In this document: positions 1 to 36,788 of the stretch, piece after piece
Position numbering within the stretch: position 1 is the stretch's first letter
Layout of the letters: each line of letters begins with the position of its first letter
IMG/VR virus record: IMGVR_UViG_3300048011_000172
Location: 1-36,788 of that record
DNA: 36,788 nucleotides
From: a virus
Strand: one strand, 5' to 3'
The notes under the pieces: model-generated
Seen by the model: the letters and a program-made list of their open reading frames with translations, nothing else
Told to the model about the DNA's origin: nothing
Database searches by the model: none
Translations under genes and position numbers: made by a program

Positions 1-376
1 GTTCTAGTCCAACAGTGTAAGCAAGTGTTACACCATTATCATCTGAACCTGAAATTACGGTTGTGTTACCAGTTATATCATACTTGAAAGTTGTTACACC
101 AGTGCTTGGTGCATTTACGAAACCTAGAGTTCCACTTCCATTTGTTGATAATAACTGTCCACTAGAACCGTCTGCAGTTGGGAATGTTAAAGCATCATTG
201 ATAGTTAGAGAAGTTGGGTTAGACCCAACCTCTACAACAGCAGCAGAACCATCATTCTTCTCAGTGTAAAACCTACCGTGATAGGTATTTACCGCCAATT
301 CACCAAGTGCAAGGTCACTTACGCCTGGTAATGCGTTCTGAGTAGAACTTCTTTTAAATTGGATTACTGTTGCCAT
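1..376 (-). CDS. Tail fiber-like protein, N-terminal part (cut by left window edge)
   Basis: An open frame runs leftward from ATG 376-374 off the window edge, giving about 125 residues with no stop. The start follows a strong AGGAG ribosome binding site. The N terminus MATVIQFKRSSTQNALPG and the following LALGELAVN match the opening of the neighbouring 544-residue fiber (MATVIQIKRSTGVAAP, LSVGELAYV). This resembles the short N-terminal attachment domain of phage receptor-binding proteins of the Mtd_N type, in which an IQ.KR strand is followed by an L..GE turn. The rest is Ser/Thr/Gly/Asn-rich, as in trimeric beta-structured fibers. It probably sits at the virion periphery and takes part in host recognition. 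It is the last gene seen in the rightmost-to-leftmost fiber module. The partner to which the adapter binds is unknown. Confidence 0.7.
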   Translation of the reverse strand, partial: MATVIQFKRSSTQNALPGVSDLALGELAVNTYHGRFYTEKNDGSAAVVEVGSNPTSLTINDALTFPTADGSSGQLLSTNGSGTLGFVNAPSTGVTTFKYDITGNTTVISGSDDNGVTLAYTVGLE

Positions 377-414
377 TTTATTCTCCTATTGAATCGGTTA
401 ATTTGGATTATTAA

Positions 415-2049
415 TTAAAATGTTCCGCCGTCAATAGCAGTAACTGTTACCGCACCACTTGATACTGTAAAGTTGTCTGAATGAAATGAAGCAATACCTT
501 TTACTGAAGCAGTTGCATCTTTAATAGATACAGCACCACTTGAAACATCAAAGATAGCAGAAGCAAAACTTGCGATACCTTTATTAGATGTTGTAGCGTC
601 TTCTGCAGACAATGTGATTGCACCGTCAGCATTAGTTACATCAATACCTTCACCAGCAGTTAAAGTTGCAAGTTCCATGTCTCCATTAGAACCATTACCA
701 ACCAATAACTGACCAGCAGCAGGAGCAGCACCGTCTACAGAAGTGATTGAACCACTTAATGCAAGACCAGCACCTGAAAGGTTACCAGCTGTTGAAAGAC
801 TACCAACTGTTAATGCACCAAATTCTGCATCACCAACACTTCCTGAGAAGACTGAAGATGTATCTGTTGCATCTTGGATGAACTTAAACTTACCATCTGA
901 ATCGTCCATACCAAAGAAACCAACTTTAGCAGCTGAACCATTGTGCCAGTTGAATTTGATACCTCTGTCTAAGTTATCGTCTGAAGTTCCTTCACCGATT
1001 TCAAATACAGGGTCATCAATTTCTACTGTTGTAGAGTTAACTGTTGTTGTTGTTCCGTTTACTGTCAAGTTGCCAGAAACTGTTAGGTTACCTGAAGCAG
1101 CGATGTTAGTAGATGTGATGTCATCCGATGTAAGTGTTCCATCAACGTCTACGTTGTTGAAAGTTACGTTAGATGTTGTTGCAACTGCCTGACCAATAGA
1201 TAAATCTACTGTTTGACCTGATACAGAAGTTGTTACACCAGTTCCACCACTAAATGTGATTGACTGAGAGTCTAAGTCGACTGAACCACTTCCACTGTCA
1301 CCAGCCATGTCTAAGTCTTGTGCTGTGATGTTTGAATCTACATATGCTTTAACAGATTGCTGAGAAGGAACTTTAACTGCAGAGTTTGAAGCCATATTGT
1401 CTTCGTCTACTAAGAAGTCGATTTTTCCTACTGTTACGTTAGCGTCAAGAATCTTAGCAGTTGTAACTTTATCGTTTCCGATTGTTACTGCACCACTAGA
1501 TGCCATAGTTGCATCACCACTCATTGATACGTTATCGAATGAATTACTTCCATCATGAACAAGCATTTGTCCGCCTGTTGGAGATGAAATATCTGAATCC
1601 GTTGCACCTGCTAGTGTTGATGTTGTTGATAAGAATGATAAGTTTCCACTACCATCTGTACCAATTACTTGGTTTGCAGAACCGTCTGCAGTTGGAAGTA
1701 CGAATGTAGTTGATGCAGCTAATGTATCGGCAGCTTTCAATGCAACGAAGTTTGTTCCGTTGTCTGAATCTTCCAATAACTGTACACTTGCACCAGCAGT
1801 TGCACCATTACCAACTTTAAAGTTAGCAGGTGTTGCAGCTGAACCACCTAGTATATCCGTATAATATTTACCACCAATTGCTTGAATAAGTGGAGTAGAG
1901 TTATCTGAGTCTACTGATTCGATATATAGTTTCGCACCAGCTCCCGAATTCGCTCTATCTTGTACATATGCCAACTCACCTACTGATAAATCACTCGTAG
2001 ATGGAGCCGCAACACCTGTACTTCTTTTAATTTGAATTACTGTTGCCAT
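415..2049 (-). CDS. Tail fiber / receptor-binding structural protein, 544 aa
   Basis: This is a large Ser/Thr/Gly/Asp-rich, nearly Cys-free protein with a strong AGGAGA site ahead of ATG 2049. Residues 1-40 form the IQ.KR / L..GE adapter also found in the next gene to the left. The middle has recurring short beta-type units (SGNLTVSGNLTVNGTTTTV, VDGTLTSDD, AAGQLLVGNGSNGDM), typical of trimeric beta-helical phage fibers. An ATSNKGIASF / ASVKGIASF duplication lies near the C terminus. The protein ends in IDGGTF, a tail also found on the 84-residue protein upstream. It is likely an adhesin or structural fiber on the baseplate. No T4 long-tail-fiber homology is visible, so the exact fiber type is open. 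Confidence 0.7.
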   Translation of the reverse strand: MATVIQIKRSTGVAAPSTSDLSVGELAYVQDRANSGAGAKLYIESVDSDNSTPLIQAIGGKYYTDILGGSAATPANFKVGNGATAGASVQLLEDSDNGTNFVALKAADTLAASTTFVLPTADGSANQVIGTDGSGNLSFLSTTSTLAGATDSDISSPTGGQMLVHDGSNSFDNVSMSGDATMASSGAVTIGNDKVTTAKILDANVTVGKIDFLVDEDNMASNSAVKVPSQQSVKAYVDSNITAQDLDMAGDSGSGSVDLDSQSITFSGGTGVTTSVSGQTVDLSIGQAVATTSNVTFNNVDVDGTLTSDDITSTNIAASGNLTVSGNLTVNGTTTTVNSTTVEIDDPVFEIGEGTSDDNLDRGIKFNWHNGSAAKVGFFGMDDSDGKFKFIQDATDTSSVFSGSVGDAEFGALTVGSLSTAGNLSGAGLALSGSITSVDGAAPAAGQLLVGNGSNGDMELATLTAGEGIDVTNADGAITLSAEDATTSNKGIASFASAIFDVSSGAVSIKDATASVKGIASFHSDNFTVSSGAVTVTAIDGGTF

Positions 2050-2095
2050 TTTTTTCTCCTGAAAAAATTAGTTATTTTTTAATAAAATTATGTTA

Positions 2096-2113
2096 ATTCT
2101 AGTTGTCTAGAAT
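2096..2113 (-). other. Perfect intergenic hairpin
   Basis: ATTCTAG and CTAGAAT form a perfect 7-bp stem around a 4-nt loop, in the 148-bp gap between the 84-residue gene and the 544-residue fiber gene. On the minus strand it is followed by A/T-rich DNA (TAACATAATTTTATT) without a clean U-tract. It may therefore be a weak terminator or an mRNA processing or stability element. Confidence 0.45.
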
Positions 2114-2197
2114 ATGATTCATTATGTATTCTGTCCACTCACTATGTGGGTCGCTGTCTCACTGTCGACAACCTTGATTTGTCTTTTATTTAGACAA

Positions 2198-2452
2198 TTA
2201 GAATGTTCCACCATCGAGGATGGTAGTTGTAGTCCACTTATCTGAAGCAGCATCGTAAGATAGAAGACCGTCATCTGTTTCAGATGCGTTTACGTCTGCA
2301 AGTTCATTGATTGATTTTGTAGTTAAGTCCGAACCGCCCGAAACAGAAGCAGCATTTCCTACTGCAACTTGTTTCGCACGTAGATTGCTTCCACCTTGTA
2401 CTCTGCCGCCTATTGTTGCGACTCTACTTAATGTTCCTTTAATATTGCTCAT
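2198..2452 (-). CDS. Small structural protein, 84 aa, with DGGTF C terminus
   Basis: Not recognised as a named family. ATG 2452 follows a GGGAG site and overlaps the stop of the upstream 110-residue gene by 4 bases (ATGA), so the two are translationally coupled. The first half is Gly/Ser/Ala-rich (GGRVQGGSNLRAKQVAVG). The second half, INELADVNASETDDGLLSYD followed by ASDKW, is the kind of short module seen near the ends of marine phage fibers. The last residues, ILDGGTF, repeat the ending of the 544-residue fiber. It is probably a minor virion component or a fiber tip or assembly partner. Function is inferred from context only. Confidence 0.65.
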   Translation of the reverse strand: MSNIKGTLSRVATIGGRVQGGSNLRAKQVAVGNAASVSGGSDLTTKSINELADVNASETDDGLLSYDAASDKWTTTTILDGGTF

Positions 2453-2781
2453 CTTGTAACTCCCGGCGTAATTATAGCTTGTCCTTCAACAACACGTGTC
2501 TTGAGACCATTACCATCAGTTGTGACCAAGTCATAAACATACCTGCCTGGACTCATAGCTGCTGTTACAGTGTCGGTGAGTGACATAGTGACCTGTCCTG
2601 TAGCATCTTGTACAGTACAAGCAAATGTTGCTGCTACTGTACTAGATTCATAAGTTTTTCGAATTTGTCCTGTTGCACTATACCCTGACATATTCAAAAC
2701 TGCACCGTTAACATCTGTAACGTCAACAGTAATCTGAAAGTCAGCACCTTGGTCTACGAATATATTTGCAATTATGGCCAT
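2449..2781 (-). CDS. Small Ig-like baseplate/fiber structural protein, 110 aa
   Basis: The sequence starts MAIIANIFVDQGADFQITVD and alternates beta strands throughout (ATGQIRKTYES, QVTMSLTDT, PGRYVYDLVTTD, VVEGQAIITPG). This fits a single immunoglobulin-like beta sandwich such as those in phage upper-baseplate proteins (BppU-like); the fold is my inference. It lies first in a two-gene unit with the 84-residue protein. No Shine-Dalgarno is visible. Instead a perfect TATAAATA element ends 5 nt before the ATG, so a transcript from that late promoter would be essentially leaderless. Similar small proteins occur in fiber regions of marine T4-like phages. Exact role unknown. Confidence 0.65.
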   Translation of the reverse strand: MAIIANIFVDQGADFQITVDVTDVNGAVLNMSGYSATGQIRKTYESSTVAATFACTVQDATGQVTMSLTDTVTAAMSPGRYVYDLVTTDGNGLKTRVVEGQAIITPGVTR

Positions 2782-2786
2782 TTAAC

Positions 2787-2794
2787 TATTTATA
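2787..2794 (-). promoter_or_regulatory. T4-type late promoter TATAAATA
   Basis: This is an exact copy of the T4 late -10 word on the minus strand, followed by GTTAA and then the ATG of the 110-residue gene. With the usual T4 late geometry the transcript starts at or within a base of the ATG, so the mRNA would be leaderless. Confidence 0.6.
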
Positions 2795-2799
2795 CCTTT

Positions 2800-3918
2800 T
2801 TATGTTTTACTAAACTGTGCAGTTGGAACAGATTGGTGAATATTCTCAACAGTGCCACTATCATTGACGTACACTTTATTTAGTTTCTTTATTTGGTTTC
2901 CATCATTTACATATATCCCTTTAACTTTAGCGATCGGCCCAATACTTCTAGTTGTACTATAATCTTGTTGATATATGTAAGGTTGTTGTACTTGATATGC
3001 AACTTGATACGTAACTTGGTATGTAGTGGGTTGTCTAGCATTAGCAATATAAGGTTGCTGTGCATTCGCAATATACGGATAAGGTTGTTGTGTTATCCTA
3101 ATAACAGGGGTGTTATATGCCCTCTGTAAAATATAAGGTGTCTGTGCATTAGCAATGTAAGGTGTTTGTGCATTTACAGGATTCCTATATGTAAATGGAT
3201 TCCTATTCTGATACGTAAATGGTGTCTGAGCATTAGCAACTGCAGTACTAGGTTGTCTATGTTGATAGGTGAACGGTGTCTGTGCCTCAGCAGTATATGG
3301 ATATGTTGTTATCGCTGGTTGCTGATGATTATAATTCCTCGTCCTTATTACAGGGTATGTAGTAGGTTGTCTAGCATTAGCAATATAAGGTTGTCTAGCT
3401 TCTCTAGTATATGTAAACGGTGTTTGTCCTTGTCTAGCATATGTAAATGGATGTCTATAAGACACCTGTGTTTGTGCAACACCTTGTCTAGAATATGTTG
3501 TCGGGTGTCGATATGCAACTTGGTATGTAGCAGGTTGTCTATGTTGATAAGTAGACGGTTGCTGTGAAGTAGTCGGACTCTGATGCTGATATGTAGAAGG
3601 TTGTTGGTTTATATACGGAGCATTTTGCTGTATAGTTACCTGTATTTCTTTCTGTGCTGTTCTTGGATACGTAAATGGACTCTGATAAGTCGTCTGTGCT
3701 TGAGCATTTGCAGTATATGGTTGAGTACCGATAACAGGTGTTCTGTAACTAGCAGGGTGTTGATACGTAACTTGATAATCTTGTTGTCCGATAGCAGGAT
3801 ATGAATACGTAGCTGGTTGTTGTGCTATAGCAGGTACAGGTCTTCTTCCTTCAGTTTCCACACTCAACGTTTGTTGGAATGTGAAAGGGTTATTTTGTTG
3901 TGTAAATCCTGTGGCCAT
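2800..3918 (-). CDS. Tyr/Gln/Pro-rich repeat protein, 372 aa
   Basis: No named family was recognised. Residues about 20-310 consist almost entirely of degenerate 7-8 residue units built on Q-x-P-x-x-Y, such as QTPFTYQ, RQPTTYQV, QQPYIAN and YRHPTTYS. This part has many Tyr, Gln, Asn and Pro and very few Asp, Glu, Trp or Cys. The C-terminal ~55 residues differ: they contain a tandem of IYVNDGNQIKKL and VYVNDSGTVENI, a VYVN..G motif of marine phage fiber proteins, which suggests a folded cap or anchor. The gene begins 1 nt after the stop of a longer paralogue with the same repeats. It is likely an exposed, extended or self-associating virion component. That is inferred from composition and from its place in the fiber module. 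Confidence 0.7.
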   Translation of the reverse strand: MATGFTQQNNPFTFQQTLSVETEGRRPVPAIAQQPATYSYPAIGQQDYQVTYQHPASYRTPVIGTQPYTANAQAQTTYQSPFTYPRTAQKEIQVTIQQNAPYINQQPSTYQHQSPTTSQQPSTYQHRQPATYQVAYRHPTTYSRQGVAQTQVSYRHPFTYARQGQTPFTYTREARQPYIANARQPTTYPVIRTRNYNHQQPAITTYPYTAEAQTPFTYQHRQPSTAVANAQTPFTYQNRNPFTYRNPVNAQTPYIANAQTPYILQRAYNTPVIRITQQPYPYIANAQQPYIANARQPTTYQVTYQVAYQVQQPYIYQQDYSTTRSIGPIAKVKGIYVNDGNQIKKLNKVYVNDSGTVENIHQSVPTAQFSKT

Positions 3919-3919
3919 C

Positions 3920-5530
3920 TTAATAGAACCTCAATCGTTTAGGGGCATTAACCACTGTGAACCCCTGATGAGCTGATGGTAGTCCTCCACCAACAATCCA
4001 GTTCACCCCTTGAATATTATATACTCCGCCAGATGGAGACCCTGTATTGACCGCTTGCATATATATCACTGGTATTCCACTAATGTGATTCCAAGTATTA
4101 CTCTGATAACTCCAGTAAGCATATTCTATCCTACTCCACTGACCAGTAGCATTTAATCTCATAGGTTGACTTGGTTTTAATTGTATATGATTATTCACAG
4201 CTGGGTCATGTGAGTACAACCCAGTCCAAGTCATTGTTCCACCCATTCTTTGAGTTGTCTTCCAAGATGTTGGTACGCCTTGTGTTCCTTGACCCGCTAA
4301 AACTTGGGCGGGTACCCCCGAGAATGGGGGTAAGAAAGCACCTGTTGCGCCAGATTGAGGGGAACCACTGTTAGTATTACCATCAACACCTGCTGGAGCA
4401 TAGAATGACCCAAGTCTTGAGCCCATGGCAGCAAATTCGTCTGTTCCAACCAAACCACCATAACTATACTGTTGGTGATTTCCTGGGCCATGGAAATATT
4501 CTCCAACTATAGGGTCGGGATACTGATAAGCGACCGCTAGTTGGTTTTGTCCTATAGCAGGAACTTGATTTGGTTGCTGATATATGTAAGGTTGTTGTAT
4601 CGTGGTTTGATAACTTGCTTGGTAATTACCAGTCGCTGTATATATCACTGGTCTTTGAGCAATTGATTGTGTAGTGAACTGATATGTTGCTGGTTGTCTA
4701 AACCCATAATTACCTTGTATCTGAGCAATATAAGGTGATTGCGCTTGTACACTCGCCTGAGCGTTTGCTTGATATGTGTATTCTTGTATTGCTGGTTGTT
4801 GTGCAATAACTTGATATGTAGCATTTACCGCTGTTTGTCTATTTGCAATTGAAGGATTAGCATTATCAATCGTAGTTTGTCTATTTGCAATTACAGGATG
4901 TCTGTAAGACGCTGGTTGTTGAGCAGTGTTTTGTCTATTCGCAATGTACGGATATGTATAAGGTTGCTGTGTTTGTGCTACATATTGTCCATTAGCAATG
5001 TATGGATACGGTTGCTGAGCATTAGCAGTATATTGATACGTTGTTTGATTGTTATACGTAAACGGTATCTGTTTATTTACTTGGTTTTGATAAGGTTGTT
5101 GTGCAATAACAGGATTCTGATACGGAATATTACCCTGTAGGTTATAGATACTAGGTTGTCTTGCATTAGCAATATACGGTGTTTGAATCTGATTTTGATA
5201 TGTACTCGGTTGTCTAGCGTTAGCAATATATGGTTGTCGACCATTCACTGGATTTCTATACGTACTAGGTTGCTGATTTACATAGGTAGAGGGTTGTCTA
5301 CCTTGTCCAACATATGTAGCAGGAACTTGATGCTGATATGGTGTTGGCGTTCGTCCCTGTCTAGCATAGGTGAATGGACTCCTATTCTGATATGTAAAGG
5401 GTACTTGTTGATTGGCAGGTTGTCGAGCTATACGTTGTCTTATGACTGGTGCTGTACCAGTTGCAATAGCTTGTCCTTGATACGGTTGTTGTATCGTAGA
5501 GCCAATGTTTATATAAATTTCATCTGCCAT
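3920..5530 (-). CDS. Tyr/Gln/Pro-rich repeat protein with C-terminal globular domain, 536 aa
   Basis: A paralogue of the next gene. After a short N terminus (MADEIYINIGSTIQQPYQGQ), residues about 35-335 carry the same Q-P-x-x-Y / YIANARQP units. They are rich in Tyr, Gln, Asn and Pro and poor in acidic residues. Residues about 340-536 are different: Gly/Trp/Tyr-containing, non-repetitive sequence (EYFHGPGNHQQYSYGG, MTWTGLYSHDP, WSRIEYAYWSYQSNTW, GVNWIVGGGLPSAHQG) ending KRLRFY. That looks like a folded beta domain, perhaps receptor-binding or capping. The gene begins 1 nt after the stop of the 847-residue fiber gene and has no clear ribosome binding site, which suggests coupled translation. 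No homologue with a known function comes to mind. A fiber-associated role is inferred from position. Confidence 0.7.
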   Translation of the reverse strand: MADEIYINIGSTIQQPYQGQAIATGTAPVIRQRIARQPANQQVPFTYQNRSPFTYARQGRTPTPYQHQVPATYVGQGRQPSTYVNQQPSTYRNPVNGRQPYIANARQPSTYQNQIQTPYIANARQPSIYNLQGNIPYQNPVIAQQPYQNQVNKQIPFTYNNQTTYQYTANAQQPYPYIANGQYVAQTQQPYTYPYIANRQNTAQQPASYRHPVIANRQTTIDNANPSIANRQTAVNATYQVIAQQPAIQEYTYQANAQASVQAQSPYIAQIQGNYGFRQPATYQFTTQSIAQRPVIYTATGNYQASYQTTIQQPYIYQQPNQVPAIGQNQLAVAYQYPDPIVGEYFHGPGNHQQYSYGGLVGTDEFAAMGSRLGSFYAPAGVDGNTNSGSPQSGATGAFLPPFSGVPAQVLAGQGTQGVPTSWKTTQRMGGTMTWTGLYSHDPAVNNHIQLKPSQPMRLNATGQWSRIEYAYWSYQSNTWNHISGIPVIYMQAVNTGSPSGGVYNIQGVNWIVGGGLPSAHQGFTVVNAPKRLRFY

Positions 5531-5531
5531 A

Positions 5532-8075
5532 TCATATCACAAACCATAGATGACCACTACTAGTACTTCCGACTGATGTAGGTGCGCTACTTGTTATTTC
5601 ATAATCTAATGCCAAATCTATTCTCCCATCGGTAGTAGTGTTGTTACCACCGTCTGCGTTATCGTTATATGATAATTTGATACCATTATTATATGTAGGT
5701 GTTCCGTTTGAGACCTTTAATGTGTCTGCAACTCTATCGTCTGTGAAATATACAAAGTTAGCATCCTCACCTACAGAACTTGTACTTGTACTTTGGTCGC
5801 CTGGCGCCCAAGCAGAACCACTCCACACTAGTACCTGACCACTACTTGCACCACTACTAACATTACTTAGGTCTTCTATACTAGCAAGACTAATTCTACC
5901 ATCTGCTCTTGCATCTGCTCTAGCGTTCGTAAAGTACAGATTAGTCTCTTCAGTTATGCCTGAAGTTTTAAGTGTAATATCACTTGAACCATCGAATGAT
6001 TGACCTGAAATAGTTCTTGCATTGGCAAGTGTAGTTGCTGTTCCAGCATTACCACTTGTGTCTTGATTACCACTAGCGTTTACGCCAGGTAAATCAATAG
6101 CAGCAGAACCATTAAATGACACTCCACCAATATTTCTTGCAGTTTCTAATATTGTAGCACTGGCTGCATTACCACTTGTGTCTTGATTACCACTAGCGTT
6201 TACGCCTGGCAAGTCAATATTTGCAGTACCATCAAATGATACACCACCAAGTGTTCTTGCGGTCTCAAGTGCAGTAGCAGTAGATGCATTTCCAGTCAAT
6301 TCACCATAGAAATCTTTTGCGTAGATTTTCCTCCATGTCTTACCATCAGCACCTAAATCATAAGTCTCATGGTCATCTGGCATGATACCTGAATCGACAT
6401 CAGCATTAAAAACAATATTGTCTGTATCTGCATCACCGAATGTTATATTACCGTTTGCAGTAATATTTCCAGTAGCAGTAATGTTACCACCGACATTTAA
6501 ATTCTTTGCGATTGCAACACCACCATCAACAATCAAAGCACCACTTGACAAAGTTGTTGATTGTGCAGTATTATTTAAATTTGTTTGACCAGTTACGTCT
6601 AGTGTACCACTCAAAGATGCATCACTTAAAGATGTAAGTCCTGTAACTCCAAGCGTTCCGCCAACAGAAGTATTTCCTGTAACTCCAAGTGTTCCGCCAA
6701 GAGAAGTATTTCCTGTAACTCCAAGTGTTCCGCCAACATGAGTATTCTTTGCAATTCCAAGACCGCCGTCAATTCTAACTGCACCTGTAGTAGTACTTGA
6801 AGACTGAGTAGTGCTATTAAAGTTAGTAATACCATTTACATCTAGTGTACTTGATAATGATGTAGCACCTGTAACTCCTAAAGTTCCGCCTATTAATGCG
6901 TTAGTAGAGATGTCTGCACTACCGTTAAGGTCTAAATCACCATCGATTCTTGTTCCGTCTAATGTTGTAGCACCATCAACGTCCAACGTTCCTGTCATTG
7001 ATGTATTACCAAGAACACCTAAATCTGCTCGTAATGTTGTGTTATTAAGAACGTCTAGTGTTGAATCGATATCTGTAGCACCATCAATGTTAACACTTCC
7101 ACTTAATGTTGAGTTACCATCTACTTGTAGATTAGCAGCAAAGTCGACATTCCCACCGACAAATAATTTCTTTTTGATTCCAACACCACCATCAACAATC
7201 AAAGCACCTGTTGAAGTACTTGAAGATTCTGTCGTGCTGTTTAAATTTGTTATACCAGTTACATCTAATGAACTAGATAATGTTGAAGCACCTTGAACAC
7301 CAAATGTGCCTCCAACTGTTGTATTACCTGTGACACCAAGTGTACCACCAAACGTACCAGCATCGCCGACACTCAAGTCTCCAGTAAGTGTTGCATCAAT
7401 ACCAGCGTAATCACCACCAGTAATTGTAGCACCACTACCATCTGTAAGTGTTGGAGATGTTAATGTACCTCCAGTATGGACGGTTACATCACCATTGATT
7501 TTTGTTTTACCTTCTAACTGAATTTTGATATCAGAACTTTCACGAGAGGTTACCCTAGGGTCAACCTCACCGTTAATGATAACACCTTTTGAGTTATTAT
7601 TATAGATATCACCTGTAGCAGTAGTAGACCAAAAACCTGTTGTTGAACCAGCGGCATCTGTTCCTAAGTATGAACCTGTGAATGAGAAGACGGTTACTTC
7701 ATCGCCGACTGAAGCAGCAGACTGTAACTGAATTGAATTGTAAGTAGTTGCGTTAAGTATACCAAATCCACCGATAGAATATTCACTAGAAAAGTTCTTT
7801 TGTATACCATTGACATACACTTGAACTCTATTAGCTTTAAATTCTAACTCGTGATTTGCAACATCATTACCACTAAACGTGGTTTGACCTGCTGTTGCAA
7901 CGAAGCGATATTCTTGGAAAAAGAATGCTTTATCTTCAATACTATTAACTGCATCGACAAGAGTTTCTTGACTTTCTGTTCTCAGACCACTTGTGTCTCC
8001 CATATCCGAAGATACTTCATTGAAGACTTGTCTGAATGTTTCTATAGTACTGTATTGGTCTACTTGTTTAGCCAT
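5532..8075 (-). CDS. Large repetitive tail fiber protein, 847 aa
   Basis: The N-terminal ~190 residues look folded (SIEDKAFFFQEYRFVATAGQ, ANRVQVYVNGIQKNF), similar to the conserved opening of marine T4-like fiber proteins. Then come tandem beta-helix-like units. Three ~40-residue cassettes contain G(A)L.VDGGVGI.K..FVGG variants, and there is a run of 12-residue GTLGVTGNTSVG units. Two 40-residue units follow, each containing GVSFDG and LPGVNASGNQDTSGNA, with a third partial copy. The C terminus (SGHLWFVI) is non-repetitive. The composition is Gly/Ser/Thr/Asn/Asp with no Cys, as in trimeric fibers. It probably forms a long host-recognition fiber anchored to the baseplate protein encoded just upstream. 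Repeat number is likely to vary among relatives. Confidence 0.75.
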   Translation of the reverse strand: MAKQVDQYSTIETFRQVFNEVSSDMGDTSGLRTESQETLVDAVNSIEDKAFFFQEYRFVATAGQTTFSGNDVANHELEFKANRVQVYVNGIQKNFSSEYSIGGFGILNATTYNSIQLQSAASVGDEVTVFSFTGSYLGTDAAGSTTGFWSTTATGDIYNNNSKGVIINGEVDPRVTSRESSDIKIQLEGKTKINGDVTVHTGGTLTSPTLTDGSGATITGGDYAGIDATLTGDLSVGDAGTFGGTLGVTGNTTVGGTFGVQGASTLSSSLDVTGITNLNSTTESSSTSTGALIVDGGVGIKKKLFVGGNVDFAANLQVDGNSTLSGSVNIDGATDIDSTLDVLNNTTLRADLGVLGNTSMTGTLDVDGATTLDGTRIDGDLDLNGSADISTNALIGGTLGVTGATSLSSTLDVNGITNFNSTTQSSSTTTGAVRIDGGLGIAKNTHVGGTLGVTGNTSLGGTLGVTGNTSVGGTLGVTGLTSLSDASLSGTLDVTGQTNLNNTAQSTTLSSGALIVDGGVAIAKNLNVGGNITATGNITANGNITFGDADTDNIVFNADVDSGIMPDDHETYDLGADGKTWRKIYAKDFYGELTGNASTATALETARTLGGVSFDGTANIDLPGVNASGNQDTSGNAASATILETARNIGGVSFNGSAAIDLPGVNASGNQDTSGNAGTATTLANARTISGQSFDGSSDITLKTSGITEETNLYFTNARADARADGRISLASIEDLSNVSSGASSGQVLVWSGSAWAPGDQSTSTSSVGEDANFVYFTDDRVADTLKVSNGTPTYNNGIKLSYNDNADGGNNTTTDGRIDLALDYEITSSAPTSVGSTSSGHLWFVI
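6052..6209 (-). repeat. Tandem 120-bp (40-residue) duplication in the fiber gene
   Basis: The stretch coding GVNASGNQDTSGNA occurs twice exactly 120 bp apart (starting about 6052 and 6172 on the plus strand) with almost identical DNA. A diverged third GQSFDG unit follows. It is an in-frame coding repeat. Confidence 0.75.
6643..6750 (-). repeat. Three tandem 36-bp repeats in the fiber gene
   Basis: The plus-strand word GTAACTCCAAG recurs at 6643, 6679 and 6715, each followed by nearly the same 25 bases. Each unit codes GTLGVTGNTS.G, a 12-residue beta-helix-like repeat. The spacing is exactly in frame, so unit number could change without breaking the gene. Confidence 0.8.
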
Positions 8076-8280
8076 GAATTTTATCTACCAGTTGTGTTAA
8101 TAATGTTTTAATATCTGAAACATCTTTCTTTAAATTATTTATCTCTTCTACTTGTTTTTTGAAGGTTTCTTTCCTAAGTTTTTGCGCCCTATAAGCATTA
8201 ATATCAGTATTCACCACAGCAGTAGATTCCGAATCTCTTGCTAATGATGAATGACCTTCTACTTTCCAATATTCAGTCAC
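8068..8280 (-). CDS. Small conserved protein with C-terminal coiled coil, 70 aa
   Basis: I place the start at GTG 8280-8278, which overlaps the TAG stop of the giant upstream gene by one base and lies about 8 nt after an AGGA. A longer reading from ATG 8298 would lie inside the upstream gene and adds no recognisable sequence. The N-terminal part, VTEYWKVEGHSSLARD, then SESTAVVNTDINAY, looks like a short conserved phage motif. Residues about 35-70 (KLRKETFKKQVEEINNLKKD) form a heptad-like coiled coil. It lies between the 10-like protein and the long fiber and overlaps the fiber start by 8 bases. It may be a small connector or assembly factor. Function is unknown. Confidence 0.65.
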   Translation of the reverse strand: MTEYWKVEGHSSLARDSESTAVVNTDINAYRAQKLRKETFKKQVEEINNLKKDVSDIKTLLTQLVDKIHG

Positions 8281-11200
8281 TATGCAAGTCCTAAACATCT
8301 AAGAGCAGATACCATAGGAATTACTGAAGTGTTTGTTCCCTTACCTACAATCTTAACTGAGAAAGCACTGAACTCTGGCAAGTCTTCGACTGACCATTCG
8401 TTTTCTTTAAAGTTTCTAGCATCCGATTCTACTACAGTGTTTGGCGAACCATCACCATTAAAGTATGTCCACCCCAAATCATCAAACGGTGTTGAGTCAT
8501 CATTTTTCAACACCTTATATAGTACTTCAACACCAGTAGTTTCGGGTTTAAATACATCTGCAACAACTCTTAGAGATGTAGCAGGAGTTTTTAGATTGAC
8601 TTTTCTAGTGATATAAACCATTGCGTTGTTATCACCATCGGGGTCTGTTGACGGGATGTAATTAGTAACAGGACTTCCAGGCTCTCCAGGCACGTCTGCA
8701 GAAGTATCAATGTTGTTAATTCTATTCAATATCGCAATAGCACCAATTGTACCCACGTCTATGACTGGTGATATATTAGGTGTTGCTGATTGTAGTTGCA
8801 ACGTACATGTAAAGGATTTCGTACTTGCCATTTCATTTTGTTCATTGATTGGCGATGCAACAACACTTGATGTTCCAAAGTATGCGTTATCATTTAGTGT
8901 AATGAAATCTTGTGTTGAGTTTTTATCATATGCGTTCCCACCTTGGTTGTAACCTTCAGGCGTATCCATAGGTGTTCTAGTTACTGCAGCCAAAACTCTT
9001 GTCAATGGCGGAATAACATTCGGAATCATTGTGTGTATAGAATCGTAATAGTAGTTTCTTGTTGCAAAAGAATTTGCTCCACCACCTACTGTAGATTCCA
9101 AGGCACCATAACTTGCTTTTAAATCATATGATGATAGGTCGGGTACTATTGTGAATGCATCGATTTCTATATTACTAATAGTACTATATCCAAGAGTTTT
9201 ATTCAACTCTTCGAGTGGGAACCCACCTAGAGTATCACCAACCGCATCGATAACTATTGTACAAGACGCTGTTCCACCATCAAAGTTTGTGAATGTTAAA
9301 GTGTTACCAACAGCATGTCCTTGGCCAGGGTTCGTAATAGTAGAACTAGTGATGTTATTATTTACAACTACAATTTCTACAGAACAACCAGTACCACTAC
9401 CAGTTGTACTTGTTTGTTGTACAGTATATGTACCAGCACTTGGTGTTCCCGATACACTAGGTGTTGCAATTCGTAATGCACCATTTAATGCATTACCTGT
9501 TAATCCACTTAGAATAACATTTGAATCTGACTTATACATACCATGTGAGTAGTTATATACCTTCACATAGTTTTTACCAATGTATGTTTCAATCGGGTTC
9601 GATTGTAGTTTTGTAGTTGGTAATGCATCATTTTCAAATACCAATTTTGGTGTTTTTGATTGATTAAATACAGCCCTTCTGATTGTAAACTTGAGGTCAT
9701 CTTCCTGTGTAGCAGTCCATGTTGATGCGTTCTGTGATAAGAACAATGAACCAGCATATGGTTGTCCAGCAATTGTCTGACCTGTTGCAATATCTTTTTC
9801 GCCCATTCTAGATATGAAAGCCTCATACTCATTTGAGTTAGAGTAAACTACGAAACAATACTCAACATCTTGTTGAAGGTATACTGGTGACTCAAAAGTA
9901 AATGATGTCGCCTTGCTTCCATCTTGTGATGTGGCCACAGCAGATGGGTTCAATGTTACCACTGAGAAAGGCAATACTATTTGGCCAGGATAACCATTAA
10001 CCATGTTTCTAATTTCAACAGAAACTGGGATATGTGTATCTTTAGACTGGAAGAATACATCAATTCCAGTTGCAAAGGTACCACCTGATTGTTCTACTAG
10101 GAACGATTGAGCAAGTGGGTCACCCCATCCTCTTTCCATTTCGGGGAATTGAGGTTGTGTAAATCGACCTGTGAAATCTCGCCAACCATCGAACTCTTCC
10201 AAAACTGGTTCTGGCGGTATTATTGGAACAGGTGGAACCAAAACAGGTGGCGGAGTTGTATCTTCCGGCAATGGAATGAAAACAGGCGGTGATTGAATTA
10301 CTGATATAACAGGAACTTCAACCTCCACGATTCTTTCAATAATAACTTCTTCTATTAAAATTTGTGGTGGAAGTTCAATGTAAACTTCTCTAATAGGTGG
10401 TATTTCGGGAATAGGTACTGGTGGTGCAACAGTATCCCAAGGCAAGACATTCGTCCTTTCGCCAGGTTTTGTAATCTGTCTTTCACCAGCTGTTCTTTCA
10501 CGAATAACTCTACCATTTCTTGTAGATGTAATTTCAGTTTGAGTCGATGTTAAATGACCCTGAGCCTGATACATACCACTACCGTGTGAATTAGGTGATG
10601 ATATATTATTGTAACTTGAAGTAACTCTTAATTCTCTTTGACCAGTAGGGAATTTACCGCCAGGCAAAAAGAAGTTCGCCTTCAGTTCACCATTTTTATC
10701 TGTCTTTGGAATTGATGCAAGTGAGACTGAACCATTATGTGAGTATACAGCAGTACTAGGTGCGATGAAACTATCTATTCTTTCGTTATCAAAGAAGAAA
10801 TAATGGAATGTATTTGGTTTTAAGTTTGTACAATGTATCGCAATAGTTCTAGCACGCATGAATGGTATAAGTGTTACACTTACAACTCTGTCATTTCTTG
10901 TTTCTACAAAGTCTTCAACAACACTTGTTGATACACCAGTTCTTGTTTGTGTTTCTACAGTCTCTGTAATCTCTCTTGTTACCTGAAATCCTGAAGTCCA
11001 TCTACCATGTTGTGTTGGGTCTCCATTCCAAGAACCATTTGAAGTTGCTTGTACTTCAGTAGCAACAGTTTCGGGTTTACCCGCCCATGTAGTCTGCCAT
11101 TCGTTCCAAACGGTTCCCATAGCATTTTTATTTTCAGACACAAGTGCATCGAAGTTACCTTCTCTATTAATTCTTACTTCTGGCAATTGGTCTCTGTCTT

Positions 11201-14200
11201 GCCATATATCTGTTTCGGGTGTTAACTTGACATTACCAAAGAAACTGAATACGTGATATGGGTTGACATTGATATGTCTAGAGGACTTATCATTTTGTGC
11301 TAAATTGACATTTGTGTATGGTAAGGTAATTAAATCCCCTGTCTTCTGATAATCTGAAGAAAGAGCAGTGTTTAAAGATATATCAAAGAACTGTGAGAAG
11401 TTCTTAGGTCTCATAGCACCAAGTTCAGTGTCAATAGCAACGTTATAGTCGGGATGGTTAACATCTCCAACTCTGTGTCCTTTAAAGTTATCTACTAAAA
11501 ATCCTGATTTAAATCTATCGAAACCATCGGAATCTAGTATCTGTTTTGTTTGTGTGTCTTTTTCTAATAGAGAAAGAGATGTAATTCTTTCTAAGTTAGT
11601 CACACGGCTATTAATCCTACCGATGTCTTTCATCGTATATCTACGATGGTCGTGTGACCTTACTTTAACATTTTTTAAACTAGCAGTATAAGCAGGAATC
11701 TCTAGTTCGAATAACTCAATAGCATCATCTATACCTTTTGGTTTAGTTGGTGATAGTGAAGGTATCCCTACTGCAGTTTGGAATGTGCCTGATTTGTGTA
11801 GATATACTTTATCGATTCTACCTACATAGAATTTTATGTCACCAGTTACACTTGAGCCTGGAACTGGGGAATCAGTTGTGATTGCATGTGTTTGCGTAAT
11901 GCCATCTCTTGAGTCACCAAAGTTTCTACCTGTATCATAACCAAACGGAGCAAATACAGCACCAGTTGTATTATTTGATAAATCAATTGCGTTGGTTGGA
12001 GTAGATGCATTGTTTATTTTAAAATTAGAAGTTCCAAGAATCTGTCCAGCAACTGGTCTAAAGTCAATACAATCTGAGAGTTCGAATGTTCCATCGGGTT
12101 CTAAACCACCTAAGTCTATTCTATTGGGGGAATATACTGGTATGTCATCATAGTCGATTGACCTATATGATTCAACATCAAAATATTCTCCAGCACCAGC
12201 AGAAAAATAATCGAAACAAATAAGTAGTGGGCCGTTAGGAGAAGGTTCTCCAGTTTTTCTTGTTAGTTTTCCAAGGTCATAGTACCCATCTCTTTGACCA
12301 TTGTCAAAGAAGTATCTACTCTTAATATCTTCTGAACCTTGATGTACGTTTGATATAGTAACAGATGCACCTGATGATGCGCCAACAATTACCTCACTCT
12401 CAACAAATGAACCACTAACCATTCTGTAATGAGATATAGCACCACTACCAGCATAGTATACTAATATTGCACGTGCATTTGATGTCTGTCCAACCAAAGT
12501 TTCGTATTGTGTAAATGTTCCAGTAACTGTACCAAAACTCGCATTCGGCATAACTGGTGCAGTTCCACCTTCGTATATTGCATGAATCTTATGAACGTCA
12601 GCAACACCTAGTGTAATTTCTTTATCATCATATGCAGTTCCATAAAAACCATTAGCACTTCTAGGTTGAGTGACTTTAAGCAATCTTGATTTGTTTAGTG
12701 TTTTGGAACGAGCTTTTGGCGAAGTCAACAATACTGTAGATGTAACTTTAAGAATCGCACCACTATTGTTTGCTAGTGTACATGTTAACTGATTACCAGT
12801 CACATTTGGACTTAGGTTTTCGATGTCTAGTAAATCACCAGCATCGAATGCGTTACTATCTGTAGATGCTTTTACTACTGCGATTGAGAAGTTATCTGTA
12901 TTTCTTGCTTCGAAGGTTGCTTGTGAACCAGCACTAATAGTGAATGCACCACTGTTTATTGTTACTATGTGTTGTCTTCTTACTTTAACATTCTTACCAG
13001 CATGTTCAGCAACCCAATCTCTAGGCCATGCGTAAATAGCTGCAGTTTGGTCTTGTTTATGAATTCTAACTCTACGTCTTGTTACACTACCGTTTGAGAT
13101 TGGAGATACGCCAGAGGTGGCGGTACATTGGGCATTGTTAGCATCTGTAACAGTTTGAATAACTCTTTGGGTACCAGTACCGTCAATGATGATGTCACCT
13201 TCTTTAAGTTCGGTTGCGAATCTTGAACCAAATCCTGTTAGTGCGCCGCCTCCCGATAATGAAATAGAACCCGATAAAGTATTGTCGGCATCTGCAACAG
13301 CATCACCAACGAATGTTTGTAAAGTATCATCTTTTGAAGCTTGTGTAACCCCACGAGTACGGTCTACGTTATAGGTTCTTGTCTCTGTGATTGTTCCTGT
13401 TGCACTTGTCTTACCTTTAGTGGATATAGTATCACCAGTATAGAACCCACCAGTAACATCGTGAATATACACAGTTGTGTTACTTGTGTTGTATGCAACA
13501 ATACCTGTACCAACAATTTGACCTGCTGAGTTTGTAGATACTATTTGGTCACCTTCAGTAAATGTACCAGTAAATGTATTTGCTTTAACTTCAGTATACA
13601 TTTTGATATCAAATAAATATATGTTCCATTGAGAAGCTTGGTTGTATTCGCCACTTGAATCATCGACACCACTATGTAAGTCTATATTTCTAATACGTGC
13701 TTTACCAATATGCTTTCCAGCAAAACTTGGGGAACTAGCATTAACGTTTGTTGAATTCTGTACAGTATCATACAAGTCCATATCACCATATCTTTCTTGA
13801 CTTGCATTTGTGCCTTCATTACCAAATTCTGGCAATCCATGTGCATTTGTGACTCTTAAAATATTACCTAATCTGACTGGTGTATTAGAACCAGCGAGTG
13901 TGACTGTTGACCTCGCTTTTGCAAAGTTTAGAGATGTTGTACCAATTTTATCAATCTCAAAACCTTTGACATACGCTTTACCTGGCGATATTTGCATAAC
14001 AAATCTGTCTGCATCACCACCATATTGTTCAGTATAAAAACCGTTGTTTGTTGTGTTGTTTAAATGTTCTCTAAGACTATGTGTAAATTGATTGACAACA
14101 AAATCACCGTTAGCATCAAATGTTCTTCGTGCTAATGTTTGTTCAATCTGACCATACTGCGGTCTAGTGATTTTACTTTCGATGATACCACCATTAACTT

Positions 14201-15044
14201 TTACAAGTTCAATAAAGTCAGCATCATCTGTTGTGTCTAATTTAAATTTGGAGAGGACAAGTTCCATCTTAAGTCTGTCTGCACCAGCAGCATTCTCGTT
14301 TGATGTACCTTGTGAGTTGTCCAATAGTGTAGTGTCTGTTGCACTATCTATAATTGTTTCTGTTACGTTTAGACCTACTCTATAACTTGGAGCAGCAGAA
14401 TATTTCTCTAGAACAATTTGTTGTTTATCTACTAAACAGAAGAATCCTCTAATAAAAACAATACCTTCTGAAATACTAGCAAGAGATGCCCTACCTATCG
14501 GGTCGTCTGTAGTTGCTTTTATTGTAAACTGATTATTATTACCACCAACAACGTTAATCGTACCATCTTCAGAAATCGATACTTCCTGTAGTACCTCATT
14601 TTGATAGAATACAGGTGAGTTATAAACATCTGTACCCTGTGAATGGAAATGAAGGAATAGTGTTACAGGGTCGTCTGTAGTTTCTGCTGTAGAGTTTGTT
14701 ACCTTTGCAACAACACCTGAACTTTTACCTTGAACATATTTACCATGAAATGCAGTTCTGTACGATTCAACCGATGTTTCGCCCTCAGCATTAGGATTAG
14801 CAGATTTAACCTTCACATAAAAGACATCCATATCAATATCAGATTCCGCACCTGTTACTAATGAACCTTCTTCAAAGATATGAGAACCAAATCTCTCAAT
14901 CTGTCCTTGAAGAATGGATTGGGATTGTGTTAGTTCTCTTGCTTGTAGAGGACGCCCAGCTCGATAAAGTATTTTACTATACTTTTTATCTTCTGAGTAA
15001 TCGTCATAATACGGAGATATATTTAAATCTGTCTTTTCTGGCAT
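8280..15044 (-). CDS. Giant baseplate wedge / fiber-anchor protein, gp10 position (DUF4815-like), 2254 aa
   Basis: The N terminus carries NISPYYDDYSEDKKYSKIL (from about residue 8) and QARELTQSQSILQGQIERFG, the signature of the DUF4815 region of large structural proteins in marine T4-like phages. It follows gp8, where T4 has genes 9 and 10, so a wedge or pin role is inferred. A Pro/Ile/Val/Glu-rich linker lies around residues 1530-1625 (VAPPVPIPEIPPIREVYIEL, then PPPVLVPPVPIIPPEPV). It separates the N-terminal two thirds from a beta-rich C-terminal third beginning WGDPLAQSFLVEQSGG, a stretch I associate with marine phage baseplate proteins. It is more than three times the length of T4 gp10 (602 aa). 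The start follows a weak GAGTGG site downstream of a strong hairpin. Confidence 0.75.
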   Translation of the reverse strand: MPEKTDLNISPYYDDYSEDKKYSKILYRAGRPLQARELTQSQSILQGQIERFGSHIFEEGSLVTGAESDIDMDVFYVKVKSANPNAEGETSVESYRTAFHGKYVQGKSSGVVAKVTNSTAETTDDPVTLFLHFHSQGTDVYNSPVFYQNEVLQEVSISEDGTINVVGGNNNQFTIKATTDDPIGRASLASISEGIVFIRGFFCLVDKQQIVLEKYSAAPSYRVGLNVTETIIDSATDTTLLDNSQGTSNENAAGADRLKMELVLSKFKLDTTDDADFIELVKVNGGIIESKITRPQYGQIEQTLARRTFDANGDFVVNQFTHSLREHLNNTTNNGFYTEQYGGDADRFVMQISPGKAYVKGFEIDKIGTTSLNFAKARSTVTLAGSNTPVRLGNILRVTNAHGLPEFGNEGTNASQERYGDMDLYDTVQNSTNVNASSPSFAGKHIGKARIRNIDLHSGVDDSSGEYNQASQWNIYLFDIKMYTEVKANTFTGTFTEGDQIVSTNSAGQIVGTGIVAYNTSNTTVYIHDVTGGFYTGDTISTKGKTSATGTITETRTYNVDRTRGVTQASKDDTLQTFVGDAVADADNTLSGSISLSGGGALTGFGSRFATELKEGDIIIDGTGTQRVIQTVTDANNAQCTATSGVSPISNGSVTRRRVRIHKQDQTAAIYAWPRDWVAEHAGKNVKVRRQHIVTINSGAFTISAGSQATFEARNTDNFSIAVVKASTDSNAFDAGDLLDIENLSPNVTGNQLTCTLANNSGAILKVTSTVLLTSPKARSKTLNKSRLLKVTQPRSANGFYGTAYDDKEITLGVADVHKIHAIYEGGTAPVMPNASFGTVTGTFTQYETLVGQTSNARAILVYYAGSGAISHYRMVSGSFVESEVIVGASSGASVTISNVHQGSEDIKSRYFFDNGQRDGYYDLGKLTRKTGEPSPNGPLLICFDYFSAGAGEYFDVESYRSIDYDDIPVYSPNRIDLGGLEPDGTFELSDCIDFRPVAGQILGTSNFKINNASTPTNAIDLSNNTTGAVFAPFGYDTGRNFGDSRDGITQTHAITTDSPVPGSSVTGDIKFYVGRIDKVYLHKSGTFQTAVGIPSLSPTKPKGIDDAIELFELEIPAYTASLKNVKVRSHDHRRYTMKDIGRINSRVTNLERITSLSLLEKDTQTKQILDSDGFDRFKSGFLVDNFKGHRVGDVNHPDYNVAIDTELGAMRPKNFSQFFDISLNTALSSDYQKTGDLITLPYTNVNLAQNDKSSRHINVNPYHVFSFFGNVKLTPETDIWQDRDQLPEVRINREGNFDALVSENKNAMGTVWNEWQTTWAGKPETVATEVQATSNGSWNGDPTQHGRWTSGFQVTREITETVETQTRTGVSTSVVEDFVETRNDRVVSVTLIPFMRARTIAIHCTNLKPNTFHYFFFDNERIDSFIAPSTAVYSHNGSVSLASIPKTDKNGELKANFFLPGGKFPTGQRELRVTSSYNNISSPNSHGSGMYQAQGHLTSTQTEITSTRNGRVIRERTAGERQITKPGERTNVLPWDTVAPPVPIPEIPPIREVYIELPPQILIEEVIIERIVEVEVPVISVIQSPPVFIPLPEDTTPPPVLVPPVPIIPPEPVLEEFDGWRDFTGRFTQPQFPEMERGWGDPLAQSFLVEQSGGTFATGIDVFFQSKDTHIPVSVEIRNMVNGYPGQIVLPFSVVTLNPSAVATSQDGSKATSFTFESPVYLQQDVEYCFVVYSNSNEYEAFISRMGEKDIATGQTIAGQPYAGSLFLSQNASTWTATQEDDLKFTIRRAVFNQSKTPKLVFENDALPTTKLQSNPIETYIGKNYVKVYNYSHGMYKSDSNVILSGLTGNALNGALRIATPSVSGTPSAGTYTVQQTSTTGSGTGCSVEIVVVNNNITSSTITNPGQGHAVGNTLTFTNFDGGTASCTIVIDAVGDTLGGFPLEELNKTLGYSTISNIEIDAFTIVPDLSSYDLKASYGALESTVGGGANSFATRNYYYDSIHTMIPNVIPPLTRVLAAVTRTPMDTPEGYNQGGNAYDKNSTQDFITLNDNAYFGTSSVVASPINEQNEMASTKSFTCTLQLQSATPNISPVIDVGTIGAIAILNRINNIDTSADVPGEPGSPVTNYIPSTDPDGDNNAMVYITRKVNLKTPATSLRVVADVFKPETTGVEVLYKVLKNDDSTPFDDLGWTYFNGDGSPNTVVESDARNFKENEWSVEDLPEFSAFSVKIVGKGTNTSVIPMVSALRCLGLA

Positions 15045-15066
15045 AATTCCACTCTTTTATTTTAAT

Positions 15067-15085
15067 GTGGGGAACAAGTCCCCAC
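15067..15085 (-). other. Strong hairpin between gene 8 and the giant gene
   Basis: GTGGGGA and TCCCCAC form a perfect 7-bp G/C-rich stem with a 5-nt loop, in the 44-bp gap between gp8 and the 10-like gene. No U-run follows on either strand, so it does not look like an intrinsic terminator. It may protect or process the operon mRNA. Confidence 0.5.
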
Positions 15086-15088
15086 GAA

Positions 15089-16570
15089 TTACATTTCGAT
15101 GATAAGTTTGATATCTTCGATTTGGTCAGCAGCACGTGTTACCGCACCTCTGTTTTCAACATATAATAAATTACCACTAAATCTTTCTACTTCGGGGAAT
15201 GCACTATCTACTGAAGAAACATCACTAATACTACTTGAACCTCTGAACACTGTGTCGGAAGAAGTGAAGTTTACATATGCACCTTTAGTATTAGCGATCG
15301 GCTGGTGAGTAACAACGTTACCACTTACTGAGATTACTCTAGATTTAGCAGTTCCCGATACTTCAGTACCAGCAGAAGCAATTAAATCATCAACCTCTAA
15401 AGAACTAGCGTTTGCAAGTGTCATTTTTGAACATACATTTGCAGTTGTATCTGTAAATACAGATGTAGTACCCTTAGCAAATGGGTCTTGTAGAAGACCG
15501 ATTCTTCTAAAGTCATTGTCTGTTGGGAAGTCGCCTGAACCTTCAGCAAACTCAAATCTTGAGTTTACAATGATATGGTTACCACCAAGTTCTTCAACTG
15601 GGTCTGCACCATGTCCGTTCATAGGTGAAATGATTGGTGTTAATACTGCACCCGAACCAGCAACAAGTCCTGATTGACCTGATTCAGCAAGTTCGATTGA
15701 AGCACGTTTGTAACCCGAACCATATGCGGTTGTAGTTAAGTTAACTGAATCGATAGCGCCATCACTACCAACAACAATTGAACATGTAGCACCTGTACCA
15801 TCCCCAGCAATTGGAACTCCAGTATATGTTCCAGCAGTGTAACTTGCACCACCGTTGTCAACTCTTACGTGATATATGGCACCATTAACTGCACTATTCT
15901 CAACATCCCACAATGAAGAAGAATCGTCTGTTGCAGTAGACCCCAATGTACCATTACTACCAGTACCAGCAACAGCTGCTACAGCACCAAGAGTTTTAAC
16001 TGGGATGAAATCTGAAGTAACATATTTGATTGTATCAGCGGCAGTAACTGTATACATATACTTCCAAATATATCCTTGTGGATAAGCGTTGTTTGAACCA
16101 TCAACATCTGCAGTGTAAATCAAAGATGTTGCTGATGTTCCTGTAGGTTTAACGTTTGAACCAACTACAGCGCCTGCACTGTTTCTTGCAGTTCTAATAC
16201 ATTTGTATACATTGTAGTCATCTGTCATTACATAGAATTTACCACCCCATAGGTTACTACCATTATTTGGTGTAGTGTTTCCTGTACTGTAATCGTGTGC
16301 ATACTCATCGTAAATTGTGTTTAGAGTCCAATCGTATCTTGGTAAACAATGTGATACATCACCACTACCCACTTTCTTCATTGAAAGCATGTCATCAAAT
16401 GAATCCATCTCTTCGCTGGTTCCGTTTACTGGAACAGGGGGTGAAGTATCAGTTGGCCATGCGTGTGACCTTCCTATGAAAATATACGTTGATGAAGCTG
16501 ATTCACCAAAATCCTCTTTGAACTGTTTCGCATTATGGGTACGAAACTTTTCTGTTATAATTGCTGCCAT
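15089..16570 (-). CDS. 8: Baseplate wedge subunit gp8, 493 aa
   Basis: The sequence opens AAIITEKFRTHNAKQFKEDF and continues TYIFIGRSHAWPTD, the recognisable start of T4-like gp8. KFYVMTDDYNVYKCI and GYIWKYMYTVTAADTIKYVT follow, also conserved. T4 gp8 forms dimers in each baseplate wedge and links gp6, gp7 and gp10. This copy is longer than T4 gp8 (334 aa); the extra part includes Gly-rich beta segments (VAGTGSNGTLGSTATDDSSS) and a C-terminal extension ending AADQIEDIKLIIEM. It starts with a strong AGGAGA site 33 nt after a perfect late promoter, so it can be expressed apart from the upstream gene 7 equivalent. Identification is firm from sequence and order. Confidence 0.85.
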   Translation of the reverse strand: MAAIITEKFRTHNAKQFKEDFGESASSTYIFIGRSHAWPTDTSPPVPVNGTSEEMDSFDDMLSMKKVGSGDVSHCLPRYDWTLNTIYDEYAHDYSTGNTTPNNGSNLWGGKFYVMTDDYNVYKCIRTARNSAGAVVGSNVKPTGTSATSLIYTADVDGSNNAYPQGYIWKYMYTVTAADTIKYVTSDFIPVKTLGAVAAVAGTGSNGTLGSTATDDSSSLWDVENSAVNGAIYHVRVDNGGASYTAGTYTGVPIAGDGTGATCSIVVGSDGAIDSVNLTTTAYGSGYKRASIELAESGQSGLVAGSGAVLTPIISPMNGHGADPVEELGGNHIIVNSRFEFAEGSGDFPTDNDFRRIGLLQDPFAKGTTSVFTDTTANVCSKMTLANASSLEVDDLIASAGTEVSGTAKSRVISVSGNVVTHQPIANTKGAYVNFTSSDTVFRGSSSISDVSSVDSAFPEVERFSGNLLYVENRGAVTRAADQIEDIKLIIEM

Positions 16571-16602
16571 TTTTAGTTATCTCCTACAGATATTTATTAT
16601 AC

Positions 16603-16610
16603 TATTTATA
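16603..16610 (-). promoter_or_regulatory. T4-type late promoter TATAAATA ahead of gene 8
   Basis: This is an exact TATAAATA on the minus strand, just before the 3' end of the upstream gene. The predicted start (A, 6 nt after the element) gives a short leader that includes the AGGAGA site of gene 8. It is the conventional contrast to the three leaderless-looking late promoters in this window. Confidence 0.65.
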
Positions 16611-16613
16611 CAG

Positions 16614-19600
16614 TTATGCCGACTTTACGTAGGCAGAATATGATAAATCTATGCGTTTTCTTTCGTTAGTCTTAAACTTAGGCATAAACATCTTCGGATA
16701 AACAAAATCCAAATCTGAAATTCTAAGTCCTTCGGGTATGGAATCTTCATTTAACATGGTTCCATATCCGTCCTCCATCAATATACCATCATCTTCTTCA
16801 TCTTTAATATAATAGGAGATGCGATATGTCTGTTGACCGCTCATTGTATTTATGGTTTTAAATGTTGGGCCAAATGGGATATATGTTGTAATACTATTTT
16901 CAGAAGATTCTTCGTCTGTTATTGGGGAACCATCTTCCATCACCAATCTTAAACCGTCTTCTGTCAATGTATATTTATCATCAAAATCAATTGTAGCTTC
17001 TGAGACAAAGAATGTTTTCTCTTCGTCTGTTGTAGCACTTTCTAATCTTATATTGAACTCACCATCCTCTGATACGAATGTAGAACCAAACTCACCTTTA
17101 ACGATAGCACCCACTTGTTCTTCTGCTCTCATTAAACATGCATCTTCTTCGAATTCTATATAACAACCGTCTTCCATAATGAGTCTTTCTTCACTATGTA
17201 CATGTAAACTTTGTATCTTACCTTGGTCAGCTGCAACGAACTTTCTATTATGATAATCAAGTGTTATTTGATTGTCCATTAAATTGACTGAACCTACAGA
17301 CCTAACAACACCTCTCACATTATCTACTCTAACTGAAGGAACTGATTTATTGACAATCTTAAGGATGTTCATATGTCGACTTCTATGTGAAGAATCGCCA
17401 TATTCTGTTCTTGGTTCTGTTATTTCACCACCAGTTCTTGGGTCTGTATTATTAGTTGGTTGACCTGCTTCATCAAGTGTTAATAGTCCAACACCACCTT
17501 CGGGGCCTGTTGAAGACATATCTGCATGGAGTAAATATGTTCTCAATGAGTTTGAGAATGCATCGGGTACATACAAAACAGGTTTCATAACCAAGATAAT
17601 TGTTGGCACAAATTTAGATGTAGGTGTAATACCTGTTACTGACTTTTCTAGTCCAACCTCACCAAAGAATATATGTCCAGCAGGATGTAACAAGTCTTTT
17701 ACTACTGACCTGTATTTGTTAATAGACTCTGCAACTTTAATTACATATGAGTGTGTTTGGTAATATAAACTATCTTGTAAGTGGTTAGCGGAAGTATTGA
17801 GTTGTCCTTTGTCTGTGACAAACTGTTCTTGCATGTTACCTTCACCAGCAAACTTACCAATACCATTATATGGATTTGTTTTTAAAATCTTAAATGTGTC
17901 GACATTGTTAAATGCAACAGTCTCGTTATCAGCGAAACAACCACTTAAGTTTTTATACACTAGTATGTGTCTTGTTGCATCATACTTAACAATGGTTGCA
18001 GTACTTCCTGAAACTTGTCCTTCAATGACTACATTTTGTTGTGGTACTGCTGATGGACTACTAATTAACATTGGGAAGAAACTAGTATCTGATAAAATAC
18101 CATCTGAATAGAAATGACTACCCTGTTCTATGAGATTTATAGATGTGATACCACCGATATCATCTGAGTATGCAAATAGTCTAGCACCCTCACCTCTAGT
18201 AACCTGTGTTTCGATATTCACTCTACTAGTGGATGTTGTACCACCAATAATTGTTTCTCCATTTTGGTATCCACCAGTGTCTGTCGGCAATCGTTTGACC
18301 ACTAGTCGGTTTCTATCTTCTTCTATACGCAAGATAGTAGATGTTGCACCAGTGGTGCCACCTGTAACTGTTTCACCAACTTCAAATCCACTAAGGTCAT
18401 TAAAGTAAATGTAACCACCAGGCCAACAAGCAGGGACTTGTTCGTATCCACTACCACCTGATTTAATTCGTATACTTCTAACATTCCCTACGGTAGTTTC
18501 TAGTACAATGGTATCCCCATTGTTTGTATTATCTTCATATGTTAGTCTGTTAAATTCGGTGTATAAGTCAACTCTATCGCCAGCATTCAAACCTGCGGTG
18601 AATACAACTCTATCATTTCTATGTGTATAATCGTGTGTAGTGTAAGTAGTGTTTGGTGTTTGTCTTATATCATTTTTAAAAACTACAAGGTCTGCATCAT
18701 TGAAGAATATTGCCATACCATTGTCATCTGTAACTCCAGCACCACCAAATAGGGTTTGTCCTTGAGTTGCAGTAATAGTAAAGTGACCATATACTGTACC
18801 ACCTTCGAGCATGACTTCGTCACCTACAGAACCAATTACTGCTTCTGCACCACCACCTGAAGTTCCAGCATTATCAAATACAATTAAGTCCTCGCCATCA
18901 TAACCAGTACCTTCTGTATCGATGTAGATTTTAGTGATACCACCTCTAGTCAAACCATCAACTGCACCTCTAGCGTTTAGTGCTGTGTGATTACTTTTAC
19001 TTCCAGCGAATTCTATAATATCATTCTTGGTGTATAATGAACCTACACCTTGTTGTTCGAATAATAGTCCACCAGTATTTTCACCTTCTAGTAAGATGAC
19101 ACCGTCATCGTCATGCGATACATAAGTTGAAGAGGATTCTCTACTGACTTGATTGATGATACCTAATATAGTACCAGTATACTCTGTTATACCATCTCTG
19201 TCAATGAAAGTTACTACACTACCTTGAGTGAATGTGCCTGAGTGATTTATAGTAATCTCTAAGGCATACTCTTTTTCATCGAAGTTATCTACAAACACAT
19301 TTTCGATAATAGCTTCTGCTTCTATAAATGTGCTGTTGGGGGTGTATTGAATAATTCTATCTGTTGCAGATGGTAGTCCTGTATCTACTACAACACGTAA
19401 TCTTCTAATTTCGTTATAACCCGATTCGGATATATACTGTGTTTCATTATCGGGATATCTAATTGTTGCATCTTCACCGTACAACAATCTCATAAGGAAC
19501 TTGACTGATTCAGCAGTACCCTTTGATTGATATAAATCTTTTATGTTTTTAATCGTAAGTCTACGATTAACAGTATTACCAATATCCAAAGATGGGATTA

Positions 19601-20153
19601 AATCATTTTGGAAATACTGAAGGAATTCTTCTGTTGTTCTGTCTACATCCGAATAGTCTAACAACTTATTTGTTGCAAGAACTGTATTCTGTTTGAAACT
19701 TTCTACAACTGCTGTTTGTAAAGACTCTCTACCAGTAATAGTTTCTTCTTTTTGAAAACCATGTCCTTCAATTGTCTGTACATATAGTTTATCAGTTGTA
19801 GCTAATGTTACCTTACCAACTGACTTACTTTTATTACCAACAACATACTCACCCTTAGTAAATGGGCCAGCAGTCTTTTCTGTGTTAGTAACACTTTGTT
19901 CTGTGACTATCTTTCTTGACTCATCACTAAACCTGTTAGAGACGGTGGCGTCTTCTAATATTAAGTCCCCGACACCGTCTTCTAAACTCAAGTTATCTAA
20001 AGTAGATTGTGAAGAGAGAGTAATAATCTCTGCTTCTAAAAATTCAAAGTACGCCTTTAGAAAGCTTTCAAGCGCTGGAGATTCTTCCTTCAAATACTCG
20101 GGAAGTAGAGAAGGAAGTCTCGAACTCAAACTATCTGTTTGGTACTCTTGCAT
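16614..20153 (-). CDS. 7: Large baseplate wedge protein in the gp7 position, 1179 aa
   Basis: The N terminus SRLPSLLPEYLKEESPALES followed by FLKAYFEFLEAE is a recurring start for large baseplate proteins of marine T4-like phages. Order (6, a small gene, this gene, 8) and size (T4 gp7 is 1032 aa) make it the gp7 equivalent, the long protein that ties a wedge together. Direct sequence similarity to T4 gp7 is not evident to me. The middle has repeated Gly-rich beta modules such as GYDGEDLIVFDNAGTSGGG and FEVGETVTGGTTGATSTILR. The C-terminal third is unusual, with many short acidic DGxxxxxE pieces (LIMEDGCYIEFEED, EDGLRLVMEDGSP, GILMEDGYGTMLNED). No ribosome binding site is visible; the start lies 10 nt after the previous stop. 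Confidence 0.65.
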   Translation of the reverse strand: MQEYQTDSLSSRLPSLLPEYLKEESPALESFLKAYFEFLEAEIITLSSQSTLDNLSLEDGVGDLILEDATVSNRFSDESRKIVTEQSVTNTEKTAGPFTKGEYVVGNKSKSVGKVTLATTDKLYVQTIEGHGFQKEETITGRESLQTAVVESFKQNTVLATNKLLDYSDVDRTTEEFLQYFQNDLIPSLDIGNTVNRRLTIKNIKDLYQSKGTAESVKFLMRLLYGEDATIRYPDNETQYISESGYNEIRRLRVVVDTGLPSATDRIIQYTPNSTFIEAEAIIENVFVDNFDEKEYALEITINHSGTFTQGSVVTFIDRDGITEYTGTILGIINQVSRESSSTYVSHDDDGVILLEGENTGGLLFEQQGVGSLYTKNDIIEFAGSKSNHTALNARGAVDGLTRGGITKIYIDTEGTGYDGEDLIVFDNAGTSGGGAEAVIGSVGDEVMLEGGTVYGHFTITATQGQTLFGGAGVTDDNGMAIFFNDADLVVFKNDIRQTPNTTYTTHDYTHRNDRVVFTAGLNAGDRVDLYTEFNRLTYEDNTNNGDTIVLETTVGNVRSIRIKSGGSGYEQVPACWPGGYIYFNDLSGFEVGETVTGGTTGATSTILRIEEDRNRLVVKRLPTDTGGYQNGETIIGGTTSTSRVNIETQVTRGEGARLFAYSDDIGGITSINLIEQGSHFYSDGILSDTSFFPMLISSPSAVPQQNVVIEGQVSGSTATIVKYDATRHILVYKNLSGCFADNETVAFNNVDTFKILKTNPYNGIGKFAGEGNMQEQFVTDKGQLNTSANHLQDSLYYQTHSYVIKVAESINKYRSVVKDLLHPAGHIFFGEVGLEKSVTGITPTSKFVPTIILVMKPVLYVPDAFSNSLRTYLLHADMSSTGPEGGVGLLTLDEAGQPTNNTDPRTGGEITEPRTEYGDSSHRSRHMNILKIVNKSVPSVRVDNVRGVVRSVGSVNLMDNQITLDYHNRKFVAADQGKIQSLHVHSEERLIMEDGCYIEFEEDACLMRAEEQVGAIVKGEFGSTFVSEDGEFNIRLESATTDEEKTFFVSEATIDFDDKYTLTEDGLRLVMEDGSPITDEESSENSITTYIPFGPTFKTINTMSGQQTYRISYYIKDEEDDGILMEDGYGTMLNEDSIPEGLRISDLDFVYPKMFMPKFKTNERKRIDLSYSAYVKSA

Positions 20154-20163
20154 ATATATCTAC

Positions 20164-20643
20164 TTAAGCAAAACTTACTGTTGCGCCAGTGTTAGCGACT
20201 AGGTTCCATGCAGTACCAGTCCAAATCAATACAACAGCTTCACCTTGTGAATCTAATTTGATTTGTGGAGCAGCTGTAGTTGACTTCTGCCAATTAGTAA
20301 CTGTAATCCTACCTTCGTATGAAGATGCTGGTTCTGTACCTGCAATAATAATTTTTAACTGACCAATTGCAGTACCGTCATCCAACGTAAAGTTGGTATG
20401 AGCACCCCAACCATTACCATTAATAATAGTAACGAATGAAGATGCAAGGTCTGTTGCACTTGCTGTTAAAGTTGTGATATCGTCACTCGCCAAGAATGTA
20501 GGGATGTTCTTAAAAAGTTGAGCAATAGTCATCTTTTTATTAACAGGTGTACCGCCTGGGTTATCTACGATATGTAGTAAATCATCTCCACCAATTGCTG
20601 CGTCAGCAACCGCTGTTAATGCGCTAATTTTTTTATCTGCCAT
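20164..20643 (-). CDS. Small virion structural protein between gp6 and gp7 equivalents, 159 aa
   Basis: A strong AGGAGA site precedes ATG 20643. The N terminus MADKKISALTAVADAAIGGD, then DLLHIVDNPGGTPVNKKMTI, followed by AQLFKNIPTFL, is a module often found at the N terminus of marine phage structural and fiber proteins. It probably mediates attachment. The remainder is a compact beta domain (AIGQLKIIIAGTEPASSYEG, AVVLIWTGTAWNLVANTG), like small tail decoration or fiber-tip domains. It has no counterpart in T4 at this position. Its own strong site and a hairpin just upstream suggest expression at a higher level than its neighbours. The precise role is unknown. Confidence 0.65.
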   Translation of the reverse strand: MADKKISALTAVADAAIGGDDLLHIVDNPGGTPVNKKMTIAQLFKNIPTFLASDDITTLTASATDLASSFVTIINGNGWGAHTNFTLDDGTAIGQLKIIIAGTEPASSYEGRITVTNWQKSTTAAPQIKLDSQGEAVVLIWTGTAWNLVANTGATVSFA

Positions 20644-20684
20644 TTTGTTTTTCTCCTATAAAAACCAAGTTAATGGAATGCTAC

Positions 20685-20710
20685 TCTAGGCACACACCAT
20701 GTGTCCTAGA
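20685..20710 (-). other. Long intergenic hairpin upstream of the 159-aa gene
   Basis: CTAGG-ACACA pairs with TGTGT-CCTAG around a 3-nt loop, with one unpaired base in the stem, giving 10 or 11 base pairs. It sits in the 81-bp gap between gene 6 and the 159-residue gene. No U-tract follows on the minus strand, so a processing or stability role is more likely than termination. Confidence 0.55.
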
Positions 20711-20724
20711 CCACTTTATGCATA

Positions 20725-22599
20725 CTAATATGATGTACTAGATGTTGAGTTATACCCAACACCAGCACTACTTTCACCACTTGCGATGGTGTCTATCTCA
20801 CCTTTAACCGAAATCATTTGTTGGTCGATGTCAACTAGATTACCTCTAGAAGCAACAACATCAAATGATGCTGGTATAATGGTGAAGTCAATCGTACTAT
20901 CTGTCTTCTCTGTTGAAGTGAAGAAGATATTATTAATTGAAATTTTACCAGTAGAATACTCAACTGTTCCAGCTGAATTATCTAGATAAATTCTTGTTGC
21001 GCCTGATAGATAGAATCTTCTTAGATTTCCCTTTCCATCATCGTCAAAATATTGTGTGTTTACTGTGTCCCCTGACACCTTGAAACCAGTGGTAACTATG
21101 ATACCACCTATTTCTGTTGCATAACCTGATACAGGGTTATAGAACCCATTACCAAAGTCTACTGTAACACCTTTAGATTGGTCTGTAACCACTTTCTGTG
21201 ATTTACGTAATCTTAGGTTTGTGATGTTAGAGAGTATAGAATCATTTGCTTCGTCTATAGATTTTACTAAATTAGAATGTCTGAATATAGAATCGAAGTT
21301 ACTCAAATTAGATGCATCAAATGTGTTAATAGCATTGGTTATAATACTCTCAAGTTCACCTTTACTTAGTGTGGTTCCAGCAGGGTTGTATTTGAATGTA
21401 GTAGAAATTAATATCTTAATAATCTCGGGGTTGACAATAGTTGGTCTAACTGTTAACATGTTTAATGCATTCAGTTTTTGAACAACTTGTTTCTGTTCTA
21501 CTTCTGATAGGTAGTCTGCGTTCTTAGGTTTAAGTGCAATAAACACTTTACCATATTCGGGTGGGTTGTTGTCTTCACCACCCCATACCGCAACTGCATC
21601 TGCGTTTGGATAATACTCACTGACCTTTGCTTTATAGTCATTCAGTGTTACCAGTCTGTTTTGTGAAGTGTAAAACTTTGTTGCTTTAAATTTGATTGAG
21701 TCGATAGATTCTTTTTCAGAACCACCAGCGGCCTTACTACTAGTCAATACAGAAATATTACTGAACCCATTAATACCATTTACAGGTGTGAATGTCTGAG
21801 CACCATTTGCATGATAGTCATCAACTACGATATAAGTTACTGTAATGATGTCACCATCTTTAAGAGCTGCACCTAGTACACCATCTCCAAAATATATTTC
21901 TCTATACCCATCTTCGTTTTCTTGTTCATAGAATACTTTAGATGTAGTTGTGATATTTGAGATACCAGTTGACAGTGTGTAAGCAGCAGAAGAACCACCC
22001 GAGTTCACACTTATTTGGATGTGTTGTTTATCTACTCTGGCATTACTAAGGACAAACTTTGGATTTGACATTTGTGTATCAAATACAAAGGTATCATTTG
22101 CATAAGTGCCTTGTGTAAGTCCTACGTTTGAATATCTAAATTCATTTCCGTTCTGAGATGGTTTCGCACTTTCTGTAACAACAAAATCATAAGTACTTCC
22201 ATCATATACAGTTTGATAGATTGCACCCCTGTTGAGTGTCATGTCGCCAGAAGTTGGTATGCTACCATCACCATTTCTAACATTTGAAAGAGTTAAATCG
22301 ACAAGTGCTGTTGCACCAGTTTCTGAAGAGGGAACAAATCCCAAATCTTTAGCACGAGATACTACATTCTTTCTTATCTGTGCGGAATCAAGAAACAATT
22401 CACTACCAGCAATGTTAGTGTTAACTGCACTGATATGAGAAGAGTATGCAAGAAGGTCAATCAATACTGACATAGTCGACCCTTCGAAGTTATAATCTTT
22501 TAGTTGGTCTTGTCCCTTTAAAAAGTCTTTTAGATTCAGAGCAATATTATCAAAGTCTAATTCCGTAATGTTTAATTGTGAACTGTTTACTTTTGCCAT
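20725..22599 (-). CDS. 6: Baseplate wedge subunit gp6 (baseplate J-like), 624 aa
   Basis: The N-terminal block TELDFDNIALNLKDFLKGQD then YNFEGSTMSVLIDLLAYSSH and AQIRKNVVSRAKDLGFVP is the conserved start of T4-like gp6. The middle segment (FYEQENEDGYREIYFGDGVL, GGSEKESIDSIKFKATKFYT, RLVTLNDYKAKV) is the baseplate J-type core shared by contractile tails. gp6 forms the dimeric iris ring around the hub and drives baseplate opening. The length is close to T4 gp6 (660 aa). It starts with a GAGG site within the end of gene 25, which is 1 nt upstream. Identification is firm. Confidence 0.9.
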   Translation of the reverse strand: MAKVNSSQLNITELDFDNIALNLKDFLKGQDQLKDYNFEGSTMSVLIDLLAYSSHISAVNTNIAGSELFLDSAQIRKNVVSRAKDLGFVPSSETGATALVDLTLSNVRNGDGSIPTSGDMTLNRGAIYQTVYDGSTYDFVVTESAKPSQNGNEFRYSNVGLTQGTYANDTFVFDTQMSNPKFVLSNARVDKQHIQISVNSGGSSAAYTLSTGISNITTTSKVFYEQENEDGYREIYFGDGVLGAALKDGDIITVTYIVVDDYHANGAQTFTPVNGINGFSNISVLTSSKAAGGSEKESIDSIKFKATKFYTSQNRLVTLNDYKAKVSEYYPNADAVAVWGGEDNNPPEYGKVFIALKPKNADYLSEVEQKQVVQKLNALNMLTVRPTIVNPEIIKILISTTFKYNPAGTTLSKGELESIITNAINTFDASNLSNFDSIFRHSNLVKSIDEANDSILSNITNLRLRKSQKVVTDQSKGVTVDFGNGFYNPVSGYATEIGGIIVTTGFKVSGDTVNTQYFDDDGKGNLRRFYLSGATRIYLDNSAGTVEYSTGKISINNIFFTSTEKTDSTIDFTIIPASFDVVASRGNLVDIDQQMISVKGEIDTIASGESSAGVGYNSTSSTSY

Positions 22600-22600
22600 T

Positions 22601-23023
22601 TTATCTTACCCTCGTTACTGCGATTTTTACGGATTGGTCTCTTACTCCATTTTTAATACTATATGATACTGATACATCTAGTGTATTGGTATCGAATTTA
22701 TCTTCATCTATACGAATTGTTACATTCTCAACTCTTGGTTCGAAGGTTGTTATAGTTTTAGATAACGATTCCCCAACTCTTCGGATTCCTCTATCTGTAT
22801 TTAATTCAAATAGTTTACTTGTTAGATTACCACCAAAGCCTGGTTTGAATGGTCTTTCATATGCATTTGTTAGAACAATATTTCTTACTGCCCTTTTAAT
22901 AGATGCAACATCTGTTTTCCTAGTCACATCTCCAGTAACTGGATGTGGTTGAAACAATAAATCCAAATCAGAATATAGATTTGAAGTTGCTACGGTTGAA
23001 GCATTGTTTTTTACATCTTTCAT
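22601..23023 (-). CDS. 25: Baseplate wedge subunit gp25, 140 aa
   Basis: NLYSDLDLLFQPHPVTGDVT and RAVRNIVLTNAYERPFKPGF GGNL are the hallmarks of the gp25 family (GPW/gp25, misnamed lysozyme-like). They include the EKPF-type motif, here ERPFKP, that packs against gp6 in the sheath-initiating wedge core. The length matches T4 gp25 (132 aa). It connects the baseplate to the first sheath ring. There is no Shine-Dalgarno sequence. A perfect TATAAATA lies 5 nt upstream of ATG 23023, so the late transcript starting here should be leaderless. It is followed directly by gene 6. Confidence 0.9.
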   Translation of the reverse strand: MKDVKNNASTVATSNLYSDLDLLFQPHPVTGDVTRKTDVASIKRAVRNIVLTNAYERPFKPGFGGNLTSKLFELNTDRGIRRVGESLSKTITTFEPRVENVTIRIDEDKFDTNTLDVSVSYSIKNGVRDQSVKIAVTRVR

Positions 23024-23028
23024 AGTTC

Positions 23029-23036
23029 TATTTATA
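23029..23036 (-). promoter_or_regulatory. T4-type late promoter TATAAATA ahead of gene 25
   Basis: This is an exact element followed by GAACT and then ATG of gene 25. It is the second of three late promoters with exactly 5 nt between the element and the start codon. Confidence 0.6.
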
Positions 23037-23048
23037 CGTTCTCATACA

Positions 23049-24368
23049 TTACTCATCGGCAACACTTGTATTTTTCTTCTTACCTGCATTAGAACCTGAA
23101 CCAGTATCTTGTGAAGTCGCTTTGTGTTTATGTGTTGCAAGTGTTGGGGCATTTCCTTCATCAGTTGATATATCACCGACTGCATGAATTGTAGAATCAT
23201 TTGTCTGAGCACCAGTGATATGAACTGTACCATCAACAGTTAAGTTTGTAGTCATAAGTGTTTCGGGTGATGTGAATGTAGTATTACCAACCACATCAGC
23301 ATTAAGTGTTCCACCAATCTGTGAATCAACATTACCATCAATGACCTCGGATACATTACCTTTAACATATAAGTCAACGTTTCCTTCCATAACCTTAGTG
23401 TCAACATTACCCTTGAGTACTGTTGTGGATACATTACCTGTATTCACATTGATAGTGACATTACCTTTTTCTACAGTTATATCAGCATTACCTGCTATAT
23501 AAAGTTTGTTGTCCTTTGCAATTACTTGATAGTTATCATTTACTATACGTTGCACCACACTACCATCGGGATGGATTTCCTGAAACGTTCCTGAACGATG
23601 TTCGATAGCTAGTCTTTCTAGTGTAGGAGTGTCATCGATTTCTATCAAGTGTCCCGATTCAGTTTCTATTGTTTTGTTAAAAGGATATATTGGTGCCGCT
23701 ACTGAAGGTATCATACCCATCGGTGTATCGGGTTTGGAGTTAACTGCACTTATATCTCTACTAGTGTAATCCTTATCTCCTGTTGCGGATTGAGATACAT
23801 CTGTCTTATCATAATACAACGGATAGTATGGTAAGTCTGAATCAGTAAGTTCCAACTCTGTTATTGTTGACCCTGTTCCATCTATAAGATTGATTTCTAT
23901 CTCTTGAGGTTTCTTGGGGAACTCATCTAAACCTTTCTCTAAACCAAATGTACGATTTGGGGATTGTGTAGGTGAAGCGCCATCGGGGGTGTCGGCATAG
24001 TCTGCTGATGTCAATCTACGTGGGTCATTAAATCCTTTGATGACCTCTCTCTTTATTAACTCATCGGTTATAGATTCTCTATATCCTTGAGCAGGAATAC
24101 CAGCAACAGACCCTGTTACTACAAAATCTTGCTGAACATTTTCATCTCTAAAGTAACCAATAACAGTAGACCCCTCAACGAGTCCGTGTTGTGTTCCGAA
24201 TCCTGATAGTCCAGCAGAAGTTGTTGGTAGAATAACTTGAGACCATGACAAATCGGGGGTTGCAATCATCTGTTTATCATCTGTATGTAAACCATGTACA
24301 CGAACACGAACCCTACCAATCTTTAGTGGGTCGTTACGGTCTTCTACTATACCATAAAACATTTTCAT
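23049..24368 (-). CDS. 5: Baseplate central spike gp5-like protein, no lysozyme domain, 439 aa
   Basis: Residues 1-100 (FYGIVEDRNDPLKIGRVRVR, HGLVEGSTVIGYFRDENVQQ DFVVTGSV) form the OB-fold domain of gp5/VgrG-like spikes, which sits on the hub trimer. Residues about 290-365 carry repeated octad-like units (KGNVTINV, TGNVSTTVL, KGNVDTKVM, EGNVDLYV), the pattern of the gp5 C-terminal triple beta-helix needle. T4 gp5 has a lysozyme domain between these parts. Here the middle is acidic and low-complexity and shows no lysozyme motif. Near the end ATHKHKA gives an H-x-H motif, like the metal-binding tip of P2-type spikes. The start overlaps the stop of the hub gene (TAATG) after a GAGG site. Confidence 0.8.
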   Translation of the reverse strand: MKMFYGIVEDRNDPLKIGRVRVRVHGLHTDDKQMIATPDLSWSQVILPTTSAGLSGFGTQHGLVEGSTVIGYFRDENVQQDFVVTGSVAGIPAQGYRESITDELIKREVIKGFNDPRRLTSADYADTPDGASPTQSPNRTFGLEKGLDEFPKKPQEIEINLIDGTGSTITELELTDSDLPYYPLYYDKTDVSQSATGDKDYTSRDISAVNSKPDTPMGMIPSVAAPIYPFNKTIETESGHLIEIDDTPTLERLAIEHRSGTFQEIHPDGSVVQRIVNDNYQVIAKDNKLYIAGNADITVEKGNVTINVNTGNVSTTVLKGNVDTKVMEGNVDLYVKGNVSEVIDGNVDSQIGGTLNADVVGNTTFTSPETLMTTNLTVDGTVHITGAQTNDSTIHAVGDISTDEGNAPTLATHKHKATSQDTGSGSNAGKKKNTSVADE

Positions 24369-25831
24369 TAATCGTCCTCGGGTGCTTCCATAGTGTCTTG
24401 TGGGTTGATGGATGTTATCGCTTTAGCAAAACTCTCCTTAACACACTCTATATTACATAGACCACCATTCTCTAATACATTTCCTTGGAAACATATATCA
24501 GTAATTAAATATCTACCGTCATTCAGTTTATCTTTACTTTCTGCACTAGATGCTAGTTGCGGTTCGGGTAATTCTAAGTTGATAATAGTTCCGCAACTAA
24601 TATCTGTTCTAAATGGAATGGACACTACCATAGTATGTTGTTGTAGTATCTCCATCATCGATTGTCTTTCTAATTTTGCGTTGTCTTTATTCTTCTGACC
24701 TTGGAACACCTCATTTTCAGTAAGAGATGTTGATTGGTCAAATACATGTGTAGTAGTGTAATCATAGACCACAACACTGTCAAATGCTTTGTTGGGTGCT
24801 AAATTAACATCCACCTCAGTCACATTGGGAGATACAAATTTGTCAACAATATCTTCTGTAGTAAGTGTCATCTCAGTAAAAGATTCACCACCATCTGTTA
24901 ATATTATTGGATTTTTGCCAGAGACATGGTTACCCTTTTTAAAACTTTCTTCCAAGTCAAATACAATATCCTCTTCAATTTTCCTAACAGGGTCATACAC
25001 TTTCATGGAACTAGCATACGCTCCAGCGATAGTACCTCTAAGCGTATCGAATGCTTGTGGTCTAGTGTAACTTACAATTTGTGTGTTCAAACCACTTGGG
25101 GCATTGATGTCGGTTTCTCCAGTATCCAAGTTTTCTGTTCTTGGTCTGAAAGAAAATGATAGTGGATACTCTTGTTCCATCATAGTGTCAATAGATTTGA
25201 ACTTATACTTACCATTTAGTGTTTGGAAAAAGAACATACCATTTTTAAACGATGTCTTGTTTCCTATAGATGAGTTTTGTGTTATCCAGTCTATTATTTT
25301 AGAGACTTTCCAATTGGGCCATACCATCTGATTGTTGTCGGGTATGGTCGTTTCCCATGAGTCGAACTCTTCGGGTTTCATCTTAACGTCTTCTACTAAG
25401 ATGTTTTGTAACATCTTATCATACGAACCACGCATCGCCTTACTTACACGTACACGCTCACACGCAAACATTCGTGGGTCACATAGTCTCAATACATACG
25501 TCTGTGTAGTATCATTGACACGGTTTATATTTGATGCCTTATATACACGAAAGTCTCTATCGATACTATCTTCTTTAGCCGCCTTTTCTCCAGTTCCCTG
25601 TTTCATAGATATGGAAACACGTATGAACTCCTGACCAGTAAACCTGTAATTTTTAATTAAATTCAGACCATCAATGAAGTGTATCTCTCCAGTAGTGTAC
25701 TTTTTGTAGATAGATTCGTACAAGCGAAATCCAGTTATGAGTTTGGTTATCTCAACGGATTCTTTGAATTGATTGGAGAGTGTTATTGAGTTTATAAAAA
25801 ACTCACCACCCTTACGGTTATCTGTTGTCAT
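24368..25831 (-). CDS. Baseplate hub protein, gp27 equivalent, 487 aa
   Basis: The gene lies between 53 and 5 and is expressed immediately before gp5, with which a hub protein must form a complex. The N terminus (EFFINSITLSNQFKESVEIT, YKKYTTGEIHFIDGLNLIKN, GQEFIRVSISM) reads like the tube-like beta-barrel domain of the gp27/gp44 hub family. Later segments fit the rest of such a hub (KVSKIIDWITQNSSIGNKTS, FRTDISCGTIINLELPEPQL, RYLITDICFQGNVLENG). T4 gp27 is shorter (391 aa) and sits elsewhere in T4. No Shine-Dalgarno is visible, and the ATG follows the gp53 stop by 3 nt. The hub assignment rests mainly on order and general resemblance. Confidence 0.65.
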   Translation of the reverse strand: MTTDNRKGGEFFINSITLSNQFKESVEITKLITGFRLYESIYKKYTTGEIHFIDGLNLIKNYRFTGQEFIRVSISMKQGTGEKAAKEDSIDRDFRVYKASNINRVNDTTQTYVLRLCDPRMFACERVRVSKAMRGSYDKMLQNILVEDVKMKPEEFDSWETTIPDNNQMVWPNWKVSKIIDWITQNSSIGNKTSFKNGMFFFQTLNGKYKFKSIDTMMEQEYPLSFSFRPRTENLDTGETDINAPSGLNTQIVSYTRPQAFDTLRGTIAGAYASSMKVYDPVRKIEEDIVFDLEESFKKGNHVSGKNPIILTDGGESFTEMTLTTEDIVDKFVSPNVTEVDVNLAPNKAFDSVVVYDYTTTHVFDQSTSLTENEVFQGQKNKDNAKLERQSMMEILQQHTMVVSIPFRTDISCGTIINLELPEPQLASSAESKDKLNDGRYLITDICFQGNVLENGGLCNIECVKESFAKAITSINPQDTMEAPEDD

Positions 25832-25834
25832 ATA

Positions 25835-26572
25835 TTAAACTTGCAAAAGTGATTCGTATTGGGTTACCACAGTTTTTATATACTGCGGTTTGATTACTTT
25901 AATTTTTCTCTTATCTTCATTAAGTGCATTTTCCATTTCCCATATACTTACACTTTGAAATCCACTCTGAGGTGTTGTGGATTTTATACCCTTACTATTA
26001 ACGTAGTGTGATATGGAATCTCTTGGTTGCACTACACCTTGTACTGTAGAACTCTTGAGAGAGCCTGTTATAGTTTGGTCTGCACTCCAATCTCCAGCAG
26101 TAACTCTAAGTCGGTTGTTCGATGGGTCGACCTGTAATACGTGTCCTGTTGTTGTACCTTGTGTGATTATTTCACCCAATAAGAATTTATTATCGGATGT
26201 GATATTGCCCTGTCCATCTGTGTTGTGTGGGCCCACAATATCTGTTGAAGATGATGCGGTTAGATATACACCTTCATATTTTCTATCTAGATAATTATTA
26301 AAAGTGGTGTTGTCCATATACCAATCATAGTAATTATCTATCTCATTCACTAGGAATAATACCCAATGCAAATCACTATCTCCGTATAGTTTGGAAGCAA
26401 CTATATCGGGTCTTTCACCTTCATCTAATTGATAAAACTCATAATCAATCAGTGTATTAACTTTTTGTAATTCAATCTTACCCTTACGGAAGAAATCTTT
26501 GATGTGGATAATTCTGCCATCATTAAGTTTATACTGTATCGTTGGAAAGTTTTTAAATAATTGTGATGCCAT
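25835..26572 (-). CDS. 53: Baseplate wedge subunit gp53, 245 aa
   Basis: FKNFPTIQYKLNDGRIIHIK, then YEFYQLDEGERPDIVASKLY and GDSDLHWVLFLVNEIDNYYD WYM are the conserved LysM-like core and wedge motif of T4-like gp53. In T4 it lies between genes 4 and 5 and joins wedges together at the centre of the baseplate. It is longer than T4 gp53 (196 aa) by a beta segment at residues ~110-170 (LLGEIITQGTTTGHVLQVDP). It begins 5 nt after the gene 48 stop with only a weak GGAT ahead of the ATG. Identification is firm. Confidence 0.88.
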   Translation of the reverse strand: MASQLFKNFPTIQYKLNDGRIIHIKDFFRKGKIELQKVNTLIDYEFYQLDEGERPDIVASKLYGDSDLHWVLFLVNEIDNYYDWYMDNTTFNNYLDRKYEGVYLTASSSTDIVGPHNTDGQGNITSDNKFLLGEIITQGTTTGHVLQVDPSNNRLRVTAGDWSADQTITGSLKSSTVQGVVQPRDSISHYVNSKGIKSTTPQSGFQSVSIWEMENALNEDKRKIKVIKPQYIKTVVTQYESLLQV

Positions 26573-26577
26573 AATTG

Positions 26578-27666
26578 TTATCCGTTGGTTGTATCTCTAT
26601 TGTCCAATATACTTTGTGTACCACCACCTATACTAGTGTCTGCTTTTGGATGTGGTGATATCATCTGATACGTTTCCTGTGTAAGAACTTTAATCTCAGT
26701 AAATGCTAAATTCAACTTCATCTCTAGTGGTGTGCCATCGGAAAAAGTCTCTAGTGTACTACCACCACCATATGTTACAGATGCATCTGTAATTACTGCT
26801 GGTAAGAATCCGTCCATAGTATTTTTAATAGGCCCTTCCCATCTTAAATCGATAATGTTCGGATAGTTGAAATAATTTTCAATCTGATTTGACTCATCCG
26901 AACCAAAAGTGTCGGGTAACATGGCAGTTCTTAAAGTGTATATAATTTCTTTACATACATCTGCTTCTTCTTGCGATACTGGTCTCATTGTAAATTCCAT
27001 ACTGAATGAACGAAACCCAACACCCTCTAACATCTGTTCTTTCATCGGGTTGACTGCTTGTCCCTGTGCAAAGTTAACAACATCACCTGTTGCCATATTA
27101 GCCATCTTATTTAGACCTGACGATATAGCAGCATTCAATGCATCACCAATTGCCACACTTGTATCAACGAAACCGTCTGCTCCCATGACATCCATAATAC
27201 CCCTTGCAGCTACACCAACCTCACCTTCTTTGTATGAAACTTTCGCTTCACTTACTTGTCCAGTAGGAACGTACATATAAATGTATGTCTCTGAATCATT
27301 CATTAAGTTTTTAGCATTAGCACCACTGTTCTGTTGTTTTCTTGGTCTAATTTTTATTTCTAGATAGTTGTTGAGTTGCTCTAAAGGATACTGTAGTTCT
27401 TTTGTTTGTCCAGCGGGTGGTCTCTTAGCAGCCTTAATGGATTTCATTTTATTAGCAGCATCCTCATCTTGATTGAGTCTACTTCTTCTTCCTTCTAATA
27501 TCTCTCTTTCTTTATCTGCTAGTTCTTTAAGAGCATCATAGTTTGATAGGTCTGCGATTGTTTTTTTGTAGTCTGTGTTTGAGATTTTAGACTTAAGACC
27601 CTTTACTGATTTCAATGCTGATGAAGCAGAGTTGACTTTCGATAGAATTTTGTTTAGTGATGCCAT
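26578..27666 (-). CDS. 48: Baseplate tail-tube cap gp48, 362 aa
   Basis: The length is practically that of T4 gp48 (364 aa). The central and C-terminal blocks fit the tube-fold cap that sits on the hub and receives the first tube ring: GVGFRSFSMEFTMRPVSQEE then ADVCKEIIYTLRTAMLPD, YFNYPNIIDLRWEG, and DASVTYGGGSTLETFSDGTP then LEMKLNLAFTEIKVLTQE. The N-terminal ~100 residues are basic and helical (SALKSVKGLKSKISNTDYKK). It is the first gene of the minus-strand baseplate operon and is divergent from gene 4. The ATG has only a distant AGG. A late-promoter variant, CATAAATA, lies 35 nt upstream. Confidence 0.82.
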   Translation of the reverse strand: MASLNKILSKVNSASSALKSVKGLKSKISNTDYKKTIADLSNYDALKELADKEREILEGRRSRLNQDEDAANKMKSIKAAKRPPAGQTKELQYPLEQLNNYLEIKIRPRKQQNSGANAKNLMNDSETYIYMYVPTGQVSEAKVSYKEGEVGVAARGIMDVMGADGFVDTSVAIGDALNAAISSGLNKMANMATGDVVNFAQGQAVNPMKEQMLEGVGFRSFSMEFTMRPVSQEEADVCKEIIYTLRTAMLPDTFGSDESNQIENYFNYPNIIDLRWEGPIKNTMDGFLPAVITDASVTYGGGSTLETFSDGTPLEMKLNLAFTEIKVLTQETYQMISPHPKADTSIGGGTQSILDNRDTTNG

Positions 27667-27667
27667 G

Positions 27668-27675
27668 TATAAATA
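27668..27675 (+). promoter_or_regulatory. T4-type late promoter TATAAATA for gene 4
   Basis: This is an exact TATAAATA on the plus strand, 30 nt upstream of ATG 27706. It lies 2 bp from the start codon of the divergent gene 48. The predicted start is A 27681, giving a 25-nt leader without a Shine-Dalgarno sequence. Confidence 0.6.
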
Positions 27676-27700
27676 CCTAGAGTTTCATTATTGTTACATC

Positions 27701-27708
27701 TATTTATG
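27701..27708 (-). promoter_or_regulatory. Late-promoter variant CATAAATA for gene 48
   Basis: This is one base off TATAAATA on the minus strand. It is followed by GATGT and A, the same spacer seen at 28146-28150. It overlaps the start codon of gene 4 on the other strand, and the predicted gene 48 leader is about 29 nt. Confidence 0.4.
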
Positions 27709-28137
27709 TCATATAGCGGACGGTTTAAACCGAAGAATTACAAAAAATATACAGGCGACCCCACAAAGATTGTCTATCGTTCGCTGTGGGAGCGAAGATT
27801 CATGCAATATTGTGATGATAACAACAATATTATTGAATGGGGTAGTGAAGAAATCATCATTCCATACATCTCACCAGTAGATAAAAAGGTTCATAGATAC
27901 TTCCCTGATTTCTATATCAAGTATCGTAACACTAGGGGTGAAGTGTTGCATGAGATTATAGAAGTTAAACCTAAGAAACAAACTAAACCTCCTAAAGAAC
28001 CCAAAAGAAAAACCAAAAGATACATCAACGAGGTTGCAACTTATCTTGTCAATCAAGCAAAGTTCAAAGCAGCAAACGAATACTGTAAAGACCGTAAATA
28101 TAAATTTAGAATATTAACTGAAGACCATCTAACTTAG
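27706..28137 (+). CDS. 4: Head completion protein gp4 (TnsA-like endonuclease fold), 143 aa
   Basis: YRSLWERRFMQYCDDNNNII, then EWGSEEIIIPYISPVDKKVH, RYFPDFYIKY and EIIEVKPKKQTKPP make the classic gp4 (gp50) pattern. The acidic E...D...E-x-K arrangement is that of TnsA/restriction-like endonucleases. In T4 gp4 acts after DNA packaging, before tail joining, and may trim DNA at the portal. I choose ATG 27706 (MSYSGRFKPKNY) rather than TTG 27691, because the conserved sequence begins with MSYSGRF and the length then matches T4 gp4 (150 aa). There is no Shine-Dalgarno sequence. It opens the plus-strand block, separated from gene 48 by 39 bp. Confidence 0.88.
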   Translation: MSYSGRFKPKNYKKYTGDPTKIVYRSLWERRFMQYCDDNNNIIEWGSEEIIIPYISPVDKKVHRYFPDFYIKYRNTRGEVLHEIIEVKPKKQTKPPKEPKRKTKRYINEVATYLVNQAKFKAANEYCKDRKYKFRILTEDHLT

Positions 28138-28145
28138 TATAAATA
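28138..28145 (+). promoter_or_regulatory. T4-type late promoter TATAAATA, zero-leader type
   Basis: This is an exact element immediately after the gene 4 stop, followed by GATGT and then ATG 28151. It is the third late promoter in the window with a 5-nt spacer to the start codon. Confidence 0.6.
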
Positions 28146-28150
28146 GATGT

Positions 28151-28747
28151 ATGGCATCTATTCTTAAGAACTATGATAACTTACTTCCATCTGAGATTGA
28201 AGAAAAGTCCTTAGAAGCTAGAGAATGGTTTAAGGACAATCTTAGAACTATAAAGGTCAATCGTAATAAGTTACTAGTAGAAGGAACACCAATAAGACGA
28301 CCATTTTTAGGTACTCTAGTGTTGTTTAATTATGATGCAAAGGGGTATGCTACATTGCCGTATTGGGATAAATACCCTGTAGTGATACCAATAGAACCTA
28401 GAGGTAAAGGATTCTTAGGTTTAAATTTACACTATCTCCCACCAAGAAAGAGGTTGGAGTTGTTAGAAGTTTTTGACCAGTTAGCAGTAGACCCCGATAT
28501 GGGGGATGATGAGAACACTAGACTAAAACTTACATACGATATGGTTAAGTCCATATCAAAGTTAAAATGGGCAAGACCGTGTGTGAAAGAGTATCTCACC
28601 ACACATATTAAAGGTCAAATAAGAGAGATACCATATGATTACTGGGACGTGGTTGCAATGTTACCATCTCAGAAATTTGTAGATAACCAAGGTTCAGCAT
28701 TCAATGCAAACACAGTATACGCTGAATCACTCAAGAGAGTAATATAA
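28151..28747 (+). CDS. Conserved T4-like phage protein of unknown function, 198 aa
   Basis: Recognisable as a conserved myovirus protein but not by function. Characteristic stretches are REWFKDNLRTIKVNRNKLLV, PFLGTLVLFNYDAKGYATLP, YWDKYPVVIPIEPRGKGFLG and LNLHYLPPRKRLELL. The C-terminal half ends in AMLPSQKFVDNQGSAFNANT. It follows gene 4. In T4 the neighbour of gene 4 is gene 2 (DNA end protector), but here the order is reversed and no clear similarity to gp2 is seen, so I do not transfer that name. No Shine-Dalgarno is present; a TATAAATA sits 5 nt upstream of the ATG. A head-completion or DNA-end role is only a guess. Confidence 0.75.
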   Translation: MASILKNYDNLLPSEIEEKSLEAREWFKDNLRTIKVNRNKLLVEGTPIRRPFLGTLVLFNYDAKGYATLPYWDKYPVVIPIEPRGKGFLGLNLHYLPPRKRLELLEVFDQLAVDPDMGDDENTRLKLTYDMVKSISKLKWARPCVKEYLTTHIKGQIREIPYDYWDVVAMLPSQKFVDNQGSAFNANTVYAESLKRVI

Positions 28748-28821
28748 TGATAAAAGATTTCATTCTAGTATGCTCACTAGGTTTTAATGTTGGATTTGTA
28801 TTGGCATTGTTATTTATTTAA
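28747..28821 (+). CDS. 24-residue hydrophobic microprotein
   Basis: An ATG overlaps the previous stop by one base (TAATG). It opens MIKDFILVCSLGFNVGFVLA then LLFI, a single predicted membrane-spanning helix with a charged N terminus. The next gene's AGGAAG site begins in its stop region and starts 9 nt later. Tight coupling and clear amphipathic design support translation, but length alone cannot prove it. It might be a membrane regulator of lysis or assembly. A simple coupling device is the alternative. Confidence 0.45.
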   Translation: MIKDFILVCSLGFNVGFVLALLFI

Positions 28822-28830
28822 GGAAGTATA

Positions 28831-29667
28831 ATGGAAGATAAACCAAGAAATAGGCACGACTCGATAGACACTATCATCGGTGCAATTAAAGCTCCAGCAA
28901 TGGCAAACCAATTTGAGGTTGCGTTTTTTGGCCCTCAAGGGTTGACACTCAATGCAGTTAGATGTAAGACTGCAACTATTCCAAGTAGAAAAATAGAAGT
29001 TACTGAAAAGAACACACAAGGTAAATCTAAATTCCTTCCAACAGGTAAAATTGATGACGGTGGAACTGCAACATTCACATTCTATTGTGACATTGATTTC
29101 TTAGATAGAAGAATCATGCAATTGTGGTTAGACTCAATCTATGGTGGTGACACTGCAGCTCCTGAACAAGGAGAAGGTTCAGACCCAAACACACAACCTA
29201 TCTTTGCATTCTATAAAGACTATATTGGTGAAGTAGAAATTAAACACCTTAGAAAGGATGGGTATAATCCTACCTTTGCTTCCGATGGGCAACAAGGTGC
29301 AAGTCTAATAACAAGATTGCATGATGCATATCCAACATCAATCGATGAACTGGTATTGGATATGGCACAAGGTGAAATGTTAAGTGTAAGTGTACAATTT
29401 GCATACAGATATTTTACTACAGAATATGTGGAGAGTAAAAATCCACAGAAAACTCCTCACCCTGTTTATAATGGTGAAGGGACGACTCCGAACGGACTAA
29501 ATAGTGGTAGGAGTCAAATCGATAACTTGCAAGAGGCCTTAGCAATCGGTTCTAGATTTTCTAGTTCTGCTGGAAGGTTACAGAATAAAGTCTCAGGACT
29601 TACTACTGCAAAATCGAGGATTGATAACAGTTACAAGAATGTGAGAGACCTTTTTGGAACTCAATAA
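28831..29667 (+). CDS. 54: Baseplate tail-tube initiator, gp54-like, 278 aa
   Basis: ANQFEVAFFGPQGLTLNAVR, CKTATIPSRKIEVTEK and DGGTATFTFYCDIDFLDRRI MQLW match the tube-fold start shared by T4 gp19, gp48 and gp54, with a mid-section beta region ending MLSVSVQFAYRYFTTEY. The C-terminal ~70 residues are helical and Ser/Asn-rich. T4 gp54 (320 aa) sits on gp48 and starts tube polymerisation. As gp48 is identified elsewhere and gp19 normally lies near the sheath gene, gp54 is the best assignment. A tube paralogue is the alternative. AGGAAG lies at good spacing before the ATG. Confidence 0.6.
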   Translation: MEDKPRNRHDSIDTIIGAIKAPAMANQFEVAFFGPQGLTLNAVRCKTATIPSRKIEVTEKNTQGKSKFLPTGKIDDGGTATFTFYCDIDFLDRRIMQLWLDSIYGGDTAAPEQGEGSDPNTQPIFAFYKDYIGEVEIKHLRKDGYNPTFASDGQQGASLITRLHDAYPTSIDELVLDMAQGEMLSVSVQFAYRYFTTEYVESKNPQKTPHPVYNGEGTTPNGLNSGRSQIDNLQEALAIGSRFSSSAGRLQNKVSGLTTAKSRIDNSYKNVRDLFGTQ

Positions 29668-29686
29668 AATATAATATGGAGTAATT

Positions 29687-30391
29687 ATGGCATTACCGAT
29701 TCAGTCGGCACCGACTTATAAAACAGTGCTACCTAGTAATGGTCAAGAAGTAGAATACAGACCATTCCTAGTAAAGGAACAAAAAGTTCTAGTCATGGCA
29801 AAAGAAAGCAATGACCAAGAACAAGTTATGCAATCAATCATTAAGATGCTTGATGCATGTACATTTGGTAAATTAAAAATACCAAATATTGCTATGATGG
29901 ATATGGAATGGTTGTTTATTAAAGTCCGTTCTGTTTCAGTTGGTGAAACATCTAAGTTAGTACTTGGTTGTACAGACGAAGGATGTAGAGGAAATGCAAA
30001 AGTAGATTTAAATTTGGAAGACATTGCACCCACAAGTGAAATGCCTGAAGAAGACACAGTCATGTTAACAGATGACTTGGGTGTTAAATTGAAAGTTCCT
30101 AGTGTTAGAGACATCGATGGATTGACAAAGATGGACGAAACACAACAGAGTATGGAGATTGTGAAGAGATGTATCACTTCTGTATTTGATGCCGATGAAG
30201 TGTATCCTATGGAAGATGTATCTCAAAAAGAGTTAGATGAGTTTTTTGATAGTTTGACGTTTAATCAACTAGACAAACTCGGGCAGTTCTTTGATAGTTT
30301 ACCAAAACTAAGACATGAAGTAAGTTACTCGTGCGAAATATGTTCCAAAGAGAACACTAGAGTACTGGAAGGCATCCAAAGTTTTTTTTAA
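29687..30391 (+). CDS. 26: Baseplate hub assembly protein gp26 / tail-chaperone-like, 234 aa
   Basis: EVEYRPFLVKEQKVLVMAKE, NIAMMDMEWLFIKVRSVSVG and EFFDSLTFNQLDKLGQFFDS are the conserved blocks of the T4 gp26 family (T4 208 aa), needed to build the hub. Two Cys pairs, GCTDEGC and CEIC, could form a zinc ribbon. A GGAG site lies before the ATG. The last codons read AGT TTT TTT TAA, so the stop immediately follows a U_UUU_UUU slippery heptamer. A second open frame continues for 62 codons. The two-product arrangement one gene ahead of the tape measure parallels the tail assembly chaperone pair (lambda G/GT type). Confidence 0.82.
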   Translation: MALPIQSAPTYKTVLPSNGQEVEYRPFLVKEQKVLVMAKESNDQEQVMQSIIKMLDACTFGKLKIPNIAMMDMEWLFIKVRSVSVGETSKLVLGCTDEGCRGNAKVDLNLEDIAPTSEMPEEDTVMLTDDLGVKLKVPSVRDIDGLTKMDETQQSMEIVKRCITSVFDADEVYPMEDVSQKELDEFFDSLTFNQLDKLGQFFDSLPKLRHEVSYSCEICSKENTRVLEGIQSFF

Positions 30392-30576
30392 TAGGCCTTT
30401 CCCACGAGTCGGTGTTGAATTTTTATAACACCAACTTTCAGTTAATGCAACACCACAAGTATTCATTGACTGAACTAGATGAGATGATACCATGGGAACG
30501 AGAGGTATACATCAACCTATTACTTCAACACTTAGAAGAGGAAAGGCTAAAGAACGAACAACGAAAGAATAATTAA
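30361..30576 (+). CDS. -1 frame extension of gp26 (gp51-like / chaperone T-domain-like)
   Basis: The frame opens after a stop at 30358-30360 and overlaps the end of gene 26. A -1 slip on the T-run gives LIGLSHESVLNFYNTNFQLM, then QHHKYSLTELDEMIPWEREV and YINLLLQHLEEERLKNEQRK NN, stop 30574-30576. The fusion would be 296 residues. The extension is helical and strongly protein-like (YSLTEL then MIPWERE then YINLL). Its first ATG (30444) has no ribosome binding site and would cut off much of the conserved-looking part, so frameshift expression is more plausible than a separate start. Marine T4-like phages usually have a small gene annotated 51 here; I infer this is its equivalent. Confidence 0.65.
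   Translation, partial: STGRHPKFFLIGLSHESVLNFYNTNFQLMQHHKYSLTELDEMIPWEREVYINLLLQHLEEERLKNEQRKNN
30367..30432 (+). promoter_or_regulatory. Programmed -1 ribosomal frameshift signal
   Basis: There are three elements. An SD-like GGAAGG lies at 30367-30372, 9 nt upstream of the slippery site, comparable to the dnaX stimulator. The zero-frame heptamer T TTT TTT lies at 30382-30388 and is followed directly by TAA. A stem GGTGTT/AACACC lies at 30411-30432, with an alternative partner CAACACC at 30448-30454. The downstream stem is 22 nt away, longer than usual, so it may contribute little. Confidence 0.6.
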
Positions 30577-30621
30577 TATTCGTTATGTGTAAGTGATTCA
30601 TAATAATAGAGGACACAAATT

Positions 30622-31008
30622 ATGAGTGACGACAAAAAAATTAGTCAAGGTAATGTCGAGATAGATGTTGCTAAGTATACAGAGATGGTCTTGAAGTTAG
30701 ACGAAGCACAGGACAAAATCAAAGAGATGGAGAAGTTATCTAAGGAATTGCAAGTTGCAACAGCAGCAGCAAAACCAAAAGAAAGGTTCTCTGTTGGTGC
30801 ATTGTTCAGAGATGAAAATGACATCAATGAAAAAGCAATCATAGGATTTGCATCATTCTTTTTAATGGTCGTATTCGGAATGGCAGATTTAATTACTGCA
30901 TTTTGGGATATGGACTTAAAAGTATCTGACACTATCTACACTTCATTTGTTGTAGTAACGTTAGGTGCGTTTGGAATATCAGAAGCAGGAAAAGCATTCG
31001 GAAAATAA
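30622..31008 (+). CDS. Membrane protein with two helices (holin-like or hub-associated), 128 aa
   Basis: Residues 20-55 form an amphipathic coiled coil (YTEMVLKLDEAQDKIKEMEK). Then come two hydrophobic helices at about residues 73-92 (AIIGFASFFLMVVFGMADLI) and 104-121 (IYTSFVVVTLGAFGISEA). A GAGG site is present. It is placed between the gp26 unit and the tape measure, 4 nt before the latter. Size and two helices fit a class II-like holin. A membrane-bound hub assembly factor (T4 gp28 was reported membrane-associated) is an alternative. No sequence match to either is evident to me. Confidence 0.6.
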   Translation: MSDDKKISQGNVEIDVAKYTEMVLKLDEAQDKIKEMEKLSKELQVATAAAKPKERFSVGALFRDENDINEKAIIGFASFFLMVVFGMADLITAFWDMDLKVSDTIYTSFVVVTLGAFGISEAGKAFGK

Positions 31009-31012
31009 TTAA

Positions 31013-33496
31013 ATGGCAGATGACAAGGACATAAAGAAGATTAACGATAGAATCACCAGTGTAACGACTGACATAGAAAAGACGTTACAGCAAGGTGGTA
31101 GAGATATCGATAAGGGTATGAAGAGCGTTAACAAACGGTTTGGTGCTTCTATTGAAAAACTTAAAACTACCAACCAAGCGCTATCAAAGATATCACTCGA
31201 TTCTATCAATACTCAAAAGTCCACCTACTCAGGCGCTTTACAGGGAAACAAACTTTTAGGTTTGCAATCTAACCTTGCTAGTGTTATGGAAGGAACTGTC
31301 GATAAGTCATCTGAAGAATTTAAAAAGTTAGAGGAATCCTTTCCTGATGTAGATTTATCGAAGTACGTCAACTCACATAAAAAATTCATGGAAGCATCGG
31401 AAGAGAATGAGAACCTTGCATTCCGTGAACAGATGTTGAATGGTAAGAAAAAAGCACTTCAAGATAGACAAGAACAACAAACAGAAACAATCCTTGGTAA
31501 GACAGAACAATATCAAACACTTCTTGCCGAAACCGAAAAGGCAAGACAAGATGCTGAAAAACTTGCTAAAGAGTTTGCACTAACAGGTGCAGCTCAAACT
31601 GCCAAAGATTTGGGTGAAGCAAACACAAGAAGAGATGAACTCGATAAGAAAGCAGAATCAGTTAAGAAAAGAACTATGGAGTCTTTGGATTTAAGATTTG
31701 CTAAAGAGAAAGAAACTCTAGAATTACAAGGCACTAAATTAGATGAGTTAAAACAACAGAACCAAAAGGTACTTGATAAACAACAAGCAGTTAAAGATGT
31801 AGAAGAAACTTTAATTGGCGACAGAATGAAAGAAATTTCAGAGGATTCGGGTCGTCTTGGTCAATTCTCAGATGGTCTTAAAACACTCACAGGGTTTGAC
31901 CTTGTAGGACTTGCAGATGATGTAGTTAAAAACATTGATGCTGTTGGTAAGGTATTCGGTACAGAAGACTTATTCCAAAACTTGGTAATGAGTACTACAG
32001 GATTCTTTAATAGTATCGGTGATGGGTTGAAGAGTGGATTGGAAGGACTTCAGTCATTCATAAGTTCGCCCGCTGAAGTAATTGGAAAAGGTGTGAGTTC
32101 TATATCCTCCAGTCTTTCCGCTGGATTTGACACTGCAAAAAACGTAATCGGTAAAGGTCTTTCTGGCATACTAGGTGGCGTTAAACAAATGGGGATGTCA
32201 TTAATACTTGCTGGTAAGTCGATGGTCATGGCGGCAACTTCATCAATCAAATCGGGTCTTGTATTCCTAATGGCTGGTGCAAGTGCAATGGGAATGGCAA
32301 TACTAAATGCAGGCAGAGCAATGGCAACAGCTGCTGCTGGAATGCTTTCCGCTGTCATACCATTCATTGTAGCTGGTCTTGCATTTATTGGTGGTCTACT
32401 TATGACTGCTGGTAGTATGTTATTGACTGCACTACCGTTCATTGCAATCGGTGTTGCTATACTTGCAGCTGGTGTGATACTCTACAATGCGTTTATGGCA
32501 ATGTATGAGAATGTTGGATGGTTTAAAGGTATCATAGACACTGGAATATCATACATCATGAACATAGGTCAAGCAATCTTTGATATCTTTGCTGGTATGT
32601 TTGATTTGGTTGTGGGACTATTTACAGGTGACTTTGATAGAGTCATGGAAGGTCTTACTGGTATGTTTGGTGGACTATGGGATTTACTCATGGCACCGTT
32701 TAAAGCAATCGGGGACTTCTTTAAGAATGTATTCGACATAGACATCGGTAAGATGTTAAGAGATTTTGCTGCAAAGATATTACCGAACTGGTTGGTCAAA
32801 AAGATTTTCGGAAAAGAGGCTGATGCACCAATTTCAGATGAACAGGCTGAAGCAGTTGACTCTACTGGTGAAATGTCACCAGCGGCATCAGCGATGGCGA
32901 CTGGATTGGAAGATACTGATACCCAAGAACTCATCAATGAAAGAGAGGCCCAAGAATCCCAAGCATACAATGCTGATATGCAGTTGAGACGAAGAGAAAG
33001 AAATGTTGCTCAAGGTATGAGAGGTAGTATTACCGTAAATGGAGAAACTCTCGAAGGTGATGCGAAAAGAGAATACCTACAGAATAAGGCTGATTCTGGC
33101 AAACTAGACTATATGGATAGAAGTGGTGTCAAGACTGGTTTTGAAGGTATGACATCTGCAGAGATTGAACAGACTAAGATAAGGTCTGAACAACAAGTAA
33201 CAGACATTCAAGGTACCCTAGACGAAAGAAAAGACTATGCTAAGAGTAATATGGTAGCGACTGGTGAAGAAGACTTCTTTGGTGATATGGAATATGAAGA
33301 GACTGGTGACCGAGTTAAGACTGCTCGAGAAATGGAATTGGAATCAAAGACTGAATCAGAAAAGGCGCCAATCAATACTGCAGTAACACAACAGAATAAC
33401 AATCAAACTAATGTTACTAATAATGCAATATCTAGTATGCCTGTTGTTAATGATAATGATTCGTCTGCGAAATTAGGATACGCTGTTGCGTTCTAA
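31013..33496 (+). CDS. Tape measure protein, gp29 equivalent, 827 aa
   Basis: The N-terminal ~280 residues are charged, Gln/Lys/Glu-rich coiled coil (RQEQQTETILGKTEQYQTLL, EKARQDAEKLAKEF). A hydrophobic region at about residues 390-505 has several membrane-like segments rich in Ala/Gly/Met (AGLAFIGGLLMTAGSMLLTA, LPFIAIGVAILAAGVILYNA). The C-terminal part is again polar and ends with an Asn/Gln/Thr stretch (AVTQQNNNQTNVTNNAISSM). This coiled coil-hydrophobic-polar pattern and the position after the chaperone-like unit define a tape measure. It sets tail length and is ejected with the DNA. T4 gp29 is 590 aa. The last 24 bp overlap a convergent small gene. Confidence 0.75.
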   Translation: MADDKDIKKINDRITSVTTDIEKTLQQGGRDIDKGMKSVNKRFGASIEKLKTTNQALSKISLDSINTQKSTYSGALQGNKLLGLQSNLASVMEGTVDKSSEEFKKLEESFPDVDLSKYVNSHKKFMEASEENENLAFREQMLNGKKKALQDRQEQQTETILGKTEQYQTLLAETEKARQDAEKLAKEFALTGAAQTAKDLGEANTRRDELDKKAESVKKRTMESLDLRFAKEKETLELQGTKLDELKQQNQKVLDKQQAVKDVEETLIGDRMKEISEDSGRLGQFSDGLKTLTGFDLVGLADDVVKNIDAVGKVFGTEDLFQNLVMSTTGFFNSIGDGLKSGLEGLQSFISSPAEVIGKGVSSISSSLSAGFDTAKNVIGKGLSGILGGVKQMGMSLILAGKSMVMAATSSIKSGLVFLMAGASAMGMAILNAGRAMATAAAGMLSAVIPFIVAGLAFIGGLLMTAGSMLLTALPFIAIGVAILAAGVILYNAFMAMYENVGWFKGIIDTGISYIMNIGQAIFDIFAGMFDLVVGLFTGDFDRVMEGLTGMFGGLWDLLMAPFKAIGDFFKNVFDIDIGKMLRDFAAKILPNWLVKKIFGKEADAPISDEQAEAVDSTGEMSPAASAMATGLEDTDTQELINEREAQESQAYNADMQLRRRERNVAQGMRGSITVNGETLEGDAKREYLQNKADSGKLDYMDRSGVKTGFEGMTSAEIEQTKIRSEQQVTDIQGTLDERKDYAKSNMVATGEEDFFGDMEYEETGDRVKTAREMELESKTESEKAPINTAVTQQNNNQTNVTNNAISSMPVVNDNDSSAKLGYAVAF

Positions 33497-33631
33497 TCTA
33501 GGATATTTTGATTTACGTGGAATACGTTTTTTCTTATTAGGAATGGTTTGAGCTCGGAAGGGCGAATCCTTCTCAAATAGAACTTGGTGGTACCTCGTCT
33601 TTGGACGTTGTGGTCTCCTCAGTTGTTTCAT
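33473..33631 (-). CDS. Small basic protein, 52 aa, overlapping its neighbours
   Basis: A frame easily missed because it is short and overlaps two genes. ATG 33631 follows GAGAAG at good spacing and gives MKQLRRPQRPKTRYHQVLFE, then KDSPFRAQTIPNKKKRIPRK and SKYPRLERNSVS. The core VLFEKDSPFRAQTIPNKKK reads like a real conserved phage protein: aromatic and proline residues are well spaced, and it resembles short marine phage proteins ending in basic tails. It starts 59 bp inside the end of the 71-residue gene and runs 24 bp into the 3' end of the convergent tape-measure gene. It leaves almost no non-coding DNA at this junction. It is highly basic, so nucleic acid or ribosome binding is possible. 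Function unknown. Confidence 0.6.
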   Translation of the reverse strand: MKQLRRPQRPKTRYHQVLFEKDSPFRAQTIPNKKKRIPRKSKYPRLERNSVS

Positions 33632-33788
33632 CTTTCTTCTCTACTTTCTTTTTACCAAAAATTGCGTCCCAACCATCAGCATAAGCATCGTATGATTTCT
33701 TATCCTTCCCTCTAGTGTGGGAACCTTTACCACCTTCCCATGAACCATTATGAAGGTTGTAAGTTGTTTCTCCTTTAGGCCCTACCAT
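33573..33788 (-). CDS. Small hypothetical protein downstream of bS21, 71 aa
   Basis: Not recognised. The N-terminal half (MVGPKGETTYNLHNGSWEGG, SYDAYADGWDAIFGKKK) is aromatic and Gly-rich. The C-terminal half is a charged Lys/Glu/Thr low-complexity tail (KKDETTEETTTSKDE). ATG 33788 lies 2 nt after the bS21 stop, with an AGGGAG site inside the end of the bS21 gene, so the two are made from one mRNA. Its 3' end overlaps the start of the 52-residue gene. Confidence 0.65.
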   Translation of the reverse strand: MVGPKGETTYNLHNGSWEGGKGSHTRGKDKKSYDAYADGWDAIFGKKKVEKKDETTEETTTSKDEVPPSSI

Positions 33789-33790
33789 AT

Positions 33791-34027
33791 CTATCTCCCT
33801 AGTCTAAAACCTTTTTGAGCAGACCTCTTTGCGTTGATTTTTTTCCTACGCTTGATTGCCTGTTTTTGCTCGTTCTTAATAGAACTAGGTTTTTCAAAGT
33901 GTTGCCTGTCTCTAACCTCTTGAACGATACCAGCACGTTCGCATGATTTCTTCCAACGTCTCAACATCCTATCAAAGGGTTCTTCGTTAGACTTTCGTTT
34001 ATCTGTTCTTGGTGTTACACTTGGCAT
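33791..34027 (-). CDS. rpsU: Virus-encoded ribosomal protein bS21, 78 aa
   Basis: [20 protein letters not shown], then [20 protein letters not shown] and [13 protein letters not shown] follow the bS21 pattern (EPF...LRR.K..CE.AG...E.R.R..EKP......A.KR) almost residue for residue. The closest feel is to the proteobacterial type: E. coli has [20 protein letters not shown]. It adds a basic C-terminal tail ending [11 protein letters not shown]. bS21 binds the 30S platform next to the anti-Shine-Dalgarno end of 16S rRNA and acts in initiation. bS21 genes are known in marine phages, including pelagiphages, and are thought to enter host ribosomes. No good Shine-Dalgarno precedes the ATG, and a structured RNA candidate fills the upstream region. 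Confidence 0.9.
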
Positions 34028-34047
34028 AAATTTTCCGTTCGTTATTT

Positions 34048-34208
34048 AAAAAGATGTACAGTCGCCCCAATCAACTTTACAGCATCCCGCTCTGTACCGA
34101 TAGCCCCGCTTTGACCCCGACTACCTTTCCCTTACTGAGTACCCCCATTCCTACGGTCTCAGTTAGTCTACACTTCACATGGACACATGATATAGATGTG
34201 TAGACTCC
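34048..34208 (-). ncRNA. Candidate structured RNA or bS21 leader with four consecutive hairpins
   Basis: This 161-bp stretch is clearly richer in G+C than its surroundings and has no credible reading frame. On the minus strand it can form four successive stems. Stem 1 pairs AGTCTACAC with GTGTAGACT (34206-34198 with 34173-34165, perfect 9 bp). Stem 2 pairs ACTGAG-ACC with GGT-CTCAGT (34163-34134, 9 bp with one bulge). Stem 3 pairs GGTAG with CTATC (34125-34099). Stem 4 pairs GTACAG with CTGTAC (34097-34056), followed by ATC and five Ts (34052-34048). A late-promoter-like TATAAATG ends at 34209. It could be a free small RNA ending at the T-run or the regulatory leader of the bS21 operon. It is neither a tRNA nor any RNA family I recognise. 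Confidence 0.5.
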
Positions 34209-34216
34209 CATTTATA
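34209..34216 (-). promoter_or_regulatory. Late-promoter-like TATAAATG upstream of the structured RNA
   Basis: This is one base off the T4 late word on the minus strand, 17 nt after the gene 32 stop. A start 6 nt downstream (about 34203) would fall in the first stem of the hairpin region. It may drive the RNA and the bS21 unit. Confidence 0.4.
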
Positions 34217-34233
34217 AGTAGTTAACTAACTAA

Positions 34234-35130
34234 TTAATCATTAGCCAACTTCTTAAAGTAATCCATCGCATCATTCTCTTCTGAACTACTAGAAGACATT
34301 TCCGCTGATGAGATTACAGGTTCATCTGCAACCGTCTCTTTGTTAACGTTAGACCATGGCACTTCGTCCATATCTTCCGCAACTGACTCTGCAGTTGAAT
34401 TACTCACTGAACCAGTTAGACCGAGAACTCTATCGAGTTTCTCTTTGAGTTCATCGTAAGACTTGAACTCTTCTGGCGCAATTATGCCTGATAATGAATG
34501 AGCAGATGAATATATAGTATTCAACTGTGCTTCATCTTCGAACAAAGCGGCAGGTGAGTCAAACTCTGATTTGTCATAGTTCCAGTAACCGTCTACTTTT
34601 CTAATCTTAATCTTAAAGTTCGCACCTTCTCTTAGGTCGAAAGGATTGATTGCTTGTTCGTCTTCAAATGCTGGTGAGATAGCCTCTTTGAGTTGTTCAA
34701 AGATTTTCTTACCATATCTGTATTTGTATACTTTACCTTCGTTAGATGGATTTTTTGGGTCTGAAACAACATAAACATTTGACACATAGTGTAAACGTCT
34801 CTTCTGCTTTCTAGCAGTTTCTTTGTTTGCTTCAATCCCAGTATTCCATAACTGAGTATTGTATTCTGACACAGGGTCTTGTTTATTAAGTGTAGTCAAA
34901 GACTTCTCAATATACCAACCGCCTGGGCCTTGGAAACCGTGGTCAAAGTATGATACCCATGGCATCTCTTCTCCCTCGGGTGTGGGTAGAAAACGAACTA
35001 CCGCAAAACCGTTACCTGTTTTATCAAGTTCGGGTTTCCACATCGTGTCGTCTGTGTAGGATTTTTTTGCACCTTCTGTAGGTGAAGCAGTTTCCATAGC
35101 TGCTCTTAGTTTATCTAATGATGCTGACAT
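34234..35130 (-). CDS. 32: Single-stranded DNA-binding protein gp32, 298 aa
   Basis: The N-terminal basic domain (SASLDKLRAAMETASPTEGA) is followed by the OB-fold core: TMWKPELDKTGNGFAVVRFL, YFDHGFQGPGGWYIEKSLTT, DPVSEYNTQLWNTGIEANKE and SNVYVVSDPKNPSNEGKVYK YRYGKKI. A Ser/Glu-rich acidic tail ends SSSSSEENDAMDYFKKLAND. Length equals T4 gp32 (301 aa). It coats replication-fork ssDNA, and the acidic tail binds gp59, polymerase and other partners. The protein has no Cys at all, so the zinc site of T4 gp32 is absent, as I believe is common in marine relatives. The start has AGGAG and lies behind a dedicated promoter and a repeated leader. Confidence 0.95.
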   Translation of the reverse strand: MSASLDKLRAAMETASPTEGAKKSYTDDTMWKPELDKTGNGFAVVRFLPTPEGEEMPWVSYFDHGFQGPGGWYIEKSLTTLNKQDPVSEYNTQLWNTGIEANKETARKQKRRLHYVSNVYVVSDPKNPSNEGKVYKYRYGKKIFEQLKEAISPAFEDEQAINPFDLREGANFKIKIRKVDGYWNYDKSEFDSPAALFEDEAQLNTIYSSAHSLSGIIAPEEFKSYDELKEKLDRVLGLTGSVSNSTAESVAEDMDEVPWSNVNKETVADEPVISSAEMSSSSSEENDAMDYFKKLAND

Positions 35131-35171
35131 TGTATTCTCCTATTGTATTAACATTGTATTTGCATTGTATT
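35129..35171 (-). promoter_or_regulatory. Gene 32 leader with four AATACAAT repeats (candidate translational operator)
   Basis: Four exact copies of AATACAAT (plus-strand ATTGTATT starting at 35129, 35142, 35153 and 35164) fill the leader from the predicted transcript start to the ATG and flank the AGGAG site. T4 gp32 represses its own mRNA by cooperative binding to an unstructured A/U-rich leader, and this sequence fits that role. Two short upstream ATG frames within the repeats may also matter. Confidence 0.55.
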
Positions 35172-35176
35172 AATCT

Positions 35177-35205
35177 ATTATACGTCATCACTTGTAATAA
35201 CACAA
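35177..35205 (-). promoter_or_regulatory. Sigma70-like promoter for gene 32
   Basis: A perfect TATAAT (35182-35177, minus strand) lies 17 nt after TTGTGT (35205-35200), which matches the first three bases of the -35 consensus. The transcript would start near 35170, at the first AATACAAT repeat. This gives gene 32 expression by host-type polymerase, independent of the late promoters. Confidence 0.55.
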
Positions 35206-35240
35206 GAGGGTTTTTATAATAGACGATTTTATTTAGGCGT

Positions 35241-35831
35241 TTATGAACATGCATCCAAAAGAATTTTCTTAAATTTCTTATGGTCTACACTTACAAACGT
35301 CTTGTACTTTCGTATCTTGATATGGACATCGGGGTACACTACCTTCTCAGAGATTAGTCTCTCCCAATCTGTAGTGAACCCGATTATCTCATCCATGATA
35401 CAAAGAGTTTCGAGTGAGACATTCTTTGCTAGATAGTCTCGTAATAACCAAGGATGCTGACCGTTCTTTACTTCTAGAACTTTTTGTATTGTTCTTTTAC
35501 GTAACACATCTGACACTTCTGATTGAAACATATACGACAACTTCTGTTGACGTTTTCTCCAATCGGCGTAGACACGTTCTGCTTCTTCGTTTAACAAGTC
35601 TCCCGCCCAACTATCTTTCTGAGATAGATTGGCGATATAGAAGTCTTGTAGGTTATCTTTATAAATTTTGTGAAGTTTTCCAAAGTGAAACTTATCTTTC
35701 CGCTTTAGGAAAGAGTTAATATCACTCCGTACTTTTCCGTTGTATTTAATGAAGTCATAATCCTTAGAATTGAAGTGCAACTTAATTCCAAGGTACAACG
35801 TATATGCATCATATCCATCCCTAGATGTCAT
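35241..35831 (-). CDS. 59: Helicase loader gp59, 196 aa
   Basis: The start, MTSRDGYDAYTLYLGIKLHF then DYDFIKYNGKVRSDINSFLK and RKDKFHFGKLHKIY, is diagnostic of gp59. The loader binds forked DNA and gp32 and places the gp41 helicase. The C-terminal half (NGQHPWLLRDYLAKNVSLET, FTTDWERLISEKVVYPDVHI) also fits. Length is close to T4 gp59 (217 aa). The ATG overlaps the upstream stop (TAATG). It lies next to gene 32, its binding partner, as in other T4-like phages. Identification is firm. Confidence 0.9.
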   Translation of the reverse strand: MTSRDGYDAYTLYLGIKLHFNSKDYDFIKYNGKVRSDINSFLKRKDKFHFGKLHKIYKDNLQDFYIANLSQKDSWAGDLLNEEAERVYADWRKRQQKLSYMFQSEVSDVLRKRTIQKVLEVKNGQHPWLLRDYLAKNVSLETLCIMDEIIGFTTDWERLISEKVVYPDVHIKIRKYKTFVSVDHKKFKKILLDACS

Positions 35832-36133
35832 TAAGTAATAATCTTTTTCTCGGGGATATGGATTTCACCAGTAGCAGCGTTATATGCTTCTGTGACTTTG
35901 TCGTTAGTTGCACACATAAAGATGTAGTCTTTCACAACCATTGTCTTAGGGTTCTCTTCACCTGTTACAGCAACTCCCCTAGCGAATCCCATTTGACCTT
36001 CTTGGTTTTGGATAATCATCCTAGGGTTAGTTAGTGCAACTGAGGTGTCGTCTTGCTGGAGTGTATCCAGTTTACCAACGTACTCACCTGTGGCAGTAAC
36101 AATTGTTATTACTTCATTGATTAATTCTTTCAT
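35831..36133 (-). CDS. Conserved marine T4-like protein, small beta-rich, 100 aa
   Basis: I prefer ATG 36133 (MKELINEVITIVTATGEYVG) over ATG 36145, because it has GAGG at ideal spacing and starts 1 nt after the gp33 stop. The body (YVGKLDTLQQDDTSVALTNP, RMIIQNQEGQMGFARGVAVT) alternates short beta strands and a Gly turn, somewhat like an Sm/Lsm barrel (fold inferred). It then runs to TMVVKDYIFMCATNDKVTEA. It sits between gp33 and gp59 on one transcript, so a role in late transcription or replication is possible. No function is known to me. Confidence 0.7.
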   Translation of the reverse strand: MKELINEVITIVTATGEYVGKLDTLQQDDTSVALTNPRMIIQNQEGQMGFARGVAVTGEENPKTMVVKDYIFMCATNDKVTEAYNAATGEIHIPEKKIIT

Positions 36134-36134
36134 T

Positions 36135-36374
36135 CTAGTCCTCATAAAATTTCGTGATATTCGCCTGACTCACTTGGCCACGATTGATTAAGTTTAATTT
36201 TTGAGCCTCTGCTTCAAGTTTTTCTTTCAGCGGATTTGATAATAGTCTCTTAGCACTTTCGGGTTCAAGACTGTTTGTTTCGCACACTTTAATGATTGCT
36301 GACATTACATCACAACCTCTTCCACGTACAATTAATTTTTCAACTTGTTCTGTAAAATTTTTCTTGCTAATCAT
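36135..36374 (-). CDS. 33: Late transcription co-activator gp33, 79 aa
   Basis: FTEQVEKLIVRGRGCDVMSA, then IIKVCETNSLEPESAKRLLS and NPLKEKLEAEAQKLNLI match the compact gp33 of marine T4-like phages (T4 gp33 is 112 aa). In T4, gp33 binds the host RNA polymerase beta flap and links it to the gp45 sliding clamp, so that gp55 can activate TATAAATA promoters. Such promoters are present in this window, which supports the call. The ATG overlaps the preceding stop (TAATG) and has GAGG. The gp55 and gp45 partners are not in the window. Confidence 0.8.
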   Translation of the reverse strand: MISKKNFTEQVEKLIVRGRGCDVMSAIIKVCETNSLEPESAKRLLSNPLKEKLEAEAQKLNLINRGQVSQANITKFYED

Positions 36375-36788
36375 TAGAACCTCAAGTCGTATCTATTATC
36401 GGGGTCTACTTCATCTACTTGCAATGGTAAACCAAAGAAGTGTTCTGCATCCCATGAATCATAATTGTTTTCCCAAAACCAATCATGCCCTTCTTCTTCA
36501 AGTTGTTCTTGCATTTCGTCTTCGTCTGCTTCACTTCCTTCTGCAAGGTGAACGTATATATCCATACCACACCCATCAAAAGATTCTACGAATTCATTCT
36601 CTTCGAACTCACAAGGTTCCATATCACCTGTTGCATCTTCTGACATATATGCTTCTAAGGTCTCCTTGTCTTCTTCGTTAGTTACCTTGATAAGATAAAC
36701 ACCACTTCTCCATAGTGTCTCAACAACAACTCTGTCTTCACTATCATTGTCCTTAAACACTTCACGTTCTACATACGATTTTTTAAAC
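36374..36788 (-). CDS. Acidic hypothetical protein, cut by right window edge
   Basis: A GTG at 36760 could open this frame, but it stays open to the right edge, adding FKKSYVERE before it. The true start is therefore probably outside the window and the entry is 5'-partial. At least 137 residues are seen. It is very rich in Glu and Asp (HLAEGSEADEDEMQEQLEEE, MEPCEFEENEF) with scattered aromatics (GHDWFWENNYDSWDAEHFFG). It overlaps gp33 by one base. The composition resembles DNA-mimic or charge-based regulators, but no family is recognised. Confidence 0.6.
   Translation of the reverse strand, partial: FKKSYVEREVFKDNDSEDRVVVETLWRSGVYLIKVTNEEDKETLEAYMSEDATGDMEPCEFEENEFVESFDGCGMDIYVHLAEGSEADEDEMQEQLEEEGHDWFWENNYDSWDAEHFFGLPLQVDEVDPDNRYDLRF

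Follow-up and report, generated by a model that had tools for sequence, protein, structure and literature searches.

Gene 26 of a marine T4-like phage and the small gp51-like frame that follows it very probably (probability about 0.9, judged from comparative sequence analysis) form a single recoded gene, which would yield a short and a long tail assembly chaperone through a −1 slip, whereas T4 and its close kin have two paralogues instead. A chaperone pair made by frameshifting is known in outline for T4-like phages (Vladimirov, Gautam and Davidson 2022, Virology 566:9-15, credited in the relevant passages of PMC10885494 and PMC12846349 with identifying the tail assembly chaperones of this group), and the present case is therefore a further instance of a published arrangement; the addition made here is a quantified three-part signal, for which we do not claim priority over print. 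The DNA analyzed, hereafter the window, is a viral stretch of 36,788 nt (IMG/VR record IMGVR_UViG_3300048011_000172, positions 1–36,788), in which the following features bear on the question.

28831–29667, + strand: tail tube-like protein, upstream of gene 26 (phrog_45, E 8.1e-27)
29687–30391, + strand: gene 26 homologue, unshifted short product (TAC-N or gpG-like), 234 aa (Pfam T4_baseplate, PF12322, E 3.8e-55; phrog_150, E 4.3e-58; AlphaFold mean pLDDT 93.9)
30367–30372, + strand: GGAAGG, internal Shine-Dalgarno (SD)-like motif, a weak form of the family's GAGGG/GGAGG (from sequence, and from apparent family-wide selection for GAGGG here)
30382–30388, + strand: slippery heptamer T TTT TTT within the 8-T run 30382–30389 (from sequence, and from the in-phase T TTT TTN of 183 of 186 clusters)
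30389–30391, + strand: zero-frame stop TAA of gene 26 (from sequence)
30388–30576, + strand: −1 frame tail, 62 codons plus stop TAA at 30574–30576 (TAC-C or gpT-like; gp51 homologue by phrog_634 and phrog_150)
29687–30388 joined to 30388–30573, + strand: predicted shifted product (TAC-NC or gpGT-like), 234 + 62 = 296 aa (T4 gp51 aligns to residues 24–279)
30406–30437, + strand: candidate downstream RNA hairpin, arms 30406–30417 and 30426–30437, 17 nt past the heptamer (MFE −10.6; recoding test)
30622–31008, + strand: small 128-codon gene that separates the tail frame from the tape-measure candidate (ORF call and profile searches)
31013–33496, + strand: tape-measure candidate, 827 aa (position and size; phrog_4200 only at E 0.057)

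The core of a preliminary description of this DNA, made from its letters alone, is borne out: the 3′ end of gene 26 reads AGT TTT TTT TAA with the heptamer abutting the stop (30382–30391), and after a slip the −1 frame stays open for 62 codons, giving the claimed fusion length, such that a short frame and a −1 extended frame are both present in one gene. The SD-like GGAAGG that had been reported 9 nt upstream is indeed there, with a gap of 9 nt to the heptamer as read from the sequence, but it is weak next to the motifs of many relatives. Searched with six further upstream −1 codons included in the query, the tail matched phrog_634, the gp51 family (E 3.8e-25), and positions 230–279 of phrog_150, the gp26 family (E 1.2e-6). 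Its in-frame starts within the first 30 codons are GTG at 30412, TTG at 30415, ATG at 30445 and TTG at 30466, and none of these four is preceded by an SD-like 5-mer, in agreement with the earlier view that this frame lacks its own ribosome binding site; the best candidate is a bare GAG before the GTG, to be compared with GGAG for gp26 and GAGGA for the gene at 30622.

The unit is flanked upstream by the tail tube-like gene and downstream, after one small gene, by the 827-codon gene, a tape-measure candidate by virtue of position and size. It had been described as lying one gene ahead of the tape measure, a placement that we amend in that the 128-codon gene intervenes and the tape measure itself is a candidate identified by its position. 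The annotated order 26, 51, small gene, tape measure is also found in Caulobacter phage Cr30 and Rhizobium phage RHph_I1_18, and small genes are likewise found at this position in phiM19, Cr30, RHph_I1_18, Mosig and Melnitz; the small gene of the window has a weak VIT1-type match (E 0.0016) that falls below the cut-off. Contigs of 120.7 and 96 kb, possibly incomplete, that are almost identical to the window each gave a single gp26 match and a single tail match, without a further copy of either. Elsewhere in the window, the head completion protein at 27691–28137 (gp4-like, phrog_218) has a TnsA-like endonuclease domain match (PF08722, E 1.1e-23), and the − strand carries a 2254-codon open frame at 8280–15044, near which other genes on that strand have matches to families of baseplate wedge, hub-lysozyme and tail fibre proteins.

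Relatives were gathered by similarity to gp26 and to the tails of the window, S-PM2, KVP40, pf16 and Cr30, two of these searches supplying the best 80 of at least 600 matches and one the best 80 of 164, and 21 named phage regions were added, for a total of 281 loci with the window, of which 280 hold both parts. Since loci were found by gp26 or tail similarity, phages that have lost the tail are poorly sampled. Single-linkage clustering at 85% nucleotide identity reduced the 280 loci to 186 clusters, thereby removing at least 13 loci that were the same contig or phage twice (for example L076/L120 and L108/L196). The locus L007, which is without a tail, was dropped; the window (L001), T4 and RB43 were not counted; three clusters without the two slip codons were left out of the codon counts (183 clusters), and one further locus (L114) was left out of the hairpin tests (182 clusters). 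All P-values take clusters as independent and are uncorrected for relatedness.

Relative to gp26, the tail occupies the −1 frame at 279 of 280 loci, or 185 of 186 clusters; the named phages show this relation in 20 of 21 cases, and 18 of the 21 have the heptamer. The retention of T-run and overlap by related phages, which the preliminary description had proposed as a check, is thus very nearly complete. The sole frame exception is S-SCSM1 (L114, at about 1479–1520), in which the heptamer is present and the tail is in +1, apparently after an insertion of about 11 nt (aligned by eye to L228); the locus looks disrupted, and a sequencing error, loss of the frameshift or a further recoding event could each account for it. 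An in-frame fusion had been suspected for ACG-2014e and S-H9-1, where one annotated gene lies under the tail match. For ACG-2014e it was rejected, as this phage has the −1 arrangement, and none of the 280 loci, to which S-H9-1 does not belong, has the tail in the same frame as gp26. In the public records of ACG-2014e, Vi01, nACB2 and ZPAH1 (L094, L111, L112 and L113), no gene is annotated over the conserved −1 tail.

An in-phase heptamer kept across divergent relatives is a canonical feature of −1 frameshift sites, and here T TTT TTN stands inside the overlap, among the final 11 gp26 codons, in 183 of 186 clusters (TTTTTTC in 116, TTTTTTT in 56 and TTTTTTA in 11), compared with 5 of 438 other ORF ends of at least 150 codons on both strands of the same loci. 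In every one of the 183 clusters a T closes the codon preceding the two slip codons, of which the first is TTT, while TTT makes up 1462 of the 2002 other gp26 Phe codons. The T-run is 6 nt long in 127 of these clusters, 7 nt in 21 and 8 nt in 35. The three clusters without T TTT TTN (Vibrio phages K475 and D533 and Salmonella phage Vi01; L109, L110 and L111) still have the tail in −1, and their site, at the gp26 stop, reads CTTTTTG, CTTTTCA or ATTTTCA, which is perhaps a different, weaker slip motif. Vi01 belongs to the Ackermannviridae; the two Vibrio phages are unclassified.

An SD-like element precedes the heptamer in most of the family. At 93 of 182 sites GGAGG or GAGGG stands 9 or 10 nt ahead of the heptamer, compared with 151 of 36528 equal windows from the rest of gp26; when motifs of four bases are included, 153 of 183 clusters have an SD-like sequence, and 30 have no such motif of at least 4 bases at the site. 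A conserved Glu-Gly pair partly explains the fixed spacing, but the choice of GAG over GAA is independent of that: where codon −5 is a Glu followed by Gly, 94 of 115 clusters use GAG, as do 1244 of 4301 Glu codons in the rest of gp26 (p 1e-31 for the difference, clusters as independent). These counts argue that the GAGGG/GGAGG motif is under nucleotide-level selection in much of the family. Where the tail has an in-frame start within 30 codons, the first such start lies 16–94 nt from the SD-like place (at least 70 nt in 57 clusters), and at 16 nt or more it is too far away for this element to serve tail initiation.

That last measurement bears on a first alternative, in which gene 26 and the tail are two separate genes and the gp51-like protein is made from an internal GTG, TTG or ATG by re-initiation after the gp26 stop, without any fusion. 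Public annotation takes this form, with no joined CDS over gene 26 and the tail in any of the 21 named regions, and an in-frame ATG, GTG or TTG does occur within 30 codons in 180 of 183 clusters, window included. Yet in 60 of the 183 clusters (the window not among them) all three codons are absent from the first 18 post-slip codons, and in these 60 the stretch still evolves as −1 coding sequence, with a mean pairwise divergence of 0.316, 0.250 and 0.564 at codon positions 1, 2 and 3. Since codon periodicity is kept there without an early start, the stretch evolves as protein that, with standard starts, is reachable only from gene 26; conservation of the new frame as protein right up to the slip site is itself canonical for −1 frameshifting. 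A strong SD sequence is not universal among phage genes, and the tape-measure candidate at 31013 also has no clear one; all the same, one of seven SD-like 5-mers precedes an in-frame start in the first 22 tail codons in only 7 of 183 clusters, so that relatives with a good start for the second frame, which had been named beforehand as evidence that would count against recoding, turn out to be rare. Separate genes would also have no need for the T TTT TTN that nearly all clusters keep, and we consider this alternative very improbable. With a single recoded gene as the preferred reading, the lack of a joined product in the 21 named regions indicates that those records are probably mis-annotated here.

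Downstream of the heptamer, the 48 nt beginning 2 nt past it were folded and compared with synonymous recodings that use each locus's own codon usage. Across 182 clusters the mean was −8.94 kcal/mol versus −3.67 kcal/mol for the recodings, and folding reached z ≤ −2 in 107 clusters, compared with 17 and 12 of 182 for two control windows; in the remaining 75 of 182 exceptional downstream structure was absent. Column-wise synonymous permutation at the site gave −10.17 versus −6.55 (sd 0.21), while the difference was 0.2–1.0 in non-overlapping windows, which may reflect base-composition differences among loci. A single family-wide hairpin was sought and rejected, as RNAalifold, applied to ungapped columns from the full set of 182 clusters, returned no structure; the stem of 7 bp that had first been considered was dropped too, with at least 6 Watson-Crick pairs in only 9 of 182 clusters, 7 of those among the 11 TTTTTTA clusters. 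The hairpin register instead differs by lineage, and per-lineage registers fit. In a register-40 class of 24 sequences chosen for forming this hairpin, 89.6% of cells are paired versus 30–40% when the register is slid, and of the 12 pairs just one shows changes on both sides (9 cells: U-A 14, A-U 6, G-C 3, unpaired 1). These comparisons indicate that downstream RNA structure, like the SD-like motif, is under nucleotide-level selection in much of the family.

The hairpin of the window itself is less distinctive. Among 5000 synonymous recodings 34 fold as well as its MFE, and its z is only −0.91 relative to dinucleotide shuffles, which is not unusual; pairing in its register is 67.5% versus 34–60% when slid (14 sequences), and 53.7% versus 38–57% (31 sequences). 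The stimulatory elements, SD-like motif and structure, are therefore found in the family and are weak in the window. Heptamer type is also related to both elements: TTTTTTT clusters have weaker downstream structure than TTTTTTC/A clusters (p 6e-6, clusters as independent) and less often a strong SD-like motif (19 of 56 versus 74 of 126; p 0.002, clusters as independent). The two elements go together weakly and show no trade-off (rho −0.16, p 0.03, clusters as independent). It looks as if T-run length and stimulators were tuned to one another.

The T-run could also act at the level of transcription, with polymerase rather than ribosomal slippage producing a fused message, and the 8 Ts of the window, shared with 35 of 183 clusters and followed by the 21 with 7 Ts, are what such an explanation would call for. 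A 6-T run is generally too short for efficient polymerase slippage, however, and 127 of the 183 clusters have only 6 Ts, which makes this explanation very unlikely; the strict T TTT TTN phase, the SD-like motif and the downstream structure are, moreover, ribosomal features. Chance or an assembly artefact, whereby a homopolymer length error splits a true in-frame fusion, has a negligible probability, for although homopolymers are error-prone and the isolate S-SCSM1 looks disrupted, the −1 relation recurs across many assemblies, being shown by 185 of 186 clusters and by 20 of 21 named isolates or records, in most cases on a run of 6 Ts, and no same-frame locus exists among the 280; these results exclude the reading.

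Comparison with T4 connects the recoded gene to a known protein pair. T4 gp51 (249 aa) aligns to residues 24–279 of the shifted product (pairwise E 6.5e-10), while T4 gp26 aligns to the gp26 part only (E 3e-14). In HHalign comparisons the gp26 profile matched the N-terminal part of T4-type gp51 (pairwise E 5.4e-12) and T4-type gp26 (E 2.3e-20), and the tail profile matched the C-terminal part of T4-type gp51 (pairwise E 2.7e-10) with no match to T4-type gp26 (E 0.3). Homology to the gp26 domain and, in the −1 frame, to the gp51 C-terminal domain thus places the unit in the T4 gp26/gp51 family, with gp26 corresponding to the short product and gp51 to the whole shifted product. The difference is that T4 has two divergent genes, with gene 26 devoid of a slippery run. 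T4-type gp51 and gp26 are paralogues of one another (E 2.4e-20), and no in-phase T TTT TT was found in gene 26 of any of six phages with separate genes (T4, Aeromonas 31, KARL-1, phiP4-3, Roth67 and RB43). Two Phe codons near the end of T4 gene 26 are TTC TTT, and T4 gene 51 has one in-phase TTTTTT, near codon 26 and far from the junction. From the paralogy and the missing run in separate genes 26, it follows that the T4 lineage carries the short and long forms as paralogues. The abstract of the 2022 paper by Vladimirov and colleagues reportedly names T4 genes 26 and 51 as well as frameshifting in other T4-like groups. In the passages concerned of PMC3004832, T4 gp26 and gp51 are hub assembly chaperones.

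The predicted fold of gp26 is consistent with a chaperone role. Among 996 chains re-aligned to the high-confidence model, the top structural neighbour was the HK97 tail assembly chaperone 2ob9 (Z 7.7, rmsd 4.1, 83 residues, model residues 1–85), followed by 3fgx (Z 7.5) and then by a score of 4.7. Best scores of Z 7–8 are usual even without a true relative, according to the structure tool's own note, and given a Z under 8 and a Foldseek E of 3–4 for 2ob9, the match is support and not proof. The gp26 N-terminal domain thus moderately resembles the HK97 chaperone in the model, and gp26 differs from it in extending 150 residues further. The T4-type gp51 model (pLDDT 82.9, lower at the C-terminus) has terminal helices that correspond to the tail, and its match to 2ob9 is weak (rank 4, Z 3.7). 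In BFVD, the top-ranking matches to the gp26 model are named after the baseplate hub (E 3.7e-21 at rank 1), and among the 50 matches listed many are nameless. Sequence searches against solved structures gave no persuasive match for gp26, for which an RNA triphosphatase scored best (E 0.067), and nothing for T4 gp51.

The homology between T4 gp51 and the fusion along its full length, the T4 gp26/gp51 paralogy and the moderate HK97 match together point to a chaperone pair of the lambda G/GT type, and lend support to the earlier suggestion that this unit is the T4-lineage version of that pair. As in lambda, a low-frequency −1 slip near the end of the chaperone gene would give short and long products acting on the tape measure; lambda gpG and gpGT bind the tape measure, with the T part contacting the tube protein, and are absent from mature virions, according to the sections of PMC5009743 that treat them, in which this 2016 paper still excepted T4 from G–T frameshifting. 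The differences are that gp26 and the tail match T4-type Pfam and PHROG families, the likeness being drawn here without direct protein comparison, and that a 128-codon gene precedes the tape-measure candidate. The lambda slip site is G GGA AAG, compared with T TTT TTN here. Escherichia coli dnaX likewise combines an internal upstream SD and a downstream stem-loop at a slippery site (as outlined in parts of PMC5600365 and PMC7282821). Our family differs from dnaX in its T-run and in stimulators that vary between lineages. The dnaX slip site is A-rich. With regard to the T4-like chaperones of Vladimirov and colleagues, the passages that cite them agree with our data on a short TAC-N and a long TAC-NC, on poly-T sites as known frameshift signals in TAC-N genes (PMC12846349), and on some phages that have one short and one fused long gene with no frameshifting (PMC10885494). 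A possible difference is the SD-like motif and the lineage-specific hairpins, which may or may not be part of that work: no description of either at this site was found in the literature searched, to which the 2022 paper does not belong, and absence from print is accordingly not claimed.

From these conserved elements we infer slippage itself and a low rate for it. Most ribosomes would stop at 30389 and release the 234-aa short chaperone, while a minority would slip back one base on T TTT TTT and produce the 296-aa chaperone with a helical C-terminal extension, the slip being favoured because contact between the rRNA and an upstream element and, in many lineages, a hairpin past the slip site would slow the ribosome. 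By analogy with lambda gpG and gpGT, both chaperones may bind the tape measure, and the C-terminal extension may recruit tube or hub subunits and so start tube or hub assembly. In T4 and its close kin the slip would have been replaced by the paralogous genes 26, for the short form, and 51, for the long form as an in-frame fusion. A broader proposition, on which we see the chances as evenly balanced, is that throughout the T4-like phages a dnaX-like signal of three parts (internal SD, T TTT TTN and hairpin) governs the chaperone frameshift, that its hairpin register is rebuilt per lineage and that its two stimulators are both weaker where the T-run is longer, so that selection would hold the short-to-long ratio and not any one sequence, the T4 lineage having then escaped by gene duplication.

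The recoded gene offers an explanation for the gp51 proteins of cyanophages and marine vibriophages, which look like 20%-length remnants in the account of PMC3037559; the short cyanophage gp51 is noted there with no explanation in the passages concerned, and the word frameshift is absent from the text of the paper. The missing first 200 residues would be gene 26, joined to the short frame by slippage. If the relation between T-run length and stimulators is true, these phages would also constitute a natural experiment in the maintenance of a frameshift ratio.
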